Shown here: positions 1 to 64,000 of the stretch, piece by piece
Position numbering within the stretch: the first letter of the stretch is position 1
Layout: each line of letters begins with the position of its first letter
Assembly: GCA_012845835.1 (NCBI GenBank)
Contig: JABAKD010000011.1
Location: 8,494,381 to 8,558,380 of the forward strand
DNA: 64,000 nucleotides
Source of the DNA: Undaria pinnatifida
Taxonomy: Eukaryota > Sar > Phaeophyceae > Laminariales > Alariaceae
Direction: 5' to 3'
The notes under the pieces: model-generated
Seen by the model: the letters and a program-made list of their open reading frames with translations, nothing else
What the model was told of the DNA's origin: nothing
Databases searched by the model: none
Program-made: the position numbers and the translations under genes

Positions 1-1176
1 GCTCGCAGTAGTGAACGGTTCGCCGACACCTTTCCCGTCGGAATATTTTCGCCGACAGAATCCGCTATTGTCGCGACAGTGACGACTGATGCGGTCGACC
101 TGGGAGCTTCGGCAGCGACTCCTTCTGAGGGCTGTATCGGGCCAGCAGTGATTTCGGCCACGGGGATTTTTTCCTCTTCCTCCATCAATGCACCCAAGGG
201 TAAGGCTGGCACTTCCCCCAGGGGAGTAACACCATCCTTCCCCGGGGCGAAGGCGGCACACCCGGACCCACCATCTCCCGCCACCTTTTCTGTGGGCAAG
301 GTGACAGGTTCTCGGTCGACATCATTCAACTTCAGGCAGCCGACACCTGCCAACGCCAAGGCCAGGAACCTCCAGAAGAGTGGAGATGACCCGGTCGGAT
401 GCCCTTCCCTCGAGTTCCACCCGCCGCCGGCAAGGAAGGATATCGACAAGCTCCGCGGAACGCCGCGGCGATACACTCACTGCCCTCCGACACCCGTCAA
501 CCCTAACTCCGGGGGGGGGAAGAGCGCAGCGAGAGCAGAGAAGCCGGCATTTTCCGTGCGGGCGGCGGCTAAACCTTATCAGAAGCGTAGCTCCACCGGC
601 GAGGAGGTGCCGTCGCTCGCCTTGCGGGGGGTGACGAAGAAGCCCGCCCTCCCGTCGTCCGTCAAGCGCAGCTCCTCCAGCAGGGAGGTACAGCCGTTTT
701 CTTCGGGGGCGGGGGCTAAGCCCGGCTCAAGGACGTACTTAAAGCGCGGCTCCGTCGGAAAAGAGGTGCCGTCGCTTGCTGCGCGAGCGGTGGCCGGCAG
801 CGTGGAGAAGGGTGGCTCTGTCGGCAAGGGGCCTGCCGTCGAGATCGGTCGCGGTGGTGGTGACGGCAGCGCGGAGGGGGTCGGGCCTGTCGGCAAGAGG
901 CCAGCTGTCGAGATCGATGGGGATGGCGGGGCCCGTACTGGTGGACCTGTGAAGGGCAAGGGGCCCGGTGACGGACGGAAGGTGGACATCGCATCCTCGG
1001 GGAGAGTACTGCGGTCAGCGTCTAGAGCTGCTGCTGCTGCTGCGGCGGCGGCGCCTGCGAGTGGTGAAGCAGACATCTCGGCAGCTTCGGGCACTGTTTC
1101 CGGCGCCGCCGCTGCCGCCGCCGGTGCCGCCCCAGTTCAGCCTACCAGGTCAAGCAGATCTGGCATCCGACGGTAA
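1..1176 (+). CDS. C-terminal part of duplicated disordered basic protein (copy A, 5' end outside window)
   Basis: The frame is open from base 1 to the stop at 1174-1176, so the start lies upstream of the window; an ATG at base 79 is internal. The product is rich in Ser, Ala, Gly, Pro, Lys and Arg, with no catalytic motif. It is clearly paralogous to the protein at 29434-31326: shared blocks include EKPAFSVRAA, EVPSLA.RGVTKK, SLAARA.AGS.EK, VGKGPAVE and the C-terminal QPTRS..RSG/ATRR. Three to four copies of a K-R-G-S-x-G-K-E-V-P-S-L motif recur in the basic C-terminal half. The family is not recognised. The long disordered basic tail suggests nucleic-acid or chromatin association, but that is a guess. 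The retained frame in two diverged copies is the main evidence that it is real. Confidence 0.6.
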   Translation, partial: ARSSERFADTFPVGIFSPTESAIVATVTTDAVDLGASAATPSEGCIGPAVISATGIFSSSSINAPKGKAGTSPRGVTPSFPGAKAAHPDPPSPATFSVGKVTGSRSTSFNFRQPTPANAKARNLQKSGDDPVGCPSLEFHPPPARKDIDKLRGTPRRYTHCPPTPVNPNSGGGKSAARAEKPAFSVRAAAKPYQKRSSTGEEVPSLALRGVTKKPALPSSVKRSSSSREVQPFSSGAGAKPGSRTYLKRGSVGKEVPSLAARAVAGSVEKGGSVGKGPAVEIGRGGGDGSAEGVGPVGKRPAVEIDGDGGARTGGPVKGKGPGDGRKVDIASSGRVLRSASRAAAAAAAAAPASGEADISAASGTVSGAAAAAAGAAPVQPTRSSRSGIRR

Positions 1177-2283
1177 GCAGTAGAATATACCTGGTACTAG
1201 TGCATGTTTTGGGCACGAGTTGGTTCCAGCCATAGCCAGAATACTTCTAGTCCGAAAAAATGCATTCGGGTTGTGAAGAGGTGGGATCCGAAATTTGAAA
1301 GGGTCGGTTTTATTATGCCCAAACCACGCGTGGCTTTTCTTTATGTTTTATATTCCAAAGGGGGCTAGCTTTTTGTACTTGTTTAGACCTTTTCAGGCAA
1401 CCTTGACTTTTTTCCTTTTTTGTTCTTTTTCCTGGAAAAAAGCCGCTCGATTTTTGCTTTTGGCATGAAGAACGGAAAACAATCCGGTTAATTGTCAGAT
1501 TACAAATAAAAAAAAACAGTGCACGTTTTTGGTGTCGGTAAAGTTCTCCCGACTATGTGTAGAAAAAAGTGCAATTTTGGTGCGTAAATAGAAAATAGGG
1601 CACTACCTGAACGACAATAACCCTAAAATTGGCCAAAATTGTCACTTGGAATTTTTTTTTTCGCGAATCTCCGTAGAATGACGGTCACAACCATTTGCAA
1701 GTGCGCTATCGACCCTGTTTTTTCAAGAGCCAAGGATTGCAAAGTGAATGATGAAGCACGGTCATGAAAAGGGCAAAAAGACTGCTGCACCGGACCTCTC
1801 CTATGAAACCGAGATACTCTATTCGTTTCAAGCTATGGTTCATATTTTAAAAAGGATGAATCCTCCACTAACTTCAGTGTAACAGCTATATCATTTAAAT
1901 TTCCCCGCAGTTTTTAGACTTAACGCCGTTACAACTGGAAACCCGTTTTTGGTGAAAAATAGTTGGAATTAGTGTAAGAAGGGGTTTTGGGGCTCCTAAG
2001 GGGCCAGGTTTCTTGTGGGCCTCCGTTTCATGAGAGAGCCGACAGAGTGCTCGCCTAAAGAAAATGTTTACCCTTGTTACTAGAACTACAGTTAGTAGCT
2101 CGTTTTCGCTCAACGTTGATTGCGCTGGATGGTGCACTATACAATATCGGAAGACGCGCGAAGTATGTGTAGCATATAAAGCTATCTTTGGGAGCTCACG
2201 CAGCAGGAATTTTTGAAACAACTGTCGTAAGCTTGTGTGCGTTGAGAATTTGATCGTAGGCAGATCGTAACACCACTACCTAC

Positions 2284-2345
2284 CAACAAAATCGGCACAT
2301 GAAACATCAGATGAAACATCACATGAAACATTCCATGAAACGTCC
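2284..2345. repeat. Short tandem repeat, ATGAAACATC units
   Basis: About five imperfect copies of a 12-bp unit, ACATGAAACATC and variants, sit in the 3' flank of copy A. Nothing similar was noticed at the matching place in copy B. Confidence 0.6.
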
Positions 2346-4926
2346 CGCTAAAATCTACACGGTACTTGGTAGTATAGTCTATTAATAGTACGGCTTCCCG
2401 CCAACTCGGTAGAGGTCCCTATTGATTTGTAGCCGTCAAAAACAGACGCTTGTCAATCTGGACATGAATACAATAAATGTTTAGCTATTAAGATGAATAC
2501 CAAATGGACCTCTTATATCTGTGTCCAGAGCGGTGTGAAATATGCGCATGACCTACCGCCGTGTGTGGCACTTTTCTTGTGACACTTTGGATTATTTCTC
2601 CTTGACGCTTGACGCTTTTTTTTTGCCGGCCCCATGCTGCGTTTTGAACATTTTCTGTTTTTCACCAGGCCGGCGCAAAGGAATACCACGACCCGAAGCG
2701 ACGTTAGCAGCCGGGGAAAATTCATGAGCTTTTAAGGACGTGAATCATGCCTTGTTGTCCTTGGTTGGCGTGCTGTGGTGGTGTGGTGCATCTTAGGACT
2801 GTTGTTACAGATTGCCGAATATTTCTTGTACCAACATTATTCGCGGTTGTGAGTACACTGTAGACTTGAAAATTGACGAACAGTGGCATTAGACATGGAA
2901 ATTGACGAACAGTGGCCGTGCTTAAGCCTCTGCGGCGTAAACATGGAAACACGTACAGCGGGAGGGGGTGAGGGGAGACGCTATCTCTGACCACGGCTTA
3001 TTATCTAGAAGGCCTCCGGGGGTAAGACCATCCTACGTGCTGAGTTGGATAGGAAAGGGGAAAATGAAGCGGAAAAAGCAGAACCAAACCTTAACAATAC
3101 AATTATAAAAAATAACGGTAGTCTATCCGATAGACTGGCGCCCGTCTGGCGTCTGCATTAGTTTTCGATTCTCGGTGGGTATTGACTACACCAACACACG
3201 TTTTTCTTGGTGTTCTTCCGTCGTCAAAAGCGCCAGAATCTTAAGATGGCAAAGTTCGACCAAAGTCGACGAGCGATGGGACCGCTGATTCATATTCGCG
3301 ATAAAACCGGGGGGTAGAAGGGACGATCCCTGCGACCACGGCGTGTTTATTAGTCGTTTGTTGAGGGGGAATCCTCCCACGCGAGTTGGGCTGGAAATAA
3401 ATTGTTTCGAGTAACTAAATGCTCAAAACTGTACCTGTAGTCTATGACCGTAGGCTACAGATTTATGGCCGTCGGTCGGTGAGTTCTCGGCCATCCTAAA
3501 GTTGGTGGGTTTGTTGGTGTTTTTGGCCGTACACGTCTGCCCCTACGGTCTACTCGTATGATGCCTTCGAATACTTGGCAAGTTGATCGACTGTTGATTG
3601 TCCCTCGGCACAATATTTGGAATACCGTTTTGTTGCAATATAGGAAGGGAGGTATTGGACAATTTCCGTGGCTCAGCAAGGCGTGACGGCGCGATGGAGA
3701 CGGGCGGAGGGTGTTTAGCACGGGCGAGTTTTTTCACTATGTTTTAGTGGGGCTGGGTTGTATTAGAGGAGAGGAAGACAAACATCGGGGCCCTACAAGG
3801 CGTGAAAGCATGGTGATAACTGGGGGGGAGTTAATCAATACTGGTGATTTTCTCGTGAAGGTTTTTGGAGGGGTTACTGTCTTTGATGTCATTTGTTGAC
3901 GGTTCTTGCCTTCAGCAGCAGAGGAAGGCTTGCGTCCCACTAGAATGCTCCCAGGCATACATGTGTTCCAGCGGGGCGAAATTCCTGTACAGGTGTCTCT
4001 GCACTTGGGATAGCAACACGGTCACCCTGTGGGACGGAAGTATTGTGTTCCTCGTACGGCAAAAGGGTTGGGGGAAGGGCGAGGGGGCAATGGTAAGTCC
4101 GGTGCCAGTTTCTTCGCTGATCACCCACTAAAGACCTGTGCAAGGCACGCACACAATATTTTATTTTTGGGTAGGAAAGGCTGGCGGAAATGAGCTATTT
4201 CAAGACTAGCCTTTTTTCATTACTTCTGCCATGTTTTCGGCCGCAAATGACTTGGGAATAGTGTGGGTTATTCGCGGCAGTTCGAAAAGGATTACTGGTA
4301 ATCACTGGTAACGTTTTTTTTTCAAGCTATTAGCAGTGCGACAGGGGGGGGTAGGGATGCACGGCGTAGGGCGACACTGGCTCTTAATGCCGGTCAATTT
4401 TTTTTTTCACAAAGCTTGCGACTTGCTGTATGTACCTGTTTTGACAGTGCTTTGAAGACGCCAGAGACTGTTACATAGGGTACGGAGTCATCCCACGCTC
4501 GGGGGTGCAGCAGATTCTAATATTTTTCGGGGCTTCTACAATGAGGAGCTCAATATCTCACCCTCGGGAAACATGCCTTCGAAGACATATCGTTCGCGCA
4601 ACCCGACCAACATGTGTATGCCGTCGCCCTAAAACACGCAAACGTACCTTTTTTTTTATACTGTCCACTATAGTTCCACACTGGAGGAGGGTGGACCGGT
4701 CACACATAACAAACATTGCTTCACCCAAAACGCGCAACTCCTACCGCACTATAGGGGGATGGCTCTGCGCCTGGTGATAGTGCTGTATACGCTGATGACC
4801 GTTGTACAGGGCACGGCATGAACCTTTGCGGGGGAGTAGTTAGTTGGTGTTGGCTCATCACACGGCAGAGGGGTGCAGCGGATTTTCTAAGAAGTTTCCG
4901 AGCACCTACCGTGGGGAGCTCAATGT

Positions 4927-5152
4927 CATCATCCATCATCATCATCATCATCATCATCATCGTCATCATCATCATCATCATCATCATCATCGTATCATCA
5001 TCATCATCGTCATCATCATCATCATCATCATCGTCATCATCATCATCCATCATCATCATCATCATCGTCGTCGTCATCATCATCATCATCCATCATCATC
5101 ATCATCGTCATCATCATCATCACCCATCATCATCATCATCGTCATCATCATA
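4927..5152. repeat. (CAT)n / (ATC)n microsatellite
   Basis: About 225 bp of near-perfect CAT triplets with scattered CGT interruptions and a few single-base slips. It lies inside segmental copy A and is absent from copy B, so it expanded after the duplication. It produces false poly-His, poly-Ser and poly-Ile frames on the plus strand and poly-Met/Asp frames on the minus strand. Confidence 0.95.
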
Positions 5153-5965
5153 ACCCCAAGCGTTACTTCGGAGGCATTCGATCGCCCAACCGAACACAAG
5201 TTATGCGCTATAGTCCCAAAACAAACATGCTCGTACAAATATCAGACGAATCGGAAGTTACTCACTTTTGCCCAAGGAGCTCAAACGCGGCCACAAGCGT
5301 TGTCCCCCCCCCCCAAATGTGACCCCTGCTACCTTGGGATGGCTCTCTGCTGTGCTTTTGGCGCAGACAACGCCAGGGGCTAGGTTAGCCCGCGACTTTT
5401 CAAACTTGTCCTGCGCTTTGGTTGGCGTGAATATTGGTCCGCTGCGGTTGTCTTGTGGTTAGGTTGGGGTCTGGAAGGTGGTCGCTGGTTGTTCGTCGGC
5501 TTCCAATCTACGATTGCCTTCCACCTCCACCTACAAAACCGGATTTATGGCGCCGCCACAGACGCCAGAGCGAGGGGTCGAGGGGAAGGGGCCAGTCAGG
5601 TGCTATAACAATATATTAGAGGTGTACATCCCTTTGGACTAAAAGCTAATTACCGTTGTGGTGTAAATTATTTCGTCTATGTGATTCTTGCGTTTCTTCG
5701 CAGATGACGTTTTTCAGCCGGTGGAGTTGCCGTTTTTGCCGTTTTTTATGCTGTTAAAACGTGGTGGCGGCCTTTTTTCTATTTGGGGTGGTCGGTGAAG
5801 GTATGCGACGCAGTTGTTGATTCCCAAACCGTGTGCTAGTTCCCGTGTTCATCCCCAAATATATTGACGACAGTGTCACCGAAACCAGGAGACGCGGCGG
5901 TGGTGATGAAAATATAGGGACATGCCTTACGAGTGAGATAAGAAATGCACCTGTAGCCAACGCGG

Positions 5966-6034
5966 GCCGCTAGCTAAGTGGTTACGTGCATCTGACAGGG
6001 AGTGCCTAGTAGTGAAGTTGAGGTCGAAACCTTC
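5966..6034 (+). repeat. tRNA-like internal promoter (box A + box B), probable SINE relic
   Basis: TAGCTAAGTGG at 5971-5981 fits a Pol III box A and AGGTCGAAACC at 6021-6031 resembles box B, 40 bp apart as in a tRNA. A proper acceptor stem is not evident, so this reads as a tRNA-derived SINE head or decayed tRNA. A more degraded version lies in the corresponding part of copy B (about 35830-35935). Confidence 0.3.
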
Positions 6035-6744
6035 TGGACTTACTACATCTCCAACAGCGAGGAACTCTATTATTTTTGTGATCGAAGCCGACTGGATTTT
6101 TTTTGTGTGTAGGTGCATTCTGTCGGGTGGTGTGGGCGTTGTCGCAATGTGGCTATACCGTCTGTACTTCAAAGCTGTAAGGGAAGACGGTGTCCTCCCT
6201 CGGTCGCGGAGGAAGAGGATGCGGCGGGGAGGAGAAAATACATCTAAGATTTCAGGGCATTCCACGGGATTAGCCCCGCGGGAGTTGAGATTATAATCCC
6301 ATTCACTCGTGATCAATATAAAATCCCGCTCCCGTACACGCGGGTTCCGTTCAAAATTCTTAGGTATCCGGTTCCCGCACACAAGAGGTCCCCTGCACAT
6401 ACTCACATCCCGTTCGCACACGAACAACACCCGTGCAAAGGTTGATATCCCGAGTTCCGCGATCAAAGGTACGATGAACCCCGTCGTTAAGCAGATGTTC
6501 ACTGCCCCATGCCGAGCGAGAGACTGGTACAAGGTGCCTACAAGACAAAATCTCCCGGGGTTCGACTATCACGAGTCTCTCCTTGCATAGGATTTTCATG
6601 TGTGTTTTCTTAAGCAAAACAATATACCAGTAGCCTGTGGTAACCGGCGCTCCCCAGAATCCCGCGATCGGCTTGTTGTATTGTCTGCAATCAATGGCCC
6701 TCGAAACAGTTTTTTTAAACAAAAAGTATCGTGCAGTTTCTTCC

Positions 6745-7225
6745 TCATTGTGCGAGCATCCGACCCTAATAAAAAATTCGCAGTACGCTGGGGAACAGCA
6801 AGGCAACGCCTAGGGTTGACGCTGCACTGCATTTCAACACTTCCGTCATCTACAGGGGTTGACGCTGCACTGCATTTCAACACTTCGTCATCTACAATTA
6901 CTGTGCGAGCGTCCAACCAAAACAATTTAGCAGCACACTAGGGAAAAGCACGGGAACGTGTATTGTTGGCGCTGCACTTCACTCCAATGCTTCGTTGTCA
7001 GCATGTATTGTGCGAGCGATCAACAAAAAATGGTCAGCAGTACACTGGGGAACAACACAGAAACGAATATTGTTGGCGCTGCACTACACAGTTCAGTTCG
7101 TCACCAATAAGTATTGTGCGAGCGCTCAACTAAACCAATTACAGTAGTAGCAGTTCACTGGGGAATAGTACGGCAAAACACATAGTTCGCGCTACGCCGC
7201 TGTTCAATACTCTGTGTGTCATCAG
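6745..7225. repeat. 106-bp tandem repeat, four degenerate copies
   Basis: The landmark TGCGAGC recurs at 6751, 6904, 7011 and 7117, each followed by a CACTGGGGAA..A block and a GTTGGCGCTGCACT block. The first unit is longer because an internal stretch of about 43 bp (GTTGACGCTGCACTGCATTT...) is itself duplicated at 6813-6897. Unit spacing is otherwise 106-107 bp. No coding potential is supported. Confidence 0.8.
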
Positions 7226-7249
7226 TACAGATTGGTGAGAGAATCGAAG

Positions 7250-7720
7250 AACAAAATTAACTATTTTATAAAATATTTCAAGGACGTCAGCCGTGAGTTC
7301 GACGAATTTCGGGTCAATATTCATCTTTGCAGGGGCTGCTTAATGGTTCTTGTGATATACTATGTGGGTGAGTTTTTCTTTATGAGAGGGGTCCTATTCT
7401 TTACTTAAAAAAATATATATGTAGTCTATATATATTTTGTTTTTGTCCACTATAATAATGGTTGGTGCTGGTATTTTAAAAATGTTTTTAGGACGTCATC
7501 CGTGAGTTCGACGAATTTCGGGTCAATACTCATATGTGCAAGCTGCGTTGTTGGTACTCGTAGTATACTGTGTGGGTGAGTTTTTTCATAATGGGAGGGG
7601 TCATATTGTTTTGTTTAAAAATACATATATACTTTTTTTTAGACTATATAGCTGGTATATGTTTTGGTTTTTCTCAACTATAATGAGTGGTGTTGGTATT
7701 TTTACATTAGGTGGGGAATT
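7250..7720 (-). repeat. Dispersed family R2, two to three tandem copies (minus orientation)
   Basis: Two copies of a roughly 230-bp unit lie head to tail. Read on the minus strand, each has a CTCACCCACATAGTATA block, then ATGAATATTGACCCGAAATT..TCGAACTCACGG.TGACGTCC, then an A/T-rich tail and a block CACCAACCATTATAGTGG. A third partial tail lies at 7660-7720. The same family occurs on the plus strand at 53560-53830 and 53960-54100. The 7254-7340 and 7485-7555 parts are the 70-bp module discussed in the findings. Confidence 0.7.
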
Positions 7721-7819
7721 TTTAGCTAGATCTCTAACAACTATTATTATTACGTGATATTATTAGACTAAGTAGTGCTTTTTTTGCATGTATGCGTTCC
7801 GTGCGAAAACCGTGGAGAA

Positions 7820-8140
7820 TAACCGTGGGGGTCGGATCCTGTACAAACCATCACGTGTGGTACGGTACCATCGCCGCTGTGGTCATAGACCATAAATCAC
7901 AGTCAAATATCGTCGTAGCCACGTCCAGTACTACTACACAACCTCGTTGAGTACCGCGGTAGCCGGATCCCGCACGAACCATCCCGTTGAGTCTCGTCGT
8001 GAGCGCATCCCGTCCCGGGGAGTACCGAGGTGACCGGGTCCCGCACAAACAATCCAGTTGAGTCCCGTGGTGGTCTGATCCCGTACCACAGACAATACCG
8101 TTGAGTACCGCCGTTGTGACCGGATCCTGTACCGACAACA
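7820..8140. repeat. Roughly 40-bp degenerate tandem repeat
   Basis: Units of the form GTTGAGTACCG..GT..ACCGGATCCCGTAC..ACAATCC recur about six to eight times with heavy divergence. The best-kept units are between 7945 and 8135. No gene is supported. Confidence 0.6.
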
Positions 8141-8254
8141 TGGTTGCAGTTCCGGGGTAACTAACTAACTCCCGAGGGAAATGTCCCCCGGGGCCAAGAG
8201 CGTACCTAGGTCCACGAACCGTTCACATTGCAAGGCAGGAAATAACTTATTTTT

Positions 8255-8445
8255 TTTGTTTCTGCCATTTTCGCAGTATCATCCGGCGCACATCGGGAAA
8301 AAAACAAAGCTTGAAGCTCACCACACGTATTCCACGTATGTTCATGCATGTGCGTGTCTGCTTAACTCAGTTGCATTCGCAATCCGGCGATAACTGGTGT
8401 GTCCTTCATTCAGTTCCCGTGGTAGCGACAGCGCGAGCTGTCCCT
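8255..8445 (+). repeat. Dispersed family D copy
   Basis: A T-run followed by ATCCGGCG..CATCGGG, AAAGCTT.AAGCTCACCACAC, a CCACGTAT..TTCATGCATG block and AACTCAGTTGC.TTCGCA. Related copies are at 27535-27720 (plus), 39050-39165 (plus) and 38855-38945 (minus). Family unassigned. Confidence 0.55.
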
Positions 8446-8514
8446 AATCCCCACCGGCGATGCCGCCAATTTTGGGCTGAGAAGCCCTTTACCCCGTCGA
8501 GGGTCCTGGAAAAG

Positions 8515-9360
8515 CATTCCAAGCTAATTTCAAGTAGCTTCCCCCCAAAACGTGAGGGCAGTTCTGAAGAGGATGATGTGGGGGCGGGGGCAAGAAGTTG
8601 TTGCTTAACAACTATGAGCGAGGACGTCAGCCGTCGGTGCACCATTGGAACCTGCAGCCGAAACATCCAGCCATTCGCCGACATCAAAGGGGGGGGGGGT
8701 AGTGATGAACTCTTCTCTTTGGTCGTGCTTTTGAAGTGGAAGAGGGGGGAGATCGTAGTCATCTGTCTCTCTTTCTCTGTTTTTTTTCTTCTATTATTCA
8801 CATTGTTAATTTTTTAAGCAGTTTTTTTCCAAACATGCAGGCGCAGCTCTGAATGGTTTGATACGGGGGGAACGGGGATGGTAGTGCTTTTTTTATTGGT
8901 GAAAGACTACTAGGAGATTAACTATCGACGTATTGTTGGAACCTTGCTGAAATACTCTGCCATCCGCCGAGGTAGCGTCGGACGCCGAGGGGGGGGGGGC
9001 GGAACGGTAGTTTTGGTCTTTTGGGACTTCAAAGAATATCCCCCACTAATTCCAAATAGTTAATTCCAGAACAACGTACTACTAATAGTAGTATTGGAAC
9101 CTAGCTGAAGCACTCACCCATTCGCCGACACATTATATTGACGGAAGCCGGGGCGGGGGGTGGGGGGGTACTCTACTCTGTCTGGAGTAGTTTCTTCCAA
9201 AAATAACGGTTGAGTTCTCATGGGGTTGTGGGGGGAAGGTCGAGAAGTCGTTGCATGATTGATAAAACCAGGACATCAGCCGTCGACGTACTGTTGGAAC
9301 CTGTACATAGCTGAGAGTTTCAGCCGTTCGCGGAGATAGCATCGAAAAAGGGGGGGGGGC
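8515..9360 (+). repeat. Degenerate satellite family B, about four units
   Basis: Each unit carries ACTAATTTCAAGTAGTTAAT, a cAAAACGTGGGTGCAGTTCTG block, a GGGG-rich stretch, GAGAAGTTGTT..ATGA, CAGGACATCAGCCGTCGACG, TATTGGAACCT..CTGAA and CAGCCATTCGCCGA, ending in a poly-G run. The same unit forms the 13465-15060 array and isolated pieces at 11165-11320, 40765-40820, 42655-42720 and 47715-47780. Confidence 0.7.
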
Positions 9361-9364
9361 GGGG

Positions 9365-9830
9365 GGTGTACTCGGTATTTGTGCATGGTCGTAGTCGTAT
9401 GACCGTATATGGTATACACCTTCGCATTCCTACAACTTCGGGACGGAGCATATCGGGTTTTCACGGACCAGGCAGGCATTGCTTGCACCAAGCGCGGAGC
9501 GCCGTGAGGTGTTCGGCGAGTCGCATGAAGGGTGAGCTGCATCCTACTAAGAACCGCATTGTGAGGCGGGCTTGCATATGGATGACAGCTTCAATGAGTT
9601 CATTTAATTTCCGGTATGTCCACTTCCAGAGACAGCAATGGGAACACTATGTAACTGCCTCCAGAGTTCCTTACCATAAGCACTGCTATACGTGATACGA
9701 TCATTCCCCTCGTGCGAAGTAAAGGTTCTCCCACTCCGCACAAATGATCTAACTCGACCGCCGCCTACCTGTGATCGACCCCTCCGAAACAAATTATAAA
9801 CAAAAATAAAAACAAAAAACAAAAAAGGCA
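9365..9830 (+). mobile_element. Dispersed element C, full-length copy with A-rich tail
   Basis: The element of about 465 bp starts after a poly-G run with TGTACTCGGT..TGTGCATGGTCGTAGTCGTATG, continues through CGGGACGGAGCA.ATCGGGTTTTCAC and AAGCGCGGAGCGCCGTGAGG, and ends in an A-rich AAC/AAAT tail (9790-9830). A second full copy lies at 41675-42110. Truncated copies lie at 40050-40225 (minus), 40235-40330 (minus), 42985-43150 (minus) and 50095-50150 (plus). The A-rich end suggests a retroposon, possibly a SINE, but I see no clear box A/B pair. Confidence 0.65.
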
Positions 9831-9984
9831 CCCGATGGCGGCGTAATTATCGTATACGTCGGTGTATGCCACCCGTGACGTTGTATATCACACCCACCCC
9901 TGGAGTATACCGCCTGGGTGATAAATGGTTAGAATCCCAACCAAATCAACTACCCGATTTTGTCACCCGGGCATAATACATGCG

Positions 9985-10070
9985 GGTCGCCCCGGTGGTC
10001 TAGTGCTTACCCTCGAATACCACTACTAGCGTTGGTCCTCGAGTTCGATTCCCACAGTGGTGAGACTTTG
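9985..10070 (+). repeat. tRNA-like sequence, pseudogene or SINE head
   Basis: GCCCCGGTGGTCTAGTGCTTA resembles the D-arm/box A region of a Glu/Asp-type tRNA, and GAGTTCGATTCCC (about 10040) is a good box B. The T-stem does not pair properly and no clean 7-bp acceptor stem forms, so a functional tRNA is unlikely. It is followed by an A-rich stretch at 10080-10110, as expected of a tRNA-derived SINE. From 10110 to 10880 nothing else was recognised. Confidence 0.35.
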
Positions 10071-10884
10071 ACTTATTTGCAAAAATGAAAGCAAACAAAA
10101 AAAAGAAGGATAAACTGCCGAGAGCGGCTAGCAAGCAGCAGGGGTAGGTACAATTCGACGTGAGTCGACGAGGGAAGAAAATGCTGAATTATTCTCGCGA
10201 TAAAAATGAACGCACGTACCAAAGTAGGAAGGGCGAACGAGGGCCCGCTATGTGACCCCAGATCTGAGTTAATGCTGGGAGGGAGGGTGAGAGTAGCGCA
10301 ATGCTAATAAATGGGACGGTAGACTCTCAGCTAAACCATGTACAGGGAAAGGAAACGGTAGAAAAAAGGAGAAGATGTGGGGAAAGGAAATGGGGAAATG
10401 GCTGGCGGAAGATACCACTGCTATAGGGTGCGATCATTCGGCTTCATATTAGATACTTCTGCTGCTTTATGGAAGGATATTCGATTTACATCGGAACGGC
10501 ATCTACGCTATATTGTCGGAGGGCAATAATGATCATATAATAAATGAGACGGAAAAAAAAACGATGGAAAAGAAACGTTGTATACCACACCCCCTGCAGC
10601 GGCATGCCCCATCAAGAGAATGACACGCCCAAGAGACCGGCTCCCCCAATACAGGAAGCGCACGCAGCTAACTTTCTTCAGTCGCGAGGCTCCACAATGT
10701 GTCTTGGTGGCGTTTTTTCGAAAACACTCGGGCGATCGAAAAGCCAGCCTAGATCTCTAAACGCGACCAAGTACCGGCAGGAAAATAAATACGTTCCCGG
10801 GTCCTTGTCTGAGGTCGAGTCCAATGTTTTTGCACGCCCCACCTGTTGGGGGTGTGGCAGTAACAGTAAAACTCGGTTTCAAAC

Positions 10885-10965
10885 AATGTTATCACACCCC
10901 TTTCATCACACCCCATTTATCACACCCCTTTTATCACACCCCTTTTATCACACCCCATAAGAGTA
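10885..10965. repeat. 15-bp tandem repeat, TTATCACACCCCTTT
   Basis: Five nearly perfect copies. Related but scattered TATCACACCC and GGTGATA motifs occur at 9875-9930 and 10970-11150, suggesting a larger decayed family. Confidence 0.8.
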
Positions 10966-11164
10966 TACCGCCTCGCTCGGTGATATCTGGTACCTGGTAC
11001 GTGTTATCAAATTCAAAATGGCCACCCAATTTATCACCAGGGTACGCTGTACAAGTATGTCAGACCCCTGGGGTATACCACACCGGGTGATAGGTGTTAG
11101 TTGTAGAGTCCAAAATGCAATCACCGGGGGTTTGGTATACACCCTTTCGTATACGCCAAGTCTC

Positions 11165-11322
11165 TTGGGGCTCTACTACAGTGTTTCACAGTAATTCCAA
11201 GTGGTTATTTCCGAAAATGTGCGCGCAGGTCTCTAGGGATTGGAAGCTCTAGTCTGTTGGGGGGAAGGGCAAAGACTCGTTTTATGATTGGTGAATACCA
11301 GGACACTAGCCATCGACGTAAA

Positions 11323-11349
<27 letters not shown>
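11165..11349 (+). repeat. Family B satellite unit followed by (TA)n
   Basis: One isolated family B unit (AGTAATTCCAAGTGGTTA ... CCAGGACACTAGCCATCGACG) runs into a short TA dinucleotide tract at 11322-11348. Confidence 0.6.
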
Positions 11350-11354
<5 letters not shown>

Positions 11355-11364
11355 AACCACGGTT

Positions 11365-11645
11365 CTCGTCGGTAATTTTCCCGCCGTTCAATTTCCGCCC
11401 TGGTGGGCGATCCCGGTAATACGCCATATTTTGGTTTTACCGCCTCCGCCAAAGTCGTTATTGACCGCCAAAAAACGCAAAACCATCTACCGCCAGAAAA
11501 AATACCGCGACAATTTGGCTTTAGCGCTTCCTCCAAACAAAAAACCACCAGCTCTCGATACCACCCAAAAACAAGTACCGCCAACTCTCGATACCTCCCA
11601 AAAAAGTACCACCGATACTGGATACCGCCCAAAGAGTCCTCAAGC
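11365..11645 (+). repeat. TACCGCC-rich array 1
   Basis: A degenerate array in which TACCGCC or close variants recur every 20-45 bp, separated by A-rich spacers such as AAAACGCAAAACC. It lies directly upstream of the hAT transposase relic; array 2 is at 13070-13435 in the same orientation. Confidence 0.65.
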
Positions 11646-11789
11646 CGGACCTGATCGACACGGATGGCTATAAAAATCTTCATGTTATTTTGGAATCGGC
11701 GGGCCACTGGTGGCGTATGCCCGGCGACGGGCAAGGTCACGTCTCCGGCGGAATTGCCGCATCTAGCGTTTATACAGTAGCTCGGTTGT

Positions 11790-12052
11790 ATCATGGGGTC
11801 GAGGCCACCAGCTGTCAGGCCGAGCGCTGTTTTTCAGCGCTCGCCCACCTCATTGCGGACATGTGCGGCAACGTGTGCTTGTGAGTAAGGTCGAGCGCAT
11901 GATGTCCATTCGGCTGAGCAGGTACTTGGTTGACGAGGTCCGCGAGTTGGACTCCGCTGTCGCGCAGGCACGAGCTAGGGTAGCCAAGACTGCGCAGAAA
12001 TCGGCGGCGGCGCGGCAGGAGAGGTCCAGAGCGTCGGTTGACCTTAAAATAT
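11790..12052 (+). pseudogene. hAT-family transposase C-terminal (dimerisation) region, frameshifted
   Basis: The frame ending at 11882 carries EATSCQAERCFSALAHLIAD, the signature of the hAT C-terminal dimerisation domain (compare the T-S-x-x-x-E-R-x-F-S core). The next part, RQRVLVSKVERMM followed by an alpha-helical Ala/Arg/Glu-rich stretch, continues in another frame from about 11870 to the stop at 12052-12054. A 2-base insertion near 11863 explains the break. Catalytic parts of the transposase are absent; the upstream frame from 11690 may preserve a little more. It is clearly dead as an autonomous element. Identification rests on the motif and is fairly safe. Confidence 0.6.
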
Positions 12053-12649
12053 AGATGTCACAAATGGCCATGTGGATGGCATCCCTTGCCTGCCTGCCCT
12101 TGTGTTCCGTTGACGCTCCAGGTTTTCACATTATTTTTTTCATTTTTTTTGGTAACATATAATATCAAGGCATTCCATTATTTTTTCATTTTTTTTTTTC
12201 TTCTCTTTCAGGGCGCTTTTTTTTGTTTTCGTGAGTTTTACATGAGGCTGCTCAATTTCTATCATAAAGGAATATGGTAACACCGCAGTTTTTCCTGTTG
12301 GTTCTTCCTCGATTCCTCGCGTGAAATCACCAAGCAAACCAACCGTTCAAAGGGTGTGTACAAGGGTAACCTTCCGAAGGTTAGGGTGAGCTACACAGAC
12401 CAATACCACGGTAGGGGGGGTGGATTACCCCCTTTTTGGCCACTTTTGGCCACTTTTTTCTCAGTGGCTCGGTGTCACTCGCGCGAGCGACCCCCCTGCT
12501 CCTTGCGACCACACAGGATAATATTCTTATAGTGCCGCTTAACATTCTCGATGTTGAGATACGAAAAGTGATGGTTATCTACGTTGCACAAAAAAAAATC
12601 GCCGAAAGTGTTGTTATCAGTGAGGTGGAGAGCCCCTCGCGCGAGTATG

Positions 12650-12945
12650 ATAGTATGATAGTATGACAGTATGATAGCATGATAGTATGATAATATGATA
12701 GTATGACAGTATGACAGTATGATAGTATGATAGTATGATAGTATGATAGTATGATAGTATGATAGTATGATAGTATGATAGTATGATAGTATGATAGTGT
12801 GATAGTATGACAGTGTGATAGTATGATAGTATGATAGTATGATAGTATGATAGTATGATAGTATGATAGTATGATAGTATGATAGTATGATGGTATAAAA
12901 GTATGATAGTATGATAGTATGGTAGTATGATAGTACGATAGTATG
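12650..12945. repeat. TATGATAG octamer array (about 37 copies)
   Basis: Near-perfect 8-bp repeat with sporadic substitutions (GACAG, GCATG, GTGTG variants). It gives long Ser-Tyr-His-Thr-Ile-Leu periodic frames on the minus strand, which are artefacts of the period. Confidence 0.95.
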
Positions 12946-13069
12946 ATGGTGCACACCCGGTGGCGAAAACTGGGGATACTCTCCTACAGTATACTGAAGC
13001 CTTGATCGTTTTCAGTCTGCAGAGAGGTCTGTTCGTGCGCCGAAAACATGTACAACGCTCAGCTAGCCG

Positions 13070-13435
13070 CCACCAGTACCACCAAGTTTTGAACTTACGA
13101 TCACGCTACCGCCGAAAAACGAAAAAACCGCTTACCGCGGAAAACATTACCGCCGTGTATTGCATTACTACCGCCGAATTGAATTACCACCGAAAATATG
13201 CCTCTATATTTTATTATTTTGGATTACCGTCCCCGCCAAAGTCGTTGCCGTCACAAAAAATCCGTAAAAACAGCCTACCGCCAAAACTTCTTCGTCGTAG
13301 TGCATTACCGCCGAAAATATCGCCATACTTTGGTTTTACCGCTCTCGCCAAAGTCGTTACCGCCCATAAACGAGAAATCGCCTGCCGCCAAAAAATTACC
13401 GCCATATTATGGCAATACCGCCCCGCCTGTGTCCG
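13070..13435 (+). repeat. TACCGCC-rich array 2
   Basis: At least a dozen TACCGCC-like motifs separated by A-rich spacers (e.g. TACCGCCGAAAA, TACCGCCAAAA), plus a repeated TTTGG.TTACCG..CGCCAAAGTCGTT block. The same block is in array 1 near 11433, so the two arrays share an origin. Confidence 0.7.
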
Positions 13436-13464
13436 CCTAAAAACCCATCACTGACAAGAATCTT

Positions 13465-15060
13465 GACTATAACCTGTAGCTGAAACACTCAATCATTCGC
13501 CGAGATAGTATCGAAAGTAGATCGGAGGGGTAGATAACTTTTTGGGGGCGTTTTGTTTTCGTACTCTATACTAAATTCAGGTAGTTAATCCCAAAGACGT
13601 GGGTGAAGTTCTGAAAGGGTTCTTGGGGGAAGGGCGAGATATTGTTTGATGATTTGAGAAGCACCAGGACATCAGCTTGTAGACGTACTATTGGAACCTA
13701 GATAAAACACTCAGCCATTCGCCTATGTAGTGTCGGAAGAAGGTGGGTGGGGGGTTAGCCAATTATTTTGGGGCAATTTCATGGTACCTCACTATTTTCA
13801 AGTTGATAATTACAAAAAACGTGGGTGAAGTTTAGGCGGAGTTACATGGGGGGACGGGCGAGAAGTTGCTCTCGTACTGATAAAATCCAGGACTGACGTC
13901 AGCTGTCGACGTGTTTTTGGAACCTAGCTGAAGCCCTCAGCCATTCGCCGGGATGGTGTCGGAAGCAGGGTACAGAACTCTTTCGGTCCTATACTATAGT
14001 GTCCAACACTAATTTGAAGTAGTTAATTCCTAACACGTAAACACCAACTTCAAGTAGCTAATTCGCGAAACGTGGGTGCATTTCTGCAGGGGTTGGAAGG
14101 GTGACCAAGGTTAACAAACATCAGGCCTGGACGAGTTTTTATCGACTATATATCGGCACCTGTAGCTAAAATGATTGACCGTTCGCTCCAACAGCAGTCC
14201 AGTGTCGGCAGCAGGGATGGGGGGTGGTAGTAAGCTATTTCGGGCCTCAACCATAACAGCCCACACTACTTCCAAGTAGTTAATCCCAAAAAAACTCGCT
14301 TGCAGTTCTGAAGGGGGTATAAGGGGAAGACGATACTCTTCCTTTATTATTTGCCCCCGCCCCATCACATCAGCCCGTCGACGTTTTCAAGGAGCCTGTA
14401 GTAGTAGCTGAACCACTCAGCCATTCGCCGAGAGAGTCGTATGGTAAGCGGGGGGGGCGTGGTAGCGAACTCTTTTCGGGCTTTTCTGCGGCATCGCGTA
14501 CTCATGTCAAGTGTTTTAGGATGGAAAGTCGGGTGCAGGTCGGAAGGGGTCACTAATTTCAAGTAGTTAAAACGTGGGTGTAGTTCTGAAGGGGTTACGA
14601 GCTCTTGTGGGGCGATGGCCGATAACTCGTTTTATGACTGATGAAAACCAGGACATCAGCCGTCGACGCACTATTGGAAAGTGCAATTGAAACGCTATGG
14701 TAAGCCATTCACCGAGATTGTGTTGGAAGAAGGGGGGCGGGGGGTAGTTGAGTGTTCGGGGGTTTTGTTTATAGTATCCCGCACTAATTTCACGTGGTTA
14801 AAACTCCAAGATCGTCGGTGCACCTCTGAACAAGATGTTTGAGGAGAAGGGCAGCGAATTGTTTTGTGATCATCAAAGACCAAGACATCAGCCGTCGAAG
14901 TACTGTTGGAGCCTGTTTAACTCGAATACTTAGCCATTCGCCGGGATGGCATCCGAAGGGAGGGGTAGTTAACTCTTCTGGTGCTATTGTCAGAGTATCC
15001 CCATAGTGTAGTATGTCATCAAACACGCGGGTGCAGTTCAGAAGGGGATATATGGGGAGA
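13465..15060 (+). repeat. Satellite family B, tandem array of about seven units
   Basis: The CAGGACATCAGC..TCGACG landmark (with variants) recurs at about 13663, 13890, 14127, 14366, 14647 and 14880, giving a unit near 235 bp. Each unit keeps the order TTGGAACCT..GCTGAA, CAGCCATTCGCCGAGA, G-run, ACT..TTTCAAGTAGTTAAT, AACGTGGGTGCAGTTCTG. Divergence between neighbours is large, so this is an old array. Nothing coding is supported here. From 15060 to 15830 no feature was recognised. Confidence 0.75.
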
Positions 15061-15837
15061 GGATAGAGAGAGTGTTTTGTGATATCTGGCGTGACTTGAC
15101 GAAAAACGTTTGTAGGCGCGGCACGAAAGCCTATCATGTACGATAATATAACAGACTTTGCATTACAGTGCCTGATCACCGCACCCGGTGTTACACCAGC
15201 ACAAACCCGATGCAAGTTAGTAGCTGGACTGGATGAATTTAACACATTGAACATCGAAAAATTGAAAATTGACCAACAACCTTCCCGGAGAGTGTATAAA
15301 CTGTGTTACTCGTTCATTGAAAATATTCGTAGGAAGGGCGCGCTGCGCCTCAATCTCGCATATGTTAGTAGCGTTACATCTTTCCGCTTCCGCCTTAACG
15401 GTCTATAAACTTTTTTGTTGTTGTTGTCGGACACTCGTACGTTCAAGCCCAGCCCGTTCGTATTCCACTCCTTGTCTGTGAGGGGATACTGTTTTGTCGC
15501 CGTGCTCGTCGGGCTAGAGTGGAGCGTTGCCCGAGGGAAGGGATTCAAGAAAGGGCGGGTCAATGAGATTGTGATCGTCCGGCCTACTGTCGTTCCATTC
15601 CGAAGCCTCGTTCGTTTTTCTTCGTCACGGACGGCGCGTCGCCTATCTGAGACGAACTCATCTAAGTACATGTCGTTTCGGGTGTGAGCGTTTGCAAGAA
15701 AACTCCCCATAGAGCCTAGGGTTCTTCAGCCGACGAATTTTCTCTGCCGTGTGAGTAGGCACCTTCGCGCCCTAAATGTATTGCCCTTATCTTGGCTGTT
15801 TTTGGTTGAGCCACTCCGGACCCTTCGCATCTTCATC

Positions 15838-15965
15838 CTTACTCTTACCTTGTCTGTACCCCCGCCCCTACCCTTATCCCTACTCTTACCCCAGCCGCCA
15901 ACCTTACCCTTGCCCTTACACCCACCCCCCACGTTTTCCTTTGCCCCCTACCCTGCCCCTCTATA
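15838..15965 (+). repeat. Degenerate telomere-like CCCTTA array 1
   Basis: Runs of CCCTTAC/CCCTTGC/CCCTACC in a loose 6-bp phase, for example CTTACCCTTGCCCTTACACC at about 15907. It is too degenerate to be a functional telomere. Confidence 0.5.
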
Positions 15966-16224
15966 CACCGCATAGCTATACCACACGTGCCACGACAAGA
16001 GTAACACATTTTGACCCAAAGGTTTCTGGCGAATATCGCCGGAATCTTGTTTGGGGTTTATCGTTGTATTCGTTCTGCGCCTAGACCATGGGATCACTCC
16101 TCGGATTTATTCGTCCGTTTTGCCTCAAAGTAAGGTTGTGTGTGATTGATAAAGCTCCTCAAGTGAGCACTCTCAGAAACAAAATGGGTGCACCCCAAGC
16201 CTACTATTTGTAGCATGCATCATT

Positions 16225-16420
16225 CGCTCGTCCTTAATCTTACGCTCGCCATCACCCTTATCCTCATGCAGATCCTCGTGGTTACCCATACCCTTACACT
16301 CGCCCTCATTCCTCACCCTTACCCTCAGGCTTACCCTTACCGCTACCCTTACCCTTGCCCCGGCCTTTACGCTGACCTTTACCGATGCCCTTACTCTCGT
16401 CCCTTACTCTCGCCCTCAGG
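16225..16420 (+). repeat. Degenerate telomere-like CCCTTA array 2
   Basis: About 25 hexamer-like units (CCCTTA, CCCTCA, CGCTTA), best between 16310 and 16360. It resembles array 1 and the short array at 17998-18065. No exon was seen from here to 17090. Confidence 0.5.
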
Positions 16421-17534
16421 AGCTGTTGTACGAGTATCTCGTTGATGAAGCTGTGGTAGTTGCAGATGTTTTTGCTCGACGATCGTGTAGATGTAGCCAT
16501 ATTGCACGTGTTGCTGTTGTTGGCTTTAGTCGATGATGGAGCAGATGCAGCTGGGCGGCATGAACCCATCTCGGTGTGATGTTGACGTGTTGTCGATTTG
16601 ATGTTGGCCGAACTGACCGCGGCGGAAGTGACGGTGAGTACCGTGTTACGTTCCCCGTAACACTGTTAACGTGCATTTGCCGTGTTGGTTTGTGATAGTA
16701 GTTGAACATACTTCGACGCGTACACACGTGAAAACAGTTCCGTGGATATATGGTGCTCTGTTCTCCGAGTTTGGCATACATACTTGTAGCTTGTTGGACG
16801 CGTCAAGCAGGTGCTGAATAATTCTCGATCCGAGTCTGATACATGCCATTTTAGCGTGTAAGCGTTAAGGCAGAAGCTGGAGATGGCGTTTGCCCCGTTC
16901 GGGCAGATTTGTCGACGACCTTGCTGCACGTCTACAGCTGTTGGCCTTCTCGTCGTGTTATAAAAAAGTTGCACGAGGACAAATTTATTAAATACGTATT
17001 GCGCGCGTGGCAGCGGGAAGATGTGGTTTTGATAACGACTTCGCGGGTCTTAATAGCCTGAAACCGGACTCCTTGACCTGCTACACGAGTGATAGCGCGA
17101 GCAGACTCCTTACCTGCTTCGCGCGTGATAGCGCGACGGCAGTCTTCTTTCTCGAATATCCCTGAAGTACTTGGCGTACGTACTCGTAGGTGCCATGTCT
17201 CGATGTCGAGGCTGATCTCGATTTTTGAAGAAAATTACTCCGCACTGCAGAAAGTGGAGACCGTTCTTCAAACTTCTTGGCAAAGTATGGCGAACTCAGC
17301 GGGACGCCGTGGCATGGTGCCAGCCGATAGGTAGATCAATGGGGACGAGGCTCATAACCTGAAGGACTGATGTGTACCGAGGCTCTGACTCTGTGAGAAG
17401 AGATGCAGAGGTGGCACCGAAGTGTCTGTGAAGACCACTTGTTTGTGAAGAACACAAAAATAAAATGGTTTGAAAGTGGCGCTTATATGGCCAAAACCTG
17501 GAAAGGAATGAGAGAAGAAGGGGATAAGTAAAGA

Positions 17535-17625
17535 TAGTAGGAAGGAGAAGGAAGGAGAAGGAAGGAGAAGGAAGGAGAAGAAGGAGGTCGGAAGGAGTAA
17601 GGAGGTCGGAAGGAGTGATCGAGAT
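17535..17625. repeat. GGAGAAGGAA purine repeat
   Basis: Five copies of GAAGGAGAAG followed by two copies of a GGAGGTCGGAAGGAGT unit. All-purine on the plus strand. Confidence 0.75.
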
Positions 17626-17997
17626 AGGGGATGCCTTCACCCACGGGACTATACCCAAGCCGCGGGCAGGTGTACTTTTCGGCAGCCCGTCCTGTTCCCT
17701 GCAACGTTCCATGTAACGTCCTTGAAATGTTATAAGGAACGTTTTCTGTAACGTTCATATACTGGTGGTGGTAAGCTGATTAACCTGCACTACGATTAAC
17801 TTCCCGATACAGGTAGATTGATTCTTACAAAGTATGCCGGCTACAAAGAACAAACAAACTCCTATGTATTTCGCCGCATATCGTATTTATCCGCATCTAA
17901 AACTATGATTGGAATAGTTTACTAAAGATAGAGACTAAGAATCAAGTCTATACCAATGGACTGCAGAGTCCACATTCTGATATCAACGTTACCACAG

Positions 17998-18065
17998 CTA
18001 CCCTTCCTTGCCCTTGCTCTTACCTTTGCGTTTACCCCTAGCCGCTACCTTTACCCTCACCCTTG
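17998..18065 (+). repeat. Degenerate telomere-like CCCTTA array 3
   Basis: Short run of CCCTTGC, CTCTTAC and CCCTCAC units in a hexamer phase, ending at about 18065. Confidence 0.4.
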
Positions 18066-18123
18066 TCCACGTTCTAGCAAATCGATAGGGCAAGATCTTG
18101 ATTCGCGGAGAGAAATGGCATGG

Positions 18124-18285
18124 CGACCAGCAGACCGACAGGCCTACAGACTGACCGACCGACCGACCGACTAGGCTTTCAACCGATCGACCGACCGGGC
18201 CTACCTACTTACCCACCTACCTACCAACCGGCCAGCCGGCCGGTCGACCGGCCGACCAACCGACCGGCCTACCGACGTTCAGTGT
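18124..18285. repeat. (ACCG)n-type tetranucleotide tract
   Basis: GACCGACCGACCGACC and derived CCTACCTACC, GGCCGGTCGACC stretches. The region 18300-20300 beyond it shows no feature I can support. Confidence 0.7.
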
Positions 18286-20338
18286 GCTTGGTTTCGTGTG
18301 GTGTGAATTGCGAGATACTATTGTTTTGAGAGCGTAGGGTCTTCGCTGAGACGCTGATGGGTGATCGGAGGGCGAGCCGGGTTCTGTTAAACCCGCGGCT
18401 ACAAAACCCGAGCGCAGAGCTTTAGCGTGCTACATGTTTTTCGTCTAAAGGGCGACGACGTTTGACATGGATTCCACCGCCGATCTTAGAGTGGGGTACG
18501 GACGTGGGGTTGAGGAGACATACACGCGTGCTTTACATTCACGGATGGCCATGGTATGTGTATCATGTAGTTGTTTTTCGGTCTTCTCGACAGGAGACAT
18601 GTTAAGGTGAGAAGGCTAGGTGAGCACCTTCTCCGTTATAAAAGGCATGTAGTGCTCGTCTCGACTCCACGTAGGTTCTGCATATTTTTCTGCAGTTTTT
18701 TGTTTTTGTTCGAAAGGTTTCTGAGGAGAGAGGGCGGGGTCATTCCAGGCCTGGTTGTGTTCTCGTATTGTCAGGGATGAGGAAGAATATATGTAACGAA
18801 GCGGAATGCCGGATCACAGGACCATGTGTCTTATAGGCTGCCGCGTAGTTATGACTAGTTGTTGGTGCTTAACGCTTTCTACAAGATGGAGGCGACGGAG
18901 CTCTTTCGTTAGGCGAGAGTTAAACAAATCTGTCCGATTCGTTTCTTGTGGCACTGCCACCGCTGCACATCACGGCTAACGTGTGTGCGCCAAACAACAT
19001 ACATACATGCAGCCAGAGGTGTATGTGAACGCACAGCAAGCGTGGGACAATTTGACACGCAGTGACACCTGCGCTGTGTCGCACGATACTCACCCTTTGG
19101 CTGTATCGACGGCAAGATTATTATTCAGGCACCTGGTAGTATTCTGATTGAGTCCCGCTACAACAGCGGTAGGCCTGAACTAAAATACCCGCAAGCGTCA
19201 TTCTGCCATTCCTTACCAGGTGGTTGTTAAGTTACGGTCTCCAATCGTGTAATGGCAAGTCTAAATGTGTTCGACCATCGCAATACTGCTGTACGCAGAT
19301 CGTTTGTATTATGGTAGTCCGAAAAACTTTCCCATAAAATAAAACGCAAGAAGAGACATAGCCGCACGCAGGCGGGGGGGGAGGATGCCAACAATAACAT
19401 TGTGTGTGTCGGACCAGAATCTGAGGTGTGTCGCTGAGGGACGTGTGTCACTAGAAGTACTTTAACATATCCAGCTCCTAAATTTATCCTCGTCTACCTC
19501 CACGTGCTTTGTACTCAGATGTCGGGAGTGCCGTGCTAAAACGGTGCTGAAAGATGCCAAAAGGGTTAAGACTTGCCCCGTCTGTTCGGACAGTATAACA
19601 CAAAAACAGGGCGTAAACTCCGGCGTGAAACACATTGTGTTCCAGAAAAAAAAATGCGGACATCGCGCGGCAAATCTCGAAAGCAGCTCAGGAGGAATGA
19701 AGTGAGGGGGGGGGGGGAGTTATGGCACAAAATCGCAATAAATAGTCGAGTGATCACTGCCGAATGCCGGAAAAAATAAGCGAAATGAAAGGACGAGGTC
19801 GCCCTGTTTGGCTGCACCGCACATTTCGCCGGGGGGGCGAGGCAGGGGCGGGAATAGCAAATAAATGAAGGGGCGTTTACTACGAATGATTTGGCCTGGC
19901 TCTACTAATAGTAAGTTGGAGGGAGTGGGTGATGTCTTGACGGACGAAGATTGCCCTGCGTTCTACTTATTAAACTATTAATATAGACTATGTAGACTAT
20001 AGTCTGATCACATGCTATATTGCTGTACTAGTCTACTGCTGTGTGCTGTGGCTGCGGTCCAGCGACGTACGAGTAGACATCGCGACATTTGCTCTCGATA
20101 ATTCGGACGCTGCCTTCAGATTTTGGGGCGTTGATGTTTATTCAAGGCCTTACCAGCGTTTCGATCAATATTCAAGGCCTACTAATCTGTGTCGGAGCCC
20201 TCTTCGCCTATCCAGGCGTAAGTTATGTCAAATACGCCATCTGTGAGTTCATCCGGTTGAATGGTTAATCCTCAACGTAGCAAGGAGCAAGCTGCAACGC
20301 GGCGCATCTTGTGCCGGTTCGTTCGAAGCAACATCATA

Positions 20339-21150
20339 CTACCAGGTAGCCGGAGCCCCATCAATAATCGATTGCCAACGATCAATCACCACCCGGGATC
20401 TGGACTCCGGGCTCTGGGCGAATCTCCATGAACCTTGCCATGGCGACGTACAGCGTCCTTGTGCCTCGTACCTTCCTAGCGCGAGCGTCAAGTAGTGTTT
20501 ACTGTACGCACCAACCAAAAAGTGAACCCTGGATAGATGATGCTCGCAGATTTCGTGTGCGCAGAAAGCAGGAAGGATCAACCATCAGCCGATCGATGAT
20601 GAAGATGCATTGGACCTAAACATCCTAAACACCTCCGGGCTTGCTTTTGGGCCAGCCACATTCTCCAGCATACGAGTCATATGGAGAGTACTATGCATAC
20701 TCAAGCTCCAGAAGCAGCCGATATCAGATTTATTCATGCACAGCAAGCTTAGCCGTCTAGGCACTACTACCAACAGCAGCAGCAGCTCTTTGCCTTTCTT
20801 CTTTTTTTTTTTTTACCTTACTTTTTTTCATCCACGGACATCCAGCAGACTATCGTGGTGCCGGTGATAATTCACCCTCTGCTGTTTGTGGTTCGCAGAG
20901 ATACACAAGCACACGGGGCAGGTATACTCAGCAGCACATTGCACACACGTATCATACGCTCCCTCGGCTTCAAACTTCAAAATCCTCATCTATCATTATT
21001 CACTGGTAGTTGATAAGAGTACAGAGTGCGGCGCCTTGCCAGACGGCATCATACCGGCATTAAAAGTGGCATCTCTGAAGTATCTCAGGATGCTGTACGG
21101 TACGCACTTCTTCCGTAGAAGGAGGTCGCGACAAGCGGTTTCATCGCACT
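20339..21150 (-). pseudogene. Possible decayed coding sequence, unassigned
   Basis: The minus strand has several adjacent open frames with protein-like composition. At 20773-20339 two frames appear joined by a shift near 20585, ending ...RVVIDRWQSIIDG. Nearer the 5' side, a frame around 20990-20880 carries a Cys-rich CVQCAAEYTCPVCLC stretch that could bind zinc. I do not recognise a family; decayed transposon coding and chance are both possible. Confidence 0.2.
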
Positions 21151-21358
21151 AAACTGGGCCCCCGTACTAAATAAGTTATAAAGGGTACCCGCTATCATTT
21201 CATATCGTATGCACAATGACAATAGACTATGGACTTAAATTTAAGGTCGGTTTCATCGCACTAAACTGGGCCCCCGTACTAAATTAGTAATAAAGGGTAC
21301 CCGCTATCATTTCATATCGTATGCACAATGACAATAGACTATGGACTTAAATTTAAGG
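21137..21358. repeat. 112-bp tandem duplication, nearly identical copies
   Basis: Copy 1 (21137-21248) and copy 2 (21249-21358) differ by only about two bases (TAAGTTATA against TTAGTAATA). This is far fresher than the surrounding repeats. From 21360 to 23070 no gene is supported. Confidence 0.95.
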
Positions 21359-23069
21359 TTTCTTTGGCAATAATATTCATATACAAATGATCTCTGTATA
21401 TCCGTCCGTGTCGGTAAAAGATACGTACCAGGGTAGACTAGTCTTATCTAAAAGGTTTAGATTCTGTCAACACTTTTGCCAATGATAATTTAATGACCCT
21501 TCAATCAAAACATCAAAACCAGCACAAACAAGGACAAACCTTGAAACCGCAAGATTTTCCAAATTATATTTTTATACTGCTATTGGGTAAAGGCTCATAC
21601 TCCTCATGTAATGTGTAAAAAAGGTACTGTAAAACCGTCACCGCTCCCCACGACCGAGGCACAACCAACCTCCGGGAGACAAGGATCTCACATCTCACGA
21701 GTAGAGGACGAGTAACACAACACAGCAGCAGCAGCAGCAGCAGCAAAAGCAGCGACGGCGGAACCATGACCGAGCACAAGCCGAAACTCGGTTGCCCGCC
21801 GGTGAGTGCGCAGGGCCCCGACAGCTATTAATAATGACGATGCTGCTCGGCACACCTCGTGCTCGGTATTTAGGAATGGACAATAAGTATACTCCTTCCT
21901 GTTGACGCGTACCTGATACCTGGTATGGTAGTTTTTTGTCGGAATAGCCCTCTTGCATCCCCTATATCTTGTGTCGCCCATCCCCGTCCGAAAAACAATG
22001 GGACAGTCTCGGCACCGCACGCGCTGTGCAGCGCTATCGAAATATTTCCAAGCCGAGGGTACCGCGCATTGACGCGGCCGATAAATCTGTTCTTCGTAGG
22101 GCGTGCGCGCGTCTTGCGAGTTCTTCAGGCGCATGGTGTTTACTTCGTTATCTGATCATGTTTACCGAGAAGCGCCATTGCCGAAAATATCATACGAAGC
22201 CCCTGATGTATCCAGGTGATATTATGCCCTTTCCCCCGAAGGCGTCTGTCTGCTGTCTGCAGTACGAGAGAGGTACGACACACCCTGTGCACCCAGAGTT
22301 AGGACACGTTCCTCGCCACCCGCGATGCGCATGCTCGGCTCTGGATCCGGCTTGCATCTGGGCCTTGCCGCCTCGCTGTTGTTTCCTTTTGATCTTGCTG
22401 TGGTCGCGGGCTTCGTGCCTCGCCGCTTTTACATTTCCACAAGTCACCATTTTTTTTTCTCACGCACTCGTGCCCTCGCTGGATCGGTTCCACATTATTG
22501 GATCCGACCCCGGAAGTGAGGGTGTATGTGTGGTTCACCGAACGTCTACGTATCCTAGGAGAGCACAGAAAGCTCCGCCTCTATACCCCACCCGTCTCGC
22601 ATTCCAAGTTCGTGGTGTGTGGTCTGCGGTGCCGTGTTATCCAGTCAGACGGCCACCGAACCCACCCACCGTCGCGAGAAATAATCTAAAAATCCAACGA
22701 AGAAAACAAAAAAATGAGGCCTGCCTCTCGCTTTGCATTTTCTTCGTAGGCTGTTTTTAATAATGTTTCATACTGCGCGTACAGTACTGTAAAGTATAAA
22801 GCGATCATGCGATTGATGTGAGATGTGTATCATACCATACCAGGTACCAGGCACAGTACATGGATGCACGATGCTACAACATCAATAGAAGACGTTGATT
22901 CGTCCTATGCGCCTGACACTCATGTTCTTCCACCCTCCCTCCCCGCCCCTTTCTGTCACCGCCCTGCGACTGTGCTATCAACGGCCAGTGCTCGCTTGTT
23001 GGAACCCAGCTCCGCCCGAGAGCGACGCCAGCATCATCTCGCATCGCTGATAACAGCAGAGACACCATC

Positions 23070-23770
23070 ATGAGCAGCAGCGCCATCAACAGCAGCATCG
23101 TCACCAGCGATGGCGACGAGGACGAGGGTGCTGGCGGCAGCAGCAACAACAGCAGCAGCAGCTGTAGAAGGGCAGGTTGTGGCCGCACCTGTGAAATGGC
23201 CCCGCACAGCAGTATCGATCACGGTATCGATCACACCGTCGACCACGACATCGGCGGCGCTGGTGGCGGTGACGGCGGTAGTGGTGGTGGCGGCGGTGGT
23301 GGTAGCGGTGGCGGCGGCGGAGGCAGCGGCGGCGGAGGTGGCCACATGCTCCTAACGTGTCCACCATCATTTTCCAAGATCGACAAAATCGCCGCAGACG
23401 GCAATAACCAGATCGAGCAGACACACTGCTCTCCACCCTCGCCCGTTGCCCCGCGCCTACGAGCAAGTGAGATGGTCGAGTTGAGAAACCTGCGGCTACA
23501 GCGTCTTACCGGCGTTGAAGGTCAACCTCTTACTGTCGAGGACGAAAAAGAGGAGAAGAAGAAGGAGGAAGGCGACTTCGACGACATGCCGTCATTAACG
23601 TCATTTTCATCATCGCGCCGTTCATTCATGTGGGATGACGGATTGAGCTCCGATGAGGACGGCGCTGAGAGTGATGAGGAGGGGTGGGGTGTAGATGCCG
23701 CCGTCAACGAGATCTTCGAGCTCTTTGACCAAGGCTACCAAGGCCAACAACAACAGGATGTGAAGGTCAG
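23070..23770 (+). CDS. Hypothetical acidic low-complexity protein, probable first exon
   Basis: ATG at 23070 follows a long upstream stretch without a matching frame. The predicted product opens with a Ser/Asn/Asp/Glu-rich segment, a Cys patch (CRRAGCGRTC), His/Asp repeats, a long Gly tract (23260-23340), then a better-conserved-looking half: MVELRNLRLQRL, an acidic Glu/Lys run, DDGLSSDEDG, and NEIFELFDQGYQG before poly-Gln. After about 23766 the frame becomes Cys-rich and non-descript, so I place a splice donor near 23765 (GTGAAG|GTCAGA). A possible continuation, QALEKRREHQ, lies at 24086-24115 with a GTGGGA donor. No domain is recognised. Coding status rests on frame length and change of composition. 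Confidence 0.45.
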
Positions 23771-23829
23771 AGGCCGCATACTGCAGCTGTATGTGGGGTG
23801 CTGCTTCGCTTGTTCGTACGGGTGCGAGT

Positions 23830-24510
23830 TTTTTTCGTGGTTGCACTGCTTGTGTGTGGTTAGTGTGTTTTGTGTGCCTTTCTTGGCTCTGGATCGCTGG
23901 GTCGTATCACCACCCCCCTCGCCCCATCCGAAGCTGCCCACTCCGGCTATTATAACTTCTGCTTTTTGCACTGTTCCGTACTACTGCTATCAACAATACG
24001 CGGCAACTTTACCTTTCCGCCCCTCCTGCTATTGCTGTTGGCTGTACACAATATATTACTGTAACGTAGCGCAACCGCCAAACAAGACGTACAGCAAGCG
24101 CTGGAGAAGAGGCGAGAACATCAGGTGGGAGATGGCCCTATACAGAATGAAATACATTAGAGGGTTAGGGCCATCTCACACCTGCTCTTTTCGGCTCTTC
24201 TCCAACGCTTGTTGGGTCTCTTGTTACGCGATTGCCTCCTGATACAGTAATGCACAAGGCAGTGTACAACAGCAATAGCAGGAGGAATGGAGAGGTAAAA
24301 ACGCAGTTAATGCTTGATAGTATTCATAGTAGTATGGAGTATGGAACAGTGCGAAAATCAGCAGTTATAACAGATAGGGTGGGGTGGGGTGAGGGGGGCG
24401 GTGAGACGATCCAGCGATTCGGAGCCAAGCATGGCACACAAAGCACACTAACCACACACAAACAACGCACCCACGATACGGCAAAACGTCAGGAGGAAAC
24501 AAGAAAGCAA
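23830..24510. repeat. Long imperfect inverted repeat (foldback), arms about 300 bp
   Basis: The left arm (about 23840-24132) and right arm (about 24168-24470, weaker to 24510) are reverse complements with a spacer near 35 bp. Paired blocks from the loop outward: GAGATGGCCCTA with TAGGGCCATCTC; CAAGCGCTGGAGAAGAG with CTCTTCTCCAACGCTTG; CCTGCTATTGCTGTTG with CAACAGCAATAGCAGG; CGATCCAGCGATTC against GGATCGCTGGGTCG; and GTGTGTGGTTAGTGTG with CACACTAACCACACAC. Identity falls to perhaps 75-80 percent in the middle. If transcribed it would form a long hairpin. A weaker relative of the outer arm lies near 26930-27000. Confidence 0.8.
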
Positions 24511-24589
24511 CGAAGGGCGGGTAGCTGACGATACTTTTCGAGATTATTTTCCCGTTAACTACATCCGTGGGTGTGGGTAGGTGGGTGGG

Positions 24590-24633
24590 CTAACCCTAAC
24601 CCTAACCGCAACCCTAGCCCCTAACCCTTACCC
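24590..24633 (+). repeat. Interstitial telomeric repeat (CCCTAA)n
   Basis: Three exact CTAACC units followed by CGCAACCCTAGCCCCTAACCC variants: a short TTAGGG-type patch. It is better preserved than the CCCTTA arrays at 15.8-18 kb. The following 24640-25840 holds nothing I can assign. Confidence 0.7.
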
Positions 24634-25848
24634 AAGCCAATTTCTAATCTGATCAAACGCAATCAACCACTGCTGTAGGGATGACCTCCTTAGTCCCGTA
24701 CACCGCACACCGTACACAGCAGTGTGCCTTAACCATTGCCTCGACTAAGTGGTGCCAGTACCTGGGTAAGATCTAGTGACCAACGGTGTGTTGGGAAGGG
24801 TATGTACTTTGGGGCACTACAGTACAAGGGTAACCTGCCCGGATACAACCTACAGTTGGGTACATACCAGGTATTACCAATGCATAGTCTATGCCTCCCA
24901 ATACCATACGTACTTGTCTCCACTTTACGTAGTACTAGACTAGACTAGACTACTAGTGGTATATAGCGTTTTGAACAATATATCCGGGTCGTATGGTAGA
25001 CTTGTATGGTGCCTCGTATTGGTACATGTTTACTTCTTGTTTAATCCTACCGCTTTCGTTGCAACGACAACAGCAGTTGTTATTAATATACATTTTTTCT
25101 GCTGTTTGCCTCGCCGCTTTTAGTGGTTGTACAGCAGGCAATGCGTTCTGTCTACTGGCTCTTTTCACCCGTTATTTTTTCAGGGCCGTTACTTCATCAT
25201 GTACTTACCTTTTTTTACGTTCTTGCGTTTTGCTTGGGCCATTATCTTGGGAACGCGCTACTGCATATCATGGGAGACCGCGTACTTAACCCCAAAGAAG
25301 CCAGGAGACGATCAGTCAAGGGAAAACGTCCAGCGGTCAAGGGTGTCAAATCGATTGCTCGACATTAAAATCCAATAGTTTGCCTTCAGTCAACGAAAAT
25401 TGTAGGAAACTTGCCGTCCTTCAAGGGGTCAAAGTGCCGTTTCCCGACATATTTGCTTGACCTCTTGACTGATCGACCCATATATACACTAACACTGGTA
25501 CAGCATCTAGAAGACCGCGGTTTGACCCCTTGACTGACCGCCCCTGCACTAAAACTAGTACCTGGTAGTTGTAAACCGAAAAATGCCTTGCTTGGCGCGC
25601 GCAAAGTGACCGGTCTCTTACAAATTTTAAAGCATCGTTGGTTCCAAATGTCGATCGGGGTCCTCTGGCAATTGCCTCCTTTAAAGCGCGACGATGGAGT
25701 CGAGGGATCGGACTTACTGGAGATGAGAGCGAGATTTTCGTTCACAACGAATTGTGCACTGCTGCATGCACATGTTCATATCGTCGGAACAAAAATAAAA
25801 CGATAATCAATAATACCTGGTACGCACCAAGATAATATATATACCAAG

Positions 25849-26092
25849 CTGTCAGATTTTGTCCCCCTCAGAAACGGGTTTTATAGTTTCCGCGCACAGA
25901 CTGACTAAAATCATCCTGTTGACCCTGATAGCTACACTGTAGCTGTAAGGGGAGTCGCCGACCTATATCCTTAATGAGGACACACAACTCGTAATGCGCG
26001 CGATCGGAGTATCACACACAGCTTGCAAAGATGAGTTTCGACGAAATCTTCGATCTCACAGCTGGAGTGTATTTTAATTTTTATAATATACC
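25849..26092 (+). repeat. Dispersed family R1, 3' part (243 bp)
   Basis: Begins GCTGTCAGATTTTGTCCCCC, runs through CTGATAGCTACACTGTAG and ATATCCTTAATGAGGACACA, and ends with the 70-bp module (ATGAGTTTCGACGAAATC ... TTTTTATAATAT). Nearly identical to the ends of the copies at 28240-29163, 52785-53482 and 54143-54870. From 26100 to 27240 nothing else was recognised apart from a CCAC run near 26770. Confidence 0.85.
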
Positions 26093-27242
26093 AAGATACA
26101 ACGAATTTCACGGAATTTCATACACAACATGGAAGCTATAACCAAGTCCGTTAAGAATGAGTCCAACCAAACCCGTGTCCATCTTGTTATATTTTGAAGC
26201 CTCTGTTTTCATTCTCCGTCGAAACACGCGCGGTGGACCGGAGATATGCATCACTCAGCTCGCAAAGTTGATTCAATTTCCTCCTGCCACGGTTTAATCA
26301 AAGTCATTTCCAGCTGGCGTGTTGTTTTTTGGTGTTCTGGAAGAAAACTTAAAACTGCTCACTCGTAAATACTCACGAGTAAAAGTGATGATAAAAAACC
26401 CATAGACTAATGAGATGAACACGCTGTCTAGGTCGAAATGCTCCAGATACTTTTTCGAATGAAAACATAATGTGTGGTACTATTATCGTAAACTTTGAAG
26501 GCTGTCGTGAAGCAAAAAACAACTTGCAGGAAGCCTACACCCTACGATTTTCAACGCCTGTATTGCTCTCCGGCTGGTCGATAGCCGAGATGTTCGAAGT
26601 ACCCCACCATGCTTATTGAGCGTTGCAGCGGTTAGGTCCTATGATCTGATTCAACCAAACGCAAGGAGAAAGCAATTACAACGACCGAGTAACTGCTACA
26701 GTAGCAAAAGCAACTCTGTCGTGGGGGAAGAAACTATCCCACCTAAGAACACACTTGGTGGTACAACTGCACCCACCCACCCACCCACCACCAGTTAGGG
26801 GAAACTGCTTGGAATCGGGCGCACTGTGGTTTTGAGTGCGACCCACTCATGGAACTGTGTGCAGTCTATTCTTAATAGTGCGGTACAGTGAAAATAGTCA
26901 AAACTAGTTAGTTGTGGCGGGTGCAAGGGGACCGATGACGCGATTAGGCTATTCGGAGCCATGGGCACACAAAAGCAAGTACCGCTAAACCTCCCAATAC
27001 AACCACGAAAATACTCATGTAACTGCTTGCAAGTCGAAAACATCACCGCCTACAGTATTTATACAGCCCCTGATGCCCTCTGCCTCGCCCGCAGTAGTGC
27101 TACTCTTGGCCTTTGTACGAGCTTCTTCCAAAGCGCTTGAAGTGCTTGTTTACCGCTTTGTCGACTCCTTCTTCGCTTCCCCCCCTCCCCCTCCTCGTCG
27201 CCAGCGTCTTGAACGGAGCCCTCTTCGTTTATTTCCATTGAT

Positions 27243-27322
27243 AAACCGCCCGATGACGTCAAATAAGTAACTCCTTTGATTAATTCAAATAGGTAACTTT
27301 TTTTGACGTTATCGGGTGGTTT
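27243..27322. repeat. Short perfect-like hairpin around TGACGTCA
   Basis: ACCGCCCGATGACGTCAAAT at 27246 pairs with TTTTTTTGACGTTATCGGGT near 27299-27318, with a 20-25 nt loop. It includes a palindromic TGACGTCA core. Could be a decayed small MITE. Confidence 0.5.
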
Positions 27323-27534
27323 GCCCATGGACGGCGACGTCGTCAGATCCGTTGAAGACGCTTCCGATGGGGAGGAGAGGGGGGGGTGAATGATGCGGTT
27401 GATAAGATTTTACGGTCCTTGAACGAGGCCATGAAGCCCGGGAGAATAGTGTTTCGAACGTGGCTGAGAAAATCGGAGGCTGCAGCTGTGTAGGTGCTGC
27501 TGCTTGGCTTGCAAGTAGGGGTGCCAGTAGTTTC

Positions 27535-27720
27535 GTGTTTTTTTTTTTTTTTTTCATCCTTCGGCGGATGGGGGAAAATCAAGCTTTAGCCCACCACACT
27601 TCCACGTATTTCCATACGCGTCGTGTGTCGATTTAACTCAGTTGCTTTCGCATCCCAACGCTAGCTGGCGCACCCTTCGGATCCCATTGTAGGTGTAGCG
27701 TAAGCTGTCCCTATTAGTGG
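27535..27720 (+). repeat. Dispersed family D copy
   Basis: T-run, CATCCTTCGGCGGATGGGGG, AAGCTTTAGCCCACCACAC, CCACGTATTTCCATACG, AACTCAGTTGCTTTCGCATC, then TAAGCTGTCCCTATTA. The order and spacing match the 8255-8445 copy. Family unknown. From 27720 to 28240 there is only a T-rich tract and a C/A-rich tract. Confidence 0.55.
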
Positions 27721-28239
27721 TCTTCGTTACAACCTAAATGTTGGCGAACTTCGTACTAGATCCTGAACCAAGTGCGAAATCGTACTGGGCTATCGTTTCT
27801 GGGCTACGATACTTGTAGTCCAGTACAATTTCGTATCTGGTTCCACTGCGTACCGGGCTCCCAAATTCTCAAGTTTTTACTTTTTTTTTTCAACAGTTGT
27901 TGTCAAATATTTTTTCAAACATTTTCATCGCTTTTTTCATCGCTTTTTCAACCATATTTTCAATCCAATTTTCCAACCATTCACATTTTTTCTAAATGCT
28001 TTATATTTCCCAACCGTAACAAACCCCTCACCTAAAGCCCTTCCTCCCCCCCCCACCCACACACACACACACCCTCCAACGCCCCCTCTTTTCCGACCAC
28101 CTGCACGATCGCCTAGACCTAGCACCACGCGTATAACAAGCTGCTACATATCTTTGATCTCACAGCCGAAGTGTATTTGAATATTATTTGAGATCTAAAC
28201 CTCCTAAAAAATCTTCCCCCCCCCCCCCCCCCCCCCTCT

Positions 28240-29163
28240 TGCTCTCCCTTACTCAAAACGCCCCACCAAATATTGAAATCCGCCACATTAATAAACACTT
28301 CACGCACAGGATGTCACCTCATTATATTTCGAGAGCCATCCATGCCGCTGTCCCCCCCCCCCCCCCGCCTCGAACGCCCCCTTCTTCCCCATCACCCGCA
28401 CCATCGCCTAGACCTAGCACCACACGTATAACAAACCCCTCACCTAAGCCCTTCCTCCCCCCCCCCCCCCCCCCCCCGCCCCCCCCCCCGCCCCCACCCC
28501 CCACTTCCCCCCCAACCCATCCCAACCCGACCCCCTCGAACACTTCACCCTCTCTTTACTCACTGATTGTACGACTTACCCCAGGATATACATGATAAAC
28601 TGATGTATTATTTCCAAAACCGTCACATTTATCCCCTCAAAATAATGTATAGTTTCCAGGCACATATTGAGCTGCCCCATACGCCCCCCCCCCCCCCCCT
28701 CCCCCCCCCCAATAACATACTGGTGCCAAAATCGTCAGATTTATCCCCTTGAAAGGATTTATAGCTTACATGCACAAATTGCCCCCTTTCCCCCCCTCCA
28801 AACCCGCTCGCTTTTGATCAAAACCAGGCCCCCACGTTCTTCAAAACTCCGCCCCACCCCCCTCACCGGTTATTCGACTTACAAGATTCACTTGATGAAA
28901 GGATACATTTCCCTTCGCAGCTGTCAGATTTTGTCCCCCTCAGAAACGGGTTTTATAGTTTCCGCGCACAGACTGACTAAAATCATCCTGTTGACCCTGA
29001 TAGCTACACTGTAGTTGTAAGGGGAGTCGCCGACCTATATCCTTAATGAGGACACACAACTAGTAATGCGCGCGATCGGAGTATCACACACAGCTTGCAA
29101 AGATGAGTTTCGACGAAATCTTCGATTTCACAGCTGGAGTGTATTTTCATTTTTTATAATATT
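28240..29163 (+). repeat. Dispersed family R1, long copy with poly-C runs
   Basis: The element carries several internal poly-C tracts (28211-28236, 28350-28366, 28456-28499, 28684-28710), separated by conserved blocks such as CGCCTAGACCTAGCACCAC, TTTATCCCCTCAAAATAATG and TTTATCCCCTTGAAAGGATT, and ends in the 243-bp R1 tail. Its reverse complement is at 54143-54870 and another direct copy at 52785-53482. No frame is shared by the copies other than the short one in the tail, so it looks non-autonomous. It ends about 270 bp upstream of the copy B protein start. Confidence 0.75.
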
Positions 29164-29433
29164 TCCCAACCGTATAAAATCCAACAGTTTTCCCGGCGTT
29201 TCTCAGGGAGCCTACCTCGATCGATTAACGGTGGGGAGTGTGGTTCAGTATCTGGCTGTCGACTCAAATCGAAGACGCACAGCTGACCGGATATGTATCG
29301 CGCTATTTCGCGTGGGTTTCGGTACCTAAAGTTCCGTTCGTCGGGAATTCACTACTATCCTCTCGTTTGTCTATACTTTCGTGTCTCCTTCTTGATGCAT
29401 CTATCGTAGGTTGGAGCTACTAACCAGTTGAAG

Positions 29434-31326
29434 ATGGTGTTGGGGTACATTGTCCACCGGTTGGACACAGCGGAAGATGAGAGGGGAACGTCTAAGGACA
29501 ATGAGAACAGGCTTCGCCGTGAGCTCGCCGCGGAACAGAAGCAACACGCTTTGGCACGGGAGTCCTTTTCGACACGCGCGGCTGAGATTGCCCATAGCCT
29601 CGAGAAGGCGAAAATAAGCCACACGAAGCTGGCCATGAAGCACGCGAGCTTGGTCGCCGATAAAGCACGGCGTGACGAGACCAACCGCGTCCTGCAGGCA
29701 AAGGTCGTTCGATTGACCGACACTCTTGCCGACTTTATCGTGAACATCTCTGCACCCGCAGAGCCTCGTCGCGATATCGATGTAGAGACGACTGCTCTGG
29801 GTCCCTCGACGCCGATTTCTTCAGGGGGTTTTGTCGTGCCGGAGGCGTGCCCGGCCGAGGGGTCATTGTCCATTTCCGCCGCAACCGCGGCCAACGGTGA
29901 GGACACATCTTCCTTCTCGGCAGTGGCGCCCTCTCAGCTTGCGGCGGAGGTCGCTTCCCTGAGCGAACAGGTTTGTGCCACTTTTCCCGCGGTCATTTTT
30001 TCATCGACAGAATCTCGCGATATCGAGACAGCAACGGGAGGTTTAGGCGCGTCAACACCGGCTCTTTCTGCGGATTTTGTCGGGACGGTAGTGAGCCCAG
30101 CCGAGGAGCCTTCTTCCTCTTCTGCCACCGCTGCACCCAAGGGCAAGAAGGCGTCTTCGCTACCGGCAGTGACGCCATCCATCCCCAGGGCAGAGGTCGC
30201 TCCCATGAGCGAACCGTTTGCCGCAGTCTTTCCCGTGGACAAGGTGATGGCTTCTCCGTCGGCCGTATGTGATGTGGTAGAGGCAATGGTGGCGGGTGTG
30301 GTCGACCTGGGCTCGTCGACGTCGACTTCTTCTGTTTGCGCTGTCGTACCAGCCGTGAACCTGGCCGAGGGGCCTTCGCCATCTGCCGCTGTCACCGTCG
30401 CGAAGGGTAAGACGGCACCTTCTCTCCAGACATTGGAACCGTTCCGCCCTAGGGCGGAGGTGGCTAACCCGAGCTCACGTTTTTCCACCGCCTTTCCCGT
30501 GGGTAAGATGGCATCTTCTTCGCCGACGCCGTCCCGCTCCAAGCAGCCGTCAGCTTCCAAAGGCAACGCCATGAAACTATCAGCCAACGAAGAGGACGAC
30601 TGTCACGCCTTGGACCTGAAGTCATCACTAGTGGAGGAGGAGCCCGACAAGGTCTGCGGGGCATCGCGGCGGCACACTCGCCGCCCTCTTACGCCCGTCA
30701 ACTCTAACTTCGGGAGGGGGAAGCGCGCAGCAGCAGCAGAAAGGCCTGCATTTTCCGTGCGGGCGGCGACCAATCCATACCAGAGGCGCAGTTCCATCGT
30801 CGGGGAGGTACCGTCGCTTGCCTCTCGGGGGGTGACTAAGAAGTCCCCGCCGAAGCCCATCGTCAACAGCAGCTCCACTGGCAGGGAGGTGCTGCCGCGT
30901 TCCTCGCGGCGGGAGGCCAAGCCCACCGTGAGGCTGGGCTTGAACCGTGGCTCCACCGAAAAGGAGGTGTCGTCGCTTGCTGCACGGGGGGCAGCCGGCA
31001 GTGCAGAGAAGAATGAGCCTGTTGGCAAGGGGCCTGCCGTCGAGGTTAACGAGTCTGTTGGGAAGGGGCCTGCCGTCAAGCTTGTCCGGGGTGGTGGTGC
31101 CCGTCCCGATGGGCTTGTGAGGGGCAAGGGGTCCGGGGGCGGACGGAACATGGAGGTCGCCTCGTCGGGACGAGTACTGCGATCAGCGACTAGGCCTGCT
31201 GCGGCGGCAGCGGCGGCGAATATCGAAGGGGGCACCTCGGCAGCCTCGGGCACTGTGCCCGCCGCCGACGTTGCCGGCGTCTCAGTTCAGCCCACTAGGT
31301 CCGGCAGATCTGCCACTCGCCGGTAA
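29434..31326 (+). CDS. Duplicated disordered protein with N-terminal coiled coil (copy B, complete)
   Basis: ATG at 29434 gives a 630-residue product; a stop lies in frame at 29407, so this exon either starts here or begins at an acceptor just after that TAG. Residues 1-100 (LDTAEDERG, ENRLRRELAAEQKQ, AEIAHSLEKAK, ...RVLQAKVVRLTDTL) have heptad-like spacing typical of a coiled coil. Residues about 105-365 hold three diverged repeats of 80-88 residues, each opening with an F-[PI]-V-x-[KI] type block and closing with a ..AEV..[LMP]S.. block. The rest is basic and Ser/Gly/Lys-rich with recurring GS..KEVPSLAARG and VGKGPAVE motifs, ending QPTRSGRSATRR. No enzyme motif or membrane segment is seen. 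Possible roles are structural or nucleic-acid binding, as inference only. Paralogue: copy A at 1-1176. Confidence 0.65.
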   Translation: MVLGYIVHRLDTAEDERGTSKDNENRLRRELAAEQKQHALARESFSTRAAEIAHSLEKAKISHTKLAMKHASLVADKARRDETNRVLQAKVVRLTDTLADFIVNISAPAEPRRDIDVETTALGPSTPISSGGFVVPEACPAEGSLSISAATAANGEDTSSFSAVAPSQLAAEVASLSEQVCATFPAVIFSSTESRDIETATGGLGASTPALSADFVGTVVSPAEEPSSSSATAAPKGKKASSLPAVTPSIPRAEVAPMSEPFAAVFPVDKVMASPSAVCDVVEAMVAGVVDLGSSTSTSSVCAVVPAVNLAEGPSPSAAVTVAKGKTAPSLQTLEPFRPRAEVANPSSRFSTAFPVGKMASSSPTPSRSKQPSASKGNAMKLSANEEDDCHALDLKSSLVEEEPDKVCGASRRHTRRPLTPVNSNFGRGKRAAAAERPAFSVRAATNPYQRRSSIVGEVPSLASRGVTKKSPPKPIVNSSSTGREVLPRSSRREAKPTVRLGLNRGSTEKEVSSLAARGAAGSAEKNEPVGKGPAVEVNESVGKGPAVKLVRGGGARPDGLVRGKGSGGGRNMEVASSGRVLRSATRPAAAAAAANIEGGTSAASGTVPAADVAGVSVQPTRSGRSATRR

Positions 31327-32454
31327 GCACTAAGCGATGGTATTTTGTATTTTGGGTACGAGCTGGTTCCAGACGTAGCCACAACGTTTCTCCTCCGCAA
31401 CGTTACACGCGGGTATACGCAAGTTGGGCTCTGAACTTTGGCAAGGTCGATTTTGTACCGAAACGAATATTATGACTCGTGGATTTGCTTGTTTATTTTA
31501 TTCCCAACGGGATTTTTTTGTATATTTGTTTCCTGCATTTTTCGGCAAAGTTGATTTTTTTTTTTTCATGTTTTTTCTTACTCTTCGTTTTTTTGGCATG
31601 AAGAACCATCCTGTCTACATTTAGATTCCGAATTCAAAAGGACAGCGTACGCTTTTGGGGTCAATGGTTTCCCCCTTACGATATTTAGAAACGTTCCTGG
31701 TAAGAAGTTTTGGTCCGAAAATAGAAATAGGTCACGGTAGGAATTAAAATAGCTCTAAATTTGGCCAAAATCGTCAATAATAGTAGGATGAATGCCAAAC
31801 TATCCTTGTATCGTCGCCCTCCAACATCGGAAATAATCAATTATGCCATATCAGCACAAGAACAAGAGCACCGGTCGTATAGCACGCAAAATAAGATGAG
31901 ATAAACAAAAACACACACCCCTCGAACGATTTTCTTATTGAATGTGCTCTGAAAAGGCGCCTACTATACAGCCACTGTTTGCGGCCGCACTGAATGGCGT
32001 AGATGTGATTTCTCGTCGTTGATTTTGGATGCCCTTCTCTGTACATTGAGTACTCAATGCGTGGGTGTGCGGGCTACTTCATCGCGTACGGTAGATACCA
32101 CATGTCTCCACATCGTCGGTGGCACACACCACGACAGTTGCTGCTTGCAGGAAATAGGTCACTCGGTTCAACAGCCTCTATGACCACTTTCAGCGAGATT
32201 AGACGCTAGGCGTCAGGCCTGTATCTGTGTCAATAATCGCCCGTGTTGTTGAGCGTACTGACCCCGCGTATAGTTCGAGCTGCGAGTAGTTCGAAGTATA
32301 TGTCGCACCTCTGGGCTGGAGGCGAGCATTGTGGTCCCCAGTGGCGTAAAACATGCCTTTTGGTTGCCATGCATTTCGTTTTAACGTGTGGTGGTATTCA
32401 TTTTTCTGCTTCATGGTCGTTTTTTGGACTCATGAAGCATGTTGTTAGATGGAG

Positions 32455-32626
32455 AAGCAATAATAATATAATATTACTATTAATAATAACAATGCTACTG
32501 CTCCTCCTCCTCCTCCTCCTCTTCCTCCTCCTACTACTAGTCATGATAATAATAATAATAACAACAACAACAACAGCAACAACAACAACAATAATAATAA
32601 TGATAATAATAGTAATAATAATAATG

Positions 32627-32663
<37 letters not shown>

Positions 32664-32935
32664 TAATAATAATAATAATGATAATAATAATAATGATAAT
32701 AATAATGATGATAATAATAATAATATTAATAATAATAATAATAATATTAATAGTATTAGTAATAGTAATGGTAATAGTAATAGTAATAGTAATAGTAATA
32801 GTAATAGTAATAGTAATAGTAATGGTAATAGTAATAGTAATAGTAATAGTAATAGTAAAAGTAATAGTAATAGTAATAGTAATAGTAATAGTAATAGTAA
32901 TAGTAAAAGTAATAGTAATACTATAACAATAAGGT
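32455..32935. repeat. AAT / AATAGT microsatellite
   Basis: About 480 bp. The left part has AAT, AAC and CTC triplets; the middle is AAT with GAT interruptions; the right part (32752-32930) becomes a regular AGTAAT hexamer. The long poly-Ile/Val frame across it is an artefact. Confidence 0.95.
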
Positions 32936-35900
32936 GTCTACCCTTTCTCCCCGATGCTTGTCGTTCGCTTTATGTCGGCCCGACGCTTCACTTCCATCGC
33001 TTTCTGTCGTTCTTCAGGCTGGCTCGGCAGACTAACACCAAGGACTGCGACGCTAGCACCAGGGGAAAGTTCATGAGCTTCTAACGAAGTTAATGACGCC
33101 TTGTTTGTCCGTGGTTTGGTGTCGTTATGTTGTGGTGCATTTTATTGGTGCTGTTGTTGTAGAATGCCCTACCCGCTAGCCTGCTTGTTGTGCTGCAGTC
33201 CTTCATGGTTGTGATTCACTAGACATGAAACAATGATGACGGAAATCGACGAGCAGCGAGAATGCTGAGCAGTCTGCGCGGTAAAATTGAGAAATCTCAT
33301 CGGGGGAGGAGAAGGAATGATACCCGTGACCGCGGCTTGTTCAGAAGGCCGCTGGAGGTAATCACCTCCTACGCGTCGAGCTCGAAAGCCAAAGCGAAAA
33401 ATAAGGAGTAGAACCGAATACATTGTTTGGCAAAATGTAATGAACTAAACTGTACAGTAGTCCATCCAATACTCTGTCGCCCTTCTGGCGCCTGCGGTGG
33501 TTTTCAAACGCGGTCGGTGGGTGCTGATACCAAAAAGTTGCGAGAGAGTCCGAGTTGGAAAAATACGATCAAAGTCGACATTTCTACTGCTTATTATCCC
33601 TATTCTATACGCGATACAACCGGGGTGGAAAGGGACGATTGATTGCTCGGACAACGGCATGCTCAGAAGGTCACTTGCCGACGGTGAAAAACTCTCGCGA
33701 GTTGGGCTGTGGCATTGCGATTTCCTTTTTGAACGAACAAATAAACCACCGCTCCGTTGTAGGCTACTACTACTACATACAGCAGATTGTAACTTTATTG
33801 CAATCGGTCGGTGAGCTGTCGACCATCCAAGGGTTGGTGAGCACGTTGGCGCTTTTTTGGCGTGCTGTAATGTCTACCACACTATGGTCCACTTGTATGA
33901 TGCCTTCGGAAACTTGACAAGTTCTGGCCGACCGATTGGTTATTGACCCTTGAAACTACTTCGGAAGTTTATTTTATTGCAATAGGAGGGGGGTAGACAA
34001 ACATCGTGGACCTGCAAGAAGGCCTGAAGGCACTATGCGGAAAGGCAGGGGTGATTAACGCTGACAAGTTCCTTTTACCTGTTTTAGTGGGATCGGGTTA
34101 TGTTGGGGGAGGGAGAGACAGACCCATCGGGGCCCGGCAATGCGCGAGGGCATGATGAGCGCGCGCGCGCGGGGGGGGGGGGGGGTGTACTACTGGGGTG
34201 ATTTGCTTGGGGTCGCTTTTGGGTGGGGTTGCAAATTCTCTCGATTGTGTGCGTTGACGCTTGCCGTGACCCGTAGAGGAAGGCTTGTGTCGCACTATTA
34301 GAATGCTCCTAGGGGCTGTACTTGCAAGGCGGAATTCGGTCTCTGCAATTGTAAAAGAAACGCGATAACCATGTGGGGTGGAGCCGTACGTAGTGATCCT
34401 CAGGCAACATGTGTTGGGGGAAGGGCGAGGGGGCAAGGGTATGTCCGGTGCAAAAATTATACCTAGGGTGTGTATATAAGCCATGCACCCTTGCCCAAGG
34501 TGTTATACAAACGCTGATCCCACCCCGTGTGATATTGGGGGCCTAGGTTAGGGCTTAGGTTTCTGGTCGGGCTTGGACCTGATACAAGGTATATCGGTAC
34601 ACTACTACTAGTAGTATACTACGTAGGGGGTCATGGCTTGTATACACCGCTAGCGGTACATGTATTGTTTGGGTTTGTCCAGTGACAGTAGCTTCATTGA
34701 TGGTCCGTTAAACGTCCGAAAAGGGCACACGCACACACACGCTGTTTTATGTTGGGCAGAAAAGGCTGGCGGAAATGAGTTACATTATACCGTTTTTGAA
34801 CTGCACCCATGTCTTCGGCTGAACTCGACTTCGGATTCCTCTCGCGCGAGGGTTGTTTTGCGGCAGTTCTAAACGGATTGATGGTGACTATAGTATTTTT
34901 TTTAAAATTATTTTTACTTAGTATTAATAGTTCGGTAGGGGTGTAGAGACGCACGCTGTTGGGCGACGACGACTTTATGTGTCGATCCAAGGCTATCACA
35001 AACGCTTGCAACAAGCTGGACCTCTACTTTTGATAGTAGTGGCTGTAAACGCTGATTGCTGTTGTGTGTGGAGTACGGATGGTCCGGTCGGAGGTATACC
35101 TTCCAAAGCGGTTGGTGTTGTGCTCTTGGGGGCTATACAACGTCAACGATTACGTCCGTCCACGATTTGTGTTGTTTTTTTTTGCTCTGCGGGACAGATA
35201 GATGTCGCACATCTTGGTTCCTGCAGCTGTCTTGACTAGGTTGAGGTTGGGAGGGTGGTCATGGTTTGTTCGTTTCCAAACTATGGCTACTTTTGGCCCG
35301 TAATTGCAAGACCAGGTTTACTACACCTTCACAGACGCCGGAGCGAGGGGTTGAGGGAAAGGACTCAAATCCGGTCGTATACATCACAGAGTGTGCCATT
35401 TTGGACTGAAATATAAGGAACGTTGGTATATGAACATGAATGTCTAACGTTTTTTGTATTTCCGTCCAGATTGGTATGGCGTTTTGCAGCCAGTGGAGTT
35501 AACGCCTTGTCCTTGATGTGATTTTGCGGGTATGGTCCGGTGGAGGCGTGATTTGGTTGGGGTGTGCGGAGAAGGCACCCCTCGGTTTGAAGGTTTCCGA
35601 ACCGTGATACTTTCCGTGTTCATCCATAGAAATCTCGACAGCAGCTTGTCATAGGAATCTATGGGTCTTCACATTTATTTGTTGTTTTGACAATTGTCAT
35701 GGAACCATGGATAGGAAACTGGTCCAGGAGATGGCGGTGGTGGTGACAGAATAGGAACAGGTCCTGCGACCGTCAGAGACACACCACAACCGCTGAGCTA
35801 TAGCAGTCGACGCCGACTGCTAGCCCATTGGTTGTCCACTTAACAACAGCGATGTGCTGACATTGAAGTTGGGGTTGACACCGGCTGACATTGCATCTCT

Positions 35901-36129
35901 AACAACGGCGGACTAATGTTGATGCTGGGGTCGAAGCCGACTGGAGTTTGCTTTTGCAGGTAAAAAATAATGCCAGGCATGCTGTATGGTGGGCGTGGTC
36001 AGAATGCGGCGCTATTATAGTGGTTGCGATTAGGAGGGCCGAAAGGTTAGCCGGTGTCGCCCCTTTAGCTGTGGAGGAGGAGGATGGGACAGGGAGGAGC
36101 AAGGGGCAGCAGTGTGCTAGTCTGTTCGG

Positions 36130-38430
36130 ACTTGTGGGTTCCTGCTTTGCAGCCTGTCGATGTTGACTTGTGGAGTGGCGTGTGCGATGTCTGTGCGTCT
36201 TTTTTTTTTCCCTGTTGTCTTTCCCTGTTTTTTCACTCTTTTTTTGTGCTCGCCGTGGCAGATCGATGAGTGATGCCAACACATATACTCATAAATGGCG
36301 GGGTTCCGTCTATCAGGGATGCTTTATAGGGGTACTAAATGTTATAGATGTGGGCGGTGTTTTTGCTGTCAATCTTGGTGGTGTGGAAACCCTCTGATGG
36401 CGGTGCCTGTACTTCCGTGTTTGAAGTAACGCTTCTGTGATTTCGCGGGGGGCGGCGGTGCGGGGTGAGAGAGTCCGTCGGAGGTAGTTTGACCGAAGTG
36501 GTGCTGGCTGTCGGTTGCCCCAAGAAGTTTGGGATAGGAGTTTGGGGGGGCGTGGATGACCCCGTTTTTTTGACGTTGTGCGCCAGTGGTGCGCGCATTG
36601 GGGAGGGAATGCTAAGGTGGACTGAGAACGAACCCGTTTTCTTTGTTGGGCGGTGGCGGTGATGGAGGAAGAACGGCGGCTTCAAGTAAATAATATACGA
36701 TGTATACATATCACGCGAAAGCGTTTCGCTTGTTGCACAAACGCTATCCTTGTAATTGTGATGGTATACGGGTATCGCTGTGTGCTGTTTGCGCGTCGCG
36801 AAATTCCTTGCACTATTATTACGGTTCGGGCGCATACCCTTCTTCAGCAGGTCGGGCTGCTTCGTGTGGCTGATGCTGCAATCTAGTCATTTTCCACGTG
36901 TTTTATCTTAAGTCCCGAAAGGGGTAATCATGTTAATATTTTCATCGCGTTTTTTGCGAGGTGGGGTGATCGAGGTAGAATACGCCGTTCACCTGGTCGA
37001 GCTCCCGTTTTCTTTTTTTTTCTGTCGCTGGGGGTGAGAAAATGGCGAAATAATCACTCGTACACGCATTTTATGACGAGCGACAAAACGCCTGTGAATA
37101 ATGGAAATCCAGCCAAGAAATGCCCGTCTCCTCTTGCACCACAATCACCACCACCACCACCACCACTACTACGCTTCAAACTCGACCATCCCGCCAACGT
37201 TGTTCGCACAATCATCATCCCCCCAACAACAGGTATCTCACGCAAATGTACCTCGTTGATTGTCCGGAACTACAGCACGCAATGCTGATGGCTTCCAATA
37301 CTGAGTGAGGTGTTCATTTGATTCCCGCGTGCCCTCGCTTGCCTGTACAATCCGAATGCAGTAGCAGTACTGCTTCTTGAACGTAAAAACGCCATATTTC
37401 TACCACAACCACTCCCTATTAAAAACCCTTTTAGAACCCCTATGCTACTTAAACAAGTATTTTTTCTTCTAATCTTAAATGGGTTTCCAGTAGTAATGGC
37501 GTTACCGTACTACTTTCTTCCAACAAAACCCTAGCGTGGTACAGGTATTGTTCGAACGAAACGAAACGCATTTCCTCGCGGGCCAAAATCACTTGTGCAC
37601 GGTATTGCTATTTTGGAACCGGACGCACATCTGATTTTTTTCTGGACTTTTCGTTAGAGTACACTGCACAGTAGACTACTACCACTGTTGTAGCACTCTT
37701 CGTAGCCTTACAGGAAAAGTGTAGGCCCTTTCGGCCTGTCAAAACGAGCGTGCCAATACCCGCTGTGTGGGTTTCCTACCAGGTGGTATGCCACACGCGT
37801 GCAGTAGCTGTGAGTAGCTTCAACCCCTGTTGGAACTGCGCAACAAGCTGCTTGGGATTAGTGCAGGAGGGCTTTGCTGTACTATTCATACGTAGAAGGA
37901 TAAACTGCCGCTGGGTTTGAACTCTGCGGGGCTCAAAAACAAAAACAAAGCGCACCCGGTCTGTGCTCTTTTTTTGCACATCGCTTGCATCGCGGGCGTA
38001 CGTAGTGAGCAAATTCGAAAAAAAAAAAACGAGCAGCGGGAATAGCGAACACTGCAAATTGCACGATAAAAGGGAGGCATGTATCGGGCGAGGGGGGGGG
38101 GGGGGGAGAGCCGCCTGTGACCATTTCCCCAGAAGGTCGTTAGGCGTATCAGCCCCTGCCTGTCGAGTTGGAAAGCAAACCTTTGAGCGGGGAAAATAAA
38201 ATTGGTACCAGGTAGCGCTGTGAGTCGGTAGTATTTTTACCACTGAAAACTAAAGTCGGTAGGTGCCGTCAGCCAACTAACTAACTTTAGCCGGCAAAGT
38301 CGGCCGGCGAATCCAGCTGGTGGCCAGCCGACTTGCCGACTTCAGTCAGGCGAGAGAGCCGACCCACAGCTCTAAAAAATGGTGTCCACCCTGACAGCAT
38401 CCGTAGGACAAACGAGCCGCCCGTGTATCA
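36130..38430. other. No recognisable gene
   Basis: Open frames are short and lack protein-like features. Seen: a (CAC)n stretch at 37139-37165, an AACAACAATC-type low-complexity area, a poly-G run at 38091-38106, and CCGACT/GTCGGC-rich sequence at 38250-38345. No splice-consistent exon was found. Confidence 0.4.
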
Positions 38431-39240
38431 CGCAGCTTGCAAAGATGAGAGTACCGACCCTAAATTTATCGAACTCACAGCTGACGCGTTTAGAAGAATT
38501 TCATGTGAAAAAAAAAACAGAGAGCAATGGCAGTTTTCGGCATATCCGACATGAAGAGATACCGCGGCTCTCAGGTATTTGGCACTCTGGCAAATGCGAA
38601 GTGTAGCAGTTCAATTTCTCTAGTCCATGTTTTGGTACTGTCGTTCACTTATCTGCGACTTTTTTTTTTTCTTCTGTATTTCAATCATTGACCGAAGCAC
38701 AAACAGCTTGCAGCGTCTACAAGCTCAACACGCCCGACAGATGCATTCCGCTACATGGCATACTATTCGTAACTTTGCCTTAAATTCACATGGGGAACAC
38801 AGAACAACGCCGGCTAGCGCCGGATTGCAAATACACCGGAGATAAATTGACGCAACATGCATTCAAATACTACGTGGAAGTGTAGTGAGATCATTTTTTT
38901 CCCTCCCCCCATCCGCCGGAGGATAAAAACAAAACAAAAAAACAACAACAAAGAATACAGGACACGCCCGGCCGACGCATCACGAAGCTTGAAAAAGCAA
39001 GAGCATCGACCACTCAATCGTTTGGACTCACAACTGAGTTTTAACTTCAACTCATTTTTTTTGTTTTGATCCTCCGGCGGATGGGGAAGAATAAAGCTTA
39101 AGCTCATCACACTTCCACGTATTGTCATGCATGTCGTCCAACTGAGGTATTTTAAATCGCGTGATAAACGCTGAGCATCAACTACTCAATCGATCGAACT
39201 CACAGCTCACGAATTCAGAAAAAACTTCATTAAAAAAAGG
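38430..39240. repeat. Family D inverted pair with three 70-bp modules
   Basis: Left arm 38861-38940 and right arm 39055-39135 are reverse complements (CTCCGGCGGATGGGG and CACTTCCACGTA blocks) about 110 bp apart. Copies of the module (GCTTGCAAAGATGAG ... TCGAACTCACAGCTGACG) lie at 38432-38515, 38975-39050 (degenerate) and 39170-39240 (degenerate). From 39240 to 40040 nothing was assigned. Confidence 0.55.
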
Positions 39241-40049
39241 CAACCCCGTCGACGCGCGCCGCTCGTTGAAAGCTCGACGCCACGCGCAGCCCCTCTTACC
39301 AAAACAAAAAAAATATCTCTGGCTCTGGTTCACATTGAACTACAGTAGTAGCTTCGTTCACTGCTCGTCTCTTCGCACACCCCACTCACCGTTGGCACCT
39401 CATTCCACTGACATCGTTCGTACCGGACATGCCGCTGATACATCATTCCACTGACACATACGCCTCTCTAACTTCGTACTCCGTCACCATCTTCCCGCTT
39501 CCCTACCCTGCAGCCACACTCTCAGCTTCACAAGCAAACGCCAAAACCAACACACCCGTGCCACCGCGCAGCGCACAAGGCCAGCGCCCCTTCTTGTCCC
39601 CCCCCCCCCCCAACTACCTGTAGGTCTCGGCGCTGCTCGTGTCACCTCGGACCAGGCGCGAACCAGGCGTCAAGCAACAATTCCAAATTGCCACCGAGAG
39701 CAATAACAAGTGCCCCATACGTAAGGAAAAGTGCTCGCATGAGGGAAGCTATTAACAGTCGGATAAAACGACTTGTGCGCCCAAAAACGCCTGCAAATGA
39801 CAGCGGGCTTTCGACACCAGCGAGAGCGCGGATTCCCGGTTTCACCTTTTCGTAGCTGCAAAACTTATCCCAGACAAAATTCAACTCGTTCAAAAACGCG
39901 GAGTGTATTTCTAAAACGGAAGGTTTACTCGAAAAAGAAAAACACAAAACCAAGGGATGGACGTCAACTGCTGACCTGTACTTGGGAACGTCTTGGCTCT
40001 CATTTCTATTTTTCCCATGCCGGACCGAGCTGCCGGTACTCAGAGCACC

Positions 40050-40330
40050 CCCCCCCCCCCCCCCCCTCCCCTTCATGCATCTCGCCGAACACCTCATGGC
40101 GCTTCGGGCTTGGTGCAAGCAATGTCTGCCTGGTTGGTGAGAACCCGACGTGTTCCGTCCTGGCATTGCAGGGATGCGAGGGTCTATGGTCATACGATTA
40201 TGGCCATTCACAAACAGAGCACACACCCCCCGCCCCCTGGCTACTCCCCTTTCCGTCCCGGCTTTGCGAGGTTGCGAGGGTCTACGACACGGTCTAACGA
40301 CTGCGCGTACGGCCATGCATGTTAAGCAGT
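40050..40330 (-). mobile_element. Element C, two truncated copies
   Basis: 40050-40225 is the 5' half of element C in reverse orientation, next to a poly-C run at 40048-40066 (poly-G in element orientation). A second, shorter piece (40235-40330) repeats the GTCCCGGCTTTGCGAGG and GCGAGGGTCTA blocks. Confidence 0.6.
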
Positions 40331-40852
40331 ACACCCCCCGTCCCCCGTCCCCTCCCCACTTCCCCCTGAAGCTTTTACGAACGGTAGTCGCTATTTTGTG
40401 TGAGAAAATACTTCAGAAAAGCGAGGGATAGTGCTCGCAGAAAAAAAACGGTCATACCTGATCCTTATACCGCTGCAAAACGCATCCCAAACTATGTCCA
40501 AGTAGCCCTTCCCCCCTCCTGCAACGGACGGGTACTATTAATACTGAAAACAAAAATTCACACTAATCCAAGTAACCTGTCCACAAAATGACGCCGAAAA
40601 GGGCTGAAAAAAAAAAACGCCTCAATTAAAGGCCGTCCCACAGTATGAGTCACGCCGATTCCACGCAGTCTTTTCGCTAAGCGGGGGCTTGCACTTTGGA
40701 AAAGAGCAGAAAAAACCCGCCACAAAAGGTACCTTGCGGGATAATTTCACCACCTGCAAAACGTATGCTACACTGTTTCCAAGTGGTTTGTCCCCAAAAC
40801 AAGGGCGCAGACGGAAGAGGGGTTAAAAAAAGCCGCCGCAAAAGCCGCCGCC

Positions 40853-43800
40853 CTACGGGATGATCGTCGGAGCCGACGCCTCTGCCGCCGCTGTCGCAGA
40901 GCCCCCCTCCTCGCCCCCCCCCGCTGCACCACCCTCGCCTCCACCCCCACCATCGTTAGCATCTCCTTCCCCCGAGGAGGAGGACACTGCTTGTTCCTCT
41001 TCAGCAGGCGGAGCCACCACGGGAGCAGCCTTCTTGATGCTCTTGATCATGCCGTACTGCATCAGGCCCTTAGTGAACGCCTGGTGCATGCGCTCGATGC
41101 ACCACGCGTCGCGCACGGTCTTGTAGTACGACCGAGGCACGCGTAGCCAGGGCCACGGGTTCACCACGCCCACCCAGACTGACCCGTAAGATTTCATGGT
41201 TTTTATCGCCGGAGTTTGTGGAGATACCGAGGGGCCGCGGACGGGAAGGGGGGCGGACGGGAGGGTGGGGTGGGGTATTAAATATCATGGTTTTGATCAC
41301 TGTGATTAGAGGAGAGGTCGAGGGGGCGGGGAGGAGGGGAGGGGAGTCCTTTCATAACATTAAACAACGGGTTTGGTGGAGATGTCGAGGGGGCGGGCAT
41401 GGGGCGGGGGCTGTAGGGGGCGCGGTAAGGGGGTTGAGTGTTCCATTAATATATAATTAAATCATGGTTTTGATCTCCGGGCTTGTTGTTTGTTGGAGAC
41501 GCCGAGAGGGCACGGAGCGGGCTGATGGGGTGGGGGGACAGGTCGGAGCGGTTTGTAAGTGATGGGTAAAGAGGAGTGACTGTCCCACTATTTAAAAACA
41601 CGACATGGTTTTGATCATCGGCTTCATTGGCGACATCGAGGGGGCACAGGGAGGGGGGCGAGGGGAGGGGGGGGTACTCAGTTGTGCATGGCCGTAGTCG
41701 TATGATCATAGACCCTCGCATCCTTACTATGCCGGGACGGAGCACGTCGGGTTTTCACCAACCAGGCGGACATTGCTTTCACCAAGCGCGAAGCGCCGTG
41801 ACATGTCCGGCGAGTCGTATGAAGGGTGAACCGCATCCTTCCCAGAACCGGTCGTAACAACGGACTTCGGCACCTTGTGCCTACTTTCTTGCTTATGGAC
41901 GACAGCGACAACGAGTTACTTTGTTTTCTGGTGTGGCCACTCCAGAGACAGCAATGGGTGTTACTATGTAACTGCCTCGTGGGTGCCTTACCATCTTCAC
42001 CCTACGCGTGATGCGACCATTCCCTTTGTGCGCAGTTAGGGTTCCCCGCCACGCACAATATGATCTACTCGATAACCACTCACGGTGACCGTAAAAAAAC
42101 AAACAAAAAAAACGGTACCCTAGTTGTCTAGCTTACGCAGTGATTGCCATGTTATACAGCGTCGTTGCCAACCAACGCCAACCCCAATATACATACAATG
42201 TTTTACAGCGTCGGTGCCAACCGAGGCCAACTATCTTATGTATATTTTAATATGGGGGGGGAAAGAAGGGAGCCTTCATCGAGGACTGTTATCGTCCTGG
42301 CCATGCCTCAAACCAACGTGGTCGAGATATACACTTGACTTCAACCTTAACGCTGACTCCGACCACCTGGGAAATTTCTCGGAAAGGGTATCTACAGCAC
42401 TTAGTGTGGGCTATCAACCATGTTGTCCAAGCTGGGCCAAGTCGTGAACACCATGGTGTTTTTTGGGAGCAAGAGACCGCTGTGTCACGCGGGGAAAAAG
42501 CTTGAACGACGCTGCTGCCTGCACAAGAGCCCAGCCCCCCCCCCCCCCCCCCCGAGACCGCTTGGCGGAGCGGGACATAGACCATTCAGCGCTCCTCCGC
42601 CACAGCATCGGCAGGGGCTGTGAGGTACCGTCTTGATTCTTTTAGAACTCCAAAAAGGTTGCTACTAATTTCAAGTAGTTTGTGCCCAAAAACGTGGCTG
42701 CGATTATAAAGGGGTTTCCTTGTAAACGGCGAATACTTTTCTCCTATACCAGATATATGCACGGACATTAAATCCCGCATACCGCACGTGTGGCCGATCG
42801 ACTGGGTTCTGCCGCAAACACCCGGTTTTACGGGTCGGTCAGGTTCCGCTGATTCCCGAATCGAAAAAAATCTCGTCTCAGACAGACGCACTCCAGGATT
42901 GCCTCGAGTTCGATAAAAGTCCCCTCCGCTCAACCCACAAGTAAGCACAAGGTGCCGAAGTCCGTCTGAGCTGTTCTCGGAAGGATGCAGCTAACTCTTC
43001 ACGCGGCTCGCCGATCACCTCACGGCGCTCCGCGCTTGGAGCAAGCAATGTCTGCCTGGTTGGTAAAAACCCGACGTGCTCCGTCCCGGCAAAGTAGGGA
43101 TGCGAGGGTCTATGGCCATACGACTACGGCCATGCACGAACTGAGTACACCCCCCTCCCCGCCCCCCCAACCCACGCCCGCGACAATGCGAATAGCATCC
43201 ATCTGTGTCTTGCTCAGTGAAAAAATAAATACAGGCACCTCAGTCGAGCCGTGGGAAGGCTGAACCCTCCGCACGATGGAAAAGGATGGCACGCGCCGCG
43301 GAGGAGAAAGGGTGACACCATTGACACACGCTTGTCTTGTCTAGAAGGTGGTTCGAAGGTAAAACATCTTATTGTAAGTATTGACCTGAAATTCGTCGAA
43401 CTCACGGCGGACGTCCTTGAAAATTATTTATAAAATAATCTATACGAGTAGTATGAGTTGAGCTGGCAAGAAAAAGCGAGGATAAAAAAAGGTCGTCTTT
43501 AAGTGAAGAAATAGTCTGGAGAACTGTCGTGAAAAAATTAAACTCACTTGATAACCTCCACGTTGGCGTCGTCTGCTCCGCCCAGTCCGCTGTCTCCACC
43601 TGCTCCAGCTCACCAGTCCCCTCCATTAGCTTCGCGTAGTCCTATCACAACCAGCAGCATCGCCAAAAACAAGGGAGGGGACCAGCGAGCAAGAGCGAAC
43701 ACAGTGAGAATGAGCAAGAGGGAGCGAGAATGAGCCAGAAAAAGCGAGAATGGGCGAGAACGAGCAAGATCGAGGGAAAAAAAGCGATACTGAGTGAGAA

Positions 43801-45623
43801 CGGGCGATAACGAGCAATATCTATCAACAGCGACATTGAAGGAGAAACAAGTGAGAACGAGCGAGGAACGAAGCGAAAACGAGCGATCAAGACCAAGAAC
43901 AAGCGAGAACAAAACGAGAACGAGGAAAAACGAGAGAGTACACAAACACGAGACACACGACGAGAGGGTGGACTCTACAGACACAAGAAACGCCGCCTCC
44001 TAGCAAAAGCAAGTGAAACAGAAACACACGAAGAACAAACCCATGCCCGAGGTGTGTAACAACGACATCTTTGTCGGCTGACGGTCTACCAGTAGTTTTG
44101 ACTCGTCAAGGCGTCTTTGGGCTTATCATACTAGCTTTGGTGGGTAGAATTCCTTGACGGCTGATCGCCAAGTCAGTCAAGGGGCAAGAGTACCGTCAAC
44201 CGACATCTTTGATGTTCCGACGATATTGCATAGTTCGTTAGTCAATTGACAAGTTCAGTCAGTCAGAAATACTTTGGCCAAAACGTGCTACGATACCTCT
44301 ATCGTAGTACGCGCCGTACAAATGACCCCCCCCCCTCCTCCCCGCTCCCCCTCTCCCTCCCCCCTGACATCTTTGGTGTTCCGACGATATTGCATAGTTT
44401 GTTAGTCGATTAACGACTTCAGTCAGTCAGAAATACTTTGTCCAAAATACTTCGTCCAAAACGTGCTATGATACCTCTATCGTAGTACGCGTCGTACAAC
44501 TGACCCCCCCCCCTCCCTTCCCCCCCCCCTCCTTCCCCTCCCTCCCCCCCTCCCTCTCCCCCTCCCCCCCCCTGCCCGCCCTGCCCCCCCCCCCCCCCCC
44601 CCCCCAATTACCACGGACATACGTTGATGGAGATGAAGTGGGGGTGTGTCCACTCGCTGTAGAGGAAGTCAAGCTTCTGCTCCTCGGCAGGTGTGAAGGG
44701 CTGCGTGGAGTTGTCCCTCTGACACCAGGTCGCGACCACCAGGTTCCTGTACGCAATGACGTCGACGCGTGCGCGCAGAAATACATGACTGAAAACATCG
44801 CGTCATCGAATCGACACCCGACAGAGACCAGGACGACGGTGTTCAAGGCCTGCCCTAGGTAACGGCTGATGTGACAGTCCAAACTAACTCTTCATGAACC
44901 TCGTTTGCAAGATTTTTGTTAGTGTAGGCGGCCGGGGGATAGAGGTAAGACCACCACTCAAAAAGTCAAGGTTATTTTAACATTTTTCTAGGAAGCTGCG
45001 ACAGCGTATATACAGCCCTCCTATTAATACACACTCACTCACCAATCGATCGGCGCGCAAACCGAAGGGGAATGGAGACAAGAGAGCAGCACATCATGGG
45101 GGGCAAAAAAAAAACATACCACGACACGATGGCCTCCAGCGTGGCGGCGCTCCAACTATCGCCCCCGTCCTCACTCCCCTTCCTCCCTTCCCCCGCCCCA
45201 ACCCGTGCTCATACCGCCGTGTACATCTATTGCCCCCGCTCCCATCGGACCAGCCGATCTGCAATATATGGTGTGTTCATATCCGCGAGGCTGTCCTTGC
45301 TTGATCGGTAACAACTCCGCTAATTCTTAACACACTTTTTCAATGTGTTTATTTCATCCCTCGGGCTTGAGCACGCCTCCTATTTCCTCGATAACTATAC
45401 CAACGACACGATGCCCGCCGCTGCCCCCTTCTCCCCCCCCGCTCTCCATTCTGAGTCCGCAATCCCACCCAGCTGCATCTATCCCCGTTCCCAGCGGATC
45501 AGTCAATCGGTCCGTCAGTCGGTTAAACATGAGTTGTCAGAGCCTGTCCTGTGATTGGTTGCGAACTACTTTATGGCAACGAGCTAATGTGAGACCAACA
45601 TCAGCAACAACAGCAGCAGCAGC

Positions 45624-45657
<34 letters not shown>

Positions 45658-45671
45658 GCAACAACAACAGC

Positions 45672-45717
<46 letters not shown>

Positions 45718-45719
45718 GC

Positions 45720-45774
<55 letters not shown>

Positions 45775-48507
45775 CTGATCAACACCAACACCAACACCAA
45801 CAAAACAGCCACAACACCAACAGTCGCTCACCCCCCCGGCTTGAGCACCCTCGTCATCTCCTCGATGTATTTTCCCTTGTCGGGCATGTGCTCGCCGCTC
45901 TCGCAGGCCCAGACCAGGTCGAAGGAGTTGTCTTCGAAGCTCATGTCCAAGGCGTTGGTCACCTGGAACTTGGCGTTCGGCACGCCCTGCTCTGAAGCCA
46001 GCTGCGTCGCGCGCTTCACCTGTTTACCACCGAAGGGTTTTGGGAAGAAAAGCAGGCCATAGAAGAGGGGGGGGGGGGGGGGGTTGACGGAACACAAGAT
46101 GGAAGTATAGACTATATATATACTACTTGCAGTAAAAACACAGGCAACAGAAGCTACGAACAAAACAAACATCACCTGCATGGGCACGGCAGCACTCTCT
46201 TCTGGGCAGAGTGTTCAGTATAGAGTGCAGAATACAGCATATACTCTCTCCGTTACAATAAAAAGCCTTAGAACATATTCGTAGACTACCCAGACAGCGT
46301 GGACTGACTATTATAACACACTAGGTTATCCTCTCTAATCAGCATGGTCTCAAGAATAGCCGACTGAGCAGCATACAGCTATTAATGGTAGTGGGTTAGC
46401 TTTTCCAATCAACGGAGTCGGAGTAGCACGCAAGCAGTGTATAAGCTATCCCTACTTTTGGTTTCGTTCTGTATGGTTTTGGTTCTAGTTTTTCGGGCTT
46501 CTGGTGAGGTTCGGTTTGGGTTGTATCAATTCTTCTGTCTAGAGGGAGTCTTACGAATACAGCGGCCTATCCCGATTTAAGAGTCCCTCGGAACAGGCCA
46601 GTGATCCCGCTGGCCCGCTCTCATCTCCATGCCGCTCTTACCTCAGATTGGGTATCATGTAGCTTTTGGTATAGGCGTCTCAAACATGTCGGTTGACGGC
46701 ACTCTTGACTTTTGACCGACAACCGTCAAGGACCGCTCCATACTAAAATCAGTATATTTACGTCTAAAGAAGCCCTGACGTGACAAAATTATCATTTAGA
46801 CCGTCAACATACACCTTTGGTCACAAGGCGTGACAAGCCGATTTGACTGCTCTTAACCCCTTCAGAGACCCCAACACCCCTCCTTATACTAAATTCAAGC
46901 GATTTTGCTCCCGAAACCGGGTTTTCCGTTGTGAAGGCGTTACGCCCGTTCTCTCTTATTATGGATGCTCTTAAATCGAGTACCCCGTACCTGCTTCGGG
47001 CTGAGCGTGATACCGGTAACGCTAGTCTCCGGCCCGAGCTTCTTGGCAAGGTAGCGCGATGTACCCCCCACGCCGCAGCCAACGTCTAGCACCGTCTTCG
47101 GGCTCTTGTCCGTCCCAGCCTCGACACCCCCCCACTTGGCCATCTCGTCGATGAAGTCGTACTTTGCTTGGATGAAGTTCTTGCGGAAGGCCCCCTGTTT
47201 TCGTGGGGAGTTGCAGGGGGAGGGAGGGATCGGGGCGGGGGGGGGGGGGGGGGGGGAGGACGGAGGGAGGGAGGGAGGGAGGGAGGAAGATTGCCTACCT
47301 CACCACAGCACCGTAACCTTTTGAGCTTGAAGCTCGCCCCCCCCAACTTCTTTTGAAGGAGAGTCACGCTCGAAATATAGAGCATCAGACAGACGAGACA
47401 CAAAAGAGAAAAAGAGAGCAAAACACATAAATTCGTTCAACTTGTTTCAGCGGGGTAGCTCGCCCCTCGACGAAAAAGCCACACCAATGACACGAACGCC
47501 GAAAATTCGAAAACTACGTGGGTAAGACACGGTGCGCGGTGCCACAAATACCTTCTTCCTCTCCTCATCGTTGTAGTAACCAAGGTGGATGTGCTCTCCC
47601 CAGTAGCTCTCCAAAATACCGTCCTGGGGCGTCACGAGATGAAACAAGAAAAACACAAGACACTTTAATTGATGGAGAACGTTTTACGCTTCTACCACTG
47701 CAAAAAAAAAAAAGATCCCACACTAACTTCAAGCTGTTTTCCAGCGAAACAAATGGGTGCAATTTCACAGGGGTTAAGAACAACAATAACAAGACGAAAA
47801 AAAAAAAACACGCGGGTTGATGCTGACGGTGGCGGCGATAGGGTTTGATACACAGGCATGCCTACAACAATTAACGCCGCAGACCATGATCATCGGTCGA
47901 ATCCCTCGTCCAAAGCACGACCGTCCCTCTTCCGCCTACGGAGCAACCCCCCCCCTTCCCCCGTCCCATCTTAAATACTCCAAAATTTTCTCACACCAAA
48001 GAGATTTTTGTCCCCTCTCCCCCTCCCGCCGAAAATAATCGATTTTTTCCCCCGGTTGTCGGGCTCTCACGACTCTGATTTTTCCACGAAATCGGGCCAC
48101 GCCTTACCTCAACATACCATTAACCATACCCATCCACCCTCCACGACAAACACGCCCAAACAGCTTTACGAATCACAGGCTTCATTCAGCCTTCTTTCGC
48201 CCCCCTCTTGGATGCATGCCGCCAACCGAACATCCTTCCACCCCTCCCCCCTCCGCCCTAATCTGACCCTTATCCCCTTTCCCCTTCCCTTCACCCCCCT
48301 CCCCCCCCTCCATTCCCCCCTCATATCCCCCATCTAAACCCTGACACCCACCTCCGTCCAAGCGTCGTACTCGTTGCCTACGGTGTTGGCCTCGGCGTCG
48401 TACGGCCTCGAGGGCGTGTCGAGGACTTTCAGCGCGACGGCCGCCAGAACCCCGACCGCCGCCACCGCCACCCCTACAACGGCAGTCCGCCGAGTAAGAA
48501 TGCCTCC
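40853..48507 (-). CDS. Tocopherol O-methyltransferase (VTE4-like), seven coding exons, 5' end missing
   Basis: A SAM-dependent methyltransferase of the gamma-tocopherol methyltransferase family, expected to methylate gamma- to alpha-tocopherol in the plastid. Coding exons in order: 48507-48352, 47623-47552, 47194-46991, 46019-45832, 44746-44623, 43641-43548, 41178-40853. All junctions are GT/AG and the phases agree, giving 387 residues from the first recovered exon. Motifs: a hydrophobic anchor-like helix (about 9-27), YDAWTEDGILESYWGEHIH, SAM motif I VLDVGCGVGGTSRYLA (about 111-126), GITLSPKQV, FDLVWACESGEHMPDKGKY, LKPGGNLVVATWCQRD, VETADWAEQTTPTW, and a C-terminal YYKTVRDAW..ERM...F.KGLMQYGMI. 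A Glu/Gly/Ala-rich tail of about 60 residues extends past the usual end. The 48507 exon has no ATG, so a 5' exon, probably with the targeting presequence, is upstream. Family assignment is strong; substrate is inferred. Confidence 0.88.
41675..42110 (+). mobile_element. Element C, full-length copy inside methyltransferase intron
   Basis: Lies antisense in the 2.4-kb last intron (41179-43547). It starts after a poly-G stretch at about 41645-41673 and ends in an AAACAAACAAAAAAAACGG tail at about 42110. Colinear over its length with 9365-9830. Confidence 0.7.
42985..43150 (-). mobile_element. Element C, truncated copy in methyltransferase intron
   Basis: Contains the GACGTGCTCCGTCCCGGC and CTATGGCCATACGACTACGG blocks in reverse orientation, abutting C-runs at 43150-43170. 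A 70-bp module of the R2 type follows at 43378-43437. Confidence 0.6.
43672..43985. repeat. GAGCGAGAAC-type degenerate decamer repeat
   Basis: A purine-rich array of GAGCGAGAAYGAG-like units in the intron between methyltransferase exons 43641 and 44623. The Ser/Phe-rich frames read on the minus strand and the Glu/Arg-rich frame on the plus strand are by-products. Confidence 0.75.
44202..44515. repeat. Roughly 166-bp tandem duplication in methyltransferase intron
   Basis: Copies at 44202-44335 and 44368-44510 share GACATCTTTG.TGTTCCGACG, a CAGTCAGTCAGAAATACTTTG block and ATACCTCTATCGTAGTACGC, each ending in a poly-C run. The TACGATACCTCTATCGTA core is self-complementary. A further C-rich stretch fills 44516-44606, directly behind the splice donor at 44622. 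Confidence 0.8.
45535..45776 (+). mobile_element. LINE 3' end with expanded (CAA)n tail, inside methyltransferase intron
   Basis: AGAGCCTGTCCTGTGA at 45540 and CGAGCTAATGTGAGACCAAC at 45581 match the LINE 3' end at 60830-60897 (AGCCTGTCTTGTGACC ... CGAGTTAATGTGAGAACAAC). The tail has grown to about 165 bp of CAA triplets with CAG interruptions. Poly-Val, poly-Leu and poly-Cys frames on the minus strand are artefacts of this repeat. Confidence 0.65.
46067..46083 (+). repeat. Poly-G tract in intron
   Basis: A run of about 17 G just upstream (in gene sense) of the acceptor at 46020, one of many long C/G homopolymers in this window. On the coding strand this is poly-C close to the 3' splice site. 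Confidence 0.8.
47220..47286 (+). repeat. G-rich tract with (GGGA)n
   Basis: About 20 G followed by six GGGA/GGAG units, lying 25 bp into the intron that precedes the SAM-motif exon (acceptor 47195). C/T-rich on the gene strand, so it could act as part of an extended polypyrimidine tract. Confidence 0.8.
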
Positions 48508-48659
48508 CTGCAAACAAGCCAGGGAACGAGTGACCAGAGGTGGGGGAGAGGAGCGGTTGGGTTGGGTTGGGCTGGGCTGGATTGGGTTGGTAGGGGGTGG
48601 GGTTACGAAGAAATATACCCATTTCATATACATATGTGAAACCACGGGCTAGATGAAGA

Positions 48660-48812
48660 GGCAGTCCGCCGAGTAAGAAAGCCTCCCCCCAATAAGCCAG
48701 GGGAACGGGTGACCAGAGTTAGGGCGTGTGTATCTCATGTGACGCATGGCCGTTATTCTTAGGGCCATATACATGCGACGCATGGCCGTTGTCCTTAGGG
48801 CCATATACTCAC
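48660..48812. repeat. Duplicated exon border of the methyltransferase, then a 39-bp tandem pair
   Basis: 48660-48725 repeats 48481-48545, which includes the acceptor and first codons of the 48507 exon. In the duplicate the acceptor reads TTATTGGGGGG in place of TTTGCAG, so the AG is lost and this copy should not splice. Beyond it, GACGCATGGCCGTT..TCTTAGGGCCATATAC is present twice (48741-48812). The stretch 48812-50020 shows nothing assignable. Confidence 0.75.
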
Positions 48813-50027
48813 TTTTCGTTCCCCCTGCCGCCTCGGTAAGGCATGCCGCGAAGCATGCCCTAGCAGGCTTGTAGCGAGTGGGGGGGGGTCTTTAAGGCGG
48901 GTGTAAGGCCGGACTCACCCTCAAGGAATGATACCTTCTTGCTGCTGCGTGTCGCCGCGAGGCTTAGGCGTGGCGGTAGAGTTGGGTCGTACGTGGTGCG
49001 TTAGGCATGGTCACCTACAATTCGCGCGTCTTTTTAGGCAGCAGCGGCGGAGCAGCAACGCTTAATCGGGATTCTCGTACGCGGAGGCAGGCGCCACCAC
49101 GAGCCACGCTACGGCGCAGTCTCGGTTTGCGTGGAGGGAACTGCGCCGGCAGGAGGCTGGATTCGACGACAAAGGAGGAGGGCGACTGGCCGTCGACGGG
49201 CGGGGAAGGGACGGATTAAACTCTCCCTGAACGATAATTCTTGTTTTTCAGATCAGCACCGCGAGCTGCGTGGAGCATTTTGTTTTTCTTGGGACGGGGG
49301 AAAAGGGGAACCGATTGGTATTGAGTGTGGACGAGAGCAAGTGCGAAGGAGCGGGCCGAGTGAGCTAAGGCGACGAGGCGGCCACGGAGAACCACAGCAG
49401 GAGGATGGCACACGGAGACCCACGACCCGCACGCACATCATCATCATGAGAGCAGCGATCGTCTTTTTTTCAGGGATATTTCAACGAGGCAGTAGTACAA
49501 CATGTTACTTACGTCCCTGATTTTTCAAGAGTTTGTAGAAGAGTTGTATACCCTTCATGGGGAACGACCCGCCGCAAATTTCAATTTTCAGGCACGGGCG
49601 TCGCAGCTGCGCTGCAAGCTGTCAAATAACTCGGGAAGGAGGGGCGATCATTGATATTTGTATCGTGGTTTTTGGTTCGATTGCTCTTGTTTCACTGCAT
49701 GCCCGCGGGTCGTCACTCTTACAGCACGCCAGGCAGCAGGCGCGTTCGTCTATACTCACGATTACCGTGCGGTTCGTGCGGTGAAGGCAGCCCAACCGCT
49801 GTAGTTTGTAGCCGCGAGTTGGTTAGTTGTGGGAACGGGGTAACTCTATGCTGTAGTTGAGTGGATACCCGCGGCCATGTGAGTTCAGATTGCACATTGG
49901 ACCTTTTCACTTGTGCGCCTTCTTCCGTATCGTGCGTTTTTAGGCGGGAAAGCGTGGTATTTCCCGGACGAATTTTGATTTCATTTGGTTTTTCGGATCT
50001 TCCTAGGACTCTAGCACCTTGGTGTGA

Positions 50028-50150
50028 CCACGGACTCTAGATTTTTGACAAGAGTTAACGTGAGAAAACAACAACAACAACAACAACAACAACTCTCGCA
50101 TCCCTGTCGTGTCGGGACGGAGCACGTCGGATTTTCACCGACCAAGTCAA
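50028..50150 (+). mobile_element. LINE 3' tail fragment joined to an element C fragment
   Basis: GTGTGACCACGGACT, GAGTTAACGTGAGAAAAC and eight CAA triplets (50030-50092) match the LINE end at 60850-60897. Immediately after comes CTCGCATCCCTGTCGTGTCG plus GGGACGGAGCACGTCGG of element C (50095-50150). Confidence 0.6.
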
Positions 50151-50578
50151 GGATAGAGGGGATATTCGTTCGCTTGCGGCGCGAGTGGTCAGGAAGAAAA
50201 TAACCCAAAACATTCACGCCTGGTGTACGTATACAACGCCATGTGCGGAATGACAAGGATCTGCGGACCTACAAAAAAGGGCCCAGTGAGTAGCCGAACT
50301 TGCTGCGGCTGTGGCTGTTGCTGCTGCAATTTGCGTGCTGCACGTACGAGTCCCTGCGTTTAAAATTCGGACACCTGCGTTTGAAATTCGGACACCAAAT
50401 TTATGATTCCCCAACCGAGCAATTGCCTAGCTGTAATAGTAACAATTCGTTGCCACCCCTCACTCCTTCCATCTGGAAAGGGGTAAATGCATCCCGCTGG
50501 CGAATCTCTCCCCCCCCCCCCCCCCCCCCACCCCCCCACCGGGGTTAGAGCTTCCCCCGAAGGAAAACTTAAACTCAC

Positions 50579-50805
50579 CGTAGCGATCGCCGCCCCGACC
50601 ACCCCGCTTCCAATCTTCCTCCCGACCCCGGCCCCGATCCCCACAATGCCCATCCTGGTGGATTCAGTGCAACTCCCGACGGCGGCAGCTTGGTTAGATA
50701 ATCGCCCCCCTCCTGCCACCGCGAGCGAAGATGGCCGCAGCCCCACGACTGACCGACCCGCCGCGAAATCCGTGCGTCTGATGCCCGCCGCGGCTCCGGG
50801 CGCCG
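50579..50805 (-). CDS. Candidate 5' exon of the methyltransferase gene
   Basis: On the minus strand an open frame runs from just after a CTACTAG acceptor-like site (50806) to a strong donor, CTACG|GTGAGTTT, at 50578. It ends in phase 0, matching the phase-0 start of the 48507 exon. The translation is Ala/Gly/Arg/Ser-rich and closes with IGSGVVGAAIAT, compatible with a plastid presequence. It has no initiating ATG near its 5' end, so another exon or a downstream start would be needed. The link to the methyltransferase is speculative; an RNA read across the 2.1-kb gap would settle it. Confidence 0.3.
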
Positions 50806-51307
50806 CTAGTAGTTAAACAAAACGAAACAATTACCGGCAGACGGTCGCCAGTAGACAGCAGTCGACACACGATGAGCCGGTACAACAATGCATCGGTAAG
50901 CGCAATGTTAAAAGGTTTACAATTTCATACGTACAGCCATTGGTACTGTGTATCAATCACAACGGATCTATTACGACGAGTGCTGTGAGATGGGTGAGCT
51001 GCTGCTGTACACGGGTACAATAGTATTACTTAATACCTATTTACTCGCATGGAGGGTAAGAAGCCAACGAACTGACTTTCCAGGTACTCTTACCAGGAAT
51101 AAATTCCGGGGAGTGTTTTCTATGTCGAGACCCAAACGCGAAGGCAGTCAGATGTAAAGGCGCAGACCTCCCACATTACCGCACGCGACTAAACGACTAT
51201 CTGCTGTAAAACCTAGCACCGCTTTGAGTAGCCAGCCAATTACTTGTCGGCGGCGCATGGTATAGTCAGGGAACTCAAAACCTTGTTCATCATACTTCGA
51301 AGCGCAA

Positions 51308-51440
51308 AATATATTATAAAAATAAAAATACACTCCAGCTGTGAGATCGAAGATTTTGTCGAAACTCATCTTTGCAAGCTGTGTGTGATACTCCGATCGC
51401 ACGTATTACGGGTTGTGTGTCCTCATTAGGGATATAGGGT
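51308..51440 (-). repeat. Family R1, truncated tail copy
   Basis: Reverse complement of the 70-bp module plus about 50 bp of the preceding R1 tail (GAGTATCACACACAGC, GTCCTCATTAAGG-like). It reads through without a stop as part of a longer minus-strand frame, which is probably accidental. Confidence 0.75.
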
Positions 51441-51537
51441 ATACCTGGCACAGTCAGTGCAATGTTTACAGTGTGTCTGTCTTAGTAGTTCGAGACAGCA
51501 GATCTCGTCGCTCTCTCTAGGAGGCGCCGACACGGAC

Positions 51538-51645
51538 ACTGGCTGTGCTGGATGTAGATGGGTCACTGGTTGTGCTGGATGTAGATGGGTCACTGGTTGT
51601 GCTGGATGTAGATGGGTCACTGGTTGTGCTGGATGTAGATGGGTG
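51538..51645. repeat. 27-bp tandem repeat, four copies
   Basis: GGATGTAGATGGGTCACTGG with a GTTGTGCT linker, four nearly perfect copies. The period is a multiple of three, so open frames pass through on both strands (VTGCAGCRW and ST..TSDP types), but nothing else supports coding. Confidence 0.9.
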
Positions 51646-51904
51646 GAAACACCAGCGCAATATGAAGAACACACAGAACAGATCAGCACTAAATATTGCA
51701 ACAAGAAACAGGGTAATGAGAAGGGGAGGCCGGTATTTACAGGAGAACCATAAATCCGGGAGCCGCAATACTGAATTTAGTGTAGCACGCATCTCCTTAA
51801 CAAATACGAAACCCAGCCTGGGTCAGTTATTCACGTTTCTTATTAGCTGCCTTGTACCGCACTCGTGCATACCTGATACATAATATCAAGGTTGTGTTCT
51901 GTAG

Positions 51905-52300
51905 GGTACTCACAAACCATACCCGGGGTATCTACCCCGGGTATTACCCTACAAAGAACTTCTGTAACTTCTGTGAGGCATTTATATTTGTACGCGGAAC
52001 TTCTGTAAGTTCTGTATGATGGTCATACCCGTACCCGGGACTTCTGTGAGTTCTGTACGCCCGTGTCACAATACCCGGGGTACGGGTACAACATTTTCAT
52101 ACCTGCCGGGAAGTTCTGTGAGTTCTGTACGCCCATGCCACAATAACCGAAACTTCTGTGAGCTATGTAACACTTCCGTACCCGTACCCGGAACTTCTGT
52201 AAGTTCTTGAAGAACCCCATACCCTTACCCCAAACTTCTGTGACTTCTGTAAGACTGTAGCACACCCGGGGTACGGGTATACCCTTCACACAATACCCGA
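51905..52300. repeat. Dispersed family R3, array 1
   Basis: A degenerate array whose unit combines ACTTCTGTGAGTTCTGTA with CCCGTACCCGGAACTT or ACAATACCCGGGGTACGGG. There are six to seven copies with a spacing of 45-65 bp. Array 2 is at 57180-57760. The GGGTA/TACCC blocks make each unit partly self-complementary. Confidence 0.8.
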
Positions 52301-52784
52301 GTGCTGGTGAGGACTAGGGCCGATGGCGTTGCAATGTTGATGGTATGCATTATGACGTCATGTCTGGTCCGCTACACTCAACCACACACCACACCAACAC
52401 AAAATTATGAATTACAATGCACACACAAACGAACACCCTTGGTATAATAGCAGTTGTACTGTCTGACTATTAGTACTCGCCTGTTCCCATTCGGTATATG
52501 ATACTCGTAGTCCAACACAGCAGTTGGAACTGACTTCTACCCGTCATGCGTCACTTCGTACGTACGTATGATATGACACACTTCACATACTCACACTCGT
52601 GCTCTTGGGCCAATTCTTCCGTACGTACATTTTTTTTTGGGGGGGGGAGTAGCCGACTTTTATTCTCGAATGCCGTATTAATATTAACATAGTAGACTAC
52701 TAGTAATACTCTGTATTCGTACTCCTCCCGACACCAAAGCGGAGAAAAAACAAAATAAACCACTTACCACATATGCGCTTCCTC

Positions 52785-53482
52785 TCGCTTAAACGCCCCA
52801 CCTAATATCGAAATCCGCCAGAGTAATAAACACTTGCCACGCCCTGGATACCGCTTCGTTATCTTTTTAGAGCCGTCCATGCCGCTGCTGCAATTCCCAC
52901 CCACCCCCACCCCCAACGCCCCCTCCTTTCCCACCACGCGCACTATCGCCTAGACCTAGCACCACGCGTATAGCAAACCCCTACATCTATGCGACCTAAA
53001 GCCCTCCCCCCCCGCCCCCCGCTTCCCCCGCCACATTCCCCCCCCCTCCCCCACAAGAAGGATTTATAGTTTCCACGCACAAATTGACCTGCCCCACCCG
53101 TCCCCTCCCCCCCCTCCCCCCCTCCCGCCCCCCTTTTGATCAAAATCAGGCCCCCACGTCCTTAAAAACTCCGCCCTCTCCTCACCGGGTATTCGGCGTA
53201 CAGGATTCGCTTGATAAACTGATGCATTTCCTTTCACAGCTGTCAGATTTTGTCCCCCTCAGAAACGGGTTTTATAGTTTCCGCGCACAGACTGCCTAAC
53301 ATCACCCTGTTCACCCTGATAGCTACACTGTAGTTGAAAGGGGGGTCGCCGACCTATATCCTTAATGAGGACACACAACCCGTAATACGCGCGATCGGAG
53401 TATCACACACAGCTTGCAAAGATGAGTTTCGACAAAATCTTCGATCTCACAGCTGGAGTGTATTTTTATTTTTATAATATGA
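52785..53482 (+). repeat. Dispersed family R1, long copy
   Basis: Shares AACGCCCCACCTAATAT..AAATCCGCCA, GCCGTCCATGCCGCTG, CGCCTAGACCTAGCACCACG, C-runs, GTATTCGGC.TACAGGATTC and the complete 243-bp tail with the copy at 28240-29163. It lacks one of the internal poly-C blocks. The stretch 52305-52785 before it has no recognised feature beyond a poly-G run at 52638. Confidence 0.75.
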
Positions 53483-53559
53483 TAGAGCAGTATAAGTGGA
53501 AACTGCAGCAGTAATACATTTAGAAAACATATGTGGCGTGAGATCTAGCTCAAAATTCC

Positions 53560-54100
53560 CCACTCGAAGTAAAAATACCAACACCAACCATTAGTGGAGA
53601 AAAACAAAACATATACGTAGACTACATATATATATATATATTTAAAAAACAAAAGAATAGGCCCCCTCCCATTAAAAAACTCACGCACATAGTATATTAC
53701 AAGTAAGTACCAACAACGCAGCATGCATATATGAGTATTGACCCGAAATTCGTCGAACTCACTGATGACGTCATATATTTATAAAATACCAACACCAACC
53801 ATTATAGTGGAGAAAAACAAAAACATATACCTGGTATAGACTAGATATTATAAAAATTAAAATACACTCCAGCTGTGAGATCGAATATTTTGCCGAAACT
53901 CAAAACTCGTCTTTGCAAGCTGTGTGTGATACTCCGATACACCTGGTATATATTGAACAAAAGAATAGGACCTCTGCCATTAAGAGAAAACTCACTCACA
54001 TAGTATAATACAAGTACCAACAACGCAGCTTGCAAATATGAGTATTGACCCGAAATTCATCGAACTCACGGATGACGTCCTAAAAACATTTTTGTAAAAC
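53560..54100. repeat. Family R2 pair with an inserted R1 module
   Basis: R2 copies in plus orientation at 53560-53830 and 53960-54100 flank a reversed R1 module at 53848-53935. The R2 blocks CTCAC.CACATAGTATA, AAGTACCAACAACGCAGC and ATGAGTATTGACCCGAAATT are the reverse complement of those at 7250-7720. Confidence 0.7.
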
Positions 54101-54142
54101 TCATATTTTCCCGTATCGCTGCGCTCCCCATGGAAATATTAT

Positions 54143-54870
54143 TATTATAAAAATTAAAATACACTCCAGCTGTGAGATCGAAGATTTCGTCGAAACTCAT
54201 CTTTGCAAGCTGTGTGTGATACTCCGATCGCGCGCATTACGAGTTGTGTGTCCTCATTAAGGATATAGGTCGGCGACTCCCCTTACAGCTACAGTGTAGC
54301 TATCAGGGTCAACAGGATGATTTTAGTCAGTCTGTGCGCGGAAACTATAAAACCCGTTTCTGAGGGGGACAAAATCTGACAGCTGTGAAGGCAAAGGGGG
54401 GGCCTGGTTTTGATCAAAAGCGAGCGGGTTTGGAGGGGGGCGGGGGGGGGGGGGGGGGGGGAAAGGGCAATTTGTGCATGTAAACTATAAATCCTTTTGA
54501 GGGGATAAATCTGACGGTTTTGGCACCAGTATATTATTGGGGGCGGGGGGGGGGGGGGGGGGGGGTTGGCGCGGGGGGGGGGGGGGGGGGCAGCTCGATA
54601 TGTGCCTGGAAACTATACATTATTTTGAGGGGATAAATGTGACATTTTTGGAAATAATACATCAGTTTATCGTGTATATTCTGGGGTAAGTCGTACAATC
54701 AGTGAGTAAAGAGAGGGTGGAGTGTTCGAGGGGGTGGGGTTGGGATGGGTTGGGGGGGGAGGGTGGGGGGTGGGGGCGGGGGCGGGGGGCGGGGGGGGGG
54801 GGGGAAAGGGCTTTAGGTGAGGGGTTTGTTATACGTGTGGTGCTAGGTCTAGGCGAAGGTGCGGGTATTA
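54143..54870 (-). repeat. Dispersed family R1, long copy (minus)
   Basis: Reverse complement of 28430-29163, including the blocks TTTTGAGGGGATAAAT, ACTATACATTATTTTGAGG, GGGGTAAGTCGTACAATC and TGGTGCTAGGTCTAGGCG, and the poly-G runs at 54430-54465, 54546-54566 and 54574-54592 in place of poly-C. With the plus copy at 28.4 kb it forms a roughly 730-bp inverted pair 25 kb apart. Confidence 0.85.
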
Positions 54871-55324
54871 TTATATACCACGTACCAGGTATGTATTATA
54901 TTAGTGGTGATCATTGATTTCTCTTTACGAGTACATGTTTTTTTTCTCGGTTGGAAGGATTTCGGGCTTGCCATATTTCTTTATACTATTGAACAAGGGC
55001 TCCGCTTCGCGGGCGGCTGACGCCGTCCGCTACGCTCGCGGAAGGAAGAACACAACTAAACGTGAAGGCGGCAGAAAGAAGAGGCCCATGACTTGGTGCA
55101 TCCAATTATTTGATCATGCCAAGAGCTGCTTCATACGCAGAGCTGATTTCCCTGTGCTTTGTTGTGTGTGCTTGTTGGCGATGTCACGTTCTGATCGCTA
55201 GTACGGGTGTATTTGTCGAATAAAACAAAAGGGGGACTGAGCAAGGACTGAGAGAGGACAAATAACTAAAAGCGAAAAAAAATACGAGTACACACGCACA
55301 TACATACATACCGGTCGGTACCGG

Positions 55325-55893
55325 CTGGGCGGAGCTGAGCTGATGATGATTTAGAACCAGCCTGGAATAATCAGGATGGGACCTCTTCTGGTACAATGAA
55401 CGCTTCGTGCAACTAAATAAAAAAAACGGGGAGGAAGAAATCAAACAAAAGCTGGGCCGTTCCGCAACCAACGAGAGGAGGCGGTGTCCAGGTAGTAGGC
55501 TGCTGGGCTATAGCTGGGCTGGGTTGAGCTGTGCGAGCAACTTCTTGTGATTGAACATATAGTGCCTGGTACGTACAGCAGTAGTACCGGTGGTATGACA
55601 CTTCGAATAACAACACCGAACAGCATCGCACAGCAGTACCGCACTGCACGGCATGGCACACCAGGGCACGCCAGGGACCGTCACTGCACGGCGCTGCGCT
55701 GCTGGGCGCTGCTGGGCGGAGCTGAGCTGATGATGTTTAGAGCCAACCAAAAATCATAAGGATGGGGTCTCTTCTGGTATAATGAACGCTTCGTGCAACT
55801 AACTACTCGTACAAAAAAACGGGAAGGAAGAAATCAAAGAAAAGCTGGGCCGTTCCGCAAGTAACAAGAGGAGGCGGTGTCCAGGTAGTATGT
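55325..55893. repeat. Tandem duplication, period about 380 bp
   Basis: Copies at 55325-55498 and 55706-55893 share GGGCGGAGCTGAGCTGATGA, AATGAACGCTTCGTGCAACTA, AAGCTGGGCCGTTCCGCAA and GAGGAGGCGGTGTCCAGGTA. Between them is a GCACGGC/CAGCAGTAC-rich stretch. 54880-55320 and 55900-56355 show nothing coding. Confidence 0.8.
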
Positions 55894-56361
55894 GGTATTC
55901 TCAAAAAAGGAGATTGAAAATTCAAATTCCATTTTTTTTTCTTTTCCAAACTCGATTTTTGTAAAAACTTGAATTTTCAAAAAAAAAAATAAAGCGCTGA
56001 GAAGGGCTGTTTGAGGCATCCGAGTCCGCTCAGCCGTCCGGAGAGGAGAATGTCTTAAAGTTAGTGTGGAAAGCGAAAAAAATGGAGGCCTCTCAGGGCT
56101 TTCGAAATAAGTAAGTATTTATATTACTATGCAATGCAGTACTTTTAGCATTATTGCAAGTTTTTGTTTTTATACAACAGTACCATACCAGGTATTAATT
56201 TGGGAGGTGAAGCGATGACTGTGGAGAAGTCGTTTTTCCAATAAGTTTAAACGGTTCTTATCGTCAAAATTGTGGAAGACAGCGACAACAAAACACATTG
56301 CCTACAGCGGTGCGTACGTGATATCATACCAGTACGAGGGTGTTATTCATTACCGGTATTA

Positions 56362-57161
56362 GGGCCCACATAAACGAGGAACTTGCCCAGTCGAAATTCG
56401 ATTTTTTTTTTTAGAATTGAATTTAATTTGCATCTGATTGGTCAAAAAATGAAATACCGAGCAGGCATTCTCAGAATTATTACGAACAATCAAATTCAAC
56501 AAAGAAGTGAAGAAAATACTTGTTTGGTCGAATTTGGTCGAAAATCGAATTTAATTTGGGGAGTTTACGCACCTAGGCATGGCATGTTCTATGTAACCGA
56601 AGCCGGGCAACGCGAATCGGTGCCATGTCGTCGGCTAATTGACAGGCGAGAAGCCACCATTGCGAGAGGTAGGACCACCGGAGCAGCCGCATCGCGGCCT
56701 CCGAAAGCCCTTAGCACAGCCTAGACCGCCTGCGAAGCTTCGCAAGCAATCGATACCGCCGCAAATCCAGTTTTTCGTCGCCCTGCGCCTCGAAAGTTGC
56801 ACGACCAACTACCACACCACGACTTGGCTCAGAAGATCGACCGCTATATCCCCGTCGCTGCTGCCCGTGTGGCGCGGCGGGGTGGCGCCAGCCCATCCAA
56901 GAGACGCCTGGAGCCATAGCCTCCTAGCCGCTGCCGGCAAAAACAATCTGGCGCTAGCCGCGGCGCTCCGGGGAGGACGCGAGCCATCGCTCGCCTCTGT
57001 CGTTGCCCACGGGTGTTCGTCGACCCTTTTGCGTGTTTTGAATTCTAGAACGCACTACGCCGTTCCTTGATAAGAAACAGAGTTGAATTTTTCGTATACT
57101 TTTCATGAAAAGAAAAAACGAACGAATTACGATTTTCCGTGTTCCTCGTTAATCTGGGCCC
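56362..57161. mobile_element. PIF/Harbinger-like MITE, 800 bp, TTA target duplication
   Basis: Left end GGGCCCACATAAACGAGGAA and right end (reverse complement) GGGCCCAGATTAACGAGGAA match at 19 of 21 positions over 56362-56382 and 57141-57161, and similarity continues inward (AATTCGATT / AATCGTAATTCG). The element is bounded by TTA on both sides (56359-56361 and 57162-57164), the 3-bp TWA target site of PIF/Harbinger transposons. The inside has AT-rich palindromic ends and a GC-rich core (56640-57000) with open frames that I cannot assign to a transposase or Myb-like protein, so it appears non-autonomous. Confidence 0.7.
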
Positions 57162-57179
57162 TTACCTTATGTGTTTGCG

Positions 57180-57780
57180 CTCTTGAGGTTGATATTTACC
57201 CGGGTATTACCCGTACCCGAAACTTTCGGGAGTTTAGTACGACATTCATAACCGTACCCGAAACTTTTTTACAATGTTGTTGTGTTCGGTAGGGTACATA
57301 CAGAACCATACCCGGGGTATTTTTTCCGGGTATTACCCTACAAAGAACTTCTGTAATTTTTTTTACGCCCGTGCCACAATACCGGGGATACGGGCACAGC
57401 ATTCTCATACCTACCCGGAACTTCTGTTAGTTCTATACGCTCTTGCCACAATACCCTAAACTTCTGTGAGTTCTGTAACACTTCCGTACCCGTACTCGGA
57501 ACTTCTGTAAGTTCTGCATGACGTTCATACTCGTACCTGGATCTTCTGTGAGTTCTGTACGGCTGTGCAACAATACCCGAGGTACGGGTACAACCTTTCT
57601 ATAATGTGCCCGGAAACTTCTGTGAGTTCTGTACGCCTGTGCCGCAATACATGGAACTTCTGTGAGTGCTGTCACACTTTCATACCCGTACCCGGAACTT
57701 CTGTAAGTTCTGTAAGACTCCCAGACCCTTACCCGGAATCCGCAAACCCTACAGAACACAACCTTGCAAAACATCATATA
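57180..57780. repeat. Dispersed family R3, array 2
   Basis: Ten or so copies of the ACTTCTGTGAGTTCTGTA / CCCGTACCCGGAACTT unit, as in 51905-52300. It begins within 20 bp of the MITE's right flank. Short frames with a VPGTSVSSVR-type period are products of the repeat. 57785-58090 has no assigned feature. Confidence 0.8.
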
Positions 57781-58093
57781 TCATATCATACATAGTAGAG
57801 CACGTCTTGGGGTCTCACCAGCAGGGACGACGAAAGCCTGCGTGTTGTGCTCGACCAGCAAAAGCCCCACCAGCGTCGCTCGCGCCAGCTTCTGCGCTCG
57901 TTGTTTTCCAAGCGCGAGAACACGAAACCGCAACAAAAAAACGACGAGGAACGGGGAAGGGGAGGGAGCGAGGCAATCACCTACTGCGGTAAAGATAGCG
58001 CAGATATTCTGCCGCCGGAAACTCGCGAAAAAGGATATTCCTAGCTACGACTGCCTTCAAGTTGGGTGCGTCGCTGGTCGGTGACGCTTTGGG

Positions 58094-58944
58094 TACAGTA
58101 GCGGCCCCGATATAGCGGCACCCTGAATAGCGAAATGCCCTAAATAGCGGCACGAAAATCTCTTGACACCATCTTGACCCGATATAGCGGCAAATGCCCG
58201 CTATTCAGGATCGGGCCCTCATCAGCGGCAATTTGAGGTATTTCGCCACCGCGACAGCGGCAATCTGCTGTCCACAGGACCCCCTACAGCAGTAGGATAC
58301 AGGATCCATACAGCAGTACAGTTGCAGTACAGTACAGTACAGCAGTACAGCAGCAGTACGCACCTCGACGGTGGTGGGCGCCACAAGCACCTGCTCGCAA
58401 GCATCATGCCGGCATGCGCCGATCAAGAACTATGTAAACTCCCCAACAACCCGCCGCTGGGCGAGGGACAAGGGCACCCCTGCCGCGCTGGTTGCCTTTC
58501 TTTTCGACTGTTTCTTTTTTCATCCTTTGTACATCAGGTTACACTCGTAGGCTGCACAAGAGTAGGAGGCCTCGACAGCAGTACGAGTACAAGTACAGTA
58601 CGGGGAGTGGTGGGTAGGAGATGGAGAGACCGTCTGCATGGATTCACGAGCAATACACGAGCAATACACGAGCAGTGAAGGCAATAACAATGACACAGCA
58701 TCATACCTTGTCAGTAGAACACATGCCACTAACTTACAGCGCGCAGAGGCGAAGATTCCGTGAGAATCAATCTGGCGTTGTAAACACAAGTACGAAGCTG
58801 TTTTCCCCCATAGCGGCAAATATACCGCTATTGAGGACTCATTTGCGGCTAAATCACCGCTATATGGGTATAGCGGAGTTGCCCTGAATAACGGCAATTT
58901 TGCCGCCTGGCACTACATGCCGCTATATCGGGGCCGCTACTGTA
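58094..58944. mobile_element. Tc1/mariner-type (pogo/Tigger-like) non-autonomous element, 851 bp
   Basis: Perfect 27-bp inverted ends: 58094-58120 starts TACAGTAGCGGCCCCGATAT, and 58918-58944 is its exact reverse complement. Taking TA as the target duplication leaves ends starting CAGTAGCGG, in line with the TA target and CAG/CAGT starts of Tc1/mariner and pogo-like elements. Subterminal ATAGCGGCA motifs recur several times at both ends (58136-58200 and 58805-58910), in inverted orientation. The middle carries a CAGTA microsatellite (58318-58362) and a CACGAGCAATA triplicate (58645-58675). No transposase frame was found. Confidence 0.8.
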
Positions 58945-59069
58945 CATAACTCCACACGTTGAGACAGATCACCGATGCCCACTTGAAAATATAGATATTT
59001 CAGGGATTTATCTGTACGGTTTAGCTCAAGTTTCCGGGTGGGAGTTGTACGATCTGCATGATCTAGCAA

Positions 59070-59894
59070 ATGTTTGCAGGGTTGGACTCTCTTCTGTACA
59101 GCAAAAAGCAAACGTTTCCAGGGTTGGATATGGAAACCAAAAGCGGGGGGAAGGTGTCCTTCACAATCAATGCAGCCGGCCAGGTATACAAACAAACAAT
59201 CGAGTTTGTGTACTTGGGCGTGGCTATCATCGCAGACAGAGAACTTAGCATTGAAATAACGCGGCGTCTTCAGAGGGCCTGGGCGTGCTTCCAGCGGTAC
59301 AAGATGGAAATCTATGATCGCCCGGGTGTGCGCTTACGGTTGAAGGTGCGGTTGCTGAAAGCTGAGGTGGTCGAGACACTGCTTTACGGTTGTATGACGT
59401 GGAGCCCGAACAAGCCTGACTATGACAGGCTACGACGGGTTCACCACTCCATGCTCGTCCGATGCCTCGGATGGTGGAAACGGAAGAGCGACGACCACAC
59501 TCTATCATACGCCGACGCGCTTGCCAAGACAGCTTCCGAGAGCACAGAGGCGATAGTGCGCAAACGGAGGATATTGTTTGCGGGATTCGTAGCACGTACG
59601 GGGGATGAGCGTCTGCCACAGAGGGTGATGTTTGGGGAGCTTGTTGGGGGTGAGGGCTACTCAGGGGGGCAAGAGAAGGACTGGATCGTTCATCTGAAGG
59701 AGGATGTGTCGGTCTTTGGAATGGAATTTGAAAGGTGGCGAAAGGCTGCTCAGAAGGCCGGCAGATGGTTTCGACGAGTAGAGGAGGGAGCCGAGTTGTT
59801 CATGCGGAATTGGCATGAAAAGGAGAAACGCATAGAAAGCTGCAGAGCGACGCGCAAAGACTGCGGCAGCGCCATCCACCGTCGGCATCTCTGA
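59070..59894 (+). pseudogene. LINE (non-LTR retrotransposon) reverse transcriptase, C-terminal fragment
   Basis: An open frame of 274 residues matches the region after the RT catalytic core in LINE ORF2 proteins: TIEFVYLGVAI, then RRLQRAWACF, KVRLLKAEVVETLLYGCMTW, LRRVHHSMLVRCLGWWKRK and a basic C-terminal part. The YxDD catalytic block, the fingers/palm and any endonuclease are missing, so this is a 5'-truncated copy as usual for LINEs. The ATG at 59070 is simply the first in the frame. Because the remaining frame is undamaged over 820 bp, insertion may be fairly young. Its 3' untranslated part appears to run to 60897. Confidence 0.75.
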
Positions 59895-59897
59895 GCG

Positions 59898-59993
59898 GCC
59901 GGGGGGAGGGGGGAGGGGGGGAGGGGGGGAAGGGGGGAGGGGGGAGGGGGGGAGGGGGAGGGGGGAAGGGGGCGGGGCGGGGAAGGGGGGGCG
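59898..59993 (+). repeat. G-rich tract (GGGGGGA)n with G-quadruplex potential
   Basis: About 95 bp made almost only of G-runs of 5-8 broken by single A, directly after the LINE stop codon at 59892-59894. At least a dozen G-runs long enough for quadruplex formation. Confidence 0.9.
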
Positions 59994-60189
59994 TCATGCC
60001 CAAGAGACTGAAGTCTGGGTCTGGCCATCATCGTCTTGAATTTTGTGGGCCTTCCAATGGCCGTCACAAGATAGCGTACGACCGCCCTGACTTCTTCGCT
60101 ATGTTGCGTTCTCTCCCCAGTGCCATTGATGATGCACTTGATACCCTCTATGAGCCCAATGCCGTCTTTAGTCAGTTCCTAGGGTCTGC

Positions 60190-60352
60190 TAGTATGACAT
60201 TCTTTTTCTCTCTTTTCTTTTCCTTGCTTCCTCTTCTCGTCTTATCTCTCCTTGCTTTTCTTGTCTTTTCTCTTCTTTCCTTTCCTTTTTCGTTTTTTTG
60301 CTTCCTTGTCTTTTCTTTCCTTTCCTTTCCTTTCTTTGTTTCTTTTTTTCAA
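60190..60352 (+). repeat. Polypyrimidine tract (CTTTTC)n
   Basis: About 160 bp of T and C with only sparse G or A. It can form a triplex-prone structure. The Phe/Leu/Ser frame across it is an artefact, though 59996-60190 just before it keeps an open frame of protein-like composition that could be a decayed part of the retrotransposon 3' region. Confidence 0.85.
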
Positions 60353-60456
60353 TTGACTTTTGTCTGTCGTGCGTATGCGTAGTGATAGGTACTACGTGCA
60401 ATATATACATGGTACAACTAGTCTTTCTTGGGTGGCAAGCGGTATAGTCGGTTTTT

Positions 60457-60854
60457 CCAGGCGCGAGTAGTGAGACGTATGCACCAGTATGGACCTGGCA
60501 CATCGTAGGCTGACTCGCTATTTCACTTTTATATGTTTCTGGTGGAGGCATGGATTGCGTCAGCTGTGATAAATGCGTGTACCACCTTTGGTTTGTTTGT
60601 GCTTTCTTCCTGAGGTATTCCTCAGCTCCAGAGTGACTGCAGCCTGTCCTGTGACCAGGCGCGAGTAGTGAGACGTATGCACCAGTATGGACCTGGCACA
60701 TCGTAGGCTGACTCGCTATTTCACTTTTATATGTTTCTGGTGGAGGCATGGATTGCGTCAGCTGTGATATATGCGTGTACCACCTTTGGTTTGTTTGTGT
60801 TTTCTTCCTGAGGTATTCCTCAGCTCCAGAGTGACTGCAGCCTGTCTTGTGACC
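60457..60854 (+). repeat. 198-bp tandem duplication in the LINE 3' region
   Basis: Copy 1 60457-60654 and copy 2 60655-60854 differ at only a few bases (e.g. GATAAATGC / GATATATGC, TTTGTGC / TTTGTGT, TGTCCTG / TGTCTTG). Each carries a CCTGAGGTATTCCTCAG palindrome. Confidence 0.95.
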
Positions 60855-60897
60855 ACGGACTTGATTATGCGAGTTAATGTGAGAACAACAACATGAT
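60855..60897 (+). mobile_element. LINE 3' terminus with short AAC tail
   Basis: CCACGGACTTGATTATGCGA and GTTAATGTGAGAACAACAAC end the presumed LINE. The same ending occurs at 45581 and 50030, each followed by a CAA tail. Between 60900 and 62210 no exon was recognised. Confidence 0.6.
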
Positions 60898-62212
60898 ACT
60901 CTATTACATGCAGATCCTGCACAACGTCTTGTAATGTCAGGTACAGGGTCTACTATGTATATCTAGATGATCTAGATCGTGATCTGTGCGAGGTGTGCAT
61001 AACTATAATAATAACATGAAAGGGATCCCTGTTTTTTAGGCGCGGCCATGCAACAAGAAACTTGCATTTCCTCGTGACAAAAGATGAGGAGTGAGACATC
61101 TGCTGGTATACCAGACATCAGAATAAGATATCGGTACTCTTATCATAGTTTTATCGCTTGAGAAGGACAAGGGAGACAGGAAGCAGCGAGTGCCAGTAGT
61201 GAGAGTTGCAGGGTCAGCCGCACACGACGATTGCAACATGATGGCATCTGGAACATCAAACAAGGCAGTGCATACGGTCTAATGCTCGGACTCGTGTTCG
61301 TAGCAGTGGCAGGCACACGCCATTCTATCATACGTACGTCCTCTCAAAGATTCCAGCTGTGTGCCGGTGCCGAGGAGACACCCGCAACATGTGCTCTGAT
61401 AAATAAGGGAAGTTGAGCGTCGGCATGGCTGCTGCAATTGGGTGCATACCGGCACTCGGGCACGTATCATGTCATGCAGACGGAGGTACGCTGCAGACCG
61501 AGTGCTCTTCAGAGGGAAAACACAAAACATGTCGAAAAATCCAGCTGGAAAAATCGACCAAGCAGCCAGGCGACTGCTGGGGGAGGGGCGACTGGGTAGG
61601 GGATGCGTCCGACCGGAAACGTAAGGGCCTATACTACACGCGTACAGCATGGTTATACTCGTGCTGCTGCAAGCTCCTCCTAGGCGCTTGTGAAGATCGC
61701 ACTCGCTGGGTTGTTTTGTCGCCATGCACGACTCCCCAAAGGTTTTGGCGATGTACCCAGGTATCATATCACCAGCATTAACTGACCCGACTGACTGACG
61801 GATTGACTGACCTACTGAAAAAAAGGTGACAACCTTTCTTTGCAACAGTTCGTGAAGGAAACATGAACATTTTCATCTCGTTCGACAAAGCCCGCGGTGT
61901 TCTTTTCCGACCTTGACCGGCTTCAACACCACAAGGCATGCTCCTCACTCACCTGCATCTTTGCGTTGCTATCTTGAGCCGCCAGAAAGACTCCGGGTAC
62001 TACACCTCTTGGCTCTTGGCAGCATGGAAAACCTCAGAGTTGATGATGCACGGGAGTTATAACGATAAGTAGGCCGCATGCTTTCGGGAAGGTCAAGTAT
62101 GCCAATAGGCTGGCCCACCACCCACGATCACAATGCACTCGAGGAGCCAGCAGCCGGAGTACTCCGCTCAAGTTGTTATATAGAGTAGCCTTAGGATCTC
62201 TGAAACGTGGCA

Positions 62213-63842
62213 ATGGGCAAGCCTGGTGGCCGCGGCAGGGGAGATCAGACTAAGAATTCCGAAGGACCAAAACATTCCACAAAGACAAGCAAGGCGGATC
62301 GCCGTAAGATCACACCACGATTGCCTGGCGGAGCAGCTGCAGCGCCGGCGCCAACAGCAGCGGCAGCAGCAGCGGCAACAACATCAGCAACACATCCATC
62401 TCGCCCTTCTTCCAACAAGCACAAGGAAAAAAAGAAGAGGAAACGCAACCGCCAAGACGCTTCCAGCAACGCTTCCAGCAATACATTGCACTCGCCTTCC
62501 CCCGCTCGGCAATCCCGAGCCAACCCGATAGCCCCACCGAAGCGAACAAAGGACAGGCCGGCTCGCTTCACGCACCCGCAGCTCCAAGCCGACCTACGCC
62601 TGCAGCGCCGCCCATGGCTCTCCCCAGGTGACCCCCTGTTTCAGGCCGCTCTTGATCACAGCTACCGAGGGATGAGGCATGTGCCGAGGGACTCGCTGCC
62701 AAAGGCGGTGCACAGCAAGTTCAGGAGGTCCTTCGACGACCTGCACGAGGCCGGTCTGTTCCTGTACGACACCGTGCAGGCTGGGGGTAAGCGACTGAGC
62801 AGGACGTTTGTCACGAGGACGCTGCTCGGGGATCCGGGCATCACGTATAAGGTGAAAGTGAGAGCGAGGCGTTCGAAATAATGTTGTGGCGAGGGAAGGG
62901 GCACCGGAGCGCTGCGACTGCCCGTGCTCTGGCTGCTGTACTTTTGCGGTATGTATTGTGTACGGCCTGTTTCAACTGGAAGCTGGATGGGAGTCGAGGG
63001 TCTGTTCTGATGTGTTGCCCCATCAGCCATGGGCCCGATAGGAAGAGCTGAGGGGTCCGTGCTCTGCACAAAGCCACTCCACGTCGGTCGGCGGATGATG
63101 GGCATATACTTTGTGGACGCTAGAAAATTATAGTTCACCTAACGCACATGCGAGCTACGAAATACCGGGTTGCAGTAGGTCTTCAGTCGGAAAATTGTGG
63201 ACTCTTGTCGCACACGTACAGACGCATCTACTGATACCGATGTTGTACTGCTTGTAGCCAAGAATCTCCGATACACGCTCTTACTACAGCTGTATTTCGC
63301 ACATATACGCGTATTCCGCGTCACGCTTCTGAAGTTTCCTCTTTTTCACCGCCGTTTCCACCCTCGTCAGTACCTCGGGCTTCGACTCTTCGCACACCCT
63401 TGGGATATGGTGGGCGACTTCAAGACGGGACCCGGCGACGGCTTGGCAGACGCGCTGAATGATCCGTGCCTGGCGAACCTTTTTCGAAGCGAAGGCGGGG
63501 ATGGTGCAGGGGAGGGGGTGGGGCTGAAGGACAGCGACCTCGAAAAAGTACGAGATACCCTGCGAATAGTGGGCTCTCTCAGCGAGTGGATGCGTGTCAA
63601 GGCCGTCGCGCTCCTTGAAGACGAGAGCAAAGGCGGTGGTGGTGATGGCGGTGGTGGCGGTGGTGGTGATGGGGAAGACGTTTTATCCGCGGGGGGGAGC
63701 TGCGCGTTCAACCTGACGCTGATCAATCGGATGGAGTGCTCCTCGGCGAAGCGGGACCTGAAGCCCGAGCCCATGTTCGACATGGGCAAATGCTCCGTCA
63801 GCTGGCACGCCGACAGCTGTCTGCAAGACTTCTCCACAATAG
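62213..63842 (+). CDS. FTO: FTO-like alpha-ketoglutarate-dependent RNA demethylase, exons 1-2 (3' end outside window)
   Basis: FTO proteins are Fe(II)/2-oxoglutarate dioxygenases that oxidatively remove N6-methyl from adenine in RNA, mostly in the nucleus. Exon 1 is 62213-62851 (ATG to donor AAG|GTGAAA), exon 2 is 63371-63842 (acceptor GTCAG, donor ATAG|GTGATG), together 370 residues. Residues 1-115 are low complexity (Ala run, KEKKKRKRNR nuclear-signal-like patch). From 116 the N-terminal FTO domain is plain: LHEAGLFLYD, RTLLGDPGITYK|YLGLRLFAHPW, CAFNLTLINRME, KPEPMFDMGKCSVSWHADS. By alignment with human FTO, R96, Y106, Y108, L109 and N205 are kept (here R202, Y212, Y214, L215, N327), and the metal pair H231/D233 is H359/D361. 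An Asp/Gly-rich insert sits at about 299-315. The second metal His, the 2OG-binding Arg and the C-terminal helical domain must be in later exons. Family call is strong. Confidence 0.9.
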
Positions 63843-64000
63843 GTGATGTAGTACGTCTGTTATTCATACTGCTGTACGGCCAAACTGTCGCTGTGTATCC
63901 ACGTAACGTTTATGATGATGAAGCCAAGGCGTGGTGTTGCTTTGCTAAAGTCGGGGAGAAACATGTGTATGATATGATGCGATCGATGATTCTCTCCTCT

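Follow-up and report, generated by a model that had tools for sequence, protein, structure and literature searches.

We call the whole 64,000-nucleotide stretch of DNA that was analysed the window. Its final 1.8 kb contain two open exons of an FTO-family gene on the plus strand (62213–63842). Exon 1 (62213–62851) starts with an ATG at 62213, in a reading frame that begins at 62204, right after a stop codon and three codons 5' of the ATG. Its codons 1–135 specify a basic low-complexity extension, followed by the start of the catalytic domain up to K107 in human numbering. A 519-nt phase 0 intron with GT-AG borders (62852–63370; donor AAG/GTGAAAG, acceptor CGTCAG/TAC) separates it from exon 2 (63371–63842), which extends from Y108 to just beyond the HxD motif, includes loop L1, and stops, in phase 1, before a GT donor (ATAG/GTGATG). 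Joined in phase, the two exons encode 370 amino acids with the junction GITYK/YLGLRLF. An earlier reading made from the letters alone (the sequence-only reading) had proposed this same joining, and its coordinates and frame proved correct. The second intron, starting at 63843, runs to the end of the window (64000); three-frame reading by eye recognised no additional FTO exon in these final 158 bases. Third-position G+C reaches 0.79 for the catalytic portion of exon 1 and 0.70 for exon 2, versus 0.54 for the intron. A tblastn search with the window's own domain (E up to 1) found no second FTO copy in the window, and human FTO fragments gave no tblastn match below E = 0.1 outside both exons.

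The joined exons matched the Pfam family FTO_NTD with E = 5.6e-48 and 164 bits (cut-off 27) over positions 3–192 of the 275-position profile. Each exon was also significant separately: exon 1 with E = 3.8e-16 (residues 143–213), and exon 2 with E = 3.8e-24 (profile positions 73–192). Apart from FTO_NTD, Pfam listed no AlkB-class family at E up to 1, a range in which the HMMER filters remove most matches above about 0.1, and the other AlkB classes were rejected on this basis; the sole further listings were a ribosomal protein (E = 0.67, joined exons) and a phage capsid protein (E = 0.29, exon 2). A placement closer to another AlkB-class family, which the sequence-only reading had named as a ground for abandoning the FTO assignment, was thus not found in Pfam. 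The PDB search returned 115 distinct sequences at E up to 1, the best 12 of which are FTO chains (3e-21 to 1.8e-17). Ranks 13–60 of the 115 have E-values of 0.012 or worse and comprise mostly single-chain antibodies, a few integrase/TET2 constructs, and others; among these best 60, the non-FTO matches fall mainly on a Gly-rich stretch. No FTO model of NCBIfam matched either exon, and exon 1 gave weak chance matches only.

For comparison, 50 additional open frames, picked from the window for length or nearness, were searched against Pfam; the pool consisted of 206 frames of at least 90 amino acids, the FTO frames among them. A single one of the 50, an exon of a methyltransferase gene, reached a curated cut-off, two had matches below the cut-off only (E 0.0007 to 0.0034), and the remaining 47 had none at E up to 0.01. 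Protein searches of the collections viral_contigs, genome_contigs and phages revealed no viral or prokaryotic relatives of the window protein, and these are weak negatives: viral_contigs and genome_contigs were scanned with six peptide patterns of the protein, two of which lie within the low-complexity extension, and further with two patterns each derived from a two-row alignment. Altogether, the profile and structure matches, which are well beyond chance, support the assignment of this predicted gene to the FTO family over the approximately two thirds of the catalytic domain that are visible, and the FTO-type identity proposed earlier stands as far as the window reaches.

Active-site residues, loop L1 and the N-terminal extension

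The predicted protein is identical to the human FTO fragments found in the PDB matches at 55 of 128 aligned pairs. Of 16 positions that were checked, 13 carry the human residue (K88, R96, Y106, Y108, L109, L203, N205, K216, V228, S229, W230, H231, and D233), while three differ (I85A, H232A, and E234S). The first two metal ligands are present in an H-A-D motif (63806–63814, plus strand; human H231, H232, D233), with the equivalents of H231 at 63806 and D233 at 63812. N205 is presumably a 2-oxoglutarate contact in FTO. The roles of most of the checked residues, and the location of I85 and E234 in the base pocket, are given in the available text of a review (PMC7835257). All seven residues named in the sequence-only reading (R96, Y106, Y108, L109, N205, H231, and D233) are retained on the alignment to the human fragments. 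Its wider description of the active-site residues as intact holds for these seven; it does not extend to the base pocket, which is changed by I85A and E234S, or to the distal half, which lies beyond the visible part. None of the three differences from human FTO had been mentioned there.

Of the positions involved in base recognition, R96 is thus kept and E234 is replaced by Ser. The available portions of the literature disagree on the significance of residue 234. One report describes a contact of this residue with m3T via the backbone amide, states that mutagenesis of Glu234 abolished the m3T activity, and regards Glu234 as a likely key determinant of specificity (PMC5424463). Another, in the accessible part of its text, found no significant effect of E234D, while a change of E234 that is not named there abolished or greatly reduced activity (PMC3692548). 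According to a third, E234 is functionally conserved and the defect of E234P was ascribed to a lost side-chain hydrogen bond (PMC9339907), which conflicts with a backbone contact. Since a serine at this position retains the amide but loses the carboxylate, demethylase activity appears likely, although it is not assured.

The equivalent of loop L1 (MECSSAKRDLKPEPMFDMGK, 63731–63790, plus strand) is one residue longer than in the human enzyme and retains K216. The loop before the HxD motif had been described as preserved (KPEP.F.MGK), and indeed LKPEPMFDMGK aligns with human LKEEPYFGMGK. In the available texts, the limits of FTO loop L1 vary by paper, being residues 210–223 or 213–224, and its role is discussed there (PMC7835257, PMC3692548).

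Two low-complexity parts are found in the predicted protein. A Gly/Asp-rich linker (63632–63679, plus strand; residues 301–316), including a tandem repeat at 63635–63666, lies within the domain, at a place that is presumably variable in human FTO as well. In the N-terminal extension, a K/R-rich stretch (RPSSNKHKEKKKRKRNR, 62402–62452, plus strand; residues 64–80) contains KEKKKRKRNR and has 10 K/R in 17 residues, the maximum of the whole protein, whereas no 17 residues of the catalytic part have more than 5; the K/R-rich stretch is a candidate nuclear localisation signal. The G+C content of the three codon positions of the extension is flat (0.59, 0.65, and 0.56) with no excess at the third position, which makes the extension less certain to be coding than the remainder.

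Proposed function and alternative explanations

The most plausible explanation, to which we assign a probability of about 0.83, is that the 3' end of the window carries coding exons 1 and 2 of a eukaryotic, probably algal, nuclear gene of the FTO family, which most likely encodes an Fe(II)/2-oxoglutarate dioxygenase. Human FTO is known as an enzyme that removes methyl marks from RNA. By analogy with it, in a single strand of RNA or DNA an N-methylated base would be flipped between Tyr108 and His231 and held by Arg96 and residue 234, the flanking phosphates would be contacted by Lys88 and Lys216, and the methyl group would be taken off oxidatively. The parts of this explanation that we infer are the distal metal-binding His and the Arg residues, the C-terminal domain, the expression of the gene, the nuclear location of its product, the host, and the substrate. 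Points against it are the position of Y295, H307, R316, R322 and the C-terminal domain past the window end, the pocket changes I85A and E234S together with the loss of activity reported for E234 mutants, the flat G+C content of the extension, the lack of a relative in viral_contigs, genome_contigs and phages, and, as regards an alga, the mostly non-cyanobacterial plasmid matches of the neighbouring methyltransferase gene.

Compared with human and vertebrate FTO (PF12933; PDB 3lfm), the window protein has the same order of parts in the N-terminal catalytic domain, the 13 residues listed above and loop L1. It differs in I85A, H232A and E234S, in the additional residue of loop L1, in the long basic low-complexity N-terminal extension, and in the Gly/Asp-rich internal linker. 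The FTOs of diatoms, Ostreococcus and brown algae belong to the same family and plausibly come from the same kind of organism, a likeness that is based on published reports rather than on alignment. PMC2241624, in its available text, describes vertebrate FTO as having a K/R-rich N-terminus that the algal and diatom homologs do not share, while the window protein has a K/R stretch of its own. The same 2007 paper reported FTO homologs in Ostreococcus and diatoms (PMC2241624), and a 2010 review, as far as its text is available, extended the algal homologs to multicellular seaweed (PMC2906751). A 2012 study clustered 1943 AlkB proteins and annotated stramenopile FTO with "Diatoms and Brown Algae" (PMC3265494), although the footnote numbers in the accessible part of that paper look partly misprinted, since Metazoa has the identical note. 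Given that FTO had already been published for diatoms, green algae and brown seaweeds, a further member of this known group is no surprise, and the gene is one addition to the algal FTOs reported in 2007–2012.

Among the rival explanations, it is rather unlikely that the product is an enzyme with the FTO fold whose substrate has shifted, through positions 85 and 234, to another methylated base, cap m6Am, snRNA or DNA 6mA. Both substitutions are located in the base pocket, and the description of Glu234 as a likely specificity determinant (PMC5424463, in its available text) agrees with such a shift; Y106, L203 and R96, however, are kept. One survey, as available, did not find an m6A methyltransferase in Ectocarpus, which would favour a different mark, but its Ectocarpus row contains FIP37, ALKBH9/10-type erasers and YTH readers, suggesting some m6A (PMC6576107), and the source organism need not be close to Ectocarpus. 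Moreover, according to the accessible text of PMC12024952, overexpressed human FTO lowered total RNA m6A in a diatom, and thus m6A occurs in some ochrophytes. A tentative and fairly improbable extension of the same idea is that an alga whose lineage has no METTL3/METTL14-type m6A writer keeps FTO for another mark, changes at positions 85 and 234 having adapted the base pocket, and the enzyme having an extension of its own for nuclear targeting; such marks could be cap m6Am, snRNA m6A and DNA 6mA set by METTL4/METTL16-type enzymes.

We consider it very unlikely that the exons belong to a decayed or truncated FTO copy in which the first exons survive while the downstream catalytic core is lost or broken. 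Such a copy would be compatible with the visibility of only 190 of the 275 profile positions, Y295, H307, R316, R322 and the C-terminal domain lying past the window end, as well as with I85A and E234S and with the repeat-rich window; yet the 1,110 coding nucleotides are free of stops and frame shifts, the splice sites are canonical, and the metal and base residues are conserved in the exons. That another AlkB-class protein, of the ALKBH2/3 or ALKBH5-like type, has been taken for FTO is hardly credible. The HxD motif is common to AlkB proteins in general. The available part of PMC5424463 reports that ALKBH5 likewise has an L1 loop, but also that AlkB has Met, and ALKBH2 Gln, at the position of R96, which is present here; together with FTO_NTD as the sole AlkB-class family listed in Pfam, this comes near to refutation.

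For the FTO-family gene preferred here, the substrate is the point worth testing, and m6A, which the sequence-only reading favoured, is a presumed substrate. A literature search, judged mostly by titles and abstract openings, found no biochemical test of an algal FTO. The gene bears on the patchy distribution of FTO among vertebrates and algae, which is discussed as horizontal transfer in the accessible text of PMC4358723, and on the ancestral substrate of the family. An algal FTO in a lineage where a survey detected no m6A methyltransferase would also raise the question of what role FTO plays where METTL3-made m6A may be absent.

Neighbouring genes and repeats

The window is probably eukaryotic, since it carries a gene that is spliced, and dispersed repeats are numerous in it. 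Scans of the window for tRNA and Rfam families found nothing. A gene for a SAM-dependent methyltransferase was recognised on the minus strand (45828–47683) by reading the frames 47447–47683, 46940–47299 and 45828–46214 as one; its exon 46943–47299 matched Pfam Methyltransf_25, and in the PDB the pieces matched SAM methyltransferases (best E = 1.6e-24). Among the best 25 of 39 NCBIfam listings for this exon none reached the cut-off, with cyclopropane fatty-acid synthases at the top. The sequence appears gamma-tocopherol methyltransferase-like. In a collection of bacterial plasmids, which contains no eukaryotes, the joined pieces matched 530 records, the best five of which are cyanobacterial by name (56–58% identity over 97–98% of the query); most of the 530 are non-cyanobacterial, the commonest genera being Sinorhizobium (78), Streptomyces (63) and Rhizobium. 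A methyltransferase with cyanobacterial best plasmid matches would weakly fit a photosynthetic eukaryote, without proving one. The origin proposed in the sequence-only reading, a probable brown alga, thereby gains weak support as regards an alga; an EsV-1-7-like spacing motif, of a kind known from brown algae, did not occur in the six frames of the window, which is uninformative on a brown alga.

The open frame at 59067–59891 (plus strand, 275 codons) presumably encodes the C-terminal region of a protein from a non-LTR retrotransposon; it had no relative in viral_contigs and no Pfam family, and its best PDB match was an integrin (E = 0.05). The plus-strand segments 437–736 and 30638–30937 are 75% identical in DNA across 300 nt. 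They belong to the long frames 1–1173 and 29410–31323, whose ends are similar and Ser/Ala/Gly-rich; neither frame matched a Pfam family at E up to 0.01, and the two may be copies of a duplicated gene or element. A 198-nt unit is present in two tandem copies (60457–60852) that are 98% identical and lie about 1.4 kb 5' of the start of the FTO gene. A dispersed repeat family occurs in both orientations at 25847–26088, 28908–29154, 51311–51438, 53227–53479 and 54143–54395, with one inverted pair being 100% complementary over 242 nt.
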